This document shows positions 1-64,000 of a stretch of DNA of 64,000 nucleotides, in pieces; the first letter of the stretch is position 1; the number at the start of each line of letters is the position of its first letter. The stretch spans positions 1 to 64,000 of the forward strand of contig JAGAVW010000046.1 in NCBI GenBank assembly GCA_017941735.1, written 5' to 3'. The position numbers and the translations under genes are program-made. The stretch is from Solobacterium sp. (GTDB lineage Bacteria > Bacillota_I > Bacilli_A > Erysipelotrichales > Erysipelotrichaceae). The notes under the pieces were generated by a model. The model was not told the origin of the DNA, ran no database searches, and was given only the letters and a program-made list of their open reading frames with translations.

Positions 1-1
1 A

Positions 2-772
2 GATATCAATAGCTATGAAAAGAATAGAAATGATTTAGCGTTTCTTATCAAAGAAGAACACTCTATTCATCCATCATATGGCTATCACGCTTTGGCCAAG
101 GTGATACGAGATAAAACAGGATGGATATTCTCGGATAATCTATGTCATAAAGTGTGTAAATATCTAAACATTAAGTCTAAGTGTAAACATTATCAGTTTA
201 GAAAACCAGGAGAAGAACACATCGTATACGATAATAAGATTCATAATAATTGGAAAACTACAAGACCTCTTCAAAAGATAGTATCAGATATGACTGTCAT
301 CAAACATAGAGGAAAACACTATGAATGGACATACTTCTTAGACACATACAATAACGCAATAATAGCTTCAGATATATCTTCTAAGTGGGCAGATCCAAAA
401 CCATACTTTAACTGTAGAGATCAATTACTAAAGCTACTAAAAAAGGAAGGAATAACTACGCCGGTCTACTTCCACACAGATCAAGGCACAGTATTCTCTT
501 CCACAAGCTTTAACCAAGCTCTACTTAATAATAACATTATTCGTTCCATGTCTCGAGTTGGAACGCCAACAGATAATCCTATAATAGAATCAATGAACGG
601 ATGGATTAAAGCTCAGATATGGGCAGATTATAGAATAAACGATTATGACAGTGTGGAAGAGTTCATTAAACAATACATTCATTACTATAACTATGAGAGG
701 CCTATGTATAAACACAATTACAAAAGCCCTGCGGAGTTTACACTCTCACAGGGCTTCAAGTTGACTTTTTAG
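2..772 (+). CDS. IS3-family transposase (OrfB), 5' end outside window
   Basis: The reading frame is open from base 2, so the gene begins before the window; 256 residues are visible. The start has an HTH_21-like stretch (HPSYGYHALAK). An rve integrase core follows with the DDE triad in order: D in the IVSDMTV strand, D in HTDQGT, and E in NPIIESMNGWIK. It ends with the usual IS3 tail (YNYERPMYKHNYKSPAEF). It catalyses cut-and-copy transposition of its element. In most IS3 members this frame is made as an OrfAB fusion by -1 frameshifting, but that region is not visible. The right end of the element lies about 20 bp after the stop. Confident on family; the exact IS group (IS150-like) is inferred. 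Confidence 0.93.
   Translation, partial: DINSYEKNRNDLAFLIKEEHSIHPSYGYHALAKVIRDKTGWIFSDNLCHKVCKYLNIKSKCKHYQFRKPGEEHIVYDNKIHNNWKTTRPLQKIVSDMTVIKHRGKHYEWTYFLDTYNNAIIASDISSKWADPKPYFNCRDQLLKLLKKEGITTPVYFHTDQGTVFSSTSFNQALLNNNIIRSMSRVGTPTDNPIIESMNGWIKAQIWADYRINDYDSVEEFIKQYIHYYNYERPMYKHNYKSPAEFTLSQGFKLTF
724..756 (+). other. hairpin inside the transposase 3' end
   Basis: AAGCCCTG at 724-731 is repeated as CAGGGCTT at 749-756, an 8-bp perfect inverted repeat with a 17-nt loop, inside the last codons of the transposase. It could damp read-through transcription or be a recombination structure. There is no clear T-tract directly after it, so it is not called a terminator. Confidence 0.4.
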
Positions 773-794
773 AACTGTCTACTTTCGTTTGACA
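773..794 (+). mobile_element. right terminal end of the IS3-family element
   Basis: The bases after the transposase stop run to TTTGACA ending at 794. Read on the minus strand the element starts TGTCAAACGAAAG, with the 5'-TG...CA-3' tips typical of IS3 ends. The minus-strand gene beyond it keeps plausible coding only up to about base 795, which independently places the boundary here. The left end and target duplication are outside the window. Confidence 0.65.
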
Positions 795-991
795 AGTTCA
801 AGAATGTTGAGATAAATGACATATTTACTATCATATCCAAACGCCCCAACAGCGATAAGATTCATTGTTTCATCATCATTGGTTTCATAAAAGACAAAAC
901 CAAACTTGAGATAAAGGAAAAGGATAAGAAAGCATAGCCCTAATAAGACCCAATTCTTATGTTTTTCCAGTTTTGAGAAAAATGTTGCCAT
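795..991 (-). pseudogene. membrane-protein gene truncated by the IS
   Basis: On the minus strand an ATG at 991 opens about 65 good residues: a short polar start, one hydrophobic membrane helix (LLGLCFLILFLYL) and then a loop with NDDETMNLIAVGAFGYDS. An acidic DD just after the first helix is typical of the N-termini of large polytopic membrane proteins of glycan loci (DUF6056/GT-C-like). The frame then enters the IS end and stops five codons later (stop at 779). The rest of the gene, if it survives, lies on the other side of the IS before base 1. A GTG at 1015 is a possible longer start. A -10-like CATAAT lies just upstream. I read this as a real gene broken by the IS rather than a small gene. 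Confidence 0.6.
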
Positions 992-1047
992 ATATATTAT
1001 GTTACCACAGAGCACGTCTCTTTCTTTTCTCTTTTGCGGTATTTTTA

Positions 1048-1053
1048 TATAAT
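1048..1053 (+). promoter_or_regulatory. -10 element abutting a start codon
   Basis: TATAAT at 1048-1053 is followed by 7 nt and then ATG at 1061, with no ribosome-binding site between. An earlier in-frame ATG (1052) overlaps the -10 itself and so cannot be the start of an mRNA from this promoter. No good -35 is seen. Confidence 0.55.
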
Positions 1054-1060
1054 GAAAAAG

Positions 1061-2839
1061 ATGAAAAAAGGGTATTTTTCGTTTGCGAACTTATGGGATA
1101 CAAAGATGCACCGAATTATGAGTGTGCTCTTTTTATTGGTTTTGTTGTTAAATTTTATGACACCCTATATTTCGGATGATTTCTTATATTCCATTCATAA
1201 TGGATTTTTGGATTTATTTAAACGGGAATACATTCAATATATGACATGGACTGGAAGAAGTGTTGCCCATATCATTGATCGCATTTTATTAGCTCTGCCA
1301 AAAATTATCTTTGATGTATTAAATAGTCTTTGTTTTGTATATTTAACACATTTAGTTTATGTACATGTAAAAGGGAATCAAGAAAAAGAAGATGTAAGTC
1401 TCTATGTTCTTTTGGTTTCTTTGATTTTTCTTTGTGTCCCATTCTTTGGCCAAACGGTCTTATGGCAAACTGGTGCATGTAATTATTTGTGGATGAGTGT
1501 TATTGTTTTAGTTTATTTAAAACAATTTCGTTGGAAGGAAAAAGCCAATCCCATTTGGATGTTTGTATTTGGAATCGTAGCAGGATGGACCAACGAAAAT
1601 ACAGCAGGGGCGCTTATCTTACTCTTATTGTATTTTGTGATTCGTTATAAAGATTTACGGAATGGTGCACATTATTTAGGCATTGTAGGCGTATGTATTG
1701 GCTTTGTGATGATGATTCTTGCGCCAGGAAATGCAGTACGTGGAGCGGATTTTGTAGAGACAAATGGAAGAGTATATGAATTCTTGCATGATTTTGTTGG
1801 CTTTTTGTCGGTTCTTAAAGAGGGACAAGGTTTCCTATTATTTATCATCGCTTGTGGATTTGGTTATGCTTTCTATTTAGGTAAAAAAGAGAAGTGTTTA
1901 GATGCGTGTGCGTATTTGGTGGCTGGAATCGCAGCGGTATTTGCGGTCATTCTTTCTCCTGTACCCGTATTATTTGATCGGTCCATGTTTGGCTCTACAA
2001 TCTTCTTAATCATTGCCTTTGGCATCCTATTTGAATCCATTCAAAAAGAGGAACTAATGAAACAAATCAAAGTGCTTTTATTAAGTGGATTGTTGCTAGT
2101 ATCTGGATATCATTATGTAAGAGCTGTGCCAGATTTGTTTTATACAAAATATTTAGATTCGAAACGTGAAAAGTATGTGCTTGCTCAAAAAGAAGTTGGG
2201 AACTTGAATCCAATCGTTCCACAAATTCATCACGAATTTGAAACAACATATAACCCCATCTATGGGTTGAGTGATTTATCAATCTATCGCAAACAATGGA
2301 TGAATGAATCCTATAGTACAATCCATGGCATTGAATCGATACAATCTACCCCAATGGCGAAATGGAATACGATTTATAAGGACGGAGATGCCAAATTGTT
2401 GAATATAACGAATTATGAAGATTACTTATATACAATCGCATCACGAGAAGATACGCTTATTTTCATTAACTCTAATCGATTAGATACGAAGCAGTATCAA
2501 GATTATCTTCCACTGCTTAGTATTTTTGGAGAAAACAAAGTGGTCACGGAAGACTATGTCTATTTGAATGGGATTGTTGAAAATGGGATGATAAAAGAAA
2601 GTTTATATTCTTTAGAGCCATGTGAAAAAGTGGAAACCATTCAAGGTCATTATTGTTATCTTTCTAGCCAACTTGATCCAACACATAGTGATATTTTGAT
2701 TGATAATGTGGAATATACCAATGATAATGCGGGTATCAACATTGTTGTGTTTGATAAGAAACTTGCGCGGGTAGTAGATTCTATAACCTTTACTACAGAA
2801 AGTGATCAAGGAGGCATACGCTTCTTTATTGAGCAATAA
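1061..2839 (+). CDS. DUF6056-type polytopic membrane protein
   Basis: About 592 residues from the ATG at 1061. After the first membrane helix comes the motif pattern of this family: SDDFLYSIHNGF, then WTGRSVAHIID. Roughly ten hydrophobic segments fill residues 15-355, and a soluble, probably extracellular domain of about 230 residues ends the protein. The arrangement (acidic pair after TM1, large outer tail) recalls GT-C glycosyltransferases, which move sugars from lipid carriers outside the membrane, but DUF6056 has no proven reaction. A second member lies at 9263. The start was chosen because the -10 lies 7 nt before it; starts at 1034 or 1052 would begin in the promoter. It is followed 30 nt later by the epimerase gene. 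Confidence 0.75.
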   Translation: MKKGYFSFANLWDTKMHRIMSVLFLLVLLLNFMTPYISDDFLYSIHNGFLDLFKREYIQYMTWTGRSVAHIIDRILLALPKIIFDVLNSLCFVYLTHLVYVHVKGNQEKEDVSLYVLLVSLIFLCVPFFGQTVLWQTGACNYLWMSVIVLVYLKQFRWKEKANPIWMFVFGIVAGWTNENTAGALILLLLYFVIRYKDLRNGAHYLGIVGVCIGFVMMILAPGNAVRGADFVETNGRVYEFLHDFVGFLSVLKEGQGFLLFIIACGFGYAFYLGKKEKCLDACAYLVAGIAAVFAVILSPVPVLFDRSMFGSTIFLIIAFGILFESIQKEELMKQIKVLLLSGLLLVSGYHYVRAVPDLFYTKYLDSKREKYVLAQKEVGNLNPIVPQIHHEFETTYNPIYGLSDLSIYRKQWMNESYSTIHGIESIQSTPMAKWNTIYKDGDAKLLNITNYEDYLYTIASREDTLIFINSNRLDTKQYQDYLPLLSIFGENKVVTEDYVYLNGIVENGMIKESLYSLEPCEKVETIQGHYCYLSSQLDPTHSDILIDNVEYTNDNAGINIVVFDKKLARVVDSITFTTESDQGGIRFFIEQ

Positions 2840-2869
2840 TCCGTTAAGATGATAGAGAGGATGTCGATT

Positions 2870-3997
2870 ATGAAAAAACTAAAAGTTATGACAATTTTAG
2901 GCACGAGACCAGAAATCATTCGCTTAAGCGAAACCATCAAAGCGTGTGACCGGTATTTTGACCATGTGCTTGTTCATACGGGTCAAAACTATGACCCAAA
3001 GCTAAATGATGTTTTCTTTAAAGAACTTGGCTTAAAGAAACCCGATTATTATTTGGATTGCGTAGGGAAAAACTTAGGCGAAACGATGGGGAATATTCTT
3101 TCTAAAACCTATGATGTGCTTGAAAAAGAAAAACCAGATGCGGTTTTAATTCTTGGTGATACGAATAGTGCATTATCTGCTATTTGTGCAAAGCGTTTAA
3201 AGACACCAATCTTCCATATGGAAGCAGGAAACCGTTGCTGGGATTGGAATGTTTCGGAAATGATTAATCGACGTGTTGTTGATACGATTAGTGATATTAA
3301 CTTACCTTATACAGAGAATAGTCGTCGTTATTTATTGTCAGAAGGCATTGATGGAAAAACAATCTTTGTGACGGGTTCTCCAATGACGGAAGTATTACAT
3401 AAACATTTACCTAGTATTAAAAAGAGTAATGTATTAAAGAAATTAGGCTTACAGAAGGGGAAATACATCCTTGTCTCTTGTCATAGAGAAGAGAATATTG
3501 ATATCGAAGAAAACTTTATGTCTATCATGCAGGCATTAAACAATATCGCAGAAACTTATAAGATGCCAGTCATTTATTCGACACATCCACGTTCGAAAAA
3601 GTTTATTGAAAAACGGAAGTTTAAGTTCCATAAATTGGTAAAGAGTTTAGAACCATTTGGATTCTTTGACTATAATCAACTTCAAATGAATAGCTATTGT
3701 GTCTTATCCGATTCAGGTACATTAAGTGAAGAAAGTGCCATTCTAGGCTTTAATGGAATCTTGATTCGTACAAGCACAGAGCGTCCAGAAGCACTTGATG
3801 CAGGAAGCGTCATCATTGGTGGTATTACCACAGAATCCATCGAACAAGCAATTGACCTATCTATTTCGATGAAAAAACATAAAGAGCCAATGGGAATCGC
3901 GAAGGATTATTTAGATGAGAATGTATCGACGAAGGTAGTAAAGATTATCCAGAGTTATACAGATATCGTTAACCGTACGGTTTGGTTAAAGAAATAA
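2870..3997 (+). CDS. UDP-N-acetylglucosamine 2-epimerase family enzyme (WecB/WbjD-like)
   Basis: 375 residues with the non-hydrolysing epimerase fold: TILGTRPEIIRLSE at the start, LVHTGQNYD, LGDTNSALSA, HMEAGNRCW, SCHREENID and SDSGTLSEE. These enzymes invert C2 of UDP-HexNAc in the cytoplasm, giving UDP-ManNAc or, in the WbjD/FnlC branch, UDP-L-FucNAc. The segment NRCWDWNVSEMINRRVVD and SDINLPYTENSRRYLL is closer to the WbjD/Cap5G branch as I remember it. The FnlA/FnlB partners are not in this window, so the product is open. ATG 2870 is chosen over 2849 because GAGAGG lies 8 nt before it. Confidence 0.85.
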   Translation: MKKLKVMTILGTRPEIIRLSETIKACDRYFDHVLVHTGQNYDPKLNDVFFKELGLKKPDYYLDCVGKNLGETMGNILSKTYDVLEKEKPDAVLILGDTNSALSAICAKRLKTPIFHMEAGNRCWDWNVSEMINRRVVDTISDINLPYTENSRRYLLSEGIDGKTIFVTGSPMTEVLHKHLPSIKKSNVLKKLGLQKGKYILVSCHREENIDIEENFMSIMQALNNIAETYKMPVIYSTHPRSKKFIEKRKFKFHKLVKSLEPFGFFDYNQLQMNSYCVLSDSGTLSEESAILGFNGILIRTSTERPEALDAGSVIIGGITTESIEQAIDLSISMKKHKEPMGIAKDYLDENVSTKVVKIIQSYTDIVNRTVWLKK

Positions 3998-4051
3998 TGA
4001 TTCGATAGGTAGTATTCTAATTTGTAGAGAAGTTTCTTATTTAAATCTAAA

Positions 4052-4079
4052 AAAACGTTCTATTTAGATAGAACGTTTT
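4052..4079. terminator. bidirectional terminator between convergent genes
   Basis: AAAACGTTCTAT and ATAGAACGTTTT form a perfect 12-bp stem with loop TTAG. It has T/A runs on both sides, so it can stop the epimerase transcript and the convergent YfhO transcript, whose last codons it overlaps. Confidence 0.9.
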
Positions 4080-6334
4080 CTTTGTTTAAGAACCATTAAT
4101 GCGATAAAGGCTACTAGTCCAACAAGCGATATGAGCGCGCCCACTTTTAATCCACGTGGCGTGAAATTCATTTCGATTTCGTTATAACCTGCTTCTACTG
4201 GAATTCCAGTCAAGCCACCACTTACACAATAGGTTTTCATGGTTTGTCCGTTTCGTTTTACATTCCAACCTTTATCATAAGGAACAGATAATACAAGGAA
4301 ACCATTTTCCTTAGTGTTGAGGTTTGCGTATAAATAATTCCCGTTTATTGTGACTTCTTCAATGGCGACTTCTTCGTTACCTAAGAGTTTTTCAATCTCT
4401 TGTTGATCTTCTTCATGAACAAGAATGGTATCTTTTAGAATCGCTGATTGCGTAGCGGAGTAATCGTTATAGGTAATAAGTTTGGTATAGGTTTTCCCTA
4501 AATTGAAGTAGTCCTGATTCTCATAAATAGACATGGCATAGTAATTCGTTACGAATTCATAGTTTTTAAACGGCACATCTGTTTCTTCCATTACAACTGC
4601 GTATTTAGTGGAGACAAGATTCATTACATCAGGATTTTGAATATTGAATGTCCATGGTAAATAATGTTGAACACGTTCTTTATCAAGAAGAATTAAATCA
4701 TTCATACTTGGTAAATAGGTACTATCATAAGCAATTAAACCCATTACATTAAAATCTAGATTGAAACTCGTTGAAACACTCCAATAGATGCGTTCAGGAT
4801 CAATGTAGTTTCGATAGAATTGGTGACTATTTTCTTCACTTAAGGTCTTAGTGAAATTCGTGTATTCATTTTTCTCACCCAATAAAGTAGACCAACGTTT
4901 ATAATCTTCTTTCGAAACGTTGCGTAAATCAGGGCTTCCATAAAAGGACATAAAAGAAACGAACGCTAATTCAATCACTAAGCCACATAACAAAAGACGC
5001 TCTTTCTTTTGGTATAAGGCATAGCCAATGCACAAAAGGGTAGGTAAAAAGAGAATACAAAGGTAAAAATCACCCTGCAAATCAGATAAGGATTTACCCG
5101 ATAGGAGTTGTAGGATTGGTGTTGCAAGAAGAGAAATCACACTTACACAAACAATCGTTTTCTTTAATAAAGGGAAATGAATTCGTTCTTTGTCTTCTAA
5201 AAAAGGAAGAATTAGAACAATTAAGAAGAATACAACCGAAGCAAGCCAACGGAAACTCGGCTCACTAAACCCATGTAAGATACTTGATAGAATAGGAACG
5301 AGTGCAAACACACTAATTAATACAATGAAAAAGATGTGAAGTGGGTTGCGATTTTTTTTGGTAAAGAGTTGTGGAAACAACAAAGCGACAATGGAAGAAG
5401 CCCATAAATAAGCTTGCATCACAGAGTCGTTTTTCGTGACATATGTGTAAAGGGAACTGACTGGAGTACCACGATTCGCAAGTGCACTTGCGGGAACAAA
5501 GAGTCCAAATAAATAATCAAAGTAAGGAAGAAGGCTTTCATAAAGAAGTGTACTACTGCGTTTTCCAACTCTCGTATTGCCTAAGATATTAAGTGCTTCA
5601 GGTAATACCACAATGCCTGATAATAAGAAACCAACGATATAGTAGCCAATGAGTTTGAAAGCTTCTTTCATCATATTTTTGTAGTTATGATATTCTTTCT
5701 CCCAACGATAAATAAAATAAAGGATAGTAAAAAGAGATACAGAATAGAAAATATAATAATTATTCGTAAATAAGAAAAAGACCATGAATATGAAAAAGCC
5801 AAATTTCTTTTCTACGATATAGCGGTCTACGCTTAAGAAATAAAGTGGTAAGAAAACATAAAAACTGGAAAAGAAGGGGTGTGGCATGACATAGAGTAAA
5901 TACGCACAAAACGTAAACATCAAAGAACCTAGAATGGAGGTTCTTGAAGAATAGTGATTATACTTTGCGTAGGCGTAGAAACCAAACCCAGCGATTAAAT
6001 ACTTGATATAGGACATAATCATAATCGCATGGTCATATTTCATATCTGTTAAGGCAAATGGAATCTCGAAATAGTCATTAAAATAAAATAGCTTACTAGA
6101 ATAGAAGTCATTTCCTAAAAAACTAAACCATGTCCAAAAAGGAAGATTCCCATTGTGTAACCAATCCTGTAATACGGTTCGCAAGTTTTCAAAATTTGAC
6201 ATATAAATGGTACGCATATCCCAGCCAACGATAAAAGCTTGCGTACCAAGTGCATAAGGCAAAAAGATAAACGCACAAATGAAAGAGATGAGTAAGAAAA
6301 GGACTAGTTTTGGATAAGAAATGTCTTTTTTCAT
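4064..6334 (-). CDS. YfhO-family membrane protein
   Basis: About 756 residues: a short cytoplasmic start, a first helix, then an outer loop with GWDMRTIYMSNFENLR and FWTWFSFLGNDF, which is typical of YfhO. Around 12 membrane helices follow to residue ~465, then an extracellular domain of ~260 residues (YDKGWNVKRNG near its end is a family hallmark) and a last helix with a basic tail (KQRKRS). YfhO proteins are GT-C-like; Bacillus and Listeria members are linked to glycosylation of lipoteichoic acid or other surface glycans. Substrate is unknown here. The ATG at 6334 is preferred over the adjoining TTG because a TGG-TATAAT promoter ends 8 nt before it. Convergent with the epimerase gene. Confidence 0.88.
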   Translation of the reverse strand: MKKDISYPKLVLFLLISFICAFIFLPYALGTQAFIVGWDMRTIYMSNFENLRTVLQDWLHNGNLPFWTWFSFLGNDFYSSKLFYFNDYFEIPFALTDMKYDHAIMIMSYIKYLIAGFGFYAYAKYNHYSSRTSILGSLMFTFCAYLLYVMPHPFFSSFYVFLPLYFLSVDRYIVEKKFGFFIFMVFFLFTNNYYIFYSVSLFTILYFIYRWEKEYHNYKNMMKEAFKLIGYYIVGFLLSGIVVLPEALNILGNTRVGKRSSTLLYESLLPYFDYLFGLFVPASALANRGTPVSSLYTYVTKNDSVMQAYLWASSIVALLFPQLFTKKNRNPLHIFFIVLISVFALVPILSSILHGFSEPSFRWLASVVFFLIVLILPFLEDKERIHFPLLKKTIVCVSVISLLATPILQLLSGKSLSDLQGDFYLCILFLPTLLCIGYALYQKKERLLLCGLVIELAFVSFMSFYGSPDLRNVSKEDYKRWSTLLGEKNEYTNFTKTLSEENSHQFYRNYIDPERIYWSVSTSFNLDFNVMGLIAYDSTYLPSMNDLILLDKERVQHYLPWTFNIQNPDVMNLVSTKYAVVMEETDVPFKNYEFVTNYYAMSIYENQDYFNLGKTYTKLITYNDYSATQSAILKDTILVHEEDQQEIEKLLGNEEVAIEEVTINGNYLYANLNTKENGFLVLSVPYDKGWNVKRNGQTMKTYCVSGGLTGIPVEAGYNEIEMNFTPRGLKVGALISLVGLVAFIALMVLKQRKRSI

Positions 6335-6342
6335 CAATTAGT

Positions 6343-6351
6343 ATTATACCA
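6343..6351 (-). promoter_or_regulatory. extended -10 promoter of the YfhO gene
   Basis: On the minus strand TGG-TATAAT (6351 to 6343) is an extended -10. The ATG follows after 8 nt without a Shine-Dalgarno sequence, so the transcript is probably leaderless. Confidence 0.6.
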
Positions 6352-6392
6352 AGGTTTTAGAGTCCAATGAAAATGTCTTATATCAATGGAAT

Positions 6393-6760
6393 CCTTTATT
6401 TCCGTAAGTTTTGGGTAGCGTAAGGATTCTGGGTTTGGTATTGCTGGACGAGTTGCGTTTTGTTTCGATTTATGAACATACAAAAGAAGTGATTAATCTA
6501 GAAAACTATAAAAAATGAGATTACAAAGATTGTAGATATACTGCATAATAAGAATATACGCGTGATTATGCAGACCATTCTTCAATTTTTTCGATTATGG
6601 ATATGAGGTAGAAGTAGTTGTGTGTGATAAGGATGCGGGTGGTGTTTTCTTTAGAGATGGACTGCATTTAGGAGATTATTTACACCCTAATAAAGAGGGT
6701 GGATTGCGTATGGCAAATGGCTATGATTTAGAGCAATTAACAGGAGAAGAATTATGTTAA
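6393..6760 (+). pseudogene. decayed SGNH/GDSL-type hydrolase gene
   Basis: No intact frame exists here, but three overlapping frames give protein-like text when joined. These are about 6402-6516 (ending ...EHTKEVINLENYK), 6511-6592 (EITKIVDILHNKNIRVIMQT) and 6593-6760 (DYGYEVEVVVCDKDAGG, then RDGLHLGDYLHPNKEGG). Breaks fall at an A-run near 6510-6516 and a T-run near 6586-6592. DYLHPNKEG is a good match for the catalytic Asp-x-x-His block V of SGNH hydrolases; block I (GDS) is not recognisable. The last codons overlap the GH3 start (ATG 6754, stop 6758-6760), so the two genes were once coupled. No other feature is seen in this 416-nt gap. Confidence 0.6.
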
Positions 6761-9204
6761 GTACAAAAGCAAAACACACGAATGTGATTACCGAGCGCGA
6801 AAAAGCAAACGCTAATGTTGCGTATCGCATCGCTACCGAAGGAATTGTTTTACTTAAAAACGATGGGGTATTACCAATAGAACCAAAGCGGATTGCGCTT
6901 TTTGGGGCTGGAGCTGGATACACCATTGCGGGAGGAAGTGGAAGTGGAGAGGTGACTTCTCGCTACACGATTAATGTACTTGATGGATTAAGGAATACTG
7001 GCTTTACCATTACCACAATGGATTGGATTAACCGCTATGATGTGTTATTTCAAACGGGAAAAGAAGCGTTTTTAGCAAGTGTTAGAAAATCGATATCCAC
7101 CTTTAACGCAAAAGCACTCGGAAACTTATTGGCAGCGGAGTTTCTTTATCCAACTGGGGATAAGATTTCAGAAGAAGAAATCAAACAGAGTGATACCGAT
7201 ACTTGTCTTTATGTGGTGGCACGTCAATCAGGCGAAGGAAGAGACCGCAAGAATGAAGAAGGAAACTTTAAACTCGATGAAGTGGAAATTGAAAACATTA
7301 AATTATGTGCAAAGCTTTATCCATCCTTTGTATTAATCATCAATAGTGGCTGTATTATTGACTTATCACCATTAGATGGAGTTGAAGGAATTAATGCCAT
7401 TGTTTATATGGGACAACTTGGCATGGAGGGAGGAAATGCCCTTGCGAGCATTTTAACTGGTAAAGCAAATCCAAGTGGAAAGTTAACGATCACGTGGGGA
7501 AACACTTACCTGGATTATCCTTATGGCAATGATTTTGGTATTTATGCAAAAGATTTGTTGGAAGCGAATTATAAAGAAGGCTTATTTGTAGGCTATCGGT
7601 ATTTTGATTCGTTTGAAAAAGAAGTGCGTTATCCTTTTGGATTTGGTTTAAGCTATACAACTTTCGATTATGAGGCAACCGGTATAGAACAAAAAGAAGA
7701 AGTTATCCAAATCCATACAAAAGTGAAAAACACAGGTGCTTGTTCGGGTAAAGAAGTAGTGCAATTCTATGTAAACGAACCAAGCACAACGCAAATAAAG
7801 CCTTACCAAAAACTGATTGGTTTCTTAAAAACCAAAGAATTATCCCCTAATGAACAGGAAGAATTAACGTTATCGATTCCACTTTCCTATTTCTCAAGTT
7901 ATGAAGAAAAAACAGGAGAAACTTATTTAGAAGAAGGCAATTATGTTTTAAAAATGGGGAACCATTCACGCAACACAAAACCAATCGCATGTATTTATAT
8001 TTCAAATCGAATCGTCTTAAGTAAGCATAAAAATGTATGTGTACCTGCAAGAAAGATTGCGGAGTTAATTCCTTCTGCAGACAAACATGAGAATGTAAAA
8101 GGTTTACCAACCATCACCATTGATTATCCAAATGAGCCAACCGTATTTACTTATGAAGTGCCAGAAGAAGCATTCTTACCAAGTGTAAATACACATTTAC
8201 AAAATCTAAAAAATGAAGAAAAGATTCAACTTGTGGCAGGAACGGGTTTATTTGGCAATAAGACAGGCTTCTCTGTGCCAGGGGCAGTTGGCCATACAAC
8301 CACAAACTTTATTAAACAAGGCATTCCTAATATTGAACTTTGTGATGGGCCGGCAGGGGTTCGTCTACAACGACGTTCTGCGCTTACTAAGAGGGGAAAG
8401 ATTAAACCGATTGATGCGTCGATTTCCATCTATGAATATTTACCTAAATTCATTTCTAGATTTGTATTTGGAAATCCAAATAAAGATAAAGTGCTCTATC
8501 AATTTGTGACGGCGTTCCCAATTGCCTCGGTTGTTGCGCAAACTTGGAATGAAGAATTGGCCAATGAAATGGGAGAAGCAGTAAGTGAAGAAATGTATGA
8601 ATATGGCGCAACCGTGTGGCTTGCGCCTGCCATCAACATTGTGCGTAATCCTTTGTGTGGAAGAAACTTTGAGTACTATAGTGAAGATCCAATTCTTTCT
8701 GGAAAGATAGGGGCTGCGATTACCCGTGGGACCCAACGCAATCATCCAACCTTTGTAACGATTAAACACTTCGCATGTAATAACCAAGAAACAGAGCGGA
8801 CAAGTAATTCTTCGAATCTAGATGAGCGTGTGTTACGCGAAATCTATCTAAAAGCATTTGAGATTGTTGTAAAAGAAGGGAAAGCAAAAGGCTTTATGTC
8901 TGCATACAACAAAATCAATGGCACCTATGCAGCAAATAGTAGAGAACTATGTACGGACGTATTACGTGGAGAATGGAATTATGAAGGAATCGTAATGACC
9001 GATTGGTTCTCTACCGCAAAAGGAAAAGCACTTGATGTAGGATGTATTAATGCAGGTGTAGATTTGATTATGCCAGGAGGAAAGGGTGTCTTAAAACAAC
9101 TGAAAGAAGGTCTTAAGAATAACGCTCTGAATCAAACGGATTTAGATCGAAGCACTTCACGCGTGCTAAACATCTTGTTGCAATCGGATGTTAAAGTAGA
9201 TTAG
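6754..9204 (+). CDS. glycoside hydrolase family 3 with permuted domain order
   Basis: 816 residues, no signal peptide, so likely cytoplasmic. Domains run in reverse of the usual GH3 order. The alpha/beta-sandwich domain comes first (residues ~20-270; ATEGIVLLKNDGVLPI, AGGSGSGEV). A fibronectin-III-like domain follows (~300-385; FGFGLSYTTFDY). The TIM barrel is last (~480-770; CDGPAGVR, GRNFEYYSEDP). Lys671-His672 (KHFAC) and nucleophile Asp750 (VMTDWFS) are present. This order is known from rumen beta-glucosidases such as those of Ruminococcus albus and Butyrivibrio. It would release beta-linked glucose or similar sugars from oligosaccharides; the exact substrate is unknown. AGGAG lies 7 nt before ATG. 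Confidence 0.9.
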   Translation: MLSTKAKHTNVITEREKANANVAYRIATEGIVLLKNDGVLPIEPKRIALFGAGAGYTIAGGSGSGEVTSRYTINVLDGLRNTGFTITTMDWINRYDVLFQTGKEAFLASVRKSISTFNAKALGNLLAAEFLYPTGDKISEEEIKQSDTDTCLYVVARQSGEGRDRKNEEGNFKLDEVEIENIKLCAKLYPSFVLIINSGCIIDLSPLDGVEGINAIVYMGQLGMEGGNALASILTGKANPSGKLTITWGNTYLDYPYGNDFGIYAKDLLEANYKEGLFVGYRYFDSFEKEVRYPFGFGLSYTTFDYEATGIEQKEEVIQIHTKVKNTGACSGKEVVQFYVNEPSTTQIKPYQKLIGFLKTKELSPNEQEELTLSIPLSYFSSYEEKTGETYLEEGNYVLKMGNHSRNTKPIACIYISNRIVLSKHKNVCVPARKIAELIPSADKHENVKGLPTITIDYPNEPTVFTYEVPEEAFLPSVNTHLQNLKNEEKIQLVAGTGLFGNKTGFSVPGAVGHTTTNFIKQGIPNIELCDGPAGVRLQRRSALTKRGKIKPIDASISIYEYLPKFISRFVFGNPNKDKVLYQFVTAFPIASVVAQTWNEELANEMGEAVSEEMYEYGATVWLAPAINIVRNPLCGRNFEYYSEDPILSGKIGAAITRGTQRNHPTFVTIKHFACNNQETERTSNSSNLDERVLREIYLKAFEIVVKEGKAKGFMSAYNKINGTYAANSRELCTDVLRGEWNYEGIVMTDWFSTAKGKALDVGCINAGVDLIMPGGKGVLKQLKEGLKNNALNQTDLDRSTSRVLNILLQSDVKVD

Positions 9205-9213
9205 ATTGGCATA

Positions 9214-9246
9214 AAACCCCTAGTGAATCGTCTTTACTAGGGGTTT
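9214..9246 (+). terminator. terminator after the GH3 gene
   Basis: AAACCCCTAGT and ACTAGGGGTTT pair perfectly over 11 bp with an 11-nt loop, ten bases after the GH3 stop. The T-tract is short. Confidence 0.8.
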
Positions 9247-9250
9247 GTAA

Positions 9251-9256
9251 TATAAT
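9251..9256 (+). promoter_or_regulatory. -10 element, leaderless start of DUF6056 gene
   Basis: TATAAT, then six bases (TGAGGC), then ATG 9263. GAGG is only 1-2 nt from the ATG, too near to act as a ribosome-binding site. The promoter directly follows the GH3 terminator. Confidence 0.6.
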
Positions 9257-9262
9257 TGAGGC

Positions 9263-10804
9263 ATGGAAAAGAAAAGACAAATCAATTCCAAATATTTTTT
9301 GATTGCGCTTGGCTTTGCGTTCTTTGTGTTTTTCTGGTACATCAGTCGCTCAGCTCCCGTCGCAGGCGATGATTGGGGTTATGCGGTTGGTGGACGTGAT
9401 GCGAATCCATTGTTTAAAGCTTGGAGCAATTATTTCACATGGTCGGGACGCTTCTTAAGTGAACTTTGGGGTTACGCTATGACGAACCATAAGCGCTTAT
9501 GGAACTATGTGAATGCGGGAATCTTTACAGGAATTGTTTATTTATTATTAAAAATTTCAAACCCAAAAGAAAAGATTATTTCCTTTTTCGTTGCGGTGTT
9601 CTTAATTTTAAGCGTTTCAGATGGTTTACGAATGCAGACCTATACATGGATGATGGGTACAACGTATGTAATTCCATTGCTGTTGTTCTTACTGTACTTT
9701 TTATTGATTAAGCAGTGGTTCATGGAAGGAAAAGACTCCAAATTACGTTTTTTCATCATGGCACTATTAAATGCATTCATCCCTCTTTATATGGAAAATG
9801 CAGCTGCGATGTTATTTGGTGGGAATGTGTTATTACTTCTTTATGTATATTTTAAAGATAAACCTAAATGCAAGCGAATACTGATTCTATTAGGCATCAG
9901 TTTAGTAGGAGTTGCGATTATTCGCTTATCACCAGGGGCCATTTATCGTCTTTCCCGCGACCATGCGGAATTTCAAACGATGAATTTATTTCAAAAGATT
10001 TCGTATAATTGGTTACCTTTGATTCGCTTTACTTTTATTGATCATGTATGGCTAATGCGCATCATGAGTCTATTGCTAATTTCTTTGGCTATCTATAAAT
10101 ACATGAAGAAAGAAGTTTCCTTACCGCTTTGTATTCTTATTTGTGCCATGAATGCATTTGCGTGCATACAAAGTTTTGCGTGGCTTCTTTATGATTTTGT
10201 CCCAATGAATCTTCTTTATATCGTTGCGGATTATCATGTGCCGCATAGTCTAACTTTAAATACGATTGGTTATGTATTATTTACATTAAGCTTATTTATT
10301 GGCGCATGGAAACTTGTGAAGAATAAAGAAAAATCCTGGCTTTTAACGTGGCTTCTTTTTTTAGCGGGTGGGGCAAATGTGGTAATGTTGCTGTCTCCAA
10401 TCTTTGATATCCGCAGTAGTATCTACACAGTATTTCTATTTATCCTCTTTGTTTTATTTATGTTGGATGAATTTAATTTTAATCAAGGGAGTCGTTATTT
10501 ATTAATAGGACTTGCGGTAGTTGGTGTAGCACTTGCGAGTTATTCTTATTATCGCTTATATCAAATGGTTCATAATGTTGATACGAGAAGACAAGCACAG
10601 ATTGAGTATTATCGCGTGCGGCCAGATGATAAAGAAGCTTATATTCTTGGCTATCCTGCTTTATCTGTTCATTCTGCAGATGTATTAGAAGGGGATACAT
10701 TCCATGAAGAAGTATTTAAAGAATATTATTATTTGGCGAAGGATGTGAATTTACACTTCTATTATTTAGACAATTACACCAAAGAGGAGATCTTTAAACA
10801 ATGA
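9263..10804 (+). CDS. DUF6056-type polytopic membrane protein
   Basis: 513 residues. After TM1 comes AGDDWGYAVGG, then WSGRFLSELWGYAM, the same layout as the paralogue at 1061 but with a much shorter outer tail (~70 residues). About 11 membrane helices. The likely role is a membrane glycosyltransferase-like protein acting on surface glycan; this is inferred from topology and from the glycan genes that follow. It heads a tightly packed run: its stop overlaps the next ATG by 4 nt. Confidence 0.75.
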   Translation: MEKKRQINSKYFLIALGFAFFVFFWYISRSAPVAGDDWGYAVGGRDANPLFKAWSNYFTWSGRFLSELWGYAMTNHKRLWNYVNAGIFTGIVYLLLKISNPKEKIISFFVAVFLILSVSDGLRMQTYTWMMGTTYVIPLLLFLLYFLLIKQWFMEGKDSKLRFFIMALLNAFIPLYMENAAAMLFGGNVLLLLYVYFKDKPKCKRILILLGISLVGVAIIRLSPGAIYRLSRDHAEFQTMNLFQKISYNWLPLIRFTFIDHVWLMRIMSLLLISLAIYKYMKKEVSLPLCILICAMNAFACIQSFAWLLYDFVPMNLLYIVADYHVPHSLTLNTIGYVLFTLSLFIGAWKLVKNKEKSWLLTWLLFLAGGANVVMLLSPIFDIRSSIYTVFLFILFVLFMLDEFNFNQGSRYLLIGLAVVGVALASYSYYRLYQMVHNVDTRRQAQIEYYRVRPDDKEAYILGYPALSVHSADVLEGDTFHEEVFKEYYYLAKDVNLHFYYLDNYTKEEIFKQ

Positions 10805-11790
10805 AACAATCGTTGTTAAGTAAATATCGGACCGAATTAATGGGTTTTGCGGTTCTTTGGATAGCCTTTTTGCATGCCCAAATGTGGTTTCGTTTTGGAC
10901 CACTTCAAATTTTTAAGCGTACAGGGCATGGAGGTGTCGATATTTTCTTTTTCTTATCTAGCTTTGGTTTATATTATGCCTATCAAAAAGGGGAACGAGG
11001 TTGGTCGTTTATAAAGAAGCGTCTTCTTCGCATCATTCCTATTTTTGTGCCAATTGCGATTGTAAGAATCATCATCAATCATTATGACTTTACAGCTAGT
11101 TTTATGTTGTTGAGTACCTATATTTTCTGGATTGGATGGGATCGCTCCATGTGGTTTATATCGGGGATTATCTTGCTATATTTAATTACGCCCTGGTATT
11201 TAAACTATTTAACAAAAGGTAACGAAAAGAAAAAGACATTTCTTTGGGTTGGGATTACGCTTATTATTTCCATTCTATTGCGCAATACTTGGCAATCGGT
11301 CTTCTTTGCGCGTGTTCCTATTTATTTATTAGGGTTTTATGCAGGGAAGCTTTCTTATGAAGAAGTAATCTTTGATAAACGTGCGATGCTCTATTTATGT
11401 CTAAGTTTTGTAGTTGGTGTGATCTTATATTGTTTAGGTTTTTATTTGGATGTAGAAGATTCTGTGCTTTGGGGATGGGGATTATATTGGTATCCTAATT
11501 TATTCTTAGTATGGCCATTATGTCTATTTCTTAGTAGTTTTTTTGATTATCTCGATCGAAAAGGGATGTCTTTATTAGGAAGTGTATTAAAACAGTTTGG
11601 AAGTGTATCCTTAGAGTTTTATTTATTGCATGAATTATGTATTCGTTATTTTGGAAATCGCATCGCCTTTCCATATCCATATGAATACAATGGCATATTA
11701 GAAAATCTATTAATTATTCTTTTGACTTTTATCATTGCGAAAATTTATCATTTCGTTATGAATGGAATCACGAAGGGAGTAAATGTATGA
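10801..11790 (+). CDS. acyltransferase-3 family membrane O-acyltransferase
   Basis: 329 residues with about ten membrane helices. The N-terminal signature of the OafA/NolL-type family is present: an FLHAQMWF helix with the catalytic-type His, then GHGGVDIFFFLSSFGLYYAY, then a basic loop (KKRLLRIIP). Such enzymes move acetyl or other acyl groups across the membrane onto extracellular sugars. Starts with ATGA overlap to the DUF6056 gene and ends in a 4-nt overlap with the HAD gene, so it is translated with them. Confidence 0.85.
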   Translation: MKQSLLSKYRTELMGFAVLWIAFLHAQMWFRFGPLQIFKRTGHGGVDIFFFLSSFGLYYAYQKGERGWSFIKKRLLRIIPIFVPIAIVRIIINHYDFTASFMLLSTYIFWIGWDRSMWFISGIILLYLITPWYLNYLTKGNEKKKTFLWVGITLIISILLRNTWQSVFFARVPIYLLGFYAGKLSYEEVIFDKRAMLYLCLSFVVGVILYCLGFYLDVEDSVLWGWGLYWYPNLFLVWPLCLFLSSFFDYLDRKGMSLLGSVLKQFGSVSLEFYLLHELCIRYFGNRIAFPYPYEYNGILENLLIILLTFIIAKIYHFVMNGITKGVNV

Positions 11791-12344
11791 ATGTATATGA
11801 TTGGGACGATACCATTTATCGAGGAGATTCTTCCTTTGATTTGATTTTCTACACCTTTCGTAAGCGCCCTAAGAGTTTATTGAATTTACCACGTAGTTTG
11901 GTGTGTGGTATTCTTTTCGGATTGCGTATTATGCCTAAGAAAACATTTAAACAGAATGTATTCCGTATGTTTCGGTATGTCGATGATATGGAACAACTAA
12001 TTGATGCCTTTATTTCTTCGCACTTAGACCATGTGAAAACATGGTATTTAGACCAACAAAAAGAGGATGATTTGGTTATTAGTGCTTCGCCTGAATTCTT
12101 AATCGAACCATTTTGTGCACGGGTTGGGATTAACCATGTGCTTGCCTCCCAAGTAGAAAGGGATACTGGCGTCTATTATGGGGAAAACTGTCATGGAAAA
12201 GAAAAGGTGCGACGCTTTGAAGAATCGTATCCACAAGGTAAAATAGAATTATTCTATAGTGATTCGAAAAGTGATGCGCCACTTGCGAATCTCGCAGAGA
12301 AAGCTTTTCTCGTGAAAGGAGAAGAAAGGATTCCTTGGGAATGA
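11787..12344 (+). CDS. HAD-superfamily phosphatase (subfamily IB-like)
   Basis: 185 residues, cytoplasmic. All four HAD motifs are visible: I DWDDT near residue 5, II ISASPEF near 92, III the Lys in GKEKVRRFEES, IV YSDSKSDAPL near 155. The small alpha-helical cap between motifs I and II fits subfamily IB (phosphoserine-phosphatase-like). Wedged with 4-nt overlaps between two membrane acyltransferase genes, it may process a phosphorylated precursor or carrier for the surface polymer; the substrate is unknown. Confidence 0.8.
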   Translation: MNVYDWDDTIYRGDSSFDLIFYTFRKRPKSLLNLPRSLVCGILFGLRIMPKKTFKQNVFRMFRYVDDMEQLIDAFISSHLDHVKTWYLDQQKEDDLVISASPEFLIEPFCARVGINHVLASQVERDTGVYYGENCHGKEKVRRFEESYPQGKIELFYSDSKSDAPLANLAEKAFLVKGEERIPWE

Positions 12345-13723
12345 GTGTATTGTCGCTTGAATTCTTAGCATTATCTCTAGGTTCTGCAGTTTTTCTGTGG
12401 ATTTTTTCCTATCCCAATCGGAAATATACCCTTGCGCTTTGTAATCTTGTCTTTTTATGGCTTTTAAGTGCAAATCTTTTGGATATTGCCTATGTATTAG
12501 GATTATTCCTTTACACCTATTTGTTTGGTTTATTACTTGGTAAAGGTAAAGCGCGTAAGTGGCTATTAGTGTTTATAGTCTTACTACCTATTTTAGGACT
12601 CGCATTTTTTAAATATGCCGGCTATTTTTTGGTGGACCGCCGTATTCTTATGCCACTTGGCTTATCCTTTTATACCTTTAAAGCGATTTCTTATTTAGTC
12701 GATGTCTATAAAGGCATATGTGTATGCGCTAAAAATCCGATTGAAGTATTTGACTATATCGTCTTCTTTCCTGCTTTTATGGCTGGCCCAATCCATCGAC
12801 CAGGACCATTCTTGGAAGAGCTTCGTACGCCATTTCATTTTGAATACAAAGACCAAAAAAATGGATTTGTATTAGCAGCACTTGGATTATTTCAAAAGTT
12901 AGTAATAGGGGATCAATTGGCACATTTAATGCGTATATTTTTAGATTCCTCACTTAATGGGGCTTATACCTTGTTAGGTGTGATTCTTTATGCATTCTAC
13001 ATTTATGTAGATTTTGATTCTTACAGCAATGTCGCAATTGGGGTTGCGCGCATGTTTGGTTTCCATTTAGAGCGCAATTTCCATACGCCATATCTTGCCG
13101 TATCGATTCGTGATTTTTGGCAGAGATGGCATATTAGTTTGAGCAGTTGGTTAAGAGATTATGTTTATATTCCTCTTGGTGGAAGTCGTAAAGGAACCTT
13201 TTTAAAATACATCAATACCCTTATTGTGTTCTTAGTATCTGGCATTTGGCATGGATCCACCATGATGTTTATTGTTTGGGGATTAGGACATGGAATATTG
13301 AATATTCTTGAAGATTTGATTCGTAAACTTTTTGGTGGTGTTAAGCCTTGGATGAAATGGTTTGCGCCACTTGCGATTGTATTGAATTTTGTTTTGGTCG
13401 CAAGCTTATGGATGTTCTTCCAAGCAGGTTCTATGCAAGAAGCATTGGATGTATTTGCGCGTATTGCTTCAGGTAATCTGCTTCGTCTTGATTACGCCCT
13501 TGCGGGTATTACAAAGAATGAATGGATGTGGATGTGGATTCTATTAGGTATGGTAGTCTTTACAGATATCCTTCGTTATTTCTTCCCTATGATTGAAGTA
13601 TTGTCGAAGCAATTCATTTTATTCCGTTGGATTATTTATGCAGCACTCATCATCATTGCGATTATCTTTGGTGTATATGGACCAGGGTATGATCCCGCAA
13701 ACTTTATTTATGTGACATTCTAG
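12341..13723 (+). CDS. MBOAT-family O-acyltransferase (AlgI/DltB-like)
   Basis: 460 residues, about ten membrane helices. Family hallmarks are MPLGLSFYTFKAISYLVD, FFPAFMAGPIHRP, RDFWQRWHISLSSWLRDYV and SGIWHGS with the catalytic His at residue 304. AlgI and DltB partners pass acyl groups through the membrane to an SGNH/DltD-like protein outside. The next gene is exactly such a protein. Start at ATG 12341, which overlaps the preceding TGA; the TTG six bases earlier is less likely. Confidence 0.92.
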   Translation: MSVLSLEFLALSLGSAVFLWIFSYPNRKYTLALCNLVFLWLLSANLLDIAYVLGLFLYTYLFGLLLGKGKARKWLLVFIVLLPILGLAFFKYAGYFLVDRRILMPLGLSFYTFKAISYLVDVYKGICVCAKNPIEVFDYIVFFPAFMAGPIHRPGPFLEELRTPFHFEYKDQKNGFVLAALGLFQKLVIGDQLAHLMRIFLDSSLNGAYTLLGVILYAFYIYVDFDSYSNVAIGVARMFGFHLERNFHTPYLAVSIRDFWQRWHISLSSWLRDYVYIPLGGSRKGTFLKYINTLIVFLVSGIWHGSTMMFIVWGLGHGILNILEDLIRKLFGGVKPWMKWFAPLAIVLNFVLVASLWMFFQAGSMQEALDVFARIASGNLLRLDYALAGITKNEWMWMWILLGMVVFTDILRYFFPMIEVLSKQFILFRWIIYAALIIIAIIFGVYGPGYDPANFIYVTF

Positions 13724-13730
13724 GGGAACT

Positions 13731-15194
13731 ATGAGAACGGTATTAAAAGTAATTGGAAACATTCTTCAGATTGTAATTAAAGGTGCCTTGCTTATTGCTC
13801 TATTTTTGGGAGCGTGGTATTACCTGACACCGTTTTTTAGAGTGGAAAGAAGTACGGAAGGGGATTTCTATCGGAATCTACCAGAACAAACCGTCGATGT
13901 GTTAGCCTTAGGCTCTAGTCACATGCAATATGCTTTTAATCCCGCAATTCTATATACCGAAACGGGCTATTACAGTTATGTCTTAGGCTCTTCTTGCCAA
14001 CCACTTTCGATGAGTGCATCCATGTTAGAAGAAGCATTAAAAACACAAAGCCCGGAAGTGGTCGTTGTAGATGTATTTACACTTCTCCCACAGAGTGATG
14101 TATGTTATGCCGATGGCATGTATTATAAAGCGATTGATGAGATGAGTGGATGTACACGTCTAGAAGCAGCAGATTATGTTCCAAATAAAGAAGTGGGACT
14201 AACTTATAAATTTGATTTATTGATGAATCATGATCAATGGAAAAATATCGATCTTAAAGATATCCCAACGCTAATTGAAAAAATGAAACCAGTTAAAGGT
14301 TATAACACGGATTTAGGCTATGTAAGAGAAGAGCCTACTGAGCCACGTTATGCCCCATTAATCACCTATCAAAGAACACAAAAATTAGAGCTTTCGGATG
14401 ATGAGAAGGACCAAATTGATCGCTTGATTGCTTTGTGTGATGGAAACAAGATTCACCTCATGTTTATCAAAACGCCATATATTATCGACCAAGAGAATAC
14501 CAATAAACTCCATGCGGTATGGGATTATTTAAAAACCAAAAATATTGAATACATCGATTACATCGAAAAAGCAGAAGAATTAGAGTGGTTTATTGATATG
14601 GATGGTGATACATGGCATAACAATTCCTGGGGTGCAGAAATAATCACCGGTGATTTAGCCAAACGCATTAAAGAAAAAGGTTATGTCAAAAACCATAAAG
14701 AGAATACAGTTTATGAAGACTTATTAAAGGCAACCCAACGCATCGCTGCTAATTCGCTCATGTCTTCGAAAAATGTGAATATTTATCGCTTAATGGAAGA
14801 AGGAACAAAGTATCCTTGTACAATTCTATTGAAATATAAAGGGATGAATCGTACTTCGATTCAAGAATATGAAAACAATGCGTTACAAAAATTAGGCTTT
14901 ACACATGATTTTATTGAAGACAAACATGTGGACTATTATGCGATTGTAAGAAATGGAAAACTCATCCAAGAAAGCAATGAGCCTTTTGAAGCAAACATCG
15001 AGAATTTACACATTAAGTTAGATGAAGAGGGCATCCAATTAAATGGACATGCGTATTGTGAACCCGGTGAAATGGAAATCTATTTTTTGGCGGATGATTT
15101 ACTATGGGTGAACGCGGTTCCTATTGATTATGCATCTCGTTGGTTCTGGAAAAATGGTTGCGATGGGTTTGATTGTGATTTGAGCAAAGAGTAG
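13731..15194 (+). CDS. membrane-anchored SGNH-fold acyltransferase partner (AlgJ/DltD-like)
   Basis: 487 residues: one N-terminal membrane helix (8-28), then an extracellular SGNH domain. Block I is ALGSSHMQYAFNP with the nucleophile Ser, and the Asp/His pair lies in MDGDTWHNNSWG near residue 292. It would accept acyl groups from the MBOAT protein 7 nt upstream and place them on a glycan. A C-terminal part of ~160 residues after residue 325 has no motif I recognise. A strong start is GGGGAACT before ATG. Confidence 0.8.
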   Translation: MRTVLKVIGNILQIVIKGALLIALFLGAWYYLTPFFRVERSTEGDFYRNLPEQTVDVLALGSSHMQYAFNPAILYTETGYYSYVLGSSCQPLSMSASMLEEALKTQSPEVVVVDVFTLLPQSDVCYADGMYYKAIDEMSGCTRLEAADYVPNKEVGLTYKFDLLMNHDQWKNIDLKDIPTLIEKMKPVKGYNTDLGYVREEPTEPRYAPLITYQRTQKLELSDDEKDQIDRLIALCDGNKIHLMFIKTPYIIDQENTNKLHAVWDYLKTKNIEYIDYIEKAEELEWFIDMDGDTWHNNSWGAEIITGDLAKRIKEKGYVKNHKENTVYEDLLKATQRIAANSLMSSKNVNIYRLMEEGTKYPCTILLKYKGMNRTSIQEYENNALQKLGFTHDFIEDKHVDYYAIVRNGKLIQESNEPFEANIENLHIKLDEEGIQLNGHAYCEPGEMEIYFLADDLLWVNAVPIDYASRWFWKNGCDGFDCDLSKE

Positions 15195-15196
15195 GG

Positions 15197-15202
15197 TATA
15201 CT
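15197..15202 (+). promoter_or_regulatory. -10 element before GT2 gene
   Basis: TATACT, then 9 nt, then ATG 15212 without a Shine-Dalgarno sequence. A weaker member of the leaderless set, since the spacing is the longest and the hexamer has one mismatch. Confidence 0.4.
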
Positions 15203-15211
15203 TGAAACGTT

Positions 15212-16171
15212 ATGTCTAAAAAGGTAAGTGTTATTATTCCTGTTTATAATGTGGAAACCTATCTAGAAGAATGCCTAGACAGTGTTTTTCAGCAAACCTA
15301 TTCCAATTATGAAGTGATTGCGGTCAATGATGGATCAAAGGACGGAAGTTTAGAACTTTTGAATGCGTATGCGAAAAAAGAAGCACGGCTAAAAGTTGTC
15401 TCAAAGGAGAATGGTGGCCTTTCGGATGCGCGTAACTTTGGCCTTCCTTATGCACAAGGGGAATATGTTTTATTTATTGACGGGGATGATCGTATCCATC
15501 CAGAAATGATTGCGCTTTTAGTGGAAAAAGCAGAAACTACACAAAGTGAGATTGTTGTTTGTGATATGGAATATTTCTATGAAGATGGAAGAAAAGAATA
15601 TTCCAGTGGAGGAAACTTTACGACAACAAACATCAAAGAGACACCATCTTTAATCACCATCAATAATAGTGCATGTAATAAGCTATATCGCATCAATCTT
15701 TTTGATGATGTGAAATTTCCAGTAGGCATGTATTATGAAGATTTAGCAACCATTCCTATTTTGTTATACAAAGCAAAAGCGGTATCGAAAGTGAATCAAC
15801 CACTTTATCAATATCGCCAACGTGGAGGGAGTATTGCGCACTCTGTAAACGATAAAATATTTGACATTTATGATGCGATGGATCAGGTTCGTGACTATGT
15901 AAAAATGCATGGTAAGGAACCAGAAGTATTAAAAGAAATCAATCATTTATATTTAATCCATGGGCTTGATTTAACGACCTTGCGTATTAAAGATGCCAAA
16001 GAAAAGGATTTACGAGAAGCCTATTTGATGCGCAACATGGATCGTTTAGAAGCCTCTTATCCAAACTACAAACAAGATGATTTGTATCGAAATGTTGGCA
16101 TTAAAAAGAGAATCATTTATCATTTATTGAGCAAGAGAAAGATGAAACAGGTACTTCGTATTTATGGGTAA
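15212..16171 (+). CDS. family 2 glycosyltransferase
   Basis: 319 residues, soluble or peripheral. GT-A fold: VSVIIPVYNVETYLEECLDS at the start, VNDGSKDGS nucleotide-binding loop, ENGGLSDARNFG, and the metal-binding FIDGDD near residue 93. It adds a sugar from a nucleotide sugar to a growing lipid-linked glycan on the inner face of the membrane; donor and linkage cannot be read from sequence. Overlaps the next gene by 8 nt. Similar in length and layout to the GT2 genes at 29664 and 32068. Confidence 0.9.
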   Translation: MSKKVSVIIPVYNVETYLEECLDSVFQQTYSNYEVIAVNDGSKDGSLELLNAYAKKEARLKVVSKENGGLSDARNFGLPYAQGEYVLFIDGDDRIHPEMIALLVEKAETTQSEIVVCDMEYFYEDGRKEYSSGGNFTTTNIKETPSLITINNSACNKLYRINLFDDVKFPVGMYYEDLATIPILLYKAKAVSKVNQPLYQYRQRGGSIAHSVNDKIFDIYDAMDQVRDYVKMHGKEPEVLKEINHLYLIHGLDLTTLRIKDAKEKDLREAYLMRNMDRLEASYPNYKQDDLYRNVGIKKRIIYHLLSKRKMKQVLRIYG

Positions 16172-17315
16172 AAAGAAGATTCTATTTGTGAATGACGAAA
16201 TGCGCATGGGCGGGGTAGCCCGTGTTTTAAACTCGTTAATGCGTAACTTACCTAGAGACAAATATGAAATTGATTTATTGGTATTGCATAAAGAGGGAAT
16301 GTTACTTAACGAAGTGCCCAATGATGTACATGTTTATGAAGGTAGTAAGTTTTTTGAGACCGTTGACTTATCTTTAGATCGTTTAATAAAAGAGAAGGAT
16401 TATCCAAAAATCGCTTCTAAGTTGCGCTTGCTTTTCTATATGAAGACGGGCTTAATCAAAAAGAAGATTATGGAAGAGCGTAAGCGTATATTAGACAAAC
16501 AATATGATGTAGAAGTTGCGGCAAAAGAAGGCTTTTGTACGATTTTTACCGCTTATGGGGATAGCAAACGAAAAATCAATTGGGTGTTAACCGATTATAG
16601 TGTTAAGAATTATTCCGTAAACCATATGTCTTTAGTCAAACAAGCGTTACAACAAATTGATTTAAATATTGCGGATAGTAAACAAGCTCTCGTTGCCTAT
16701 GAGACGGTATTCCGTGTGCAAAATGGGGTGACGATACATAATCTAATGGAGGATTCCATTCTCGAAAAAGGGAATCGCAAAGAGGATTGTGAAATTAAAG
16801 ATAGCGATGTTCCAAATGTCATCACGGTGGCACGCTTTCATCCGCAAAAGAGTATTGATCGCTTACTCATCGCAAGTCAAAACGCAAAAGAGCGTGGGTA
16901 TGCGCATCATTTATATCTTGTCGGGGGTGGCGAATTAGAAAGTGAATTAAAAGAATATGCGGAAGTGTATCAAATGGAGCATGTGCATTTTCTAGGTTAT
17001 AAACAAAATCCCTATGCAGATATGAAAAAGGCAGATTTATTTGTCTTAAGTAGCCTTTATGAAGGCTTTGCGACGGTTGTGAGTGAAAGTTTGATGTTGA
17101 CAACACCCGTATTAACAACCCGTGTAAGTGGATGTGAAGAACAAATTACTTCCCCAGACTATGGTTGGATTGTAGAGAATACACAAGAAGCACTTAACCA
17201 AGGACTCATAGAAGCCTTGTCTAATCCAGCCCGTCTTAAAGAACAAAAAGAAGCACTGAAACATCATCATTATGATAATGAAGCTATAATTGAGGAGTTT
17301 GTGAAGGTCTTATGA
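16164..17315 (+). CDS. family 4 glycosyltransferase (GT-B)
   Basis: 383 residues. N-terminal Rossmann part with MRMGGVARVLNSL; C-terminal donor-binding part with VARFHPQKSIDRLL, LVGGGELESEL, HVHFLGYKQNPYADM and the SSLYEGFATVVSESL motif with the E-x7-E catalytic pair. These are retaining, UDP-sugar-using enzymes of polysaccharide assembly. Start ATG 16164 overlaps the preceding gene by 8 nt; its last codon region overlaps the next ATG by 4 nt. Confidence 0.9.
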   Translation: MGKKKILFVNDEMRMGGVARVLNSLMRNLPRDKYEIDLLVLHKEGMLLNEVPNDVHVYEGSKFFETVDLSLDRLIKEKDYPKIASKLRLLFYMKTGLIKKKIMEERKRILDKQYDVEVAAKEGFCTIFTAYGDSKRKINWVLTDYSVKNYSVNHMSLVKQALQQIDLNIADSKQALVAYETVFRVQNGVTIHNLMEDSILEKGNRKEDCEIKDSDVPNVITVARFHPQKSIDRLLIASQNAKERGYAHHLYLVGGGELESELKEYAEVYQMEHVHFLGYKQNPYADMKKADLFVLSSLYEGFATVVSESLMLTTPVLTTRVSGCEEQITSPDYGWIVENTQEALNQGLIEALSNPARLKEQKEALKHHHYDNEAIIEEFVKVL

Positions 17316-19039
17316 ATTTAAAATTTCAAAAGACATTACGATACCTCGTACTCGCATTTATCGCAATCCAACCCTTAGTGGATATGGATTATCTTTTCTA
17401 TGATTTCTTAGATTCCATGGGTTTACCACGGCTTTCTACGGTTTTACGCTTTGTGGTCCTTCCGTTGTTGGTATTACTTGTTTTTTGGACATGCGACAAA
17501 AAGAAAAAGAAGACATTCTTTATTACTGCACTCTATGGGATTGCGGTCCTCGTCTATTATTATTTACATAGCAAACAAGCCGTTATGCTATTTGATCGGT
17601 TGGATTTTACAGACAATTTCTATTTTTCTTATTTCCAAGAATTAACCTATATCCTAACGCTTGTATTACCATATGCCATCATTTATATGGCTTACCAAGA
17701 AGATATTACGATGAAAGAATTGAAGTGGATTACCATTTTAGAATCCGCTTTAATCTCCATCACCATTGTGTTTGGAGATCTATATGTGTGTGCAAGAAGT
17801 ACGTATTATGGAAATACAGTAGGGAATGTGTTCTCTTGGTTTACCAATATTTATGAGTGGTATCATCCTCGTACCTTAGCTTCTAAATTTTTCTTTAACG
17901 AAGGAAATACCATTGGCATACTTTTGTTCATGTTGTTGCCAGTGCTTTATTATTTCCTATTTCGATCGGAAAAGAAAAAAGAACAGAATTGGCTCTTAGG
18001 TCTAATCTTTTTACATTCCTTAGCGATGCAGATGTTGGCGACACGTGTCGCAACTTATGGAGCCCTTTTGGTGCCAATTGTTTTCTTATGCATATATTAT
18101 TTTGATTGTATTAAGAACAAGAAAGAGATTCATAAAATTGAACTCATCCCATCCATATTTGCGATTCTTATCGTTGGGGGGCTCATACTAATTCAAAGAT
18201 TAAAGAATCAAGCTATTCTAGATACACTTGTTTGGGTGTTATTGGTGCTTGCTTTATTAGTCATGATGGCGTGGTTACTCATCCAAGCGATGAATAAAAG
18301 TACCAACTACACCAAACGCATTTTATTTACAGTCTTCTTTGCAATCCTTTTTTCTGGCATCTTAGATCGTACACCAGCAATCCAAAATCAAAAAGTGGAT
18401 GCGAAAAATGATGTCGCTTTATTACATAATGGAATGGCAGATTTAGGAAGAGAAGAATTAAAGAATGCGGAAGATTTAATTCCGGGAAGTCCAGAATATA
18501 TTAACTTCTATGTCTATATGTTTGAAACCTATGGTATTAATGCGCGGTATATCCAAAGTGTTCCATCTATGTACTATACCGAATATTATTCTTATCAACA
18601 TGATCCAAAGTTTTGGACGGATGTATGTTTTATGGATGTCTTTGACCGTGTGAGTGGACGCCAAATTGAAACCATTTTCTTTAACTATAAATACAAAAGT
18701 TTAACGCCTCAGGAAAAGATATTAGGAATGGGGTATTCCCCATTTATGAACGGATCTATCGTTTTAGAACAAGACTTCAAACAACAAGTTTATACCCTTG
18801 GTTATTTGGGCTTCGTGTTATGTGTTGCGCCTTGGTTACTTGTGGTTATTTATGGGGTTTATAAAATACTACGTCACTATAAGCGTTTCTTGAATATGGA
18901 AATCATGGTCTTAGCTTTTGCACTTGCGAGTGGATTGGGTTCTGCGTGGCTGAGTGGGCATGTGTTAGATCAATTTGTGACTTCTACCTACATGGCATTA
19001 TTAACTGCTATACTATTAAGGAAAGTGAATGCCGAATGA
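17312..19039 (+). CDS. O-antigen ligase/polymerase-like membrane protein
   Basis: 575 residues with about 12 membrane helices and a large outer loop (about residues 370-480) before the last helices. This is the layout of the O-antigen ligase/Wzy superfamily. Conserved sequence in this family is weak, so the call rests on topology, length and its place between two glycosyltransferase genes. It would join repeat units outside the membrane. Coupled by 4-nt overlaps on both sides. Confidence 0.7.
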   Translation: MNLKFQKTLRYLVLAFIAIQPLVDMDYLFYDFLDSMGLPRLSTVLRFVVLPLLVLLVFWTCDKKKKKTFFITALYGIAVLVYYYLHSKQAVMLFDRLDFTDNFYFSYFQELTYILTLVLPYAIIYMAYQEDITMKELKWITILESALISITIVFGDLYVCARSTYYGNTVGNVFSWFTNIYEWYHPRTLASKFFFNEGNTIGILLFMLLPVLYYFLFRSEKKKEQNWLLGLIFLHSLAMQMLATRVATYGALLVPIVFLCIYYFDCIKNKKEIHKIELIPSIFAILIVGGLILIQRLKNQAILDTLVWVLLVLALLVMMAWLLIQAMNKSTNYTKRILFTVFFAILFSGILDRTPAIQNQKVDAKNDVALLHNGMADLGREELKNAEDLIPGSPEYINFYVYMFETYGINARYIQSVPSMYYTEYYSYQHDPKFWTDVCFMDVFDRVSGRQIETIFFNYKYKSLTPQEKILGMGYSPFMNGSIVLEQDFKQQVYTLGYLGFVLCVAPWLLVVIYGVYKILRHYKRFLNMEIMVLAFALASGLGSAWLSGHVLDQFVTSTYMALLTAILLRKVNAE

Positions 19040-20013
19040 AACCAAAAGTAAGTGTTATTGTCCCATGTTATAACAGTGCAAAAACAGTCGAGAAAACACT
19101 CGACTCTTTACGTAATCAAACATTAAAAGAGTTAGAAATCATTGTGGTCAATGATGGTTCAACGGATAACACCGAACAAGTTTTAATGACATATCAAGCA
19201 CAATATCCAGATTGTAACCTCAATGTTTATTCCAAACAAAATGAAGGCATAGCGGAATGTCGTAATTATGCCCTTACAAAGGTGAATGGAGAATACATTG
19301 GTTTTTTAGATAGTGATGATTATGCAGAAACAAAGATGTTTGAAAAACTCTACCAGTGCGCAATCGATAATAATGCACAAGTAGTTGTGTCGGATTTCTA
19401 TTGGGAAAACTCAAAGGGAACCACACTTCAAAAAGAGGGGCCCTATGAAATCGGTACGGATATGATGGTACATTTGTTTGCGACTCTATGGAATAAACTC
19501 TATCAAACTTCATTTATTCAATCCTTAGATTTTAAATTTCCCTATGGAGACCGATATGAAGATGCTTGTTATCTTTATTGTATGGTGCCTCATGTTGAAC
19601 GGCTTGCCTTTACAAATGAAGCATATGTACATTATGTACAACATGAAACAAGTATCACGCACACAAACAATAACCTAGTTAAAAACATGATTGATGTCTT
19701 TCAAATCATTTTAAAATACTATAAAGAGCACCATTTTTATGATGCATACAAAGATGCCTTAGAGTACATTCACATTAAATTCTTTTTAGGGAATAGTTTT
19801 TTACGTAGTGCCCGTATCCAAGATAAAGAAGACCGTGAAAAAACCATTCAAATGGGGTGGGATTTATTGAATAAAGAGTTCCCAAATTGGCATCAAAATC
19901 CATATCTAAAATCGCTAGGTGGAATGAAAAACAAGTATTTTTCTCTTGTGAGAGATTGGAATATCAAACTATTTGCGTGGTTCTTCCGTCATTTTAAGAG
20001 CGATAATTTATAA
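19036..20013 (+). CDS. family 2 glycosyltransferase
   Basis: 325 residues from ATG 19036, which overlaps the previous stop; the frame is open 30 codons further upstream but that lies inside the polymerase gene. Motifs: VSVIVPCYNSAKTVEKTLDS, VNDGSTDNTE, NEGIAECRNYAL, FLDSDDY. Cytoplasmic sugar transfer to a lipid-linked oligosaccharide is inferred from family and place. Last gene of the run that starts at 15212. Confidence 0.9.
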   Translation: MKPKVSVIVPCYNSAKTVEKTLDSLRNQTLKELEIIVVNDGSTDNTEQVLMTYQAQYPDCNLNVYSKQNEGIAECRNYALTKVNGEYIGFLDSDDYAETKMFEKLYQCAIDNNAQVVVSDFYWENSKGTTLQKEGPYEIGTDMMVHLFATLWNKLYQTSFIQSLDFKFPYGDRYEDACYLYCMVPHVERLAFTNEAYVHYVQHETSITHTNNNLVKNMIDVFQIILKYYKEHHFYDAYKDALEYIHIKFFLGNSFLRSARIQDKEDREKTIQMGWDLLNKEFPNWHQNPYLKSLGGMKNKYFSLVRDWNIKLFAWFFRHFKSDNL

Positions 20014-20027
20014 ATCTTCGGTGGGAT

Positions 20028-20056
20028 TTGGTAATGAATCAATCCTGAGGTATAAT
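20028..20056 (+). promoter_or_regulatory. promoter of the GtrB-like/LCP transcription unit
   Basis: TTGGTA (20028-20033), 17-nt spacer, TATAAT (20051-20056). A normal leader with CCGGAGG lies between it and ATG 20076, unlike the leaderless genes of this window. Confidence 0.7.
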
Positions 20057-20075
20057 ATTGTCCGGAGGTAAATCC

Positions 20076-21002
20076 ATGGAATTATTGTCAGTTGTAGTAC
20101 CTTGCTATAACGAAATGGAAACAGTAGATATTTTTTATGATGCTTTATGCAAGGTTTTAAAGACCATGGATAAGGACTACGAGATTATCTTTGTGAATGA
20201 TGGCTCGAAAGATCAAACCTTAGAAAAACTGAAAGCCATTTATGATAAAGCAAATGGGAAAGTGAAAATCATCGACTTTTCGCGTAACTTCGGTAAAGAA
20301 GGTGCTTTATTAGCTGGTTTACGTTATGCCAAAGGGGACTATGTCACCGTCATGGATGCGGATATGCAAGATCCACCAGAATACCTTCCTAAGATGTTTG
20401 AAACCATGGAAAAAAATGGGGATGATATTGTAGGTTCACGTCGTGTAACGCGGAAGGGGGAACCTCCTATTCGTTCTTGGTTTGCGCGTCGCTTTTATCG
20501 CTTAATCAATCGCTTTACAGAAGTTGAGATTGTGGATGGGGCACGTGATTTCCGTTTAATGAAGCGTCAAGTTGTAGATGCCATCTTACAATTGAATGAA
20601 TATGGTCGTTTTTCAAAAGGCTTATTTGCGTGGGTTGGCTTTAAAACAGAATATTTAGAATATGAAAACATTGAACGTGTCGCAGGAGAAACCAAATGGT
20701 CTTTTTGGAAATTGTTCCGTTATGCACTCGATGGGATTGTTGAGTATACCAATGTACCACTAGCACTCGCATCCTTTGTTGGAGGTTTTTTAACCTTTGT
20801 GATGTTTATCGAGCTACTAGTGCTTCTAGTTTTATCCTTAAATGGAAAAGTGATTACAAATACAACTCTAGTATTAAGTGTTGTATTATTCCTAGGTGGA
20901 ATCATTTTGTTAGCGATAGGTATTGTAGGCGAATACTTAGGGAAAACCTATAACGAAGTGAAGAAGCGTCCAAATTATATTGTGAAAAAGTATTATGATT
21001 AG
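20076..21002 (+). CDS. polyprenyl-phosphate glycosyltransferase (GtrB/ArnC/DPM1-like)
   Basis: 308 residues. GT2 catalytic domain: VVVPCYNEMETVD, VNDGSKDQT, SRNFGKEGALLAGLRYA, VMDADMQDPPE, and GARDFRLM. Two C-terminal membrane helices follow (~230-250 and 262-284), and the end is basic. This set is diagnostic for enzymes that attach a sugar to undecaprenyl phosphate, so that the sugar can be used outside by GT-C enzymes, such as the DUF6056 and YfhO proteins nearby. ATG 20076 is preferred over the upstream TTG because CCGGAGG precedes it. Confidence 0.92.
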   Translation: MELLSVVVPCYNEMETVDIFYDALCKVLKTMDKDYEIIFVNDGSKDQTLEKLKAIYDKANGKVKIIDFSRNFGKEGALLAGLRYAKGDYVTVMDADMQDPPEYLPKMFETMEKNGDDIVGSRRVTRKGEPPIRSWFARRFYRLINRFTEVEIVDGARDFRLMKRQVVDAILQLNEYGRFSKGLFAWVGFKTEYLEYENIERVAGETKWSFWKLFRYALDGIVEYTNVPLALASFVGGFLTFVMFIELLVLLVLSLNGKVITNTTLVLSVVLFLGGIILLAIGIVGEYLGKTYNEVKKRPNYIVKKYYD

Positions 21003-21011
21003 GAGACATAA

Positions 21012-21836
21012 ATGTCAAAAGAAAGAACAAACAAAGCAGTAAAACCAAATCGTAATTCGAACACTCACCCAAGATCATCCACGCCACATCAAGTGGAAAG
21101 TGGTATGAATCGGGTGCTTTTGTTTGCGTTACTTGGTTTATCGATTATTACGGTGCTTGCTTTTCTGATTAATATGGCACGCATTGCCTTACAGAAGAAT
21201 ACGACGAGCACCCCAAGTGAAGAGACAGCAGCAGTTGAAACGATGTCTAGTGATACTGGAGTATCCATGCGAAATGATATGTATTCTGTAGGAAACAATC
21301 CAACCGATTTACAACAAGAATACTTCCAAAAGTTAACAGATGCGATTAAATCACAAGATAAAGCAGCAATTGCGGAAGCTGTAGTATATAACTTTGTATC
21401 GGATTACTTTACTTGGACGAATAAAGACGGTAACTATGAAGTGGGTGGACTACAGTATATCTATACGCCAGATATTGCTGGCTTTGAACAATGGTCACGC
21501 TATAACTTCTATAAAGATTTAGATTTATATATTTCTCAAAAAGGAAGAGAGAAACTCATTGAAGTGCAATCAATCACCACTTCAAAACCAGTGGAAAAAG
21601 CACCAGACTTTGCGGTTACGGTTTGGGACGATCCACAAACAAAACGGGAAATCAAATATGAAAGTTACGAAGTAAATGTGACTTGGGAATACACCAATAG
21701 CTCCGATGCGAATAGTTTTCCAACAGGCGCACGTTTCTTTGTGATTGATAATGATGGGCGCTTAGAGATTGCGGAATTCTATGATGTAGAAAGCATCAAA
21801 GAATGGGAAGCAAGTCAAAGTGCGACACAGGGATAA
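21012..21836 (+). CDS. membrane-anchored extracellular protein, unknown function
   Basis: 274 residues: a basic, Asn/Pro-rich cytoplasmic start (~35 residues), one membrane helix (about 36-56), a Ser/Thr-rich linker, then an outer domain of ~170 residues starting near QQEYFQKLTDAIKS. The helix-then-strand pattern in that domain would fit an NTF2/Mce-associated-like fold, but no family is recognised. It lies 9 nt after the GtrB-like gene and directly before the LCP gene, so a role in wall-glycan attachment is possible. Confidence 0.7.
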   Translation: MSKERTNKAVKPNRNSNTHPRSSTPHQVESGMNRVLLFALLGLSIITVLAFLINMARIALQKNTTSTPSEETAAVETMSSDTGVSMRNDMYSVGNNPTDLQQEYFQKLTDAIKSQDKAAIAEAVVYNFVSDYFTWTNKDGNYEVGGLQYIYTPDIAGFEQWSRYNFYKDLDLYISQKGREKLIEVQSITTSKPVEKAPDFAVTVWDDPQTKREIKYESYEVNVTWEYTNSSDANSFPTGARFFVIDNDGRLEIAEFYDVESIKEWEASQSATQG

Positions 21837-21849
21837 GGAGGAATTGCAA

Positions 21850-24519
21850 ATGAGTGAGAAAGACAACAAAACAATTCCAGAGATGCCAATTAAGCAGCAA
21901 TATCGGCATGCTAAACCTGAAGGAAATAAGACAATTCAATCAATCAAACCGAAGGAAGATTCGGTTTCGATTCCTGTATTAGGGCAACATAAAAGTGAGA
22001 CACCAATCATGCAAGAAGAAGTCTCTTTTCAAGATGCCTTTAAAGAATTAGAAGCAATTCAAAAAGAACACCCAGTTGCGCCAAAACCACAAGAAGCGCA
22101 ACCCGTAAACATTGCTTCTAAAGAAGTAAAACCACAACCTACGGTGGCGAAACAAACGCAAACTTCACAAGCACAAGGCAATGTACAAAAGACAAAAGCA
22201 CAACCGAAAGTGGCGCAACCACATCCAAAACAACATTCAAGTCATAAAAAACCATCATCAGATAGTTTTGGGAAGAATACATGGTGGATTAATATTTTGC
22301 TTGTAGCATTAGCTCTCATCGTTAATTTCTTAATTCTATTTGTATTTTTCCGTACCACACAATTTGCGAATCTAAGCAAGCGTGGCTTTATCTTATTAAA
22401 TCTATTTGCGATGCTATTATTACTCGCAATCAATTTAGTAATCTTCTTTGCGATTCGCAATAATAAAAAGGTATTGTACTCTGTTGCCTGTGGCTTACTT
22501 GCGATTGCTTTACTATTCGGTGGAATTGGCAGCTATGTAGCAGGGCGCGTTACGACAGAAGTAGAAAAGATCACAAGTACAGTTGTTCAAGAGTCTGTCT
22601 CTACAAGTTTTGTTGTTTATAATAGTGGCACTTCGAGTATTAAAGATATTATCGAGTTAGAGGGGAAACGCGTTGGGTATGCAAGTGGAACGCATACCGC
22701 AACACTAGGACAAGAACAAATCAAAAATAAAGGTTTAAATGTTTCAGCAGAAGAATATCAAGATTATAGTGCAGTTTTATTAGCGCTCTTTAGTGGCGAA
22801 ATTGATTGTGCCATTTTACCAACCAACTACTTAACGATGTTCCAAAATGAAGCACGTATGAAAGAACATTTAGAGAAAACTTCTTCCATTCTTGATTTCG
22901 AAGAAACTGTCACCGTAGAAAGTGCAGCTGGAGCAGATAAAGATATTACAAAAGAACCATTTACTGTCTTATTAATTGGTAATGCGGATGGGCTGAGTGA
23001 CACCATGATTCTTTGTTCGGTCAATCCAATCAGTATGAAAGTTACGATGTCTTCTCTAGCAAGAGACTCCTATGTACCAATTACTTGTTATGGTGGGGGC
23101 CAATCCAAATTGAATGCCTCCCATGCGGTAAGTAAAGATTGTACGGTTTCTACAATTGAACAACTTGTAGGCGTAGATATTGACTACTACATCGATACTA
23201 ACTTCCAAGGCGTTGTTGATGTGGTCGATGCTTTAGGTGGAATTGTCGTTAATAGTCCAATTTCCTTTGTAGGACAAAGTTCTTCCAAAGAACGTGGTCA
23301 CTATACGGTTTATGTACCAGCTGGAGATAATGTCGTATTGAATGGAGAACAGGCACTTGCTTTTGCAAGAGAACGTTATAAATTTGCGGATGGGGACTTC
23401 GCAAGACAACGTCACCAACAACAAGTCATTGAAGCAATTATGCGTAAGATTATGCGTACACGTGATGTAAATACCTTTGTCAATGTCATGAAGGCAGCAG
23501 GGGATAATATTCAAACGAATCTCAGTGTACAACAAATGACAAGTTTTGTTAGTTACGCAATGCAAAAATCGAATCGTTATTATGATAAAGAACACATTGA
23601 ACGAATTTTTGATATTCAAACTTCACGTGTAACAGGATACAATTCTGGTTTGTGGGATGCTGGTTTAGAGATGGCCATTTATATTTACCGTCTATGGCAA
23701 GGCTCTCTTACAGCTACCAAAACAGCAATTGAACGTAATATCAATTACAGCAGTACACCAACTGCTGCAACTGATCGTATTCAATGGTCAGCAAACTGGG
23801 AATTTACTCCACCAGTCATTTCCTATGATTTCTATCCAGAATATATGATTCCATCTGAAGTACCACCAGAAGTGGAAGAAAAAGAAGCACAAGAAGCTGG
23901 ATGTGATGCAACTACACAAATTGTTGATGGAAACGGTAACTGTGCTTGTAACACAGCTGCTGGTTATACAGATGATGGAAATGGTAATTGTGTATGTAAA
24001 GATGGGTTTACAGGAGATGCAACTCAAGGATGTACACCAATCCCAGAAGAATCAGCAACGCCTGAAGCTACTCCAACACCATCTCCATCCGCTACACCTG
24101 ATGTAAATACAGAAGCAGGATGTAACGCGGCTAGAGGAGAAGGCAGTTGGTATAACAATGTATGTTATAACAATAAAGAAGAAGCAGATGCACAAAGACA
24201 GAAAGATGCGGATGCACAAAAGGCTGCTGAAGAAGAAGCGAAGAAAAAAGCAGAGGAAGAGGCAGCACGCAAAGCTGCAGAGGAAGAAGCGGCTCGCAAA
24301 GCTGCTGAAGAAGAAGCGGCACGTAAGGATGCTGAAGAGGAGGCTGCACGTAAAGCTGCAGAAGCAAAAGCAGCATGTGAAGGACAAGGTGGAAGTTGGG
24401 ATGGAGCAAATTGTATTATGCCAACATCAGAACCAACTCCAACTGAAGCACCTCCACAGGATAATACAAATCAAAATACAGCACCTACAACTGAAGCGGA
24501 ACCAACACCTGAAGGTTAA
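21850..24519 (+). CDS. LytR-CpsA-Psr (LCP) family protein with extra domains
   Basis: 889 residues from ATG 21850 (AAGGAGG upstream). Order: Pro/Gln/Lys-rich cytoplasmic region (1-140); three membrane helices (~144-164, 174-195, 202-222); a half solute-binding-like domain (~252-340, LEGKRVGYASGTHT); LCP domain (~367-635; SSLARDSYV, DTNFQGVVDVVDALGG, LAFARERYKFADGDFARQR); a Cys-rich stretch with two CxC pairs (~680-730); Pro/Thr linker; a Glu/Ala/Arg/Lys helix of nine-residue repeats; Pro/Thr tail. LCP proteins move polyprenyl-linked glycans onto peptidoglycan outside the cell. The core Arg and Asp residues are present. The flanking domains are unusual for the family. Confidence 0.9.
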   Translation: MSEKDNKTIPEMPIKQQYRHAKPEGNKTIQSIKPKEDSVSIPVLGQHKSETPIMQEEVSFQDAFKELEAIQKEHPVAPKPQEAQPVNIASKEVKPQPTVAKQTQTSQAQGNVQKTKAQPKVAQPHPKQHSSHKKPSSDSFGKNTWWINILLVALALIVNFLILFVFFRTTQFANLSKRGFILLNLFAMLLLLAINLVIFFAIRNNKKVLYSVACGLLAIALLFGGIGSYVAGRVTTEVEKITSTVVQESVSTSFVVYNSGTSSIKDIIELEGKRVGYASGTHTATLGQEQIKNKGLNVSAEEYQDYSAVLLALFSGEIDCAILPTNYLTMFQNEARMKEHLEKTSSILDFEETVTVESAAGADKDITKEPFTVLLIGNADGLSDTMILCSVNPISMKVTMSSLARDSYVPITCYGGGQSKLNASHAVSKDCTVSTIEQLVGVDIDYYIDTNFQGVVDVVDALGGIVVNSPISFVGQSSSKERGHYTVYVPAGDNVVLNGEQALAFARERYKFADGDFARQRHQQQVIEAIMRKIMRTRDVNTFVNVMKAAGDNIQTNLSVQQMTSFVSYAMQKSNRYYDKEHIERIFDIQTSRVTGYNSGLWDAGLEMAIYIYRLWQGSLTATKTAIERNINYSSTPTAATDRIQWSANWEFTPPVISYDFYPEYMIPSEVPPEVEEKEAQEAGCDATTQIVDGNGNCACNTAAGYTDDGNGNCVCKDGFTGDATQGCTPIPEESATPEATPTPSPSATPDVNTEAGCNAARGEGSWYNNVCYNNKEEADAQRQKDADAQKAAEEEAKKKAEEEAARKAAEEEAARKAAEEEAARKDAEEEAARKAAEAKAACEGQGGSWDGANCIMPTSEPTPTEAPPQDNTNQNTAPTTEAEPTPEG
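24253..24360 (+). repeat. four tandem 27-bp repeats coding EEEAARKAA
   Basis: Four in-frame copies of a 27-nt unit, differing mainly at third codon positions, one copy having KDA in place of KAA. The period of nine and charge pattern suggest a stiff single alpha-helix rather than a heptad coiled coil. The helix is bracketed by two short motifs of the form C...GSW..N.C (near 24121-24167 and 24374-24414). Confidence 0.85.
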
Positions 24520-24522
24520 ACA

Positions 24523-24552
24523 GAAAGTGGCACTTTGTGCCATTTTCTTTTT
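24523..24552 (+). terminator. terminator after the LCP gene
   Basis: GAAAGTGGCAC and GTGCCATTTTC pair over 11 bp (one G-U) with a TTT loop, followed by a T-rich run. Confidence 0.85.
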
Positions 24553-24588
24553 GCAGAAGTATACAATATAGTAGAATTAATATAAAAA

Positions 24589-24594
24589 TATAAT
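24589..24594 (+). promoter_or_regulatory. likely -10 of the toxin-antitoxin pair
   Basis: TATAAT in a very A/T-rich stretch, 30 nt before ATG 24625; no convincing -35 hexamer. Confidence 0.45.
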
Positions 24595-24624
24595 AAAATT
24601 ATGCTATCTATAGGAGGTGTGATT

Positions 24625-24891
24625 ATGAAAATATATCCTTCAGCTGCGATACGGCAAAACTATAATACTGTTTCAGAAGAATGTAAAAAAACAAAAGAGC
24701 CAATATATTTAACAAAGAATGGAGAAGGCGATTTGGTTGTGATGGATATTGAAAGTTTCAATCGAAGAGAGAAGATGCTCTCTTTACGTGAAGAATTATT
24801 GGCAATCGAAGAGGATAGACTACAGGGTAGAGTCGGAATAGAAATAGATGAGTTAGATGCAAAGCTAGATGCATTACTTGAGAGTTTATAA
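24625..24891 (+). CDS. Phd/YefM-type antitoxin
   Basis: 88 residues. The N-terminal part (YPSAAIRQNYNTVSEECKK, then EPIYLTKNGEGDLVVMDIE) matches the Phd/YefM DNA-binding fold, and the charged C-terminal helix would wrap the toxin. It would repress its own promoter and neutralise the toxin encoded 2 nt after its stop. ATG 24625 is chosen because TAGGAGGTG lies just before it; an ATG at 24601 lacks such a site. Confidence 0.88.
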   Translation: MKIYPSAAIRQNYNTVSEECKKTKEPIYLTKNGEGDLVVMDIESFNRREKMLSLREELLAIEEDRLQGRVGIEIDELDAKLDALLESL

Positions 24892-24893
24892 AC

Positions 24894-25196
24894 ATGAATT
24901 ATAAAGTGATTGTATCTGATCGAGCTGCAGAAATGTTAAGTCGACACATTTCATTTATCTCAAAAGTGTCTAAAAAGGCTGCAAGGAAAACAAAGAACGA
25001 GATAGTTGAGGCTATTAAGAAGCTAAAACGGGATGCTCTTGTATATCCATTTTTTGAACAAGAATTCATTCCTAAGAACAAATATCATAAATGTGTCATT
25101 AACAAAAGATATCTACTTTTATATCAAGTCAAGGACAATGTGGTTTTTGTTGAGTACATTGTTGACACTAGAGAAGACTATTACTGGTTGCTCTAA
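24894..25196 (+). CDS. RelE/ParE-family toxin
   Basis: 100 residues: VIVSDRAAEMLSRHISFI, a helical pair rich in Lys, and a C-terminal sheet with RYLLLYQVKDNVVFVEYIVDTRED, the usual RelE/ParE end. RelE members cut mRNA on the ribosome while ParE members poison gyrase; sequence alone does not decide. It follows its antitoxin by 2 nt and ends in a terminator, so the pair is a compact unit between the LCP and rml genes. Confidence 0.87.
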   Translation: MNYKVIVSDRAAEMLSRHISFISKVSKKAARKTKNEIVEAIKKLKRDALVYPFFEQEFIPKNKYHKCVINKRYLLLYQVKDNVVFVEYIVDTREDYYWLL

Positions 25197-25225
25197 CTAG
25201 AATTTGTCCGTGATGCCAAAGAAAA

Positions 25226-25252
25226 AGGATTCCTATATTCCATAGGAATCCT
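25226..25252 (+). terminator. terminator after the toxin gene
   Basis: AGGATTCCTAT and ATAGGAATCCT pair perfectly over 11 bp with a 5-nt loop; a T-rich tract follows. Confidence 0.88.
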
Positions 25253-25263
25253 CTATTTTCGTA

Positions 25264-25272
25264 TGGTAGAAT
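25264..25272 (+). promoter_or_regulatory. extended -10 promoter of the rml genes
   Basis: TGG-TAGAAT at 25264-25272, 24 nt before ATG 25297; GAAGGTG serves as ribosome-binding site. Confidence 0.5.
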
Positions 25273-25296
25273 AGTAAAGGAAAGTGAAGGTGTGAT

Positions 25297-26211
25297 ATGA
25301 AGGGTATTATTTTAGCAGGTGGTAGTGGAACGAGGTTATATCCTTTAACCAAGGTAACTTCTAAACAATTATTACCAATATATGATAAACCGATGATTTA
25401 TTATCCTTTAAGTACATTGATGCTTGCAGGAATTAAAGATATCTTAATCATTTCAACACCTACGGATTTACCAAATTTTGAGCGCTTATTAAAGGATGGG
25501 TCTCAATTTGGGGTGAATTTCTCGTATAAAGTGCAAGAAGTTCCAAATGGGCTAGCACAAGCATTTGTATTAGGTGAAGAGTTTATTGGGGATGACGATG
25601 TTTGTCTCATCCTTGGCGATAATATTTTCTATGGAAACCATTTTAGTGGCATGTTGAAAGAGGTGGTCAATAACACCAAAGAAAAGAAACATGCGACCAT
25701 ATTTGGAAAATATGTACGTGATCCAGAACGTTTTGGGGTAGCTGAATTTGATGAAGAAGGACGTGTCATTTCCTTAGAAGAAAAACCAGTCAGCCCAAAA
25801 TCGAATTATGCGGTAGTTGGTTTATATTTCTATGACAATCGTGTTGTTCAATATGCGAAAGAATTAGAACCTTCTTCCCGTGGAGAATATGAAATCACCG
25901 ATTTAAATAAGATCTACTTATATAACAATGAATTAGATTTAAAAGTATTAGGTCGTGGTTTTGCGTGGCTCGATACAGGTACGATGGATTCCTTAGCGGA
26001 AGCTGGAAATTACGTAAAGCTTGTCGAACAAGCGCAAGGAATTAAAATTTCAGTACCAGAAGAAATTGCCTATTACAATAAATGGATTGATACAGGTGAT
26101 TTATTACGTGCTGCAGGGGAATATGGAAAGAGCCCTTATGGAGATCATTTGAGGAATATTGCGGCAGGTACTGTTCAAACCTCTTATAACAGAGAAGGAA
26201 ATCGCAAATGA
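25297..26211 (+). CDS. rmlA: glucose-1-phosphate thymidylyltransferase
   Basis: 304 residues, slightly longer than the usual ~290. Signature [20 protein letters not shown] is intact, followed by [26 protein letters not shown] and [10 protein letters not shown]. It joins dTTP and glucose-1-phosphate to dTDP-glucose in the cytoplasm, the entry to dTDP-deoxysugars. It is coupled by 4-nt overlap to an SDR gene and then to rmlB, so the three make one pathway. Confidence 0.95.
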
Positions 26212-27098
26212 GAGTGATTTTTCTTGGCTGTGGCTATTTAGGATACAATCTTGCGAATCTATTATCCTCGCATTTTGAGGTAGAAGTATGGGGCATTGAA
26301 AGTGCCTATTCTTCAAAATGTGCATACTTTAAGCAAGTTGATGTATTTTCGGATGATTTAAAGAAACAAGATTTAGAAGGGGCAATCGTTGTGGATACCC
26401 TTGGTCTTGTGCAAAATAATCAAGTCGTAGAAAATGAAGATGAGGCACTTGATGCCTTTGAGATGCGTTATCGTAGCTTATTAGAAACATTACTTGAAAA
26501 AGGAATGGCACGCTATTTCTTTATTTCATCTGGAGGAACGATTTACGGGAATCACACAACACCGGTAAAAGAAGATGAGGTAATTCAACCTGTTTCCTTT
26601 TATGCGAAATCAAAGGCGCGTATTGAGGCACTTATTCAAAAACTAGAGATGAATTATGTCATTTTGCGTTTGTCTAATCCATTTGGGGGCTATCAAGAAG
26701 CATATAAACAACAAGGTGTTGTTCCAATTTTGATTCGTGCAGCCTTAGAAGAGAAACCTTTTACGATGTGGATTGAGGAAGAAAGTGTGCGCGATTATTG
26801 TTATATTGATGATGTAGCATCTGCTTTAGCATTATTAATCGATCAACCTGTAAATCAGGAAATTGTAAATGTGGGTAGTGGTATACCAACTAGTTTGAAA
26901 CATGCGATTAAAACGGTTGAAGAGATGACGGGAAAGGATATTACGGTTATACGCAAGAAAAGTGAAGCACCCGTTATCAGTTCCATCGTATTAGATATCG
27001 ATAAATTAAAAACCTTAACCGGTTTTGAGGTGAAGGTTTCCTTTGAAGAAGGTGTGAAAAGGGAAGTGGAACGAATCAGAAAGGGTGAAGAAGTATGA
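26208..27098 (+). CDS. NAD-dependent epimerase/dehydratase (SDR), probable dTDP-4-keto-sugar reductase
   Basis: 296 residues, extended SDR fold. Nucleotide loop GCGYLGYN at residues 7-14, catalytic Tyr-x-x-x-Lys in FYAKSK near residue 136, the Ser-rich strand [21 protein letters not shown] and [12 protein letters not shown]. Standing between rmlA and rmlB with 4-nt overlaps, it probably acts on dTDP-4-keto-6-deoxyglucose. No RmlC or RmlD is in the window, so a 4-keto reduction without epimerisation (as for dTDP-fucose or similar) is a fair guess, not shown. Confidence 0.8.
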
Positions 27099-28114
27099 AA
27101 GTATTAGTGACAGGTGGAGCTGGATTTATTGGTGGAAACTATGCACTTGAGATGGTGAAAAAATATCCAGAAGATGAGATGGTGGTACTAGATGCATTGA
27201 CCTATGCAGGAAATCTAGAAACTTTAGAATCCATCATGGAAGAACCGAATTTTAAATTTGTGAAAGGGGATATCCGTAATCGTGATTTTATCTATAACTT
27301 ATTTGAAAATGAACAATTTGATGTGGTTATCAATTTTGCGGCAGAATCCCACGTGGATCGCTCCATTGAAGAGCCAGATATCTTTGTTTCAACGAATGTG
27401 ATGGGGGTACAAGTCTTATTAGATGCTTGTCGTAAATATAACGTAAAACGATTCCATCAAGTTTCAACAGATGAAGTTTATGGTGATTTACCACTCGACC
27501 GTCCAGATTTATTATTCCATGAAGATACCCCAATCCACGCAAGTTCTCCTTATTCTGCTTCAAAGGCAAGTGCAGACTTACTTGTCTTAGCGTATCATAG
27601 AACCTTTGGTTTACCCGTTACCATTAGTCGTTGTTCGAATAACTATGGACCTTATCATTTCCCTGAAAAATTGATTCCTTTAATTATTTCACGGGCTTTA
27701 AATGATGAGTCATTACCAGTTTATGGAGAAGGAAAGAATGTACGGGATTGGCTCTATGTCACAGATCACTGTAAGGCAATTGATCTGATTGTGCGTAAAG
27801 GTAAAGTAGGGGAAGTCTACAACATTGGTGGACATAACGAAAAAAGTAATTTAGAAGTGGTAAAAACCATTCTCAAATATTTGAATAAACCAGAATCATT
27901 GATTCAATTTGTGAAAGATCGCCCAGGTCATGATCTACGCTATGCGATGGATCCTACTAAGATTCAAACTGAACTTGGTTGGCAACCAGAATATGATTTT
28001 GATTCGGGAATCAAAGCGACAATTGATTGGTATTTAACGCATAAAGATTGGTGGGAACATATCATCAATGGCGAATACCAAGCATATTATGAAAAAATGT
28101 ATGGGAATCGATAA
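27095..28114 (+). CDS. rmlB: dTDP-glucose 4,6-dehydratase
   Basis: 339 residues. Glycine loop TGGAGFIGGNYALEM, NFAAESHVDRSIEEP, catalytic STDEVYGDL with the Asp-Glu pair, YSASKASADLL with Tyr-x-x-x-Lys, NNYGPYHFPEKLIPL, and RDWLYVTDHC. All are hallmark RmlB motifs. It turns dTDP-glucose into dTDP-4-keto-6-deoxyglucose. Ends the rml group and is followed by a strong terminator. Confidence 0.96.
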   Translation: MKVLVTGGAGFIGGNYALEMVKKYPEDEMVVLDALTYAGNLETLESIMEEPNFKFVKGDIRNRDFIYNLFENEQFDVVINFAAESHVDRSIEEPDIFVSTNVMGVQVLLDACRKYNVKRFHQVSTDEVYGDLPLDRPDLLFHEDTPIHASSPYSASKASADLLVLAYHRTFGLPVTISRCSNNYGPYHFPEKLIPLIISRALNDESLPVYGEGKNVRDWLYVTDHCKAIDLIVRKGKVGEVYNIGGHNEKSNLEVVKTILKYLNKPESLIQFVKDRPGHDLRYAMDPTKIQTELGWQPEYDFDSGIKATIDWYLTHKDWWEHIINGEYQAYYEKMYGNR

Positions 28115-28140
28115 AACTGTTTAAGAAATGAGAAAACTAG

Positions 28141-28170
28141 ACTTGGGCTATTTGAGCCCAAGTTTTTCTT
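28141..28170 (+). terminator. terminator after rmlB
   Basis: ACTTGGGCT and AGCCCAAGT, 9-bp perfect stem, 5-nt loop, followed by TTTTTCTTTC. Confidence 0.9.
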
Positions 28171-28203
28171 TCGTGTCGATTATGAATTATCTAAGAAGCT
28201 TAA

Positions 28204-28212
28204 TGGTATAAT
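28204..28212 (+). promoter_or_regulatory. extended -10 promoter of the first flippase gene
   Basis: TGG-TATAAT at 28204-28212; ATG 28226 follows after 13 nt without a Shine-Dalgarno site, leaving a leader of only about 6 nt. Confidence 0.6.
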
Positions 28213-28225
28213 ATTCTCGTATTGT

Positions 28226-29671
28226 ATGGATAAAAAAATACTAAAGAACTACTTATATAACATTTTGTATCAAATGGTAAAGATTGTCTTACCATTTATT
28301 TTAGTTCCTTATACCTATGCACATATTACGCCTCCTGCCCTTGGAATTTATAACTTTGCCGGGGCCATTATGCAGTGGTTCATCCTGTTTGGAATTCTAG
28401 GCGTCAATACGTATGGGAATCGAGAAATCGCGAAAGTACGGGATGATAAAAAGTTATTAAATAAAACCTTCTTTGAAATCTTTTATATGCAATTATGCAA
28501 CATGATTATTGCGATGATTGCGTATTACGTCTACATCCAATTTACCGTAACGGAACATCGCTTAATGTATCAATTGACGGGGTTAACAATGCTTGCCTCT
28601 ATGTTGGATATCACATGGTTCTTTTATGGAATTGAAGATTTTAAAAAGGCAAGTATTCGTAATACGATTGTAAAAATCTTAGGCGTTAGCCTCATCATGT
28701 TGTTATGTAAGAAACCAGAAGATTTATGGTTATATATTTTGATTAATGTAGGAAGTGAGTTGTTTGGACAACTCATCATGTTTGTGCAATTGCGTCAATA
28801 TATCACATTTGAAAAGGTGAGTTTGAAGGAAGCTTATCATAATCACTTTAAAGCAACTTTCCAATTGTTTGTGCCAACGATTGCGATTTCTGTCTATACC
28901 ATCCTTGATCAAACGATGCTTGGATATTTATACAACAAAGAACATGTCTCTTATTACTTAACCTCAATGAATATTGTCAAAATGTTCTTATATTTTATAA
29001 CGAGTATTGGAGCAGTTGCCTTACCACGTGTTACAAACTTGTATTACAACGATGCCCAGGGCGCAGAAAAGGCAAAAGCCCTCATCAATACAACCATGAA
29101 AATCGCTTTATTATTAGCACTCCCTATGTGCTTAGGAATGTGGGCGATTACACCTGGCTTTATTGGTTGGTACTTACCTACAACACCAATTATCGCAACA
29201 CTCATCCGTTGGGCTTGCCCGATTATTATCTTTATCTCGATGTCAAATGTAACAGGGATTCAATATATGGTCCCTACGGGTATGTATAACCAGTATTCGA
29301 CAAGTGTTATTGCTGGGGCAACGATTAACTTTATTGTGAATATGACTTTGATTCCAACATTAGGTGCACTTGGCGCCGTCATTGGGAGTATTATTGCGGA
29401 AATATCTGTGACTTTAATTCAATTTGTGATGATTCATAAACAAGTGAATATTCATTTCTTTGAGAAGTCTTATTTTATTTATTTGTTTGGTTCGATTCTA
29501 ATGATGCTTGTGGTTGTTGGAATTGGACGTCTTTTACCAATTGGGAAACTATCGACACTGATACAAATTCTATGTGGAATGTTGGTATATCTTTTGGTTC
29601 TTGTTATAACAAAAGAAGACTTTGTCCAATCATTATTTGAAAGATTAAAGAAGAGGAATCAAAATGCCTAA
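28226..29671 (+). CDS. Wzx-type polysaccharide flippase
   Basis: 481 residues with about 14 membrane helices (MATE/MOP flippase fold). N-terminal LPFILVPYTYAHITPPALGIYNF, NTYGNREIAKVRDD and the ITWFFYGIEDFK loop are typical of Wzx proteins that turn undecaprenyl-linked repeat units to the outer face. It overlaps the next GT2 gene by 8 nt. A second flippase lies at 33032. Confidence 0.92.
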   Translation: MDKKILKNYLYNILYQMVKIVLPFILVPYTYAHITPPALGIYNFAGAIMQWFILFGILGVNTYGNREIAKVRDDKKLLNKTFFEIFYMQLCNMIIAMIAYYVYIQFTVTEHRLMYQLTGLTMLASMLDITWFFYGIEDFKKASIRNTIVKILGVSLIMLLCKKPEDLWLYILINVGSELFGQLIMFVQLRQYITFEKVSLKEAYHNHFKATFQLFVPTIAISVYTILDQTMLGYLYNKEHVSYYLTSMNIVKMFLYFITSIGAVALPRVTNLYYNDAQGAEKAKALINTTMKIALLLALPMCLGMWAITPGFIGWYLPTTPIIATLIRWACPIIIFISMSNVTGIQYMVPTGMYNQYSTSVIAGATINFIVNMTLIPTLGALGAVIGSIIAEISVTLIQFVMIHKQVNIHFFEKSYFIYLFGSILMMLVVVGIGRLLPIGKLSTLIQILCGMLVYLLVLVITKEDFVQSLFERLKKRNQNA

Positions 29672-30647
29672 AGTAAGTATTGTTGTACCTGTTTACAATA
29701 TTGAAAACTATGTGACCCATTGCATCGAGTCTATTCTTGCGCAAACGTTCACGGATTTTGAGTGCATCTTAGTCAATGATGGCTCGAGTGATTCTTCGCC
29801 CTCTATTTTAAGAGACTATGCGACAAAAGATTCGCGCCTCATTGTTTTAGATAAACCAAATGGTGGCTTAAGTGATGCGCGTAATGCAGGGCTTGCCATC
29901 GCCAAGGGTGAATATATTCAATTTATTGATGGGGATGATTTTATTGAACCTACATTATTAGAAAAGTGTGTTCGTAAATTAGAAGAAAATGATGCGGACA
30001 TCGTGATGTTTGATATTTATCAATATTATGTGGAAACAAAGAAAAAAGAAGTCATTCAAAATCCATTCGATGAGAATAAAGTCTATTCATTAAAGAATAA
30101 TCCGAATCTATTAACTTCCATTAAAAATGCCGCATGGAATAAAATGTATCGAACAACATTATTTACGGAGAACAAGATTACTTATCCAGTTGGCTATTAT
30201 TATGAAGATTTAGGTACGACCTATCGATTAATTGCACGTGCGAAGAAAGTGGTTTTTATTAATGAGCCTTTATATGATTACCTTCAAGATCGACCTGGCA
30301 ATATTACCCATCAGTTTAACCAGCGTGTTTATCATGTCTTAGATATGGTGAAGCTAAACTTAGAAGATTATAAAGCACTAGGTTTGTATGAGACCTATTA
30401 TGAAGAATTAAAATATTTAAGTTGTATTAATATCATTGAAACATTAAAAAAGACACGTGATGTTGCGGATGATCATTTGGTCAATGCGTTTATTGAAGCT
30501 TGTTTTTCGTTTATCAAAGAGAATTGGCCAGAGTATCCTAAGTGTAAGTATCCAACTAAGCGTGAGAAGAATGATTGGATTTATATGAACCAAACGTATC
30601 TCAAATGGTATTTAGCATATCGAAAAAGAAGGGGGAAAAGAGGATAG
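29664..30647 (+). CDS. family 2 glycosyltransferase
   Basis: 327 residues. VSIVVPVYNIENYVTHCIES, VNDGSSDSSPS, PNGGLSDARNAGL and the FIDGDDF metal site near residue 91; the C-terminal half has NAAWNKMYRT, a conserved element in this subgroup of capsule enzymes. Transfers one sugar of the repeat unit; donor unknown. Overlaps the flippase end by 8 nt; AAGAAGAGG is its ribosome-binding site. Confidence 0.9.
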   Translation: MPKVSIVVPVYNIENYVTHCIESILAQTFTDFECILVNDGSSDSSPSILRDYATKDSRLIVLDKPNGGLSDARNAGLAIAKGEYIQFIDGDDFIEPTLLEKCVRKLEENDADIVMFDIYQYYVETKKKEVIQNPFDENKVYSLKNNPNLLTSIKNAAWNKMYRTTLFTENKITYPVGYYYEDLGTTYRLIARAKKVVFINEPLYDYLQDRPGNITHQFNQRVYHVLDMVKLNLEDYKALGLYETYYEELKYLSCINIIETLKKTRDVADDHLVNAFIEACFSFIKENWPEYPKCKYPTKREKNDWIYMNQTYLKWYLAYRKRRGKRG

Positions 30648-30649
30648 TT

Positions 30650-31693
30650 ATGGCACAGGTAACGGTAATTGTACCAATTTATAATGTTGAAAAATACTTA
30701 CGTGCTTGTTTTGAATCACTTTTACAACAGACTAGTGATGATTTTGTGGTGCTTGCGATTAATGATGGATCACCTGATGCATCCGAAGAAATTATTAAAG
30801 AATATGTCGCAAAGTATCCAGACAAGATTTATGGGATTAAAAAAGAGAATGGGGGATATGGGTCTGTCTTGCAGGTCGCTTTTAAAGAGTTAAAAACACC
30901 ATATTTCTTAGTTTGTGATCCAGATGATACCTTAGCCCCTAATGCAGTTGAAAAGTTATTGGAATTAGCGCGTTTATCTAATGCGGATTTGACGATTGGT
31001 GCGAAGACCTTTGTCTATGATGGAAAAGAAGAACAGGATTATGATCCTGCCTATAATCGAGAATTCGCAACTTTACGTGTGCAATCGGTATACAACCAAG
31101 GAGATGATGATTTTGCGGATTTGTTTTTTGTAGATCCAAGTCCTCATGCGAAGCTCTATCGTAAGAGTCTTGTAAAAGACATTCAATTTCCTGAAAAGGT
31201 AGGCTATACGGATAATTTATTATTCTATATTAGCTTATTGAATAGTAAGAAAGTGATTTATACAGATGAAAGTTTAGCGAACTATTTAATTGATCGACCA
31301 GGCAATACTATGACCGATGTCAGTTATAAAGCACTTAATGGGCAAATCCTTGTCTTTAAGACCATCTTAGCGCAAGCAGAAAAACTAAATCCTATCGATA
31401 TGTTCTATTATCGGATGTTTGAAAGTTTCAAATACATGTTATATCAAACAAGAAGACTGAATTGTGATGAGCAACAGTATGGTGAAATCATGGACTATCT
31501 TGAAACCTTCTTACAATCCCTTCTACCAAAGGGGAAAATCATTCTTCCACTCTATAAGAAATATACTAAAAACGAACGGATTGAACGTCTTAAAGATGAA
31601 GCACTCTTAACGAAAGCGACCAGTCATCTCATGTATCAACAGATGAAAAAAGCAATGACCAAAGCGTTTTTAGAACATAAAAAAGAGGGATAA
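30650..31693 (+). CDS. family 2 glycosyltransferase
   Basis: 347 residues from ATG 30650, directly after the previous stop; the frame is open 25 codons further upstream but inside the preceding gene. VTVIVPIYNVEKYLRACFES, INDGSPDASEE, ENGGYGSVLQVAF in place of the usual GGLSDARN, and DPDDTLAPNA for the metal site. The GGYGSV variant marks a separate subgroup of GT2 enzymes, which may use a different acceptor. Lys-rich C-terminus. Confidence 0.88.
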   Translation: MAQVTVIVPIYNVEKYLRACFESLLQQTSDDFVVLAINDGSPDASEEIIKEYVAKYPDKIYGIKKENGGYGSVLQVAFKELKTPYFLVCDPDDTLAPNAVEKLLELARLSNADLTIGAKTFVYDGKEEQDYDPAYNREFATLRVQSVYNQGDDDFADLFFVDPSPHAKLYRKSLVKDIQFPEKVGYTDNLLFYISLLNSKKVIYTDESLANYLIDRPGNTMTDVSYKALNGQILVFKTILAQAEKLNPIDMFYYRMFESFKYMLYQTRRLNCDEQQYGEIMDYLETFLQSLLPKGKIILPLYKKYTKNERIERLKDEALLTKATSHLMYQQMKKAMTKAFLEHKKEG

Positions 31694-31695
31694 AT

Positions 31696-32016
31696 ATGGA
31701 TAAAACCATTGGTATTCTTTTGTGGATTGTATTAGGAATACTTGCCTTCTTTGTGTTTGGATATACTACATTAATGAAAAAGCGGATTGCGAAAGATGGC
31801 TTAGAAACTAGTGCAGTAGTAACCAAAATAGAGGAGCTCTTAGATCCAGATACAATCACTTCTGATTATCGATGGTATGTGGAATATTATGACGAAAAAG
31901 GAGAGCGCCAACAAGGAATGTTGTTTAAGTGCCCGGATTTAAAGGTAGGCGATAAAGTACGCATTAAGTATCATCCTAAGAATCATAATTATGCAGAATA
32001 TGTACGTCAGCTCTAA
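31696..32016 (+). CDS. small membrane protein, DUF3592-like
   Basis: 106 residues: N-terminal membrane helix (6-26), then a small beta-rich domain with SAVVTKIEELL, YVEYYDEKGERQQGML and LKVGDKVRIKYHPKN, which is the layout of DUF3592 proteins. Function unknown. It is 2 nt after a glycosyltransferase gene and so is co-transcribed with it. Confidence 0.7.
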   Translation: MDKTIGILLWIVLGILAFFVFGYTTLMKKRIAKDGLETSAVVTKIEELLDPDTITSDYRWYVEYYDEKGERQQGMLFKCPDLKVGDKVRIKYHPKNHNYAEYVRQL

Positions 32017-32036
32017 TCTTATTGGAAAGCGTTCTA

Positions 32037-32045
32037 TGGTATAAT
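32037..32045 (+). promoter_or_regulatory. extended -10 promoter before GT2/flippase pair
   Basis: TGG-TATAAT at 32037-32045; AAAGGAAG lies between it and ATG 32068. Confidence 0.6.
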
Positions 32046-32067
32046 ATTGCGGTTAAAGGAAGAAGAA

Positions 32068-33030
32068 ATGAAAGTATCTGTAATTGTACCAATGTACAAT
32101 GTTGAAGCTTATGTAGGGGCTTGTTTAGATTCGCTTAAAGCACAAACCCTACAGGATATGGAAGTCATACTTGTGGATGATGGTTGTACCGATGATACGG
32201 CAAAGATTGCCCAATCCTATGTAGACCAAAACCCAAGTCTTTTTACATTGTTTCATAAAGAAAACGGAGGGCTGAGTGATGCCCGTAATTTTGGCATTCC
32301 TCACGCAAAAGGAGAATATATTGCCTTTTTAGATAGTGATGATTTTGTGGAACCTACTTTTTATGAAAAGATGCTTCAAAAGATTGAAGAAGGGCATGAT
32401 ATTGTTGTTTGTGATATTGAATATTGGTATGAAGAGGCTGAAAAGCGTCATGTCATGAAAGGCTTATCTAGTTGGCCTGCAGATACGATTCAAAAGAAGG
32501 CTATGTTATCGCCTATGTTTGCTTGGAATAAGCTTTATAAAGCTTCTTATTTTCAAGGTGAAAAGGGGTATCGTTATCCCGTTGGAACTTGGTATGAAGA
32601 CATTCCCGTTACAACCATGTTATTTGCTAGGGCAAAATCCATTGGTTATGTAGAAGAAAGCCTTGTGCATTATCGCCAAAGAGAAGGCAGTATTATGAGT
32701 GAAAAAAGTCCTCGTGTAAAAGAGATTTTTGGAGTGATGGAACTTGTGCGAAAGAACTTCAAAGAGGCAGGTCTTTATGAAGAATATTATGACGAACTTG
32801 AATATTTACACATTGAACATTTACGATTATATGGGATGTTTCGGTTTGTGCGCTCCGATTATTGGGAAGAGTGCTTTGATGAAAGTGAACAAGTCATGTT
32901 AAGAAACTTCCCCAATTGGCGAGGAAATAAATACTTAGAAAACCTTAACTTTAAGAATCAACTTTTCTTAGATTATTATTCTAAGGGTACCGCATGGATT
33001 TTTAACTATCGTATTAAAGAAGGAGAATAG
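32068..33030 (+). CDS. family 2 glycosyltransferase
   Basis: 320 residues. VSVIVPMYNVEAYVGACLDS, VDDGCTDDTAK, ENGGLSDARNFGI, FLDSDDF; the FAWNKLYKASYF element matches the subgroup of the gene at 29664. ATG 32068 is chosen over the TTG at 32047, since AAAGGAAG stands 5 nt before it and the TTG would overlap the promoter. Its stop is one base from the start region of the second flippase. Confidence 0.9.
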   Translation: MKVSVIVPMYNVEAYVGACLDSLKAQTLQDMEVILVDDGCTDDTAKIAQSYVDQNPSLFTLFHKENGGLSDARNFGIPHAKGEYIAFLDSDDFVEPTFYEKMLQKIEEGHDIVVCDIEYWYEEAEKRHVMKGLSSWPADTIQKKAMLSPMFAWNKLYKASYFQGEKGYRYPVGTWYEDIPVTTMLFARAKSIGYVEESLVHYRQREGSIMSEKSPRVKEIFGVMELVRKNFKEAGLYEEYYDELEYLHIEHLRLYGMFRFVRSDYWEECFDESEQVMLRNFPNWRGNKYLENLNFKNQLFLDYYSKGTAWIFNYRIKEGE

Positions 33031-33031
33031 T

Positions 33032-34561
33032 ACGAGAACGAGATATTCTTTTTACAACTTTATTGTCAGCACGATTGCGGCAGTATTATTACCACTCATC
33101 GGATTTATTAAATTCCGACTTTTTGTCGATTTCTATGGGAGTGATATTAATGGGTTACAGCTAACCATTGCCCAAGTCATTACGTTCTTAAATATTTGTG
33201 AACTTGCGTATTCTTTGGCATTCCGCCAATTATTATTTAAACCACTTGCGGAAGGAGATCGAAACGAAGTCCTCAATATCTACCATGGGGCACGTCGCAT
33301 CTTTAATATTACCGGGTGGGTAGTCCTAGCCTTAGCCGCAATCCTTGCGTTTGGCTTCCCATTCTTTGCGGATTCTCCACTTGATTACTACCAAACGGTA
33401 GGAACCTTCTTCTTACTTGCCTTACCACATGGCTTATCTTATTTCTTGATGGGACCAAACTTTGTGATTATGGCAGACCAAAAAGAATATAAGATTAATA
33501 TTTGGATTCAAAGTATCTCCATTTTACGTATGGTCTTTATGGTGCTTGCGATTATCTTAAAGTTACCATTTATCGCCATTTTAATCATTGAAGCAGCGAA
33601 TATTCTATGTGCTAACTGGATGGCACGGTGGGTCGCACTTAAGGCTTATCCGTGGTTAAAGGAACCAGCGAAGAATCCAAATGATAGTTCCTTTAAGAAA
33701 AAGGCAAGTTATGCGATGATTCAACGCTTATCCGAACTTGCGACAACCCAAACCGATAACATTGTGATATCTGGCTTTATGGGATACGCGATGTCTTCTG
33801 TTTATGGTACGTACAGCTATTTAACCGATAATATTGGAAAGATTACACAAACGATGGTGCAATCCCCAATGAATAGTTTTGGGAATCTATTCAATGATAA
33901 ACACCGGGATCGTTATGCGGTATTCTTAGAATTCTTTAATTTCTCGACCTATATTTCAACAATTGTCGCATGTGCCATTTATATTGTCTTGCCACAATTC
34001 GTACCCATTTGGATGCGTAATCCACTTTACGAAGTGTCGATTCCTGTTTGTGTTTGTTTAGGTTTAAATATCTTCTATATGACCTTACGTCAACCTGTTA
34101 TTATCGCAAGAGATACAAATGGGTTATATGTAGATGCGAAAAATAATGCCTATTTATTAGCGATTGTAAAAGTCGTGTTATCCATTCTTCTTGTGAAACC
34201 ATTAGGTTTATTTGGGGTTGCTTTAGCGACGACCTTATCTTATTGGACCATTGATTTATTCTATAATCCAAACTTAGTTTATACACGCGTCTTCCATCGT
34301 AAGACAACCGAATACTATTCCTTAGTATTCATTCGTTTAGCGATTGCCTTAGGAATTGCGTTTGTAGGCAATGTGATTTGGCAGATGTATTTTGTGGAAC
34401 GATGCGTAAATGTCATGAGTTTGATTCTTAATATTATTCTCATTGGATGCTTTATTTTGGTTTTGACTACATGCATTTATTGGTTCTGTTTTGGATCGTT
34501 TAGAAATTTATTCTATCGTTTCATGAGTATTATAAAGAAACGTAGCGCAAAGGAGCGTTAG
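33032..34561 (+). CDS. second Wzx-type flippase, apparently with an ACG start
   Basis: The first ATG/GTG/TTG-type codon in frame is TTG 33215, but the 61 codons before it are clearly family sequence (TRYSFYNFIVSTIAAVLLPL, then LFVDFYGSDINGLQL), forming the first membrane helix and its loop. The in-frame codon ACG at 33032 lies 7 nt after AAGGAG, just where a start should be, giving about 509 residues. About 12-14 membrane helices; MOP flippase fold. Either a true ACG start or an ATG mutated by one base. Two bases before it is the stop of the GT2 gene. Confidence 0.75.
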   Translation, partial: TRTRYSFYNFIVSTIAAVLLPLIGFIKFRLFVDFYGSDINGLQLTIAQVITFLNICELAYSLAFRQLLFKPLAEGDRNEVLNIYHGARRIFNITGWVVLALAAILAFGFPFFADSPLDYYQTVGTFFLLALPHGLSYFLMGPNFVIMADQKEYKINIWIQSISILRMVFMVLAIILKLPFIAILIIEAANILCANWMARWVALKAYPWLKEPAKNPNDSSFKKKASYAMIQRLSELATTQTDNIVISGFMGYAMSSVYGTYSYLTDNIGKITQTMVQSPMNSFGNLFNDKHRDRYAVFLEFFNFSTYISTIVACAIYIVLPQFVPIWMRNPLYEVSIPVCVCLGLNIFYMTLRQPVIIARDTNGLYVDAKNNAYLLAIVKVVLSILLVKPLGLFGVALATTLSYWTIDLFYNPNLVYTRVFHRKTTEYYSLVFIRLAIALGIAFVGNVIWQMYFVERCVNVMSLILNIILIGCFILVLTTCIYWFCFGSFRNLFYRFMSIIKKRSAKER

Positions 34562-34562
34562 T

Positions 34563-35948
34563 ATGGATCTTCAAAAACATTATGATGTTGCGATTATCGG
34601 TGGTGGGATTGGCGGCTTAATGTGTGCCTATCACTTGAAAGAAAAAATGCCAAATTGTGACATCATCCTTTTTGAAAAAGGGAAACATTTGGATAATCGC
34701 CATTGCCCAATCATTGAAGGTAAAGTGAAACAATGTATCAAGTGCCAGCCTTGCGCAATTATGGAAGGGTTAGCTGGTGCAGGTGCTTTTTCAGATGGAA
34801 AATATAATATTACGGCGGAATACGGTGGTTGGCTTAAACAGTTCATGGATGAAGATAAAGTGATTGCATATATTGAGCAAGCAAATTTAATCTTGCAGAA
34901 ATATGGTGCAGACAATGAACGTTATTTCCCAAATGATGAGTTAAAGACTATTTGTTTATCACATGATTTACATATGCAACAAGGGCAAGTCAAACATTTA
35001 GGTACGGATGCGAATTATAATACGATGCTTCACATGGTTAAGGATTTGGAAAAACAAATTACGATATTAACCGAAACAGCAGTTGAAAATGTCGAAAAAG
35101 AGAATCATGTCGTCCATTTTCTAACGAATGGGAAAAAGGGCACAATTACAGCGGATGTGATTGTCTTTGCGGTAGGCCGTATTGGTAATCGCATGTTTGA
35201 AACGTGGTGTCATAATAACAACATTAAACTCACAAATAACCAAGTGGATGTTGGTGTACGAGTTGAATTACCTTATGAAATTTGGGCACATTTTTCACAA
35301 AAGATTTATGAACCTAAGATTTATTACAAAGCTGGTCATTATGGCGATATGACACGTATGTTTTGTTTTAACGAAAAAGGGCATGTGGTGACGGAAAACA
35401 GTGATGGGGTTTTGACGGTGAATGGCCATGCCTATAAAGACCCAAAGAAACAATCAAAGAATTCAAATTTTGCATTATTATCAAGTACTTATTTTACTGA
35501 GCCATTTGATCAACCAGTTGAATACGCTCGCTATGTAGCATCTTTAGCAAACAAGATTAGTGGAGGTTCTGTGTTAATTCAACGTTTGGGGGATTTAGAA
35601 GCAGGGAAGCGCACTTCTGAGTCTCGCTTACGTCAATCATCTGTGACGCCGACCTTAAAAGCGGTGCCTGGGGATTTATCTTTATGTATGCCAAAGCGAC
35701 AATTGGATAATATAATTGAAACCTTACACGCACTTGATAAAGTGGCTCCAGGCACAGCAAATCAAGACACATTGCTATATGGAATTGAGTGTAAATATTA
35801 TTCAGCAAGACCTAAATGTAATGAATTTGAATTAGATCAAACCAAAGATATCTATGCGATCGGAGATGGCGCTGGATTTACAAGGTCTTTGTCGCAAGCT
35901 GCAGCCAATGGGTTGTTAGTGGCAGATATCATTGCGAATAAAAAATGA
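34563..35948 (+). CDS. FAD-dependent oxidoreductase (COG2509-like)
   Basis: 461 residues. FAD-binding Rossmann loop IIGGGIGGLMCAYHL at residues 11-25, a CIKCQPC cysteine cluster near residue 59, VFAVGRIGNRMFE, and the C-terminal FAD contact IYAIGDGAGFTRSL. This matches uncharacterised FAD dehydrogenases seen widely in anaerobic Bacillota; substrate unknown. It follows the flippase by one base with AAAGGAG overlapping the flippase end, so it may be transcribed with the glycan genes, though nothing else ties it to them. Confidence 0.82.
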   Translation: MDLQKHYDVAIIGGGIGGLMCAYHLKEKMPNCDIILFEKGKHLDNRHCPIIEGKVKQCIKCQPCAIMEGLAGAGAFSDGKYNITAEYGGWLKQFMDEDKVIAYIEQANLILQKYGADNERYFPNDELKTICLSHDLHMQQGQVKHLGTDANYNTMLHMVKDLEKQITILTETAVENVEKENHVVHFLTNGKKGTITADVIVFAVGRIGNRMFETWCHNNNIKLTNNQVDVGVRVELPYEIWAHFSQKIYEPKIYYKAGHYGDMTRMFCFNEKGHVVTENSDGVLTVNGHAYKDPKKQSKNSNFALLSSTYFTEPFDQPVEYARYVASLANKISGGSVLIQRLGDLEAGKRTSESRLRQSSVTPTLKAVPGDLSLCMPKRQLDNIIETLHALDKVAPGTANQDTLLYGIECKYYSARPKCNEFELDQTKDIYAIGDGAGFTRSLSQAAANGLLVADIIANKK

Positions 35949-35951
35949 GTT

Positions 35952-35957
35952 ATAATA
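35952..35957 (+). promoter_or_regulatory. likely -10 of pduL
   Basis: TATAAT a few bases after the preceding stop, 27 nt before ATG 35985; AAGGAGG is the ribosome-binding site. Confidence 0.5.
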
Positions 35958-35984
35958 ATATTTGGAATAAGGAGGACAAAAGAA

Positions 35985-36560
35985 ATGAAAAAATTCTTAG
36001 TTGAAATATCTGCACGTCATATTCATTTGAATCGTGAAGCGATGGATGTTTTATTTGGCGAAGGTTCGGAATTACATCCTGTAAAGGATTTATCACAACC
36101 TGGTCAATACGCAAGTGAAGAAAAACTTACCATTCGTGGGCCAAAAGGAGAATTAAGTGCTCGTATTCTTGGACCATTACGTAATGAAGTACAAGTAGAA
36201 GTGACTTTAACAGAAGCACGTCAATTAGGCTTAAAAGCGCAAATTCGTGAATCAGGGGATCTAGAAGGAACCGATGGAGGTTATACACTCGTTGGACCTG
36301 CTGGAGAACTGGAATGCGCAAATGGTCTCATTGCGGCGAAACGTCATATTCATATGACACCAGAAGATGCGGAATACTATGGCGTCGAAAATGGACAAGT
36401 TGTTGCGGTAAAGGTGGAATCACCAGAGCGTTCGATTGTCTTTGGAGATACGGTTGTTCGTGTGAGTGAAAAGTATGCCTTAGCAATGCATGTGGATACG
36501 GATGAATCTAATGCAGCTGGTCTTTCGGGAAGTGCGGAAGGCGAAATCGTTACATTCTAA
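35985..36560 (+). CDS. pduL: phosphate propanoyltransferase/phosphotransacetylase (PduL family)
   Basis: 191 residues. Two His-rich zinc motifs, SARHIHLNRE near residue 9 and AKRHIHMTPED near 119, plus RILGPLRNEVQVE and MHVDTDESNAA, make this a sure PduL. It swaps CoA for phosphate on acetyl- or propionyl-CoA, the step before acetate kinase. It starts directly with MKKFLVEIS, with no N-terminal encapsulation helix, and no microcompartment genes are near, so it is probably the cell's cytoplasmic phosphotransacetylase. Confidence 0.93.
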   Translation: MKKFLVEISARHIHLNREAMDVLFGEGSELHPVKDLSQPGQYASEEKLTIRGPKGELSARILGPLRNEVQVEVTLTEARQLGLKAQIRESGDLEGTDGGYTLVGPAGELECANGLIAAKRHIHMTPEDAEYYGVENGQVVAVKVESPERSIVFGDTVVRVSEKYALAMHVDTDESNAAGLSGSAEGEIVTF

Positions 36561-36561
36561 A

Positions 36562-36587
36562 AAAGCGGTAAGAAATTACCGCTTTCT
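36562..36587 (+). terminator. hairpin/terminator between pduL and EIIA gene
   Basis: AAAGCGGTAA and TTACCGCTTT form a perfect 10-bp stem with a GAAA tetraloop, two bases after the pduL stop; the following T-run is short (TTTCTT). Read-through into the next gene is possible. Confidence 0.75.
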
Positions 36588-36598
36588 TGGAGGTGGAT

Positions 36599-37036
36599 AT
36601 GGATTATTTATTAAAAGAAGCAATTGAAATAGGGTATCATGCACCAATCTGGGAAATGGCCGTAGAAGAAGCAGGCCGACTCTTGATGGCAGCTGGCAAA
36701 GTAAAAGAATCCTATATTGATGGAATGAAGGAAATCATTCGACAATATGGGGGCTATTGTGTCGTTGCGAAAGGCTTAGCCATTCCCCACGCTAGACCAG
36801 AAAGAGGGGCAATGGAAACGGGCATTTGTTTTTTGAAATTGGATGAACCGGTCTTTTTCCCAAATCAAGAATATAACCCTGTGCGCGTTGTTATTGGCAT
36901 TAGCGCAACGGATAATGAAGACCATATGGCACTCTTACAAAAACTATCAAGTTTGTTAGGAAATGCCGAAGAACTTGAAAAAATGAAGGCATTGAATAGT
37001 GTCGAAGAAGTGTATCGCTTCTTCCAACTCTTATAA
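36599..37036 (+). CDS. PTS EIIA component (fructose/mannitol type), stand-alone
   Basis: 145 residues from ATG 36599, with GGAGG just before it. The phospho-acceptor is His64 in AKGLAIPHARPE. Such EIIA proteins take phosphate from HPr and hand it to an EIIB. No EIIB or EIIC gene adjoins it, so it may serve a transporter elsewhere (the ascorbate/mannitol-like clades are often split) or act as a regulator. Differs clearly from the EIIA domain of FruA at 50169. Confidence 0.85.
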   Translation: MDYLLKEAIEIGYHAPIWEMAVEEAGRLLMAAGKVKESYIDGMKEIIRQYGGYCVVAKGLAIPHARPERGAMETGICFLKLDEPVFFPNQEYNPVRVVIGISATDNEDHMALLQKLSSLLGNAEELEKMKALNSVEEVYRFFQLL

Positions 37037-37061
37037 GCAGAAGGAAAGATTCTGCTTTTTT
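37035..37061 (+). terminator. terminator after the EIIA gene
   Basis: AAGCAGAA and TTCTGCTT pair over 8 bp with a 7-nt loop, followed by TTTTTCTTT. Overlaps the EIIA stop codon. Confidence 0.85.
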
Positions 37062-37074
37062 CTTTATTTCATAG

Positions 37075-37080
37075 TAAAAT
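37075..37080 (+). promoter_or_regulatory. -10 element, leaderless start of lipoprotein gene
   Basis: TAAAAT, then 7 nt (AAAACGG), then ATG 37088; no Shine-Dalgarno site. Confidence 0.5.
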
Positions 37081-37087
37081 AAAACGG

Positions 37088-37672
37088 ATGAAGAAATTAT
37101 TAGTTGTTATTTCTATGATGTTATTAATGGGGTGCGCAAATAGCACACTTTTAAACCGTGCCAATGATGAAAAGCCACCTTATATTAGTTTATCGAATGA
37201 TGTGTTCCAAACCGTAGTTGGAAAACCCATCAATTTTTCAAATATTACTGCCTATGATGATGTGGATGGTTTACTTGCGGTTATGGTATCTGGTTATATC
37301 AACTACAATGAAGCGGGGACTTACTATCCAGAACTCAAAACAGCGGATTCTTCTGGAAATGAAGTAAGTGTTCCAATTACAGTTATCGTGCGTCGAAGTG
37401 ATTATGTGGTTCCACCAAGTGGACTATACCAATATCACGAAGAAGAACCTTGTCAGGTACAAGGGACAAAAGATCCAAGTTTACCATGTGAAGCGGTCTT
37501 ACAAGAAGACATCGATTCCTATCTTCTTTTGTATCCTGGAGAAAGTGGGAAAGAGCGTTGTGAAGCGCAACGCAATGAAGGTTATGCGTGTGAAGTCATC
37601 TATTCAAATGATGGCCTATTGTGGGGCTATGGCTTAAAAGAAGAGGTAGCACAAGAAGAAGAAAAAGAATAG
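37088..37672 (+). CDS. lipoprotein with Ig-like (DUF5011-type) domain
   Basis: 194 residues. Lipoprotein signal peptide ending in LLMGC, lipid-bearing Cys16. Residues ~30-100 form an Ig-like repeat (SLSNDVFQTVVGKPINF, then AYDDVDG, then the ADSSGNEVSVPITVIV strand) typical of DUF5011. A C-terminal part with two Cys pairs (CQVQG...LPCEA and RCEAQ...ACEV) is unrecognised. It is held on the outer membrane face; binding partner unknown. Convergent with the minus-strand gene at 37679, sharing a terminator. Confidence 0.78.
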   Translation: MKKLLVVISMMLLMGCANSTLLNRANDEKPPYISLSNDVFQTVVGKPINFSNITAYDDVDGLLAVMVSGYINYNEAGTYYPELKTADSSGNEVSVPITVIVRRSDYVVPPSGLYQYHEEEPCQVQGTKDPSLPCEAVLQEDIDSYLLLYPGESGKERCEAQRNEGYACEVIYSNDGLLWGYGLKEEVAQEEEKE

Positions 37673-37686
37673 CTTTCGCTATTCTT
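37665..37686. terminator. bidirectional terminator between convergent genes
   Basis: AAGAATAGC and GCTATTCTT, perfect 9-bp stem, TTTC loop, with A-rich and T-rich flanks. It overlaps the end codons of both the lipoprotein and the minus-strand gene. Confidence 0.75.
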
Positions 37687-38776
37687 CTTGAACGGTATTA
37701 CTTACGATGACCATATTGGTCATTTTATAATTGCCTTCGCTATTTTTCACAAAGAACATTTGATAGGTATTTGATTCAATGCGTGAGGTATCACTTGCTA
37801 ATATCGCAAAGTCAAATGTGATGGTTCCCATAAAAGCACTATCCCCAACCGGTAAGACATCATAGACTTGTACATTTCTAAACTCTATGGAGTCGTGGTC
37901 AGTAAACCATTGGGGGTTGAATCCAGAAATCGCATAATAGAAGTCTGTATTTGGATATAAGTGTTGATTTAAATCATAGAACGTTCCATCTTTTGAAATA
38001 TAGCGACAATACGCAAAGGCTGTATCTTGAATCTCTTGAATAAAGCGCGCGGATTGCTCTTCCGTTGGTTTGGAGCCAATGTAGAGATGGTTTGCGCTGG
38101 CATCTTTTACAACCATATCTTTATCGCTTTCTGTTGAGACATTTGGAATATCAATGAATCCTTCAATGGTATACCGTGTCACTTGTGGGAAGCGACTTTT
38201 CATATCTAAGGATTCAAAGGCAAGCGGGGTCTTTCCTTCTTCATGTGGATAAGTCTCATCAATCGTATGGCCATTGATGGAGAAATCTACATGGTCAAGA
38301 ATATCAAAGGTATATTCATTACTTTGTGATACGGTACGAACGTGCCATGTGGAAGAGTCTTCTGGTTTCATTAACTCAAGGGCACAGAGCTTTTCTTGTT
38401 GGTAATAGACATCGTAATACATATTATTGGCGTCGCCCCCTGCATAAGAGAAGGTCATACCAGAAACATTGCGATCTCCATAAAGCCAAATGAGGTAACG
38501 TGTATAAGTATCTTCATCATTCATTTCAACGAAGTACTTTGCGTTTTCTTCGTAGATTTCATGCCATTGTTTTTTGCCGACTTTTTCCATATAGCGGGTC
38601 ATTGCACCATTGACGTGATGTGACTCATAGCGATCAAGCCAAAACCATAAATACCCTAAGGCAACGGCACAAATAATGACGGTCGCTACAAATAGGGAAA
38701 ATAATCGTTTATAGAATTTCATTCCTACCTGCATACGCTTTTGGTAGGAAGAAGTACGACTTACTTTACGATCCAT
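37679..38776 (-). CDS. membrane-anchored extracellular protein, unknown function
   Basis: 365 residues: basic cytoplasmic start, one membrane helix (about 29-50), then a large outer part. The first outer segment (residues ~60-165, AMTRYMEKVGKKQWHEIYEE) looks NTF2-like, then a beta-rich segment (NEYTFDILDHVDFSINGH), then another alpha/beta part to the end. No family is recognised. Its start overlaps the end of the phosphodiester glycosidase gene by 16 nt in another frame, so the two are translated as a pair. Shares general layout with the protein at 21012. Confidence 0.75.
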   Translation of the reverse strand: MDRKVSRTSSYQKRMQVGMKFYKRLFSLFVATVIICAVALGYLWFWLDRYESHHVNGAMTRYMEKVGKKQWHEIYEENAKYFVEMNDEDTYTRYLIWLYGDRNVSGMTFSYAGGDANNMYYDVYYQQEKLCALELMKPEDSSTWHVRTVSQSNEYTFDILDHVDFSINGHTIDETYPHEEGKTPLAFESLDMKSRFPQVTRYTIEGFIDIPNVSTESDKDMVVKDASANHLYIGSKPTEEQSARFIQEIQDTAFAYCRYISKDGTFYDLNQHLYPNTDFYYAISGFNPQWFTDHDSIEFRNVQVYDVLPVGDSAFMGTITFDFAILASDTSRIESNTYQMFFVKNSEGNYKMTNMVIVSNTVQEE

Positions 38777-39780
38777 GCGGTTGGCACCGTCCGATCTGAA
38801 CGCATTGATACAATGCTGTTGATGATTTCACCATTATATACCATGACAGAGCTACTTCCTCCATCGAGGTTAGCGGCATTCACTGCACCATGTTCAAGCA
38901 TAATCTTAATACAATCTTCATAAGAAGCACCTAAGCTACTTGTTTGTCTTCCATCAATCACTAACAATAACACCGCACCATCTGCACGTTGCCCAATGAC
39001 GGTACGAGGGTTTAGACCTCCACCTGTTCCGGTGATTTGTACGGTATGTCCATCAACTAAAAGAACAGGGCCAAAGGTACATGCGTCTTGAATACCCCAA
39101 TCAAGTGCTTCTTGGGCTGTCATGTTGCCAACGATGAGGTGGTGATGACTATTAAAACCAATTAAGCTTACCCATTGGTCTAATTCTCCCGCTACAAGCT
39201 CGCCATCTTTAATGACTACGCCATAAGGAATGGAGCCATCGCCCATCCCATTAGGATCATCAAAACCACCAGCATTAATACCGGCAATTGCACCTTCTGC
39301 TTCCACATAATCTTTTACTAAGAAACCAGAAGCGTGTTCCGAGCCCATTAAAGTATTAACACCTAAATCCATACGAGAGGGGTCACGCACAATCATGAGT
39401 TTTCCTTTATACGTGCCTCCACTGATATCGAGAATCTCAATGTTATCTTTTTCTGCTTCTGGAATAACGAAATCTTCATCATTATTGGTTGAGACTTCGG
39501 TCGTATAAGTTACTTGGTTTTTGGATAAGCGTGCAGCAATCTCTTCTTCGGAAAAGAACATGCGAATAATCGCAGGGCCACGCCGTGTTTCCATAAAGGT
39601 TCCAATGACATAATTACTGAATGTGGGAGAAGGTCCTTTTAATACAATAAGAAAAGCCAGGTATCCTGCGATTGCGACGGTGATACCAATCGTTAATAGT
39701 ATTAAGAGTGATTGTCTACTAAAACGACGAATCCCAGCTTTAAGCCGACGTTTTCTTCTTTTTACTTTTCTTGTTGCCAT
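38761..39780 (-). CDS. phosphodiester glycosidase (NAGPA-like) membrane-anchored protein
   Basis: 339 residues from ATG 39780 (a GTG at 39795 is also possible; neither has a clear ribosome-binding site). Very basic start (RKVKRRKRRLKAGIRR), membrane helix about 29-51, then the NAGPA domain: GVNTLMGSEHASG, INAGGFDDPNG, YGVVIKDGEL, GPVLLVDG, NPRTVIGQR and NLDGGSSSVM with its catalytic region. Homologues uncover GlcNAc-1-phosphodiesters or act on exopolysaccharide and teichoic-type chains. It likely works outside the membrane on a phosphodiester-linked glycan. First gene of a two-gene unit. Confidence 0.88.
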   Translation of the reverse strand: MATRKVKRRKRRLKAGIRRFSRQSLLILLTIGITVAIAGYLAFLIVLKGPSPTFSNYVIGTFMETRRGPAIIRMFFSEEEIAARLSKNQVTYTTEVSTNNDEDFVIPEAEKDNIEILDISGGTYKGKLMIVRDPSRMDLGVNTLMGSEHASGFLVKDYVEAEGAIAGINAGGFDDPNGMGDGSIPYGVVIKDGELVAGELDQWVSLIGFNSHHHLIVGNMTAQEALDWGIQDACTFGPVLLVDGHTVQITGTGGGLNPRTVIGQRADGAVLLLVIDGRQTSSLGASYEDCIKIMLEHGAVNAANLDGGSSSVMVYNGEIINSIVSMRSDRTVPTAWIVK

Positions 39781-39793
39781 AATAAAACGAACC

Positions 39794-39814
39794 ACATAAT
39801 ATATCCCATATTAT
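39794..39814 (-). promoter_or_regulatory. inverted repeat in the NAGPA gene leader
   Basis: CATAATAT and ATATTATG, 8-bp perfect, 5-nt loop, lying between the -10 and the start. As RNA it would be a weak A-U hairpin; as DNA it is a possible operator. Confidence 0.45.
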
Positions 39815-39821
39815 GCAAAAA

Positions 39822-39830
39822 TATTATAGC
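39822..39830 (-). promoter_or_regulatory. extended -10 promoter of the NAGPA gene
   Basis: On the minus strand TGC-TATAAT runs from 39830 to 39822. Transcription would start near 39815, giving a ~35-nt leader that holds the inverted repeat. Confidence 0.6.
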
Positions 39831-39860
39831 ATGGTTCTCGTTACTACAAGGACGCAAAGA

Positions 39861-39888
39861 TTAAGTTTAAAAATTGTGGTAGTATAGT
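39861..39888 (+). promoter_or_regulatory. putative promoter of nagB-trxA
   Basis: TTAAGT (39861-39866), 16-nt spacer, TATAGT (39883-39888). GAAGGAGG precedes ATG 39912. Confidence 0.45.
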
Positions 39889-39911
39889 AAAGTAGGTGAA
39901 GGAGGTCTGTT

Positions 39912-40649
39912 ATGTTTCACATCATTGTAGAAAAAACATATGACGATGTATCACGCGAAGCATTTAAAGTGGTAAAAGAGGTTGTCAAAAATGTAGAGAA
40001 TCCAGTGTTAGGACTTGCGACAGGTTCTAGTCCAATTGGAATGTATAAAAAGATGATTGCGGATCATAATTCTGCAGGTACTTCTTATAAAAATGTAAGA
40101 ACTTGGAATCTAGATGAATATGTTGGCATTCCAAGAGACCATGATCAGAGTTATTGGACCTTTATGCATGAAAACTTGTTTGTTGGTTTGGATATCAAAG
40201 AAGAAAATATCCATATTCCAGTAGGAGATGCCGAAGATGAACAAGCGGAATGCGAAGCCTATGAAAAATCCATGGAAGGGATTACGGTGGACTTGCAGGT
40301 GCTAGGGATTGGTGTCGACGGGCACATTGGGTTTAATGAACCAGGTACCCCGTTTGATAGCTTGACGCATTTGACGGAGTTAACCGAACAAACCCGCCAA
40401 GATAATGCACGGTTCTTTGACGGTGACATTGACCAAGTACCAACCAGTGCAATTACGATGGGCTTAGCGACCATCATGCGCGCACGTAAGATTATCTTAA
40501 TTGCAACCGGTGAGAATAAAGCCGATGCGATTAAGGGAATGATTGAAGGGCCACTCACCACGGATTGTCCTGCCAGCATTCTTCAAAACCATCCCGATGT
40601 TGTGGTGGTGTTGGATGAAGAAGCAGCTAGTAAATTGAATCAAAGATAG
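39912..40649 (+). CDS. nagB: glucosamine-6-phosphate deaminase
   Basis: 245 residues, the normal length. LGLATGSSPIGMYK phosphate loop, WNLDEYVG with the catalytic Asp, GIGVDGHIGFNEPG with the catalytic His, and SAITMGLATIMRARKI. It turns glucosamine-6-phosphate into fructose-6-phosphate and ammonia, the step joining amino-sugar breakdown to glycolysis. No nagA is next to it; trxA follows by 10 nt. GAAGGAGG gives a strong start. Confidence 0.96.
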   Translation: MFHIIVEKTYDDVSREAFKVVKEVVKNVENPVLGLATGSSPIGMYKKMIADHNSAGTSYKNVRTWNLDEYVGIPRDHDQSYWTFMHENLFVGLDIKEENIHIPVGDAEDEQAECEAYEKSMEGITVDLQVLGIGVDGHIGFNEPGTPFDSLTHLTELTEQTRQDNARFFDGDIDQVPTSAITMGLATIMRARKIILIATGENKADAIKGMIEGPLTTDCPASILQNHPDVVVVLDEEAASKLNQR

Positions 40650-40659
40650 GAGTTAAAAA

Positions 40660-40971
40660 ATGGAAATCATTAAAACAAAAGAAGAATTCACACAATTGTT
40701 GAAAGACAACGAAAAAGTATTTGTAGATTTTTATGCGGATTGGTGTGGCCCATGCAAAATGTTGGCACCCGTTGTGGAAGGGTTAGCGAAGAAAAACGAA
40801 GATGTCACATTCGTCAAAGTGAATGTTGATGATAATTCTGAAATCGCAAGTCAATATGGTATTATGTCTATTCCTGCTTTATTCGCATTCAAAAATGGCG
40901 AAGTTGCTGGAAGCACGGTTGGCTTTCAACCAGAAGATGCACTACAAGCAGTCATTGATAAGTTAAAGTAA
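40660..40971 (+). CDS. trxA: thioredoxin
   Basis: 103 residues. FYADWCGPCKM carries the redox pair Cys29 and Cys32, followed by KVNVDDNSEIASQYGI and the cis-Pro in SIPALFAF. A standard cytoplasmic disulfide reductase. It shares a transcript with nagB and ends in a hairpin terminator. Nothing unusual in length or motif. Confidence 0.97.
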   Translation: MEIIKTKEEFTQLLKDNEKVFVDFYADWCGPCKMLAPVVEGLAKKNEDVTFVKVNVDDNSEIASQYGIMSIPALFAFKNGEVAGSTVGFQPEDALQAVIDKLK

Positions 40972-40978
40972 ACACAAT

Positions 40979-41004
40979 AGGCATCACGTGGGATGCCTTT
41001 TCTT
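40979..41004 (+). terminator. terminator after trxA
   Basis: AGGCATC and GATGCCT, 7-bp stem, 6-nt loop, then TTTTCTT. The T-tract touches the start codon of the next gene (41005), and an alternative in-frame ATG at 40993 lies inside the stem. Confidence 0.75.
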
Positions 41005-42885
41005 ATGCAAAAACAAAGAAAAAGATTAAAAAAAGGTTGGGATGTTCTTCGTTATTTGGTTTTAGAAGTTTTATTCGCTTTGGCGTGTTATTTCTATTTA
41101 CGTTATATCTGGAGAACCTATTCGTTTCCCAATCCATATGAAAATCACCTCTTTAAGGTAGTCGTCTTTGGAGGGCTTTTCATTTGGTTATTCTTCGGCC
41201 CCATTTTAAATAAGCTTGTGATGTTTGTGTATGGATGCTTGTTCAATGCTTATCTGATTGGGCAATTCTGTTATCACAAAGCATTTAATTCCTATTTCCG
41301 CCTACAAACCGCTCTTGACCTAGTGAAAGAAGTATTAGGGGTAAAAGAGAGTGCAGCGGAATTTTTAGCACCTCGTGAAATACAAAACTTTTTAGGCTTT
41401 GTAGCGCTCATCTTGGTATTTTTAATTCTCGCACTCATTTTTGAGCGAAAGACATTCCGTTTTTGGTATCGTATGCCAATATCCTTATTAGCACTTTTAT
41501 TGATTTTCCCAATTCAAAATGAAATTGATGCATATAACCAAAAGGTCCTTGCGACGAAAGACCAAGAAGATATCTTCCAAATGAATCACTCGGATTATTA
41601 TATTTACGATATCATTCCTACATCCAATCAATTTGTGGATACCTTTGGGCTTTTACCATTCTTCTATCGTGATGTAGAAATCATATTAACAAAAGATGTA
41701 AATACCGAAGAGACGCGACAAGAAATCACATCTTTCTTAGCGGAAAGAAAAGCGCAATCCACGAATGATTTAACGGGTCTGTTCAAAGGGAAGAATGTGA
41801 TTTTCGTCCAGGCAGAATCATATAACCGTGCTTCACTTGATGAAGAACTCACTCCAACTATCTATAAAATGTTTAATGAAGGAATTCGGGTCCAAAACTT
41901 TAACACACCTGCTTTACCAGGTTCTACAAGTGATACCGAGTTTATGGCCAATGTATCATTAATTCCAAATAGTGAAGGACATGCGGTATGTTATGCATTT
42001 CCAAATAATACCTATCCAACGACCTTAGCAAAACTTTTTAAAGAGGCAGGCTATCATACAAGTGCCTATCATAATAACTTTGGGGATTACTATAATCGTA
42101 ATGTCATTTACGAAACCTATGGATATGATGAATTTATTGATTGTAATAAATTAGGGGTGAAAGATTATAGTTCGGATTTAGAAGTGGAACAAATCATGAA
42201 ATATATCATCGCTGAACAAGCCGATCCCTATATGGTCTTTTGGATTACCTTTAGTGGCCATCAACCATATACCTTGGATAGTGTAGGGGTAAGTCCAGAA
42301 GATGTTGCGAAGATTAAAGAAAAGTATCCTACTTTAGATGATTCTTTTGTTTCTTATATTGCGAAGAATATGGACTTGGATCATAGTCTTCAAGATATGA
42401 TGAAAGTATTAGAAGATGCAAATAAGTTAGACGATGTGGTCTTTGTGTTCTTTGGTGACCATGAAGCGAAGAATATTGATTTCTGGGGTGGCAGTGATTT
42501 CTATAAACAAACCGGCATTGCACCGGAAGACTATTACCGCTATACCGATCTCTATATTTATAATTCGGCGATGGAAGAGCCAATGGTTTATGAAAAAGTC
42601 GCTACAACGCTTGATTTCATCCCAACATTTGCGAATTTATGGGGCTTTTCTTATGATGCACAAACAGTCTTAGGGCATGATATTTTTGATCCCACATATG
42701 ATGGACTCTTCTTTAGTGAATGGGAGTATTGGCGTACCGACCACTACCAATACAATTTCATGGAAGATACCTTCTTATTTGAGGATTCTTATGATGAACA
42801 AGAGGCACGAAAAGAGATGCGTTACGCAGAGAAACAGAAGGAAATTTCCAAACAAATCCTCAAACTGGATTACTTCAAAAAATAG
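41005..42885 (+). CDS. LtaS-like sulfatase-fold phosphoglycerol transferase
   Basis: About 626 residues: five membrane helices in residues 15-200, then an extracellular sulfatase domain. VIFVQAESY gives the metal-binding Glu, LPGSTSDTEFM the catalytic Thr (GKTSDAE in classical LtaS), HNNFGDYYNRN, and FFGDHEAKN the metal-binding Asp-His. LtaS-type enzymes build lipoteichoic acid from phosphatidylglycerol; other members modify glycans with phosphoglycerol. Start at 41005 (MQKQRKRLKK, a good cytoplasmic start) or 40993; both sit in the trxA terminator, and no clear promoter or ribosome-binding site is seen. Confidence 0.88.
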   Translation: MQKQRKRLKKGWDVLRYLVLEVLFALACYFYLRYIWRTYSFPNPYENHLFKVVVFGGLFIWLFFGPILNKLVMFVYGCLFNAYLIGQFCYHKAFNSYFRLQTALDLVKEVLGVKESAAEFLAPREIQNFLGFVALILVFLILALIFERKTFRFWYRMPISLLALLLIFPIQNEIDAYNQKVLATKDQEDIFQMNHSDYYIYDIIPTSNQFVDTFGLLPFFYRDVEIILTKDVNTEETRQEITSFLAERKAQSTNDLTGLFKGKNVIFVQAESYNRASLDEELTPTIYKMFNEGIRVQNFNTPALPGSTSDTEFMANVSLIPNSEGHAVCYAFPNNTYPTTLAKLFKEAGYHTSAYHNNFGDYYNRNVIYETYGYDEFIDCNKLGVKDYSSDLEVEQIMKYIIAEQADPYMVFWITFSGHQPYTLDSVGVSPEDVAKIKEKYPTLDDSFVSYIAKNMDLDHSLQDMMKVLEDANKLDDVVFVFFGDHEAKNIDFWGGSDFYKQTGIAPEDYYRYTDLYIYNSAMEEPMVYEKVATTLDFIPTFANLWGFSYDAQTVLGHDIFDPTYDGLFFSEWEYWRTDHYQYNFMEDTFLFEDSYDEQEARKEMRYAEKQKEISKQILKLDYFKK

Positions 42886-42897
42886 AGTTTAGAATAA

Positions 42898-42914
42898 TTA
42901 AACAAATTGTTTAA
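42898..42914. promoter_or_regulatory. perfect palindrome upstream of the XRE promoter
   Basis: TTAAACAA-A-TTGTTTAA, an 8-1-8 inverted repeat ending 7 nt before the -35 hexamer. A good operator candidate. Confidence 0.6.
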
Positions 42915-42921
42915 AAAACTA

Positions 42922-42949
42922 TTGCAATTTCATAAGTATTCGATATAAT
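42922..42949 (+). promoter_or_regulatory. promoter of the XRE-potABCD operon
   Basis: TTGCAA (42922-42927), 16-nt spacer, TATAAT (42944-42949). A leader of about 30 nt carries AAGGGAAGGAGG before ATG 42986. Confidence 0.75.
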
Positions 42950-42956
42950 ACTTATG
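42931..42956. promoter_or_regulatory. 10-bp inverted repeat over the -10 element
   Basis: CATAAGTATT, 6-nt gap, AATACTTATG: a perfect 10-6-10 inverted repeat that covers the -10 hexamer. A repressor bound here would block RNA polymerase, so it is a candidate operator for the XRE-cupin protein encoded just downstream. Confidence 0.65.
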
Positions 42957-42985
42957 TTTTTGTTTTGCAAGGGAAGGAGGCAAGC

Positions 42986-43525
42986 ATGGATATTGGAAAA
43001 CGTGTCAAACAGTTACGCACGAAAAACGATTTAACTTTAGAAGAATTAGCGAGTCGTTGTGAATTAACCAAAGGCTATTTATCGCAACTCGAGAGAAACC
43101 TTGCCTCGCCATCCATTCAAACATTAGAAGATATTGTCGAGGCCTTGGGCACAACCATGCCAAAATTCTTTGCAGAAGAAGAGGTCGAACAAATTGTCTT
43201 CACCAAAGCGGATGAATTCATCGATACCCAAGAAAACCAAACCATTCACTGGATTGTGCCCAATGCACAAAAAAACCAGATGGAACCAGTCATTGTGGAT
43301 ATCGCACCAAAACAAAAAAGTATGGTGATTTCACCACATGATGGTGAAGAGTTTGGATATGTCTTAAGTGGTAAGCTCTATCTTTGTAGCGATCGAAATA
43401 GTAAAGGCTTATTGATTAAAAAAGGGGAAACGTTTTATGCCCATGGGAATGAAAGCCATTATTTGGAGAATCGCACCGATAAAACCGCAAGTGTGCTATG
43501 GATAAGCACACCGCCAATATTCTAA
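42986..43525 (+). CDS. XRE-family regulator with C-terminal cupin (PuuR-like)
   Basis: 179 residues. HTH at 1-65 (VKQLRTKNDLTLEELASRCELTKGYLSQLE has the two helices), then a cupin barrel (about 110-179; HDGEEFGYVLSGKLYL, KKGETFYAHGNESHYLEN). This pairing is usual for regulators of polyamine and amino-acid uptake, where the cupin senses the ligand. It heads the pot operon, 15 nt before potA, and two palindromes flank its promoter, which suggests self-regulation. ATG 42986 is preceded by GGAAGGAGG. Confidence 0.92.
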   Translation: MDIGKRVKQLRTKNDLTLEELASRCELTKGYLSQLERNLASPSIQTLEDIVEALGTTMPKFFAEEEVEQIVFTKADEFIDTQENQTIHWIVPNAQKNQMEPVIVDIAPKQKSMVISPHDGEEFGYVLSGKLYLCSDRNSKGLLIKKGETFYAHGNESHYLENRTDKTASVLWISTPPIF

Positions 43526-43540
43526 GAAAGGGGAAAGAAA

Positions 43541-45115
43541 ATGAAGAAGTTGATTCAAGTTCAAAATGTAGTCAAAACATTTGATAAACAAGTCGTATTA
43601 AAGGGGATTTCTTTGGACATCTATGAAAATGAATTTGTGACCTTATTAGGTCCTTCTGGATGTGGAAAGACAACCTTGTTGCGTATTATTGCTGGATTCT
43701 TAGATCCAACTGAAGGACATGTCATTATGGATGGGGAAGATATTGCGACCATCCCTGCCTATAAAAGAGATGTCAATACGGTCTTTCAACACTATGCTTT
43801 ATTTCCCCATTTGAATGTATACGAGAATATTGCCTTTGGTTTAAAGATTAAAAAACAACCAAAGGATATCATTGACCAAAAAGTACGTCGTATGATTTCT
43901 CTTGTTGGTTTAGAAGGATTTGAAAAAAGAGATGTCACCCGTCTTTCTGGTGGCCAACAACAACGTGTGGCGATTGCGCGTGCATTAGTGAATGAGCCAA
44001 AAGTCTTATTATTGGATGAATCTTTATCCGCATTAGATAAAAACCTAAGAAAAGAAATGCAGCTTGAATTAAAACAAATTCAACAAGAAGTAGGTATTAC
44101 CTTTATCTTTGTCACCCATGACCAAGAAGAAGCGCTAACGATGTCGGATAAAATCGTCATCATGAAAGATGGGGAAATTGAACAAATCGGAACCCCACTT
44201 GAAGTTTATAATGAGCCTGCAAACGAATACTGTGCTCAGTTCATTGGCGATTCCAATATCATTGATGGCGTAATGGTAAAAGATAACTTAGTCCGCTTTG
44301 ATGATCATGACTATGCTTGCGTTGATAAAGGCTTCCGTGAAAACGAACCAGTGGATATCGTGATTCGTCCAGAAGATATTGATATCGTGGAAAGAAACCA
44401 TGGCATTATCAACGGAGAAGTAAAATCCGTATTATTCAAAGGTGTGCATTATGCGGTCATTGTTGAAACAAGTTCGGGTACAAGTAAAACCGTTACGATG
44501 CATGTGACAAAGAACCGTGATGTGACCAATGAAAATGCAAAAGAAAAGATTAGTGCATCTGGCTTCTATATGGATTTAGAAGACGTTCCAAATCTTACCG
44601 ATAGCGAAGTCATCACCCGTGCGAATGCGCATGCGTGGAAAGATGATGAAAATGAAGAAGATGTTTCCATCAGTAAAGTGGAATACCATGTTAAAGAAGA
44701 AGTGGGAGAATACGATTGTACATTCTCCACTCCTAGTGGCACTGCAATTACCGTAAAAATCCATGTGATTAAACCACAAGTCATTGAAGATGAAAGCAAT
44801 GAAGAAGGAATTCAAGCCTTTGACTTCTTTAAGACAACGGACGAAATCAAAGAATCTGTAGCTTTAGATACCGATTTAATTCTATGGGCAGATGCGTATG
44901 CGTGGAATATGGAAGATGATTCCCGTGTCGAAATCTGGGATGTCAAATATGACTTTGATGATCAAGACATCAAAGAAGGGGATTATCCAGTTACCTTCTC
45001 TACCCAAGGGCGTGAGTTAAAACTTGAAACAACCAAATACATCACGGAAGGAGAACGCATTGGTTTACAGTGGGATCCAGAAGATATTCACGTGATGAGA
45101 AAGATGGGGCAATAA
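43541..45115 (+). CDS. potA: spermidine/putrescine ABC transporter ATPase with inserted Ig-like repeats
   Basis: 524 residues against ~350 usual. Residues 1-240 are a normal ABC ATPase: Walker [10 protein letters not shown], signature LSGGQQQR, Walker B VLLLDE (followed by Ser where Pro is common), and the VTHDQEEAL switch. A TOBE domain starts at ~248, is interrupted near residue 312, and resumes near 490 to end in [11 protein letters not shown] like ordinary PotA. The inserted ~175 residues are two related repeats (ANAHAW...GEYDCTFST and ADAYAW...GDYPVTFST). These look like the Ig-like repeats of surface proteins. In-frame throughout; energises polyamine uptake with the next two genes. Confidence 0.93.
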
Positions 45116-45116
45116 G

Positions 45117-45902
45117 ATGAAGGGCTTTAGTAAGATGGCATATCCATACCTTGTATGGATGACAATTATGATTATTGCGCCGATGTTGATGATTGTATTA
45201 TATGCCTTTACCGCAAAAGGGAATTCGGTCTTAACCTTTCAAATGACGCTTAATAATTTTGCGCGTTTCTTCCAAGATGGCATTTTCCCAGGCGTCTTAA
45301 TGCGTAGCTTAAAAATGGCAATCATTACAACAATTATTTGTATCTTATTGGGCTATCCTGCTGCCTATGTCATGGCTAAGATGAAACCAAATAGCCAAGC
45401 TGTGATGGTACTATTGATTACTTTACCAATGTGGATTAATGTTCTCGTGCGGACGTATGCTTGGAGAGGATTATTGGGCTATGTGGATCTCGATACCGAA
45501 ATGCGTGTATACGTTGGTATGGTCTATAACTTTTTACCTTTTATGATATTGCAGGTATATACTTCGTTATCGAAAATTGATCCAAGTTTAATTATCGCAA
45601 GTCACGACTTAGGTGCTAACAACCGAGAAACCTTCTTGCGTGTCATCTTGCCACTATCTTTATCTGGTGTGGTGAGTGGAATTACCTTAGTATTCTTACC
45701 TGCGGTATCGAGCTTCTTTATTCCGAAGTTCTTAGGTGGTGGGCAATACGTATTAATTGGAAACTTAATTGAAGATTACTTTATTCAAACAGGAGATTGG
45801 AACTTCGGTTCTGCAATCAGTCTTATCATGGCTGTGATCATCTTAATCTCCATGTATATCATGCGGAAGTTAGACCGTGAAACAGCAGAGGAGGCAGAAT
45901 AA
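45117..45902 (+). CDS. potB: polyamine ABC transporter permease PotB
   Basis: 261 residues, six membrane helices. The inner-membrane permease signature near residues 155-180 (ASHDLGANNRETFLRVILPLS) is the EAA loop that docks on the ATPase. Only one base separates its ATG from the potA stop, and its end overlaps potC by one base, so the four genes form one operon. Substrate by family: spermidine or putrescine. Confidence 0.93.
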   Translation: MKGFSKMAYPYLVWMTIMIIAPMLMIVLYAFTAKGNSVLTFQMTLNNFARFFQDGIFPGVLMRSLKMAIITTIICILLGYPAAYVMAKMKPNSQAVMVLLITLPMWINVLVRTYAWRGLLGYVDLDTEMRVYVGMVYNFLPFMILQVYTSLSKIDPSLIIASHDLGANNRETFLRVILPLSLSGVVSGITLVFLPAVSSFFIPKFLGGGQYVLIGNLIEDYFIQTGDWNFGSAISLIMAVIILISMYIMRKLDRETAEEAE

Positions 45903-46720
45903 TGGAAAAAGAAACGAAATTACATGAACGCCTCTATCTATGGTTGTTATTGGCATTCTTCTATTTGCCAATCTTCTATGTGGTTCTATTTAGTTTCAAC
46001 CAATCAAAGAGTTTAAGTAACTTTACAGGCTTCTCTTTGCAGTGGTATGAAAAGATGTTCAAAGATCGCATGATTATGGAAGCAATTGGCTATACCGTAT
46101 TATGTGCGGTACTTGCGACTATTATTTCGACTATCGTTGGAACCATCACCGCGATTGGTCTTTCAAAAAGTCGAAAGGTACTACGTGAGACGGTCAACCA
46201 AGTTAACAATTTACCAATGTTAAACCCAGATATTGTGACGGCGATTGGATTTATGTTATTCTTTACGTCGTTGCAGATTAAAACGGGATTTATGACAATG
46301 CTACTAGCGCATATTGCATTCTGTATTCCTTATGTCATTCTATCGGTAATGCCAAAGTTAAGGACACTGGATCCAAATATTGCAGAAGCAGCATTAGACC
46401 TTGGATGTACACCTCTCCAAGCACTCTATAAGGTCATTATTCCGCAAATTATGCCAGGTATTATATCTGGGGCACTTGTTGCCTTTACGATGTCCTTTGA
46501 TGACTTTGTCATCTCCTTATTTACAACAGGACCTGGTGTCAGCAACATTTCAATTTATGTCTACGGTGCAGTGAAACGGGTGAATCCAACCATCAATGCA
46601 CTCTCGTCAATTATTGTATATGTCATCACGATTGTCTTAATCGTAGTGAATGTTGTCCCTATGATTCGGGAGAGAAAGGAAAGAAGAAATGAAACAATTA
46701 ATGAACGTGCTCTTAGCTAG
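45902..46720 (+). CDS. potC: polyamine ABC transporter permease PotC
   Basis: 272 residues, six membrane helices. EAA loop EAALDLGCTPLQALYKVIIP near residue 160, then TMSFDDFVISLFTTGPG, which is typical of PotC. Its last 11 codons overlap the potD start by 32 nt in another frame; the tail there (RKERRNETINER) is probably a disordered cytoplasmic end shaped by the overlap. Confidence 0.93.
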   Translation: MEKETKLHERLYLWLLLAFFYLPIFYVVLFSFNQSKSLSNFTGFSLQWYEKMFKDRMIMEAIGYTVLCAVLATIISTIVGTITAIGLSKSRKVLRETVNQVNNLPMLNPDIVTAIGFMLFFTSLQIKTGFMTMLLAHIAFCIPYVILSVMPKLRTLDPNIAEAALDLGCTPLQALYKVIIPQIMPGIISGALVAFTMSFDDFVISLFTTGPGVSNISIYVYGAVKRVNPTINALSSIIVYVITIVLIVVNVVPMIRERKERRNETINERALS

Positions 46721-47789
46721 TAGCTTACTGCTAGTCGGTTGTGGAGGACAAAAACCAGCAGAAGAGACAGTAGATGCGCAAGACGCAAAAGAACTCTTCG
46801 GTTGCAACATAATCAATGTTTACAATGCAGGGGAGTACATTGGTGAAGATGTATTAGGAAACTTTGAAGAAATGTACACCGCAAAAGTAAACTATGAAAC
46901 ATTCGAATCCAATGAAACGATGTACACAAAACTCCTAGGTGGAAACGCCTATGATGTACTTGTACCTTCGGATTATATGATTGAGCGCTTAATCAGTGAA
47001 GACATGCTTCAACCAATAGACAAAGCGGCTATTACCAATTTAAGCCAAGTCAATCCAGATGTTCTTGAAATGCAGAAAGTATTTGATCCAAACTTAGAAT
47101 ATGCAGTTCCATATTTCTGGGGAACAGTAGGTCTTGTCTATAACAAAAACAATGTGGATCCTGCTGTGATTGAAGAAAAAGGTTGGGATATCTTACTTGA
47201 TTCCAATTACAAAGGACAAGTGTTCATGTACGATTCCCAAAGAGATGCCTTCATGGTCGCATTTAAAGCACTTGGTTATTCCATGAATACAGATAACGAA
47301 GCAGAGATTCATGCAGCTTATAATTGGCTTGTAAATGTAGATAAAGCAGTTGAGCCATCCTATGTAACCGATGAAGTCATTGATGCAATGCTCAATGGGG
47401 AAAAGGATATTGCGATTATGTATTCGGGAGATGCATCTTATGTATTAAGCGAAAATGAAGATATGGCATGGATTGAACCAAACCAAGGAACCAATGTTTG
47501 GGTAGATGCGATGGTCATTCCTGCAAACGCAACATGCCCAGGCTTAGCGAATGCCTTCATCAACTACATCACCGATTATGATGCTTCTTATGCAAACTCA
47601 GATGAGATTGGTTATACTTCTGTAAATAAAAAAGTATTTGAAGAATTATCTGGTGCAGGTGGAACTTATGAAGGAATTAATGCATATATTCCTAGAACGG
47701 GATATGAAAAAGATGAAGTATTCCACTATAACGAAATCCTAAGACAAGAATTAGGACACCGTTGGAACCAAGTTAAAATTGGTGGATAA
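46689..47789 (+). CDS. potD: polyamine-binding lipoprotein PotD
   Basis: 366 residues. Lipoprotein signal with LLLVGC, lipid Cys18. Then a type II periplasmic-binding fold: INVYNAGEYIGEDVLGNFEE, LVPSDYMIERLI, VPYFWGTVGLVYNK, GEKDIAIMYSGDASY. It catches polyamine outside and presents it to PotBC. Starts within potC (32-nt overlap) after GAAAGGAAAGAAG, so its translation is coupled. Last gene of the operon. Confidence 0.94.
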   Translation: MKQLMNVLLASSLLLVGCGGQKPAEETVDAQDAKELFGCNIINVYNAGEYIGEDVLGNFEEMYTAKVNYETFESNETMYTKLLGGNAYDVLVPSDYMIERLISEDMLQPIDKAAITNLSQVNPDVLEMQKVFDPNLEYAVPYFWGTVGLVYNKNNVDPAVIEEKGWDILLDSNYKGQVFMYDSQRDAFMVAFKALGYSMNTDNEAEIHAAYNWLVNVDKAVEPSYVTDEVIDAMLNGEKDIAIMYSGDASYVLSENEDMAWIEPNQGTNVWVDAMVIPANATCPGLANAFINYITDYDASYANSDEIGYTSVNKKVFEELSGAGGTYEGINAYIPRTGYEKDEVFHYNEILRQELGHRWNQVKIGG

Positions 47790-47792
47790 AAG

Positions 47793-47821
47793 ATAGACCC
47801 AACAAATGTTGGGTCTATTTT
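47793..47821. terminator. terminator after potD
   Basis: ATAGACCCAACA and TGTTGGGTCTAT form an almost loop-less 12-bp inverted repeat followed by TTTTTG; it reaches the last codons of the convergent gene at 47815. Confidence 0.88.
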
Positions 47822-48408
47822 TGATAATCAAAGGAGTATTTTTTAAAACAGGTCAAGACAAGAACAATTAGTAAGATGGGAATTGTTTTTGAAACAAGGA
47901 ATTCAAAAGGACTATAATCCAGCAACGGACTTTCATATTGCGTAATCATATAGAGGTTATAGGCAATTAAATAAATTAAATCGACTAAGATATTACCAAA
48001 ACCCAGAAACAATAGTTCTATTTTCGATAAGGCTTTGTGTTTATAAAAACGTATCAAACCAACAACACCAATAAAACCAATCGTAAAATATAAGATACCA
48101 ACAACAAAATCAATGATCTTCATCCCTGGAAATACATAATAAACACGTTCAATATAATAGAAAATCGAACCTTCATTTGCCATATCTAATATATAAGAAA
48201 GGCCATAATATAAACCTGTGATGGTTAAGAAACCAAGGGAAAAGGAGCTAATAATTACTAGAATCGCTAAGGCAAAGATAAATTTACGAATAAGCGAAGC
48301 ATCTTTGGTAGGGTAACTTGGAATAATCTTTTTCCCACAGTTTTTACAATACAAAGCTTCTTTATCTAATGGACTTCCACAATATTTACAATAATTGAAT
48401 TCGGACAT
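47815..48408 (-). CDS. zinc-ribbon membrane protein, unknown function
   Basis: 197 residues. An N-terminal zinc ribbon (CKYCGSPL and CKNCGKKI, four Cys in two CxxC pairs, residues 7-25), then a basic linker and about four membrane helices (residues ~40-190). Proteins with this layout are common in Bacillota and of unknown role. ATG 48408 is preceded on the minus strand by GATAAT with a 6-nt gap and no ribosome-binding site. Divergent from fruR across 93 bp. Confidence 0.8.
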   Translation of the reverse strand: MSEFNYCKYCGSPLDKEALYCKNCGKKIIPSYPTKDASLIRKFIFALAILVIISSFSLGFLTITGLYYGLSYILDMANEGSIFYYIERVYYVFPGMKIIDFVVGILYFTIGFIGVVGLIRFYKHKALSKIELLFLGFGNILVDLIYLIAYNLYMITQYESPLLDYSPFEFLVSKTIPILLIVLVLTCFKKYSFDYQK

Positions 48409-48442
48409 GTTTTTATTATCGTCAATTCGAATTCTTTTGTCT

Positions 48443-48482
48443 ATGATTAAAAATGATTAAAAATGATTGAAATTGATTATTT
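48443..48482 (+). repeat. four 10-bp direct repeats upstream of fruR
   Basis: ATGATTAAAA, ATGATTAAAA, ATGATTGAAA, TTGATTATTT follow each other with no gaps, so they lie on one face of the helix. They sit between the divergent start codons and end 7 nt before the fruR -10 (48490-48495), covering the -35 region. Tandem direct repeats are the usual kind of site for DeoR-family regulators of fru operons, so this is a strong FruR operator candidate. Confidence 0.7.
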
Positions 48483-48486
48483 GTTA

Positions 48487-48495
48487 TGCCATAAT
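48487..48495 (+). promoter_or_regulatory. extended -10 promoter of fruRKA
   Basis: TGC-CATAAT at 48487-48495, then 6 nt (GAAATC) and ATG 48502, without a Shine-Dalgarno site. Confidence 0.6.
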
Positions 48496-48501
48496 GAAAT
48501 C

Positions 48502-49254
48502 ATGATCATTGAGAAACGCTGGAATGAAATTCTAGATTTACTAGAGAACCATGACATGATGCAAGTGAAAGAGCTATCCGATGCGCTTGGAGTATCAGAA
48601 GCGACCATTCGTCGTGACCTTGTTGAATTAGATCGCTTAGGAAAGCTTGTCAAAGTACATGGGGGCGTTTTAAAAAAGGGCAATGACTTTGTGATGAAAG
48701 ATTTAAGTATGAGTGAAAAACACAACTTAAATCCAGAAGAAAAACAAAGAATTGCGAAATATGCCGCAAACCTAATAAAAGAAGAGGACTTCGTGTATAT
48801 CGATGCGGGTACAACAACCGAAGCTTTGGCTAAAGAAATCCAAGTGGAAAGTGCGACCTATGTGACGAATTCATTAACGGTAGCCCGTATTTTAATACAA
48901 AAAGGATTCCGTACCATTTTGCCAGGAGGAGAAGTCAAAACTTCTACCGAAGCAATGATTGGTTCAGAAACCATAGAAGCCATTTCCCGTTTCAATTTCA
49001 CAATTGGATTCTTTGGAACCAATGGCGTCAATGAGAAAAATGGATTTACGACTCCAGAAATGAATGAAGCAATGGTAAAAAAAGAAGCCATGAAACATAC
49101 CAAAGAACCATATGTCTTATGTGACCATAGTAAGTTTCAGATTATTTCGCCGATATCCTTTGCGGATTATGAGGCAGCGACGATTATTACAGATGCTTAT
49201 CCAAAGCATTTAGGGAAAAAGACAGCGAATGTATTGGAGGTGAAAGAAAAGTGA
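48502..49254 (+). CDS. fruR: DeoR-family repressor of the fructose operon
   Basis: 250 residues from ATG 48502. N-terminal winged HTH (MQVKELSDALGVSEATIRRD, then LDRLGKLVKVHGG), then the sugar-phosphate sensor domain with DAGTTTEAL and GFFGTNGVN. By family it senses fructose-1-phosphate made by FruA and is inactivated by it. Its GTGA overlap with fruK and the repeats in front show a self-regulated fruRKA operon. Longer frames upstream (from 48463) run through the promoter and repeats and are rejected. Confidence 0.9.
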   Translation: MIIEKRWNEILDLLENHDMMQVKELSDALGVSEATIRRDLVELDRLGKLVKVHGGVLKKGNDFVMKDLSMSEKHNLNPEEKQRIAKYAANLIKEEDFVYIDAGTTTEALAKEIQVESATYVTNSLTVARILIQKGFRTILPGGEVKTSTEAMIGSETIEAISRFNFTIGFFGTNGVNEKNGFTTPEMNEAMVKKEAMKHTKEPYVLCDHSKFQIISPISFADYEAATIITDAYPKHLGKKTANVLEVKEK

Positions 49255-50156
49255 TTGCGACGATTACATTCAATCCATCCCTAGACTACATTGTTCGAGT
49301 CGAAGATTTCAAAATAGGAGAAGTGAATCGCACCTATTATGAAAAAATCTTTGCGGGTGGAAAGGGAATTAATGTTTCCATTGTCTTAAAGAATTTGGGG
49401 CATGATAGTACCGCCTTAGGATTTGCGGCAGGCTTTACGGGGCAAGAAATGGCACGTAAGCTGACTGAAATGGGTGTCCATGCTGACTTTATTGAAGTGA
49501 AAGAAGGCTACACACGTATCAACGTCAAACTCAAATCAAACGAGGAAACGGAGATTAATGGACAAGGACCTAAGATTACAAAAGAGAATATCGATGCTTT
49601 GTTTGAAAAACTGGATGTATTAACAAAGGAAGATATCTTAATCATTTCAGGAAGTGTACCAAATACATTACCGGATGATATGTATGAACAAATCATGGAG
49701 CGTTTAAAGGAAAAGGACATTCCAATTGTGGTAGATGCGACAAAAGACTTATTAACAAATGTCTTACCGTATCATCCATTCCTCATTAAACCTAACAATC
49801 ATGAATTAGGTGAAATCTTCGATGTGCAATTAGAAACACGAGATAGTGTTGTGCCTTATGCAAAGAAACTACAAGAGCAAGGGGCACGGAATGTCTTAGT
49901 TTCAATGGCAGGCGAAGGGGCAGTCCTTCTAGCGGAAGATGGAAACGTGTATGCGAGTGAAGCACCAAAAGGAAAAGTTGTGAATTCAGTTGGCGCAGGC
50001 GACTCGATGGTAGCTGGATTTGTGGCTGGTTACTTAGAAACACACGATTATCAAACTGCGTTTGAAATGGGTGTATGTACAGGTTCTGCAAGTGCCTTTT
50101 CTGAAGAACTTGCAACAAGGGAAGAAATGGAAGCCTTACGCGCTTCTATGAAATAA
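49251..50156 (+). CDS. fruK: 1-phosphofructokinase
   Basis: 301 residues, GTG start at 49251 overlapping the fruR stop; GGAGG lies 11-13 nt before. PfkB fold: TITFNPSLDYIVRVEDF, AGGKGINVSIVLKNLG, and SVGAGDSMVAGF with the catalytic base Asp251. It phosphorylates fructose-1-phosphate to fructose-1,6-bisphosphate. Followed by fruA after 12 nt. Confidence 0.95.
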   Translation: MIATITFNPSLDYIVRVEDFKIGEVNRTYYEKIFAGGKGINVSIVLKNLGHDSTALGFAAGFTGQEMARKLTEMGVHADFIEVKEGYTRINVKLKSNEETEINGQGPKITKENIDALFEKLDVLTKEDILIISGSVPNTLPDDMYEQIMERLKEKDIPIVVDATKDLLTNVLPYHPFLIKPNNHELGEIFDVQLETRDSVVPYAKKLQEQGARNVLVSMAGEGAVLLAEDGNVYASEAPKGKVVNSVGAGDSMVAGFVAGYLETHDYQTAFEMGVCTGSASAFSEELATREEMEALRASMK

Positions 50157-50168
50157 AGGAGATAGAAT

Positions 50169-52100
50169 ATGCGTATTACAGACTTACTCAAAAAGGAAGC
50201 GATTCATCTGAATGCTTCCGCAAGCGACAAACTCAACGCGATTGATCAGTTGGTTGATTTGCATGTCAAAGCTGGCAACGTTAGTGATCGTGAAGAGTAC
50301 AAAAAAGCCATCTTAGCTAGAGAAGAAGAAGGCACTACAGGAATGGGAGATGGCATTGCCATTCCACATGCACGTTGTGCAGCAGTTAAAAATGCTGGCT
50401 TAGCTGCATTAACCGTTCCAAATGGGGTTGATTTCAATGCCTTAGATGGTGGTTTAAGTGATTTACTATTTATGATTGCAGCGCCAGCTGACAGTAACAA
50501 TCTTTACCTAGAAGTATTAAGCCGTCTTGCAACACTTTTAACGGATGAAGGCTTTGTAAAGAATTTACGTGCTGCAAAATCACCAGAAGAATTCTTACAA
50601 GTGATTGATGAAGCAGAAAAAGCGAGATTAGATGCCGAAGAAGAAAAACAAGCAGTTCGTGCTGCATCGAGTGAATTACCAGAGATTCTTGCGGTTACCG
50701 CTTGCCCAACCGGAATTGCGCATACCTATATGGCTGCTGAAAACTTAGAAAAGAAAGCAAAAGAAATGGGTATCAATTTGAAGGCAGAAACCCAAGGCTC
50801 GGTTGGTGCAAAAAATGTATTAACCGATGAAGAAATTGCGAATGCAAAAGGAATTATCATTGCTGCAGATAAGAATATTGATTTAGCACGTTTTGCTGGC
50901 AAACCAGTTTATGTAACTTCAGTGACAAAAGGTATTAATGAACCAGAAAACTTAATCAATAAGATTTTAAATGGAGAAGCTCCTATTCATGAAGCAAACC
51001 GTAAAGTCGAAGTTGCAGCTAGCAAAGAAGGAGATGGCATTTGGCATACCTTCTATAAGAATTTGATGAATGGTGTAAGCCATATGTTGCCATTTGTTGT
51101 TGGTGGTGGAATCTTGATTGCGATTGCTTTCTTGGTTGATGATCAATCCATCAATCCAGCAAACTTTGGATCCAATACACCAGTTGCTGCGTTCTTTAAG
51201 ACCGTAGGTGGCGAAGCATTTGGCTTCATGTTACCAATTCTTGCAGGTTACATCGCTATGTCTATTGCGGATCGTCCAGGTTTAGCAGTCGGCTTTGTCG
51301 GTGGTGCTCTTGCCAATGCAGGCTATAGCTTTGCAGCGCTTGCGAATCCAGATATGCCAGTTGTATCCGGTGGTTTCTTAGGTGCACTTCTTGCAGGTTT
51401 TGTGGGTGGTTATCTCACCTTATGGTTAGAAAGAGCTTGTGACAAATTACCAGATTCTTTAGAAGGTTTAAAACCAGTCTTAATTTATCCATTAGTTGGT
51501 ATTTTACTCATTGGTATCTTCATGTATTTGGTAAACCCACTCATGGCAGGTATTAATACAGCGCTCACAAACTTCTTGAATTCGATGGGTACCGCAAACC
51601 TTGTTCTATTGGGTGCAATCGTTGGTGGTATGATGTCCGTGGATATGGGTGGACCAGTTAATAAAGCAGCTTACGTATTTGGAACCGCAATGTTAGCAGA
51701 AGGAACCGATGCGGGTAAGATTATCATGGCAGCAGTCATGGTCGGTGGTATGGTACCTCCTCTTGCGGTTGCCTTATCCACAACATTCTTCAAGAACCGT
51801 TGGACAGAAGAAGAACGCAAAGCAGGTATCGTCAACTACATCATGGGCTTATCCTTCATTTCCGAAGGAGCAATCCCTTATGCAGCAGGTGACCCAATTC
51901 GTGTCTTACCTGCATGTATCATTGGTTCTGCTGTAGCAGGTGCAATCTCTGCTGCTGCGAAGTGTATGAGTCCTGCTCCACACGGAGGCTTCTGGGTAAT
52001 CGCTGTTATTTCGAATCCAATCATGTATGCAGTTGCATTACTTGTTGGTTCGGTTGTAGGCGCGCTTATCTTATCCATGTTGAAAAAACCAATTCAATAA
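50169..52100 (+). CDS. fruA: PTS fructose transporter EIIABC
   Basis: 643 residues, three domains in the order A-B-C. EIIA (1-150) with phospho-His67 in GIAIPHARC; EIIB (~172-270) with phospho-Cys179 in TACPTGIAHTYMAAE; EIIC (~290-640) with about nine membrane helices and the GGPVNKAAYVFG and EGAIPYAAGDP motifs. It brings in fructose as fructose-1-phosphate, the substrate of FruK. AAAGGAGATAG lies before ATG. Ends with a strong terminator. Confidence 0.96.
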   Translation: MRITDLLKKEAIHLNASASDKLNAIDQLVDLHVKAGNVSDREEYKKAILAREEEGTTGMGDGIAIPHARCAAVKNAGLAALTVPNGVDFNALDGGLSDLLFMIAAPADSNNLYLEVLSRLATLLTDEGFVKNLRAAKSPEEFLQVIDEAEKARLDAEEEKQAVRAASSELPEILAVTACPTGIAHTYMAAENLEKKAKEMGINLKAETQGSVGAKNVLTDEEIANAKGIIIAADKNIDLARFAGKPVYVTSVTKGINEPENLINKILNGEAPIHEANRKVEVAASKEGDGIWHTFYKNLMNGVSHMLPFVVGGGILIAIAFLVDDQSINPANFGSNTPVAAFFKTVGGEAFGFMLPILAGYIAMSIADRPGLAVGFVGGALANAGYSFAALANPDMPVVSGGFLGALLAGFVGGYLTLWLERACDKLPDSLEGLKPVLIYPLVGILLIGIFMYLVNPLMAGINTALTNFLNSMGTANLVLLGAIVGGMMSVDMGGPVNKAAYVFGTAMLAEGTDAGKIIMAAVMVGGMVPPLAVALSTTFFKNRWTEEERKAGIVNYIMGLSFISEGAIPYAAGDPIRVLPACIIGSAVAGAISAAAKCMSPAPHGGFWVIAVISNPIMYAVALLVGSVVGALILSMLKKPIQ

Positions 52101-52106
52101 TCGTTG

Positions 52107-52134
52107 AAAGGATGAAGAAATTCATCCTTTTTTC
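52107..52134 (+). terminator. terminator of the fru operon
   Basis: AAAGGATGAA and TTCATCCTTT, perfect 10-bp stem, GAAA tetraloop, followed by a T-run. Confidence 0.92.
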
Positions 52135-52137
52135 ATG

Positions 52138-52143
52138 TACAAT
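52138..52143 (+). promoter_or_regulatory. -10 element, leaderless start of capA-like gene
   Basis: TACAAT, 7 nt (AAGAACA), ATG 52151, no Shine-Dalgarno site; it directly follows the fru terminator. Confidence 0.5.
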
Positions 52144-52150
52144 AAGAACA

Positions 52151-53308
52151 ATGAAAAAAATATTTGCAGGAATTTTATTAGCTATTCTATCAATCCTTCT
52201 TGTGATTGGGATTGGGGCACGTATGTTGATGCCAAAAGAGCCAATCGCAAGTGTGGAAGAAGAAGTCGTAACTCCAACCCCAGAACCATCGAAAGAACCA
52301 GAAGTATATGAGGCTTCTTTGTTTGTGACAGGGGATGGTCTTCTTCATGGGGCTGTCTATAAAGATGCATATCAAGCAGATGGCTCCTATGATTTTCGAG
52401 GAATGCTGGAACATATTGCGCCAATATGTGAGAAATATGATCTACAATACTACAATCAAGAAAGTATTTTAGGTGGTAATGAATTAGGATTCTTTTCCTA
52501 TCCTACATTTAATAGTCCACATGAATTTGGCGATAATATGGTTGAACTAGGTTTTAATCTTGTTTCTACTGCAAATAACCATTCGCTCGATATGGGAGAA
52601 ACAGGGATCACAAATTCCGTTAACTTTTGGAAGAGTAAAGAAGGGGTCGTGATGGAAGGAACTTACACCTCTTTTGAAGAACAAGCTGAGCTTCCGATAC
52701 ACGAAATCAATGGAATCACGTATGCCTTTATGTCTTATACTTACGGGACAAATGGTCTTGTTTGTCCAGAAGGTAAAGAATACTTAGTTAATTATTATCC
52801 TGGCCATGAAGAAGAAATCTTAGAACGCGTACGAAAGGCGGACGCACTTGCGGATGTTGTCATTATGGCAATGCATTGGGGTACGGAGTACTCAATGTAT
52901 GTCAATGAAGAACAAGAATCCCTAGCGAAGCGCTTAGTGGAAGCAGGGGCAGATATCATCATTGGTAATCATCCGCACGTGATTGAACCAGTGGAATGGA
53001 TTGGCGACCGTATTTGTTTCTATGCGATGGGTAATTTCATCTCGGCCCAAGACCGCACGGAACGACTGATTGGAATGATTGCGGGCTTAGATATTGTTAA
53101 AACAGTAACTGAAGAAGAAACAACCATTGAAATTAAGAATGTAAGAACCGATCTTATTTATACGTTCTATTACAATCATGGGAATTTCAAACTCTATCCT
53201 TTTGAAATGCTAACGGATGAAATCTTGCCAAACCACGAACAACTCTATGAAGAGTTTTCGCAAGTCATACGCAAGAGAGATGAAAGTATTCAAATTGGTG
53301 GTGTTTAG
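52151..53308 (+). CDS. CapA-family (PGA_cap) metallophosphatase-fold protein
   Basis: 385 residues from ATG 52151. One N-terminal membrane helix (5-25), a Pro/Glu linker, then the CapA domain: FVTGDGLLHG, STANNHSLDMGETG, VIMAMHWGTEY and IIIGNHPHVIEP, FYAMGNFIS. The Asp, Asn, His residues are those of a calcineurin-like metal site. CapA/PgsA-like proteins take part in poly-gamma-glutamate or other surface polymers; alone, without CapB/C, its job is uncertain. The frame open upstream of 52151 lies antiphase in fruA and is rejected. Confidence 0.88.
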   Translation: MKKIFAGILLAILSILLVIGIGARMLMPKEPIASVEEEVVTPTPEPSKEPEVYEASLFVTGDGLLHGAVYKDAYQADGSYDFRGMLEHIAPICEKYDLQYYNQESILGGNELGFFSYPTFNSPHEFGDNMVELGFNLVSTANNHSLDMGETGITNSVNFWKSKEGVVMEGTYTSFEEQAELPIHEINGITYAFMSYTYGTNGLVCPEGKEYLVNYYPGHEEEILERVRKADALADVVIMAMHWGTEYSMYVNEEQESLAKRLVEAGADIIIGNHPHVIEPVEWIGDRICFYAMGNFISAQDRTERLIGMIAGLDIVKTVTEEETTIEIKNVRTDLIYTFYYNHGNFKLYPFEMLTDEILPNHEQLYEEFSQVIRKRDESIQIGGV

Positions 53309-53338
53309 GTGTCAAGTAAAAATGCTTGACACCTTTTT
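53308..53338 (+). terminator. terminator after the capA-like gene
   Basis: GGTGTCAAG and CTTGACACC, perfect 9-bp stem, 8-nt loop, then TTTTT. Its 3' arm contains TTGACA, the -35 of the next promoter. Confidence 0.92.
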
Positions 53339-53353
53339 GTTTCTTAGTATAAT
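53326..53353 (+). promoter_or_regulatory. consensus promoter of the rpsP operon
   Basis: TTGACA (53326-53331), 16-nt spacer, TATAAT (53348-53353): the only perfect sigma-A pair found in the window. The -35 lies in the 3' arm of the preceding terminator. Transcription would start near 53360; AAAAGGAG precedes ATG 53383. Confidence 0.88.
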
Positions 53354-53382
53354 AAGAAAGTCGAAAAAAGGAGATAAAGTAT

Positions 53383-53670
53383 ATGGCAGTTAAATTAAGA
53401 CTAACAAGAATGGGCGCAAAAAAAGCACCTAGATATCGTATCGTTGCAGCAGACTCTCGTTTTGCTAGAGACGGAAGAGTGATTGAAACATTAGGATATG
53501 TTGATCCTACAACGAATCCAGCAACCGTTAATGTGGATAAAGAAAAAGCATTAGATTGGTTAAAGAAAGGTGCACAACCATCGGATACCGTTCGTAACCT
53601 CTTATCCTCACAAGGTGTTATGAAACAATTCCATGAAGACAAATTAGCCGCTAAAAAGGAAAAGAAGTAA
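53383..53670 (+). CDS. rpsP: 30S ribosomal protein S16
   Basis: 95 residues. [20 protein letters not shown] is the S16 signature, followed by [17 protein letters not shown] and the usual Lys-rich end. It binds 16S rRNA early in 30S assembly. First gene of the rpsP-khpA-rimM-trmD group. Confidence 0.98.
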
Positions 53671-53673
53671 TTT

Positions 53674-53922
53674 ATGGCAGAACTCGATAAAGTTTTAAGA
53701 GATCTTGTTGAACCCATGGTAGATGATGTAGCGAGTTTAGAAGTACGTCAAATGCCTAGTGACAATGAAAAAGAAGTCGTTCTTTGTGTATATGCAAAGA
53801 ATGAAGATATTGCACGTTTGATTGGTCATAAGGGAATGATGGCAACTGCGTTACGTCAAGTGATGAGTGTTGCTTCTCACACCGAAGATAAGCGTGTTTC
53901 AATCAAGTTTGAACAAATCTAG
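53674..53922 (+). CDS. khpA: KH-domain RNA-binding protein KhpA (YlqC)
   Basis: 82 residues forming a single KH domain with the GxxG loop as IGHKGMM near residue 50. It lies 3 nt after rpsP, its usual place in Bacillota. KhpA pairs with KhpB/Jag in RNA binding and control of cell elongation and division in related bacteria. A hairpin with T-tail follows, which separates it partly from rimM. Confidence 0.93.
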   Translation: MAELDKVLRDLVEPMVDDVASLEVRQMPSDNEKEVVLCVYAKNEDIARLIGHKGMMATALRQVMSVASHTEDKRVSIKFEQI

Positions 53923-53944
53923 GATGCTGCGGCATCCTTTTTGC
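53921..53944 (+). terminator. intra-operon hairpin with T-tail
   Basis: AGGATGC and GCATCCT, 7-bp stem, TGCG loop, then TTTTTGC, between khpA and rimM. It likely lowers expression of rimM-trmD compared with rpsP-khpA. No new promoter is seen in the 37-nt gap. Confidence 0.75.
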
Positions 53945-53959
53945 TAAAGGAGAAAACTT

Positions 53960-54469
53960 ATGCGCTATGTTCCAATTGGTAAAATTGTAAATACACACGG
54001 ACTCAAAGGTGAAGTAAAAGTCGAAAGTTGGTCCGATTTTGATGATGTGCGCTATGAATTAGGAAATACGATCTACGTAGAAACGAAAGAAGGAATGCTT
54101 CCCTTACAAGTTGCTTCCTATCGTATTCATAAAAATCATCCACTCGTTTCGTTTGCAGACTACCAAGATATCAATGCCGTTGAACCATTTAAATTTTGTG
54201 TTTTATACATCAAAGAAGAAGACCGTCACACCTTACCAGAAGGGAAGTTTTATGTAGACCAATTAATCGGACTAAAGGTCTATGAAGTAAATGGAGACTA
54301 CATTGGAGAAGTGATTGGGGTAGAAGAAACCAATGGTGCGCAAAAGAATTTACGTGTGCAAAGAGAGGGACAAAAAGATGCCCTCATTCCTAATGTGCCA
54401 GCTTTTGTGAAGAAGGTGGATTTAGAGAAGCAAAGAATCGAGATTGAAGCCATTGAGGGGTTATTATGA
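53960..54469 (+). CDS. rimM: 16S rRNA processing protein RimM
   Basis: 169 residues. IGKIVNTHGLKGEVKVES at the start is the RimM signature, with the PRC-barrel half marked by KFYVDQLIGLKVYE and LIPNVPAFVKKVD. It helps fold the 30S head domain. ATGA overlap with trmD (54466) shows coupled translation. AAAGGAG precedes ATG. Confidence 0.97.
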   Translation: MRYVPIGKIVNTHGLKGEVKVESWSDFDDVRYELGNTIYVETKEGMLPLQVASYRIHKNHPLVSFADYQDINAVEPFKFCVLYIKEEDRHTLPEGKFYVDQLIGLKVYEVNGDYIGEVIGVEETNGAQKNLRVQREGQKDALIPNVPAFVKKVDLEKQRIEIEAIEGLL

Positions 54470-55176
54470 AAATCGATGTCTTAACGCTATTTCCAGAATT
54501 ATTTGATGCTTTTCAGACTACTTCCATTATTGGACGAGCAATCCAAAATGAAGTGGTTCATTTTTCTTGTGTCAATATACGTGATTTTGCGTTAGATAAA
54601 TACAAGCATGTGGATGATGCGCCTTTTGGTGGTGGGGCAGGTATGGTGATGAAACCACAACCACTCATGGATGCGCTAAATACTGTAAAAGAGGAAAAGA
54701 GTCATATTGTCTTTTTGACGCCAAGTGGAACCCCTTATACACAAGAAAAAGCGCATACGCTTGCCCAAAAGGAACATCTAATTCTTATCTGTGGGCATTA
54801 TGAAGGAATTGATCACAGAATTGAAGAAGAAGTGGATGAATGTATTTCCATTGGCGATTATGTATTAACGGGTGGAGAAATTCCTGCCATGGTGGTTTTG
54901 GATTCTGTGATTCGATTATTAGATGGAGTTATTCGTAAAGAATCGACAGAAGAGGAATCCTTTGAAAATGGATTATTGGAATATCCCCAATATACCCAAC
55001 CTGCGCTATACAATGGGAAAGCTGTGCCAGAAGTTTTATTATCTGGAAATCATGAAAAAATTCGTAAATGGCGTTTACAACAATCTTTACTGTTGACAAA
55101 AGAGCGTCGTCCAGACTTATTTGAAAAATATGAATTAAATGAGGAAGAGAAGAAACTCTTAGAAGAAGTAGAATAG
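54466..55176 (+). CDS. trmD: tRNA (guanine-N1)-methyltransferase
   Basis: 236 residues. DVLTLFPELFDAF, DDAPFGGGAGMVMKPQPL, LICGHYEGIDHRIEE and ISIGDYVLTGGEIPAMV form the trefoil-knot SAM site. It methylates G37 of tRNAs to keep the reading frame. In most Bacillota rplS follows at once; here five other genes come between. No terminator is seen after it. Confidence 0.97.
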   Translation: MKIDVLTLFPELFDAFQTTSIIGRAIQNEVVHFSCVNIRDFALDKYKHVDDAPFGGGAGMVMKPQPLMDALNTVKEEKSHIVFLTPSGTPYTQEKAHTLAQKEHLILICGHYEGIDHRIEEEVDECISIGDYVLTGGEIPAMVVLDSVIRLLDGVIRKESTEEESFENGLLEYPQYTQPALYNGKAVPEVLLSGNHEKIRKWRLQQSLLLTKERRPDLFEKYELNEEEKKLLEEVE

Positions 55177-55194
55177 TATTTCTCTTTCAAATCA

Positions 55195-55203
55195 TGATAT
55201 AAA
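55195..55203 (+). promoter_or_regulatory. extended -10 promoter of DUF4299-like gene
   Basis: TGA-TATAAA at 55195-55203, with ATG 55215 after 11 nt and no Shine-Dalgarno site; a second TATAAA at 55204-55209 is even nearer. Confidence 0.4.
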
Positions 55204-55214
55204 TATAAAGGTAT

Positions 55215-56120
55215 ATGAAAGACAATTTAAGCATTGAAGTGATTCTTCAACAAAAATCATTGTTTGAAAAACCATTGCCATTAGAAGTTCTTTTAGGAGA
55301 AGAATTGCAGTATGGTTCTTTTGAAGGTCTTCATTTGGTGCTTGGGAAAGTCAATAAACAAGGTTTTGTTGCGTACCATAAAGACCACTTAGCGCGTGGA
55401 ATCCGTGTCACTTGGCAAGAAGAAGAAACCAAAGGCATTAAATGTTTTTTACCGATTCCTACTTGCGAAGAAGAAATCCATGATTTATTCCAAATGGTAT
55501 TACGCGTCTTAAAATATTGGACTTGTAGTATCACAATGAATGGAACTTTGATGACTTCAAATGAATTTAAAAATATGGAAGAAGAAACCGTGCTATTTAA
55601 TCTGCGCACGCTTCATGAAGTTTCAAAAGAAGTGTTAAATGAAGAAAAGGGCATTCTTTCTTTAAGTTGTGCCATGCATCGCTTATGCATTGGCGCAAAA
55701 GAAGCAGATCACTTCTGGTCAGGTACCAATACAAATGAATTCCGTAATTGGATGCATACCTTACAAGCTTTACCTGCCTATGTTGCCGAACCACAGATTC
55801 TATCGGATGAAGAAGATTCGTTTGTGGCTGTTTATACGATTCCTAGTGGGGTTCCCCTAATTCTGACTTCTAAACCTGAACTACCACTTAATTATTATGA
55901 CTTAAAGACAGGAAAGCCTAATATTACGATTACTTCTTGGAATGTTCGCTATTATGACCCCCAAAGTGAAAGTGTTCTTGGAACAGCTTCCTATAAGCGC
56001 TTTTTAGAAAGCCTCCCAATTGAAAAAACACATGATTATGATGGTGGGCATATCTATGTCAATGAATTAACGAGAAAAGAGCTTGAACTATTAGCTTCTT
56101 TAAGTGATCAACATGAATAA
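55215..56120 (+). CDS. DUF4299-like protein, unknown function
   Basis: 301 residues, cytoplasmic, no membrane helix. The start (SIEVILQQKSLFEKPLPLEVLLG) and the end (TSYN-type beta region, YDGGHIYVNELTRKELELL) recall DUF4299 proteins of Bacillota; this is from memory and moderately sure. Acidic and rich in aromatic residues; two Cys near residues 153 and 160. No catalytic motif is clear. Its stop overlaps the GNAT gene by 8 nt. Confidence 0.55.
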   Translation: MKDNLSIEVILQQKSLFEKPLPLEVLLGEELQYGSFEGLHLVLGKVNKQGFVAYHKDHLARGIRVTWQEEETKGIKCFLPIPTCEEEIHDLFQMVLRVLKYWTCSITMNGTLMTSNEFKNMEEETVLFNLRTLHEVSKEVLNEEKGILSLSCAMHRLCIGAKEADHFWSGTNTNEFRNWMHTLQALPAYVAEPQILSDEEDSFVAVYTIPSGVPLILTSKPELPLNYYDLKTGKPNITITSWNVRYYDPQSESVLGTASYKRFLESLPIEKTHDYDGGHIYVNELTRKELELLASLSDQHE

Positions 56121-56610
56121 CATATTGGAATCCAAACGTTTATACATAAGACCTTTTGTATTTGAGGATGCAAAAGGTATTTTTAAATCCTGGCAATCGA
56201 AAAAAGAAGCCTTTCAATATTTAGATTCGCTTCCCTTTGAATGGTTAGATGAATCAAAGGTCTATATAATAGAGCGTTTACCACACTATGCAAAGCCATT
56301 CTTTTTTGATTGGGTAATCGAACGTAAAGAAGATGGGGCACTATTAGGTGAAATCAATGCGGCTTATTCCAAACGGCAACATTCTGTTGAAATTGGTTAT
56401 ATTTTAAATCCTGAAGAAACACGAAAGGGCTATATGTTTGAAGCCTTACAAACGGTCTTTTCTTATTTTAAAACGGTGCCAGAAATTGAAATCATCTATG
56501 GGAAATGTGTCAAAGAGAATCTTGCTTCCAAGCGTTTAATGGAAAAGTTAGGAATGCAGTTTTTAGAAGAAAAGGATGGGCTAGAAACGTATCAATTACA
56601 TCTACAATGA
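56113..56610 (+). CDS. GNAT N-acetyltransferase (RimJ/RimL-like)
   Basis: 165 residues from ATG 56113. ESKRLYIRPFVFEDA at the start, VEIGYILNPEETRKGYMFEAL holds the acetyl-CoA loop (normally Q/RxxGxG/A, here RKGYMF), and KENLASKRLMEKLGM ends the fold. Acetylates an amine, maybe a protein N-terminus or small molecule; substrate unknown. Overlaps the preceding gene by 8 nt. Confidence 0.88.
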   Translation: MNNILESKRLYIRPFVFEDAKGIFKSWQSKKEAFQYLDSLPFEWLDESKVYIIERLPHYAKPFFFDWVIERKEDGALLGEINAAYSKRQHSVEIGYILNPEETRKGYMFEALQTVFSYFKTVPEIEIIYGKCVKENLASKRLMEKLGMQFLEEKDGLETYQLHLQ

Positions 56611-56642
56611 CTTTGAGAAATTGCGGCTTTCAAAATAGAAGT

Positions 56643-56648
56643 ATATAA
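56643..56648 (+). promoter_or_regulatory. putative -10 element
   Basis: TATAAT in the 68-nt gap before the small membrane protein; TAGGAGGG follows as ribosome-binding site, so this one has a normal leader. Confidence 0.45.
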
Positions 56649-56678
56649 TTATTTAGTTTTCGATAGGAGGGAAATCCT

Positions 56679-56885
56679 TTGTTAAGTATCACAGGAATGA
56701 TCTTGATTTTGATTCAGTTTATTATAGATGGCTATGCCCTAACCCGTAGTCCCCAAGAGTTTTTATCCATTCTTGATGTATTGAGTTTCTTCTTTTTTGG
56801 GCTTATGGGTGTTTTGTTGTTGGCGGTGGATCGTTATTGGTTGCGCCATATCATTGAAAAAATGAGAAAGAAATTGGAAGTATGA
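56679..56885 (+). CDS. small two-helix membrane protein
   Basis: 68 residues, TTG start with TAGGAGG 8-9 nt before it. Two hydrophobic helices (about 3-20 and 31-51) with a short loop (ALTRSPQEFLS) and a basic tail (RHIIEKMRKKLEV). No family recognised. Its last 4 nt overlap the ComB-like gene, which supports it being real. Confidence 0.7.
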   Translation: MLSITGMILILIQFIIDGYALTRSPQEFLSILDVLSFFFFGLMGVLLLAVDRYWLRHIIEKMRKKLEV

Positions 56886-57583
56886 ACATTCAAATTCATC
56901 AATTATTAGAAGGGGCTAAAAAGGCGAAAGGAATTACGGTTATTATTGATGTCTTTCGTGCTTTTACTTTGGAAGCGTATTTATATGCGCAAGGGGCCAA
57001 AAAGATTTATCCCATTGCGGATTTAGAAGTGGTAAACAAGTTACGCCAAGCGCACCCAGAATATATCTATTGTGGGGAGCGTGGTGGAAAACAACTAGCA
57101 GGATATGCATTTGGCAATTCTCCAAGTTCCATTTTAGGTATGGATTTTACAAATCAAACCATTGTTCATACAACAAGTGCTGGAACCCAAGGTATTTTTG
57201 CGGCAAAAGAGGCGTCTGAAATCTTAACGGGTAGTTTCGTAAACGCAAAAGCAATCGCGCAATATATCAAAAAGAAGAATCCAGAAGAAGTGAGTCTTGT
57301 GGCGATGGGATGGAATGGTTTAGAAGAAAGTGAAGAAGATACGTTATGTGCTACGTATCTCAAAAGCTTATTAGAGAATCATCCGATGCGCGATATCCAA
57401 GCACAAGCCGAAGCGATGAAACATACAGCAGGCAAAAAATTCTTTGATCCTAAAGCAATTGATTTTCCGGAAGGCGATTTTGCGTGTTGCGTTAATGTGG
57501 ATGCGTTTGACTTTGTGATTCGAATGGAAAAAGAAAATGGTTTATACTATGGTAAGAAAATAAAGGTGGAAGATGGACAATAA
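56882..57583 (+). CDS. 2-phosphosulfolactate phosphatase (ComB) family protein
   Basis: 233 residues. VIIDVFRAFTLEAYLYAQGA, CGERGGKQLAGYAFGNSPSS, HTTSAGTQGI and a C-terminal FDPKAIDFPEGDF are ComB motifs. The founder enzyme makes sulfolactate in coenzyme M biosynthesis, but bacterial members mostly lie outside that pathway and their substrate is unknown. It ends in an 11-nt overlap with the HAD-HD gene, so the two phosphatases are translated together. Confidence 0.85.
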   Translation: MNIQIHQLLEGAKKAKGITVIIDVFRAFTLEAYLYAQGAKKIYPIADLEVVNKLRQAHPEYIYCGERGGKQLAGYAFGNSPSSILGMDFTNQTIVHTTSAGTQGIFAAKEASEILTGSFVNAKAIAQYIKKKNPEEVSLVAMGWNGLEESEEDTLCATYLKSLLENHPMRDIQAQAEAMKHTAGKKFFDPKAIDFPEGDFACCVNVDAFDFVIRMEKENGLYYGKKIKVEDGQ

Positions 57584-59060
57584 AGTATTCTTTTTTGACA
57601 TTGATGGGACATTAACAGATCGTAAAACACATCGCATTGTTCCTAGTGCAAGACGTGCACTTGCTTTACTGCAAAATGAGGGACATTTTGTATGTTTAGC
57701 TACGGGACGTGCGCATTATAAGACAGTCGGTGTGATGAAAGATTTGAATATTCAAAATGCAGTCTGCTGTGGAGGAGGCTGTATTGTGGTGCATGGTAAA
57801 GTGTTAAAAAATGAATTCTTACCACATGACAAAGCCATCCATATCTTAGAAGAAGCAGAAAAAGCGGGCATTGGTTATTTACTGATGCTAGATGATAGTG
57901 ATAAAGCATACATGAAAGATTATCGCTTTTTAGAACAGGTAGGCCGTAGGGAAGAATTAACGACCTATGTCTATAAACCAGAACTTGATTTCTATGAAGT
58001 GAATATCTTAAAAATCTATTTAGCAGTGAAAGAAGAAGAGGAAGAAAAGTATCCTTGGATTCAAAGCTTAACACGTTTGCGTTTCGCAAAGAATTATTTG
58101 ATTTTCCAATATGATGCTAAGAAGGAAGGAATTCTTTCCTTGTTAGAAGAGATTCACGCTAGTCCAGAAGATGTCGTTGTCTTTGGGGATGATGTGAATG
58201 ATTTGGATATGTTTGATTCCCGTTGGTTTAATGTGGCAATGGGAAATGGGAATGAAACCTTAAAGGAGCACGCAGATTATGTTGCACCTAAGAACACTGA
58301 GCATGGGATTATCCGTACTTGTGAAACCTATGGTTGGATTCCTTCACGTAAAGAAGTGCGTGAACGTTTTGAAAAACTCATTTTGGATGATTCCATACCC
58401 TTTGAAGAAACCATTCAAAAGGAAGAAAATTGGAACTTTTTAGCTGCACTCAATCCTTCTATCGCAAAGACAAAGGGATTTGAACAGCGCACGCCATATC
58501 ATGCCTATGATGTCCAAGTGCATATCGCAAAAGTTGTAGATGGGATTACGCGTGAAGAAGTGAGTGAAGAAGAATATCGTGATTTAAGAATTGCTGCCTT
58601 CTTACATGATGTAGGGAAACCAGATGTGGGTCGCTATATCACCAAAGATGGTAAGAAAATATTCATCATGGCAGGGCATCCTGAAAAATCTTATGAGATA
58701 TCGGAACCCTTATTATTAGAATTGGGTTATGAAGAAAAGGAAATTGAGCGCATTCTCTTCTTAATTGCGGTGCATGATCGTTTTCTATTCTATAAGCCAA
58801 AAGAAGAATTATGGGATCCTTCGCAAACGCATATGATTCAAAACGAAGAAAATATTAAGCGAGAAATGGCTGCTTTCTTGAAGGATTTTTCTCGTTTTCA
58901 TCCTACCAAACGGGATTGGGTATTGATGGCGATTCTCGCAAAGGCCGATGCGGCAGCGCATAATAAAGAGATTTCTTTTGATGGCGTTCATGTGGTTGAT
59001 ACGGTTGAGCAAATGATCAATCGAACCAAGCGCTTACGGAATATATTTGAAAACTTATAA
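57573..59060 (+). CDS. Cof-type HAD phosphatase fused to an HD domain
   Basis: 495 residues. N-terminal HAD (1-~255): FFDIDGTLTDRKT, CLATGRAHY, a type-IIB cap, and VVFGDDVNDLDMFD. Residues ~285-495 are an HD phosphohydrolase: a His in TPYHAYDVQVHIAKV, LRIAAFLHDVGKPD with His345-Asp346, AGHPEKSYEIS, AVHDRFLF and AKADAAAHN. All metal ligands of the HD site seem present. Two hydrolases in one chain suggest sequential removal of phosphates, perhaps from a nucleotide or sugar phosphate. One frame without breaks; 11-nt overlap with the ComB-like gene. Confidence 0.9.
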   Translation: MDNKVFFFDIDGTLTDRKTHRIVPSARRALALLQNEGHFVCLATGRAHYKTVGVMKDLNIQNAVCCGGGCIVVHGKVLKNEFLPHDKAIHILEEAEKAGIGYLLMLDDSDKAYMKDYRFLEQVGRREELTTYVYKPELDFYEVNILKIYLAVKEEEEEKYPWIQSLTRLRFAKNYLIFQYDAKKEGILSLLEEIHASPEDVVVFGDDVNDLDMFDSRWFNVAMGNGNETLKEHADYVAPKNTEHGIIRTCETYGWIPSRKEVRERFEKLILDDSIPFEETIQKEENWNFLAALNPSIAKTKGFEQRTPYHAYDVQVHIAKVVDGITREEVSEEEYRDLRIAAFLHDVGKPDVGRYITKDGKKIFIMAGHPEKSYEISEPLLLELGYEEKEIERILFLIAVHDRFLFYKPKEELWDPSQTHMIQNEENIKREMAAFLKDFSRFHPTKRDWVLMAILAKADAAAHNKEISFDGVHVVDTVEQMINRTKRLRNIFENL

Positions 59061-59063
59061 AAG

Positions 59064-59090
59064 AAGGGTTGCGATTTGCAATCCTTTATT
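59064..59090 (+). terminator. terminator after the HAD-HD gene
   Basis: AAGGGTTGC and GCAATCCTT pair over 9 bp (one G-U) with a GATTT loop, then TATT. Confidence 0.75.
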
Positions 59091-59117
59091 GCATTTGGAT
59101 TATGAAAGTGCTATTAT
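59089..59117 (+). promoter_or_regulatory. promoter of rplS
   Basis: TTGCAT (59089-59094), 17-nt spacer, TATTAT (59112-59117), directly after the terminator. Confidence 0.55.
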
Positions 59118-59119
59118 AA

Positions 59120-59203
59120 CGGAGCGCAATCGCGCATCGCTGTTCCGCTGGTATGGATTTAGACTAAGAGCAGTTGATCAATCGGAAAAGGAGAAAGTAG
59201 ATT
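59120..59203 (+). promoter_or_regulatory. candidate structured leader of rplS (L19 leader-like)
   Basis: An ~80-nt untranslated leader precedes rplS. It is more GC-rich than its surroundings and holds a likely hairpin (CGGAGCG ... CGCTGTTCCG, about 59120-59147). Bacillota often carry an autoregulatory L19 leader in this place; I infer this from position and length and have not matched the consensus. Confidence 0.4.
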
Positions 59204-59551
59204 ATGAAACTCGATTTAGTCGACAAGATTACGAAATCCCAATTGCGGGATGACATTCCATCATTCAAACCTGGTGATACGTTAAAGGTTTATGTACGTA
59301 TCAAAGAAGGTGAGAAATCACGTATTCAGATGTTTGAAGGTGTAGTAGTAGGAATGAACAATGGTGGCATTGGAGAAACCTTCACCGTACGTAAAATTTC
59401 TAACGGAATTGGCGTACAAAGAACGTTTCCAAAGAACTCTCCAATTATTGACCATATTGAAGTCGCGCGTCGTGGTAAAGTACGCCGTGCAAAACTCACT
59501 TATTTGAAGGGCTTATCTGCAAAGAACGCTCGTATCAAAGAAGATCGATAG
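59204..59551 (+). CDS. rplS: 50S ribosomal protein L19
   Basis: 115 residues. [37 protein letters not shown] and [20 protein letters not shown] are standard L19. It sits at the 30S-50S interface. AAAAGGAG precedes ATG. It has its own promoter and terminator here, not a place in the trmD transcript. Confidence 0.98.
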
Positions 59552-59558
59552 AATACAA

Positions 59559-59583
59559 GAAAGTGGCACTGCCACTTTTTTGG
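59559..59583 (+). terminator. terminator after rplS
   Basis: AAAGTGGC and GCCACTTT, perfect 8-bp stem, ACT loop, followed by TTT. Confidence 0.88.
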
Positions 59584-59598
59584 TATATGGAAACAGGA

Positions 59599-59604
59599 TA
59601 TAAT
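59599..59604 (+). promoter_or_regulatory. -10 element, leaderless start of lepB
   Basis: TATAAT, 7 nt (TAATAAG), ATG 59612, no Shine-Dalgarno site. Confidence 0.6.
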
Positions 59605-59611
59605 TAATAAG

Positions 59612-60250
59612 ATGGAAAAAGAACAGCAACATATAGAAGACCCTATACTTACGGAAGATGCGATACTTGCGCATCGAAAAACGCAAGAAGAGAAACGCTA
59701 TAAAGAACAAAAAAAGGCATTTTTGAATGAGCTCTTTGATTTTGTGAAGACTTTTTTAATTAGTGCTGCCATTGTCTTTGTGACAGTTCATTATATTGCG
59801 ACCCCTGTACAAGTAAAAGGGAATTCAATGTATCCAACTTTAAAGAATGATTCCTTAGGATTTTCGAATGTATTGGGGCGAAGAATAGAGCCTTTAAAGC
59901 GTTTTGATATTGTGGTTATCTATTTTGAAGATCGAAATGATTATCTTGTGAAACGGTTGATTGGATTGCCTGGTGAAACGATTGCTTATCATGATGAAAA
60001 ACTCTATATCAATGGCCAAGAAGTAGAAGAAACTTTCTTAGACCAGATGTACATGGCAACCTTCTCTTCCCAGTTTACCGAAGATATTGAAGAAATCACC
60101 TTAGGGGAAGATGAAGTTTATTGTTTAGGAGACAATCGACCAACAAGTCGGGATTCACGTTATTATGGGCCTTTTAAGGTAAGTCAAATCACAAGTAAAG
60201 GTGTTTTTGTGGTTTATCCATTTAAGGACTTTGGGGTGAAATCATGGTAA
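59612..60250 (+). CDS. lepB: type I signal peptidase
   Basis: 212 residues. Long charged cytoplasmic start (~40 residues), one membrane helix (42-60), then the catalytic domain with Ser72 in GNSMYPTL and Lys114 in DYLVKRLIGLPGE, and GDNRPTSRDSRYYGP at the end. It cuts signal peptides from exported proteins outside the membrane. Its stop overlaps the rbgA ATG (60244), so they are translated together. Confidence 0.95.
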   Translation: MEKEQQHIEDPILTEDAILAHRKTQEEKRYKEQKKAFLNELFDFVKTFLISAAIVFVTVHYIATPVQVKGNSMYPTLKNDSLGFSNVLGRRIEPLKRFDIVVIYFEDRNDYLVKRLIGLPGETIAYHDEKLYINGQEVEETFLDQMYMATFSSQFTEDIEEITLGEDEVYCLGDNRPTSRDSRYYGPFKVSQITSKGVFVVYPFKDFGVKSW

Positions 60251-61089
60251 ATATACAGTGGTATCCAGGCCACATGGAGAAAGCACGTCGTGATATGTTA
60301 GACGGTTTAAAAGCCGTTGATTTTTTAATTGAAGTTCGTGATGCGCGCATTCCTAACGCCAGTGCTAATCCAATATTAAATGATATGGCAAAAGGGAAAG
60401 AACGACTTGTGATTCTAAGCAAAAGCGATTTAGCAGATCCAGAAGCAACGAGTGCTTGGCAAAAGGCCTTAGAAGCGCAAGGGTATCATGTCTTGGCTTT
60501 AAACTTACAAGATACGAAAAGTCGAAAAGCATTAATTGATACATGTAAAGAATTGACACAAGAAAAGCGTAATAAGATGATTGCGAAGGGGATTAAACCG
60601 CGGGCCATGCGCGCGATGGCTTGTGGGATTCCAAATTCTGGAAAGAGCACGTTAATCAATCTAGTATCTAAAAAGAAAAGTGCTAAAACAGCTGATAAGC
60701 CAGGTGTCACGCGTGGTCTTACTTGGATTCATGCGGATGAGACATTAGATATTTTAGATACCCCAGGTGTGTTATGGCCAAAGTTTGAAGATCCTACGGT
60801 TGGTGTTTTATTAGGTGCAACGGGAGCCATCAATGACAATATCTTAGATTTAAAAGAGATTGCGATAAAAACGATTGAAATCATTCTTAAGCAATATGAA
60901 ACAATCTTTATTGATGTTTTTGGCATAAGTAAAGAGAGTAAGAAAGAAGATTATTTACTGCAAATCGCAAAAGCAAGACATTTAGAAAAAGAAAATGCAG
61001 AGGCGGATGTAGATCGAGCAGCAAGTCTCTTTTTACATGAGTTACGAAAAGGAAAATACGGACGGATTACCTTAGAAAGTGCACAATGA
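60244..61089 (+). CDS. rbgA: ribosome biogenesis GTPase RbgA (YlqF)
   Basis: 281 residues. NIQWYPGHMEKARRDM is the RbgA signature. The GTPase motifs are circularly permuted: G4 (LSKSDL) comes before G1 (GIPNSGKST) and G3 (DTPGVLWP). A C-terminal ANTAR-like helical domain binds the 50S subunit. It is needed for late 50S assembly. 4-nt overlap with rnhB. Confidence 0.96.
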   Translation: MVNIQWYPGHMEKARRDMLDGLKAVDFLIEVRDARIPNASANPILNDMAKGKERLVILSKSDLADPEATSAWQKALEAQGYHVLALNLQDTKSRKALIDTCKELTQEKRNKMIAKGIKPRAMRAMACGIPNSGKSTLINLVSKKKSAKTADKPGVTRGLTWIHADETLDILDTPGVLWPKFEDPTVGVLLGATGAINDNILDLKEIAIKTIEIILKQYETIFIDVFGISKESKKEDYLLQIAKARHLEKENAEADVDRAASLFLHELRKGKYGRITLESAQ

Positions 61090-61706
61090 AAGAAAAGAAG
61101 TATTGTACCAATGAATATGAACATCAATATTGGCAACAAGAGAAACTCGTTTTAGGCATTGATGAAGCAGGAAGAGGCCCTCTTGCGGGACCACTTGTTG
61201 TTGCGGGTGTTGTTTTTCCAATTGGTTATGAAAATAAGGACATCTATGATTCAAAAGCTCTTTCTGAGAAAAAAAGGGAAGCTCTTTTTGAAGTGATTCA
61301 AGAAGACGCATTATCTTTTACCATTTCGATTGTGCAAGAAAAAGAAATTGACCGCTTAAATATTTATCGCGCGGACCAAGAGGCAATGAAAGAGATTGCC
61401 TTAAAAATGATGGCAGATATTGTTTTAACGGATGCCATGCCTCTTGAAATAGAGAAACCTGTATTCTCTCTTATTAAAGGAGATCAAAAGAGTATATCCA
61501 TTGCGGCAGGCTCCATTCTTGCGAAAGTCACAAGAGATCGGTTAATGAAAGAATATGACAAGTTGTATCCAGAATATGGCTTTGCGAAAAATAAAGGTTA
61601 TGGCACCAAACAACATATGGAAGCCATTCAAACCTATGGCATTACACCCATTCATCGTCGCAGCTTTGCGCCGGTTGCCTTTCATCAAGAAACACTTGAT
61701 TTATAA
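61086..61706 (+). CDS. rnhB: ribonuclease HII
   Basis: 206 residues. LGIDEAGRGPLAGPLVVAGV has the Asp-Glu of the DEDD site; ESKALS-type DSKALSEKKREAL, and SIAAGSILAKVTRDRLM, then YGTKQHMEAI complete the fold. It removes ribonucleotides from DNA and RNA primers. The N-terminus is short (no long extension seen in some Bacillota). Confidence 0.96.
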   Translation: MKEKKYCTNEYEHQYWQQEKLVLGIDEAGRGPLAGPLVVAGVVFPIGYENKDIYDSKALSEKKREALFEVIQEDALSFTISIVQEKEIDRLNIYRADQEAMKEIALKMMADIVLTDAMPLEIEKPVFSLIKGDQKSISIAAGSILAKVTRDRLMKEYDKLYPEYGFAKNKGYGTKQHMEAIQTYGITPIHRRSFAPVAFHQETLDL

Positions 61707-61713
61707 AAAGGAA

Positions 61714-61750
61714 AAGCACCAAATCTTCGAAATATGAAGGTGAGGTGCTT
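61714..61750 (+). promoter_or_regulatory. hairpin enclosing the dprA ribosome-binding site
   Basis: AAGCACC (61714-61720) pairs with GGTGCTT (61744-61750), and inside it CTTC (61725-61728) pairs with GAAG (61736-61739). The probable ribosome-binding site GAAGGTGAGG lies within the fold and the stem ends one base before ATG 61751. It may lower dprA translation. Confidence 0.5.
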
Positions 61751-62491
61751 ATGAAACAAAGAGAAATCTTAGCTTATTATAGTTTGGCGCATGAAGGGAA
61801 CTGGTCGAAGATTGCTGAAGCAATCAAAACGAGTGAACCTCCTGTTATTAAAGAGATTAGTGATGCGTATCTTACTATTTATGATGAAGCTTACCCAAAG
61901 GAGTTTCTTTCTTTACGCCATCCTCCTTGGGTTCTTTTTTATGAGGGCAATTTGGAATTATTGAAGGATGCAAAAGTTTCCATTGTTGGCTCGCGTCATT
62001 TAACTGACTATGGGGCTTATGTCACGCGTAATATCACAAAAGAGCTTTCGAAACATTATGTTGTGGTATCTGGTTTAGCAAAAGGGGCAGATGCGTGTGC
62101 GCATGAAACAGCTTTGGATAATGGAAAAGGTACCATTGGCATCATTGGAAGTGGGCTTGGAATGCATTATCCAAAAGAAAATGAGTCGCTTTATCAAAAG
62201 ATGAAGACACAATTAATCCTAAGTGAATATCCGCATGAGGTAGGGGTAAAAAAGTATCATTTTCCTTGGCGTAATCGTTTGATTGCAGCTTTAGGAAAGT
62301 ATTTATTTGTAACCCAAGCCAGCTACCATAGTGGCACGATGTTAACAGTAAATGAAGCAATTGCTTTATCAAAAGAGGTTTATTGTGTCCCTTATCCTTT
62401 TGGGAATCAAGTTGGGATTGGTTGTAATGCCTTGATTGAACAAGGCGCAAATATTCTTTATGATATAGACCAATTAAAGGCTCTTATTTGA
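61751..62491 (+). CDS. dprA: DNA-processing protein DprA (Smf)
   Basis: 246 residues. Rossmann-like DprA core: AKVSIVGSRHLTDYG, VVVSGLAKGADACAHETAL, GTIGIIGSGLGMHYPKEN, FPWRNRLIAALG and SYHSGTMLTVNEA. It loads RecA on incoming single strands in natural transformation. At 246 residues it has a short N-terminal part and lacks the C-terminal winged-helix of longer DprA proteins. Start at ATG 61751; a GTG two codons earlier is possible but lies in the hairpin stem. Confidence 0.94.
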   Translation: MKQREILAYYSLAHEGNWSKIAEAIKTSEPPVIKEISDAYLTIYDEAYPKEFLSLRHPPWVLFYEGNLELLKDAKVSIVGSRHLTDYGAYVTRNITKELSKHYVVVSGLAKGADACAHETALDNGKGTIGIIGSGLGMHYPKENESLYQKMKTQLILSEYPHEVGVKKYHFPWRNRLIAALGKYLFVTQASYHSGTMLTVNEAIALSKEVYCVPYPFGNQVGIGCNALIEQGANILYDIDQLKALI

Positions 62492-62506
62492 TTTTTTAAA
62501 GAAAAC

Positions 62507-62536
62507 TTGCCAAAATGGTGGGCAATAAGCTATCCT
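62507..62536 (+). promoter_or_regulatory. possible topA promoter
   Basis: TTGCCA (62507-62512), 18-nt spacer, TATCCT (62531-62536). GAAAGGAATC precedes ATG 62569. Weak match. Confidence 0.35.
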
Positions 62537-62568
62537 ATGTAATGCTTTAAGAAGAAAGGAATCAAACT

Positions 62569-64000
62569 ATGAAGAATCTTGTGATTGTTGAGTCACCGTC
62601 CAAATCAAAGACCATTCAAAAATATCTTGGAGAAGACTATACCGTTGTTTCAAGTAAAGGGCATATCCGAGATTTAGCTATAAAAGGGAAAGATGGATTA
62701 GGCGTAGATGTAGATAATGGATTTATACCTACCTATGAAATCTCAAAAGATAAAAAAGCAATTGTAAAAGATTTACAAAAACAAGCCAAAAAAGCAGATC
62801 ATGTATACCTTGCAACCGACCCAGATCGTGAAGGGGAAGCAATTTCTTGGCATTTAGCAGAAGAATTGGGATTAGAAGAAGGGGCGAAAGACCGTGTGAC
62901 ATTCCATGAAATTACACACGATGCGGTTTTAAATGCCTTTTCCAATCCACGTGCTATTGATATGGACCTTGTTCATTCCCAAGAAGCACGTCGTATATTA
63001 GACCGTATTATTGGCTTTAAATTAAGTAAGCTTTTACATAGTAAAATTAAATCAAAATCAGCAGGACGCGTCCAATCGGTCGCTTTAAAGCTCATTGTGG
63101 AACGTGAAAAAGAGATTGAAGCCTTTGTGCCAGAAGAATACTGGACCTTAGATGCGGTCTTTGAAAAGGATGGCCAAACCTTTGATGCAAGTTTAACGAA
63201 AATCAATGGAAAAAAGGCGAAGTTACAAAACGAGGAAGATGCGAAAAAGGCATTTGCGGCATACACAGGCAAATTTGAGGTGCAAGAAATCAAAGAAACC
63301 GCACGCAAACGCGTTGCCTTTAAACCATTTATCACCTCCACGCTTCAACAAGAAGCTTCTACGAAATTAGGCTTTTCGGCAAAACGAACCATGAGTATTG
63401 CTCAACGCTTGTATGAAGGCATAGATATTGGGAATGGGCAAGAAGGTTTAATTACCTATATGCGTACGGATAGTACGCGGTTAAGTGATGTTTACATCAA
63501 AAGTGCCCAAGCGAAAATCGCCAAAGATTTTGGGAAAGAGTATCTTGGTTTCTATAAAGTGAGTAATGATGCAAGTGCGCAAGATGCCCACGAAGCCATT
63601 CGTCCAACTAATGTGAATCATGATCCAGAATTGATTAAATCGCATTTAACGCCTGAACAATACAAACTCTATAAACTCATTTATGCGCGTGCTATGGCCT
63701 CTTTGATGGCACCTGCACAATATTCAAGCTTAGGGGTTACCTTAGAACAAAATGGACATACATTCTCTGCGAATGGAAGTCGCTTGGTGTTTGATGGTTG
63801 GCTAAAGGTGTACCAACAATATGATTCAAGTAAGGATGTCTTATTGCCAATGTTAAAAGAAGGGGAACTCTTAGAAGCAAAAGAGCTCAAGCAAAACCAA
63901 CATTTTACAGAAGCACCTGCCCGTTATACCGAAGCAAAACTCATCAAGGAAATGGAAGAAGAAGGAATTGGTCGTCCTTCTACTTATGCAATGATTATTG
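62569..64000 (+). CDS. topA: DNA topoisomerase I, 3' end outside window
   Basis: About 477 residues are visible and the frame is open to the last base. Toprim domain: NLVIVESPSKSKTIQKYLG, SKGHIRDLA, ATDPDREGEAISWHL; then SAGRVQSVALKLIV, the catalytic Tyr297 in TYMRTDSTR, QDAHEAIRPTN, and GIGRPSTYAM at the edge. It relaxes negative supercoils. The zinc-finger C-terminus expected in this family would lie beyond the window. Confidence 0.97.
   Translation, partial: MKNLVIVESPSKSKTIQKYLGEDYTVVSSKGHIRDLAIKGKDGLGVDVDNGFIPTYEISKDKKAIVKDLQKQAKKADHVYLATDPDREGEAISWHLAEELGLEEGAKDRVTFHEITHDAVLNAFSNPRAIDMDLVHSQEARRILDRIIGFKLSKLLHSKIKSKSAGRVQSVALKLIVEREKEIEAFVPEEYWTLDAVFEKDGQTFDASLTKINGKKAKLQNEEDAKKAFAAYTGKFEVQEIKETARKRVAFKPFITSTLQQEASTKLGFSAKRTMSIAQRLYEGIDIGNGQEGLITYMRTDSTRLSDVYIKSAQAKIAKDFGKEYLGFYKVSNDASAQDAHEAIRPTNVNHDPELIKSHLTPEQYKLYKLIYARAMASLMAPAQYSSLGVTLEQNGHTFSANGSRLVFDGWLKVYQQYDSSKDVLLPMLKEGELLEAKELKQNQHFTEAPARYTEAKLIKEMEEEGIGRPSTYAMII

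Follow-up and report, generated by a model that had tools for sequence, protein, structure and literature searches.

The 64,000-nucleotide stretch of Solobacterium sp. DNA analyzed here (the window) contains, on its forward strand, a gene (21850..24519) that begins with an ATG at 21850 downstream of AAGGAGG, ends with its stop codon at 24519, and encodes a CpsA-type LCP protein of 889 amino acids. Its neighborhood includes a Wzx-like flippase (28226), an O-antigen-ligase/Wzy-like protein (17312), several glycosyltransferases, an RmlA-like nucleotidyltransferase (25297), and epimerases, and much of this glycan locus is syntenic in relatives. A GtrB/PgfS-like membrane glycosyltransferase of 314 amino acids, with a GT2 domain (Pfam, E 1.2e-39) and a C-terminal TM region, is encoded on the same strand at 20058..21002, which confirms the glycan-locus setting with a GtrB-like enzyme given in the original prediction. 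Its closest NCBIfam model is that of the protein-glycosylation enzyme PgfS (310 bits, under the 500-bit cut-off of that model). Other genes of the window are a Phd/YefM antitoxin and ParE-like toxin pair (24601-25196) that separates the LCP gene from the RmlA-like one, a GH3 enzyme (6754-9204) with swapped domain order, its GH3 C-terminal domain (residues 31 to 301) preceding the N-terminal domain (residues 585 to 806), and two DUF6056 membrane proteins (1034-2839 and 9263-10804) that flank the locus. Two genes of the glycan region, 13731-15194 (487 amino acids) and 33215-34561 (448 amino acids), have no Pfam match at 0.001; since the former comes after an MBOAT gene, a DltD-like role is conceivable for it.

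Between the GtrB-like and LCP genes, and also on the forward strand, 21012..21836 encodes a protein of 274 amino acids with one TM helix and an extracytoplasmic domain, for which no Pfam or NCBIfam family was found above cut-off. Its AlphaFold2 model (pLDDT 83) presents a TM helix at residues 30 to 63 followed by an alpha+beta domain, and the Foldseek matches of this model, although weak (E 0.025 or worse), include several NTF2-like proteins (Tim44, PARC6, DotI, and RsgI9), so that an NTF2-like fold is assigned tentatively. Orthologs of the LCP protein were collected by searching genome contigs, with one genome per species, using an alignment as the query (a single-protein query gave no matches), and they come from Solobacterium sp., other Erysipelotrichaceae MAGs, many of them from the ruminant gut, and Erysipelothrix. 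A homolog of the 274-amino-acid protein lies directly 5' of the LCP gene in all of the approximately 54 loci with upstream DNA among the 59 ortholog loci, including those of Erysipelothrix, and in Erysipelothrix tonsillarum (L198) the two genes occur as tandem pairs. The GtrB-like gene adjoins this pair in most of the closer-relative loci. The LCP protein probably has an obligate partner in this single-TM protein.

The LCP protein, whose features are all given here on the forward strand, opens with a cytoplasmic low-complexity N terminus (residues 1 to 142; 21850..22275), missing or short in most orthologs, and three hydrophobic (TM) segments (residues 143 to 231; 22276..22542), both read directly from the sequence. 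These are followed by a single-lobe, solute-binding-like accessory domain (residues about 244 to 362; 22579..22935), delimited by an NMT1 match and Foldseek, and by the LCP catalytic region (residues 366 to 665; 22945..23844). The Pfam LCP domain PF03816 matches residues 383 to 534 (E 3.5e-38; 131.6 bits versus a cut-off of 24.6), residues R405, D406, R507, R509, D516, R519, and Q523 are invariant among 49 aligned sequences, and phmmer matched BrpA, Cps2A, and further solved LCP structures. The NCBIfam model NF051849 (Cps2A) starts its alignment at residue 142 and covers residues 142 to 629 (model positions 7 to 473 of 477), but with 161.5 bits against a cut-off of 650, and the protein is therefore called CpsA-type and not CpsA.

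The layout of the original prediction, in which an LCP core is flanked by half of a solute-binding-like domain, an EGF-like run, and linkers, is borne out, with the half domain appearing as the NMT1 match at residues 244 to 332 (Pfam, E 2.2e-5, exceeding the gathering score). A substrate-binding protein would have two lobes and a ligand cleft, and only about one lobe (residues 244 to 345) is present. AlphaFold2 was run on residues 226 to 889 together with 48 orthologs (mean pLDDT 83.8, with the tail part on a shallow alignment), and the top Foldseek match of the model is Cps2A (3tel, E 2.2e-30), aligned over 401 columns, against a target of 372 residues, that span both the accessory and LCP domains. 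Other LCP proteins rank next, and after them, at ∼1e-5, come matches to one lobe of amino-acid binding proteins or of MltF; the accessory domain resembles the lobes of the GlnPQ SBD and of MltF at about this level. Given that Cps2A ranks first and the lobes of binding proteins only later, the solute-binding-like half is the known CpsA accessory domain, which is optional and non-conserved in LCP proteins and corresponds to CATH 3tflA01 (PMC7831098). The N-terminal half is thus not new: its N-terminal TM segments, accessory domain, and LCP domain of Cps2A fold match the CpsA/Cps2A LCP ligases in domain order and fold. The premise that ordinary LCP proteins have a short N terminus and one domain was incomplete, as CpsA and Cps2A themselves have the accessory domain (Foldseek, 3tel/2xxp, ∼400 columns).

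Within the LCP domain, Cys413 and Cys431 (codons within 23086..23142) form a putative disulfide. Both are kept in 54 of 58 orthologs, including Erysipelothrix, while two orthologs have lost both and two retain one. A 2021 review states that an LCP disulfide was not found outside actinobacterial LCPs (PMC7831098). A simple disulfide-pathway explanation was dropped, as VKOR is absent from 70 genomes of the genus and Thioredoxin_4 is absent from the window genome.

For the C-terminal half, neither Pfam nor NCBIfam nor the PDB yielded a described domain, and the refuting condition set in the original prediction, that the flanking parts be described LCP accessory domains, holds for the N-terminal half only. 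This tail contains ten cysteines, six of which (685, 698, 700, 714, 716, and 728) lie in an EGF-like segment (residues 685 to 728; 23902..24033) that includes the two predicted CxC pairs (Cys698/700 and Cys714/716) and is modelled by AlphaFold2 with short strands; its likeness to EGF is in the cysteine pattern only, with no EGF family found in Pfam at E<=1. The segment continues into a Pro/Thr linker (residues 729 to 757; 24034..24120) and a first two-Cys Trp loop, CNAARGEGSWYNNVC (residues 758 to 772, Cys758/772; 24121..24165). A charged single alpha-helix follows (residues 776 to 842; 24175..24375) and then a second two-Cys Trp loop, CEGQGGSWDGANC (residues 843 to 855, Cys843/855; 24376..24414), both loops being defined by the AlphaFold2 model, the cysteine pattern, and the shuffling test described below. 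The protein ends in a Pro/Thr tail (residues 856 to 889; 24415..24516), which, like the linker, was read from the sequence; its terminus (...EPTPEG) has no LPXTG-type motif.

The structure prediction shows residues 776 to 845 as one continuous helix (pLDDT about 93), flanked on both sides by a small hairpin, and the helix contains exactly four EEEAARK[A/D]A copies, the number originally predicted. It is long and isolated, and its i/i+4 pairs comprise 11 acid-to-base and 13 base-to-acid pairs, as in single alpha-helices. The mini-motif C...GSW..N.C, said to bracket the helix, was inexact: two loops do flank the helix, but their common part is GSW-x4-C (GSWYNNVC and GSWDGANC). No fold relative of the Trp loops was found, and searches with the tail repeat gave no match in viral contigs or the PDB and no NCBIfam family. 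Loop 1 has a counterpart in the LCP protein of one relative (G022) and in the SGNH hydrolase of another (G072).

Comparison of orthologs shows that the C-terminal half is a hypervariable modular tail, present in relatives among the ruminant-gut Erysipelotrichaceae. In the clade of the window, the cores are 55 to 74% identical, whereas the tails differ sharply between species and consist of C-x11-C Trp-loop repeats, EGF-like runs, PASTA domains followed by loops, or Ser/Gly repeats. The main unit of the tail, a loop with two cysteines, typically has the spacing C-x11-C and often contains a Trp. When each of the collected LCP and SGNH tails was shuffled, the count of C-x11-C fell from 100 to 8.1 ± 2.8 and that of W-x4-C loops from 47 to 1.4 ± 1.2; these counts, coming from related tails, are not independent events. 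The number of cysteines is even in 27 of 37 tails, or in 33 of 37 with PASTA cysteines masked (again with related, non-independent tails), a hint of disulfides. In other genera, the ortholog tails contain PASTA-like domains or as many as about 40 cysteines, some with MucBP; among the orthologs scanned, the PASTA assignment passes the Pfam cut-off only in L010 (E 2.3e-5), is sub-threshold in another (L188), and was made by eye in the others, and the window tail has no PF03793 match. Six LCP orthologs of other Erysipelotrichaceae (L166, L169, L170, L178, L179, and L192) have very Cys-rich tails, some with MucBP. The proposed rigid spacer agrees with the AlphaFold2 model but is not general, as most orthologs lack the helix and have Pro/Thr linkers, PASTA-like domains, or repeated Cys loops instead. 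A more distant clade has plain Pro-rich tails, from which it follows that the loops are dispensable.

Pro/Thr runs are present in nearly all tails, and together with the PgfS-like identity of the adjacent glycosyltransferase they raise the question of whether the tail is an acceptor for the glycans of the locus, which would involve the PgfS-like enzyme and the DUF6056 membrane proteins, with the LCP and other tailed proteins being substrates of protein glycosylation. Glycosylation of a protein by an LCP enzyme has a precedent in Actinomyces oris, where LcpA glycosylates GspA (PMC6381275). This reading is nevertheless quite unlikely, as the PgfS score falls under the cut-off and the Trp loops, even cysteine counts, and helix are left unexplained.

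A search for other loop-bearing proteins, as originally proposed, retrieved Trp loops on the LCP proteins, SGNH hydrolases, and class A PBPs of relatives. In several sister genomes, an SGNH hydrolase on another contig carries the species-specific tail type of the LCP protein: CANNGGTWDG-type arrays are found on both tails in G007 and G012, CWDGSTA..CPAKP in G004, and CQDPNALNNGDMANPCVYP in G089. Among the 16 genomes with both tails, the similarity of own LCP/SGNH tail pairs is 1155 versus 426 ± 119 for permuted pairs (0 of 100,000 permutations), and without the three strongest genomes the permutation values are 3/100,000 (raw scores) and 31/100,000 (log scores). Over 215 nt in G012 and 113 nt in G089, the DNA identity between the two tails reaches 93%, and convergence alone was rejected for these two genomes on this ground. 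Mis-assembly of the MAGs was also rejected as the source, as the genes lie within long contigs, the sharing recurs in several genomes, and the similarity ends inside the coding tail. Further carriers of the loops are class A PBPs of the window genus and other genera, a 1640-amino-acid repeat protein (G007), and a surface protein with fibronectin-type repeats.

The SGNH hydrolase and the transpeptidases of the window genome were expected to have the LCP tail and do not: the LCP protein was the only one found to carry the module, the SGNH tail has no cysteines, and none of the three transpeptidase proteins found has Trp-loop repeats, so that tail sharing does not apply in this genome. The missing module on this SGNH hydrolase also bears on the idea that helix and loops form an oligomerization or docking arm uniting LCP, SGNH hydrolase, PBP, and NTF2-like partner in one complex. 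Such an arm would suit LCP and SGNH tails that are identical in kind within a species and an upstream partner that is constant, but the NTF2-like partner, too, has no such tail, and the idea is very improbable. The sharp differences in tail composition among species with 55 to 74% identical cores, and the swapping of modules between genes, would also be expected if the tail were a surface decoration under diversifying selection by phages, host immunity, or neighbors, with loops and linkers that need only exposure and variability and do not target the enzyme. This is unlikely, given that otherwise different sequences retain the geometry of the two-Cys loops and the spacing of Trp and that the loops are common to PBP and SGNH enzymes and not to adhesins alone.

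The protein thus joins a C-terminal module that is undescribed and recombining to an ordinary core of CpsA type. It is most likely a ligase for capsule or wall polysaccharide, and its tail would hold the enzyme in the wall. From the family and the conserved residues, the membrane-anchored LCP protein is predicted to serve a Wzx/Wzy-type surface-polysaccharide locus by transferring the finished polymer from the undecaprenyl pyrophosphate carrier onto peptidoglycan. Small, disulfide-closed Trp loops, joined by the rigid helix and Pro/Thr linkers, would reach into the wall, with the helix spanning about 10 nm (70 residues × 0.15 nm) as a spacer, and would keep the enzyme near its acceptor in place of the PASTA-like domains of related orthologs. 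Wall binding by the loops is suggested by their position, their aromatic residues, the replacement of PASTA, and their use by several wall enzymes, and a role of the Cys-rich parts as a binding head, as originally proposed, is plausible. In several sister species, other envelope enzymes share the tail sequence through recombination, which suggests a putative portable, species-specific tag for wall attachment or targeting. The whole reading, namely, a CpsA-type ligase of a Wzx/Wzy-type locus with a modular, wall-reaching tail that recombines in sister species and with an obligate upstream partner, is given a probability of about 0.5. It is possible, although somewhat doubtful, that the Trp loops are an undescribed Erysipelotrichaceae wall-binding module, homogenized by recombination between unlinked wall enzymes, whose species-matched tags bring ligase, hydrolase, and PBP to one wall polymer.

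On how LCP ligases locate their wall acceptor, an LCP review offers only a mention of C-terminal domains whose structure is unknown (PMC7831098). A literature search retrieved nothing on LCP proteins with Erysipelotrichaceae, nor on cysteine-rich wall-binding repeats. Interest centers on the sharing of tails, on the NTF2-like partner, and on the Cys pair of the LCP domain: a tail swapped within a species among wall enzymes that are not linked would offer a natural test of wall-enzyme co-targeting, and the constant partner and the Cys pair are concrete, testable additions to LCP biology beyond the usual model bacteria.

Among known systems, Streptococcus pneumoniae Cps2A (2xxp/3tel; Wzg) shares with the window protein the hydrophobic N-terminal segments, accessory domain, LCP domain, and capsule-type locus, with 26% identity over the 401 Foldseek columns; the window protein differs in its ∼225-residue modular C-terminal tail, Cys413/Cys431, the NTF2-like partner upstream, and the model score (161.5 versus 650 bits). 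A. oris LcpA (5v8c) likewise has an LCP domain with a proposed disulfide, required for stability, but there the bond (C179-C365) joins helix H2 to the C terminus (PMC6381275), whereas the window pair is 18 residues apart. PASTA domains of wall enzymes occupy the same C-terminal position, and in some orthologs (L010) Cys loops follow them; the window tail, however, lacks a PASTA match, and its Cys/Trp loops are unrelated in sequence. Choline-binding and GW wall-binding repeats are short, roughly 20-residue aromatic repeats arrayed at protein ends, and resemble the tail loops by analogy only, as the latter have two cysteines and no sequence relation was found. Single alpha-helix (SAH) linkers and the TolA-like helix share the E/K/R/A periodicity (weak TolA matches), but the window helix is distinct in being bracketed by Cys loops, extracellular, and carried by an LCP ligase.

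Follow-up and report, generated by a model that had tools for sequence, protein, structure and literature searches.

The FruR operator of Lactococcus lactis was reportedly described by Barriere et al. in 2005 (J Bacteriol 187:3752), and the same motif is said to have been reported in other low-GC Gram-positives. Potential binding of L. lactis FruR to a set of four non-palindromic sequence repeats is mentioned in PMC2222622, and PMC10765703 refers to a FruR motif described earlier in which the -35 box is overlapped by four 10-bp repeats placed next to each other. The L. lactis operator reportedly lies 5' of a DeoR-type fruR gene in a fruR-fruK-fruA cluster; the fruRBA operon of this species is listed under both CcpA and FruR (PMC3616900). 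Not all FruR proteins use a tandem-repeat site, since those of Staphylococcus aureus and Streptococcus gordonii are described otherwise. PMC10765703 presents S. aureus fruRKT as an operon in which a DeoR-type FruR precedes fruK and a fructose PTS gene and represses the operon, which fructose induces; the DNase I footprint spans -85 to -40, 5' of the -35 box, and the motifs described earlier, the four-repeat one among them, are absent there. The FruR of S. gordonii is described in PMC2222622 as recognising a palindrome. The same paper names fructose 1-phosphate as the principal effector described for FruR of S. gordonii and of Spiroplasma citri, the latter FruR being likewise the regulator of a fructose operon. 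A more distant parallel is AxgR of Caldicellulosiruptor, which PMC8579813 presents as a DeoR-family sugar regulator with a predicted tandem-repeat site, acting at another sugar locus; the likeness is one of description.

The locus studied here lies in a 64-kb stretch of DNA analysed as a whole (hereafter the window), from a genome of 1.95 Mb. It comprises fruR (48502..49254, + strand), fruK (49251..50156, + strand), encoding a 1-phosphofructokinase that scores above the cut-off of TIGR03828, and fruA (50169..52100, + strand), encoding a fructose PTS enzyme IIABC. The fruR product is a DeoR-family regulator of 250 aa, a family whose lengths range from 240 to 260 aa (PMC9439231), and both its HTH_DeoR and its DeoRC domains exceed the Pfam cut-offs. 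Because all FruR matches of this product in NCBIfam are under the curated cut-off, the name FruR is taken from the operon. A search of solved structures for FruR returned a sole match, 7l6l, which covers the sensor domain of a repressor of a deoxyribose operon and is uninformative on DNA binding, and a literature search for FruR combined with Erysipelotrich- returned an unrelated match only. The longest open reading frame of fruR opens at 48463, within the repeats described below; this start was rejected, since the match to the DeoR helix-turn-helix model starts with residue 6 when the product is read from 48502 and since fruR in two species of the same genus (L004 and L005) opens at the position equivalent to 48502.

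Upstream of this DeoR-type gene clustered with fruK and a fructose PTS gene, as in L. lactis, four contiguous 10-base repeats occupy positions 48443..48482 (+ strand) and read ATGATTAAAA ATGATTAAAA ATGATTGAAA TTGATTATTT without gaps. The likeness to the L. lactis operator, also made of four adjacent 10-bp direct repeats, is one of description. An earlier note on this DNA had reported four gapless repeats between the divergent starts at 48408 (- strand) and 48502 (+ strand), and direct reading, self-similarity and simulations all bear this out. Shifted by 10 bases, the array agrees with itself at 24 of 30 positions, which is the maximum of the window over shifts 6-15, the best value at any other shift in the 64 kb being 20. 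Among 60 sequences of 64 kb simulated with a first-order Markov model, the maximum at shift 10 was 22 and a value of 24 was not reached at shifts 8 to 12; neither was it reached at shift 10 when a stretch of 93 bp with the local composition was simulated 3000 times. The array is a real feature beyond chance, and the earlier observation is correct.

The array also stands apart in the genome. Over the whole 1.95-Mb assembly, the 16-base pattern ATGATTRAAAATGATT matches only within this array, and so do the three exact matches of a looser two-unit pattern, which gives 134 matches in the genome with up to two mismatches vs 36 for the reversed control, an excess that weighs against the operator reading. 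The exact patterns thereby revealed no further FruR target in the assembly. In a motif scan of 1.14 of the 1.95 Mb, the array scored 31.6 and the next independent site 16.6, with a motif that had the window in its training; both kinds of scan leave room for weaker FruR sites elsewhere in the genome. Finally, a search for cre-like sites with at most one mismatch to the cre consensus found 39 in the window and none between 48409 and 48501, so that the interval between the two start codons differs in this respect from L. lactis, another species, where CcpA is listed in addition to FruR.

The repeats had also been proposed to reach the -35 zone of fruR, which agrees with a consensus scan that places a -35 hexamer, TTGAAA (48467..48472, + strand), inside the third repeat. 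It is followed, after a 17-bp spacer, by a -10 hexamer, CATAAT (48490..48495, + strand), preceded by TG and located 6 bases upstream of the ATG. TTGAAA-17-CATAAT agrees with the consensus at 10 of 12 positions. The start site being predicted from this consensus match, the array extends to -20 of the putative fruR promoter and covers its -35 box, an overlap also described for the L. lactis repeats. On the opposite strand, the divergent gene is preceded by a -35-like hexamer, TAGACA (48438..48443, - strand), whose outermost base coincides with base 1 of the array, in repeat 1, and by a -10-like hexamer, GATAAT (48415..48420, - strand), again 6 bases upstream of the ATG; TAGACA-17-GATAAT likewise agrees with the consensus at 10 of 12 positions. 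Over the whole scanned stretch, 10 promoter-like sites were found vs a mean of 12.8 after shuffling, that is, no excess, so the argument for the two promoters comes from their position and, for fruR, also from conservation, a -10-like hexamer being present 6 bases before the fruR ATG in L004 and L005 as well. The best site of the scan, with 11 of 12 matches (47889-47918, + strand), lies antisense inside the divergent gene and is directed at fruR.

No Shine-Dalgarno word occurs in the 15 bases checked before either start codon. In a survey of 1.14 Mb of the genome with 938 open reading frames of 100 codons or more, the ATG was preceded at a gap of exactly 6 by a -10-like hexamer with a -35 partner in 16 cases, an excess over the other gaps (outside 5-7), which averaged 3.5 and peaked at 8. 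This set includes starts apparently fixed by their products (MCGRY... and MLGIDIV...), and the absence of Shine-Dalgarno words within it is partly forced by the position of the hexamer. From these sequence features, a minority of the genes of this genome, fruR and its divergent neighbour included, seem to be expressed as leaderless messages. At L083 (13163-13958, - strand), an open reading frame whose product starts MKKSKAEIRIRQQKLLDYL and by eye resembles a DNA-binding regulator shows the same spacing of 6 bases between a -10-like hexamer and its ATG.

FruR was then sought in 149 relatives and 272 genomes of the family. The two same-genus species mentioned above carry a close fruR-fruK-fruA operon, with identities to the window of 70% (L004) and 68% (L005) for FruR and of 81% and 77% for FruK. 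In the alignment of the three species, 39 of the 40 operator columns are invariant, a figure that hinges on the placement of one gap in L005, against 5 of 34 columns just upstream, 13 of 19 between the array and the ATG, and 34 of 59 in the opening part of the gene. The array is thus the most conserved of the four stretches compared.

Beyond the genus, a 10-bp tandem unit resembling WWTGANTGAW is common 5' of FruR homologues linked to fru genes and seldom seen 5' of DeoR homologues that lack this link. A first set of 53 homologues (L003-L055) was scored over shifts 6 to 15, with ties counted, and was divided by FruK matches after many of the upstream sequences had already been inspected. The best shift was 10 at 17 of the 19 loci where fruR is followed by fruK, at 14 of the 21 where it diverges from fruK, and at 1 of 13 in a third class having no fruK match or only a kinase of 30-35% identity. 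A second collection of 48 further loci supplied a set of 32, ten of which repeat a genome already counted; there, the corresponding figures were 18/25 and 2/2, and 4/5 where no fruK was seen. The 16 loci of this collection without a FruR match had all been retrieved by FruK. These fruK loci (49-69% identity; L139-L144, L146-L148, L150, L153, L157, L159, L161, L163, L164) have no FruR homologue in the surrounding DNA, and their fru operons may be otherwise controlled.

For the final motif, 57 fru-linked loci were hand-picked, one per genome, and 14 unlinked loci with no fruK, or with only a 30-35% identical kinase alongside, served as controls. This rerun supplies the motif counts for fru-linked and unlinked loci given here and replaces a run on 30 fru-linked loci chosen after the periodicity result, in which 7 array-less fru-linked loci stood among the 20 controls, favouring the motif. 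The four-unit motif converges on TTTGAATGAA and carries 4.62 bits per unit, whereas 20 shuffled runs, made with fewer iterations, gave 2.19 at the most. The direction of fruR is shared by 43 of the 57 arrays. A held-out version was trained on 54 fru loci, the window, L004 and L005 being left out. It scores 28.0 for the array of the window and 29.3 and 28.8 for those of the two relatives, in register at -60, where 1000 shuffles of the upstream region of the window gave a maximum of 16.4. Above the 99% null level are 39 of the 57 fru-linked loci (24/34 on the same strand and 15/23 divergent), a proportion favoured by the 54 loci that had trained the motif, and 1 of the 14 unlinked DeoR homologues, which were outside training. 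Conservation of the unit 5' of related fru operons is thus a further trait shared with the L. lactis type. Among homologues with in-frame TGA codons, for which no fruK was seen and which were also outside training, 3 of 4 pass, being very T-rich and scored against a null unmatched to them. The presence of the 10-bp unit upstream of fru genes in relatives, which had been put forward as a check on the operator, therefore holds at many loci and not at all of them.

The 18 fru-linked loci under the motif level are L012-L014, L016, L017, L021-L024, L026, L027, L048, L126, L128, L133, L134, L136 and L166. Eight of them form a group of divergent fruR genes that seem to use another site. In this group (L016, L017, L021-L024, L026 and L027), several members share, by eye, an upstream stretch like CAATCAAATACTCAT, perhaps a different type of operator. 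Two other variations were noted. At L121 and L122, the DNA 5' of a divergent fruR holds a tandem array with a period of 10 bp, whose ATTCTACAAA-like units differ from the TGA core found elsewhere. At L129-L135 and L137, which are FruR homologues from small genomes, several of them with in-frame TGA codons, the upstream DNA is T-rich and has TTGGTT about every 10 bp in place of TTGATT, a weak pattern of low complexity.

Seated on the predicted fruR promoter, conserved across species and associated with fru operons, the array of the window is very probably a FruR operator of an already described type, and the recurrence of 10-bp arrays before many fru-linked FruR homologues supports the proposal of a tandem-repeat FruR operator at the fruR promoter. 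We consider it highly likely that the four repeats are the operator of the FruR encoded downstream, that bound FruR represses fruR-fruK-fruA and that fructose 1-phosphate releases it. The binding, the repression and the signal are inferred from characterised FruR proteins. FruR subunits would sit on successive 10-bp units, all pointing one way and lined up along nearly one face of the helix, so that the bound protein would mask the -35 box of the fruR promoter together with the beginning of its spacer and exclude RNA polymerase. The whole operon, fruR included, would be repressed as long as FruR is bound; fructose imported by FruA would arrive as fructose 1-phosphate, upon which FruR would be released and the operon transcribed. 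Self-repression would agree with the way the array overlaps the -35 box. The array is, in this sense, an ordinary and well-conserved switch, in an arrangement already described in Lactococcus. It adds, from a genome known from sequence alone, independent evidence by comparison for a FruR operator of tandem 10-bp units, and it suggests that relatives retain the 10-bp spacing even as the letters of the unit diverge. Since the motif has reportedly been described before in other low-GC Gram-positives, these results extend a known picture and help annotation; they otherwise describe textbook control of a sugar operon.

FruR might bind the same array and activate from it, a protein on an upstream unit contacting RNA polymerase. 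This is unlikely. The FruR of S. citri, in contrast to the repressor proposed here, is called a putative activator in the title of a work cited in PMC9439231 and PMC7071700, and homologues of the same class with in-frame TGA codons (L129-L131) have a 10-bp periodicity upstream, although in very T-rich DNA. However, an array extending to -20 and lying over the predicted -35 box is poorly placed for an activator; moreover, FruR of S. aureus is a repressor (PMC10765703), and PMC2222622 calls FruR a repressor in both S. gordonii and S. citri.

Runs of A every 10 bp directly 5' of two predicted promoters also evoke a structural role, in which phased A-tracts would bend the DNA, or a UP element would aid two back-to-back promoters, with no part for FruR. 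The motif makes this very improbable. Its strongest letters across fru loci are the T, G, A core and the following G, whereas the flanking A/T run alternates between A and T, and such a conserved core beside a variable run points to recognition by a protein rather than to DNA bending alone; furthermore, the array accompanies fru-linked regulators and rarely other DeoR homologues. Slippage can give rise to short tandem repeats, and chance may do so too, but a functionless repeat is scarcely credible for an array whose self-similarity is unreached in simulations and which is conserved beyond its flanks, as the best-conserved stretch of the four in three species.

With the array as FruR operator, there remains the gene on its other side (47815..48408, - strand), which, the earlier note had suggested, may be tied to sugar state through the shared region. 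It encodes a zinc-ribbon membrane protein of 197 aa that carries CxxC-x12-CxxC at its start and has some four hydrophobic segments; in Pfam, two zinc-ribbon scores fall narrowly under the curated cut-offs. The operator part of the note's interpretation finds support in the comparisons, and this tie finds none. Matches to the gene occur in 3 of the 272 family genomes, its own included, and the two in the 271 other genomes are weak (26 and 28% identity, E about 2e-6 and 3e-6). In L004 and L005, the zinc-ribbon gene is absent beside the fruR operator, and the divergent neighbours resemble, by eye, an HD-domain protein and an NAD-dependent epimerase. As the neighbours differ and homologues are scarce, the link to sugar state is without comparative support, and from this distribution the gene is probably a neighbour outside any conserved regulon. 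Since the divergent -35-like box touches the array, co-regulation in this species alone may nevertheless occur. It is conceivable, if rather doubtful, that a single FruR array ending on both -35 boxes switches two leaderless messages, starting at the A of both ATGs, and that an almost species-only membrane gene has in this way been captured under fructose control. At the other end of the zinc-ribbon gene, there follows a terminator-like hairpin (47793-47818, - strand); it adjoins the end, at 47789, of a gene on the + strand and, judged by eye, may serve both genes.
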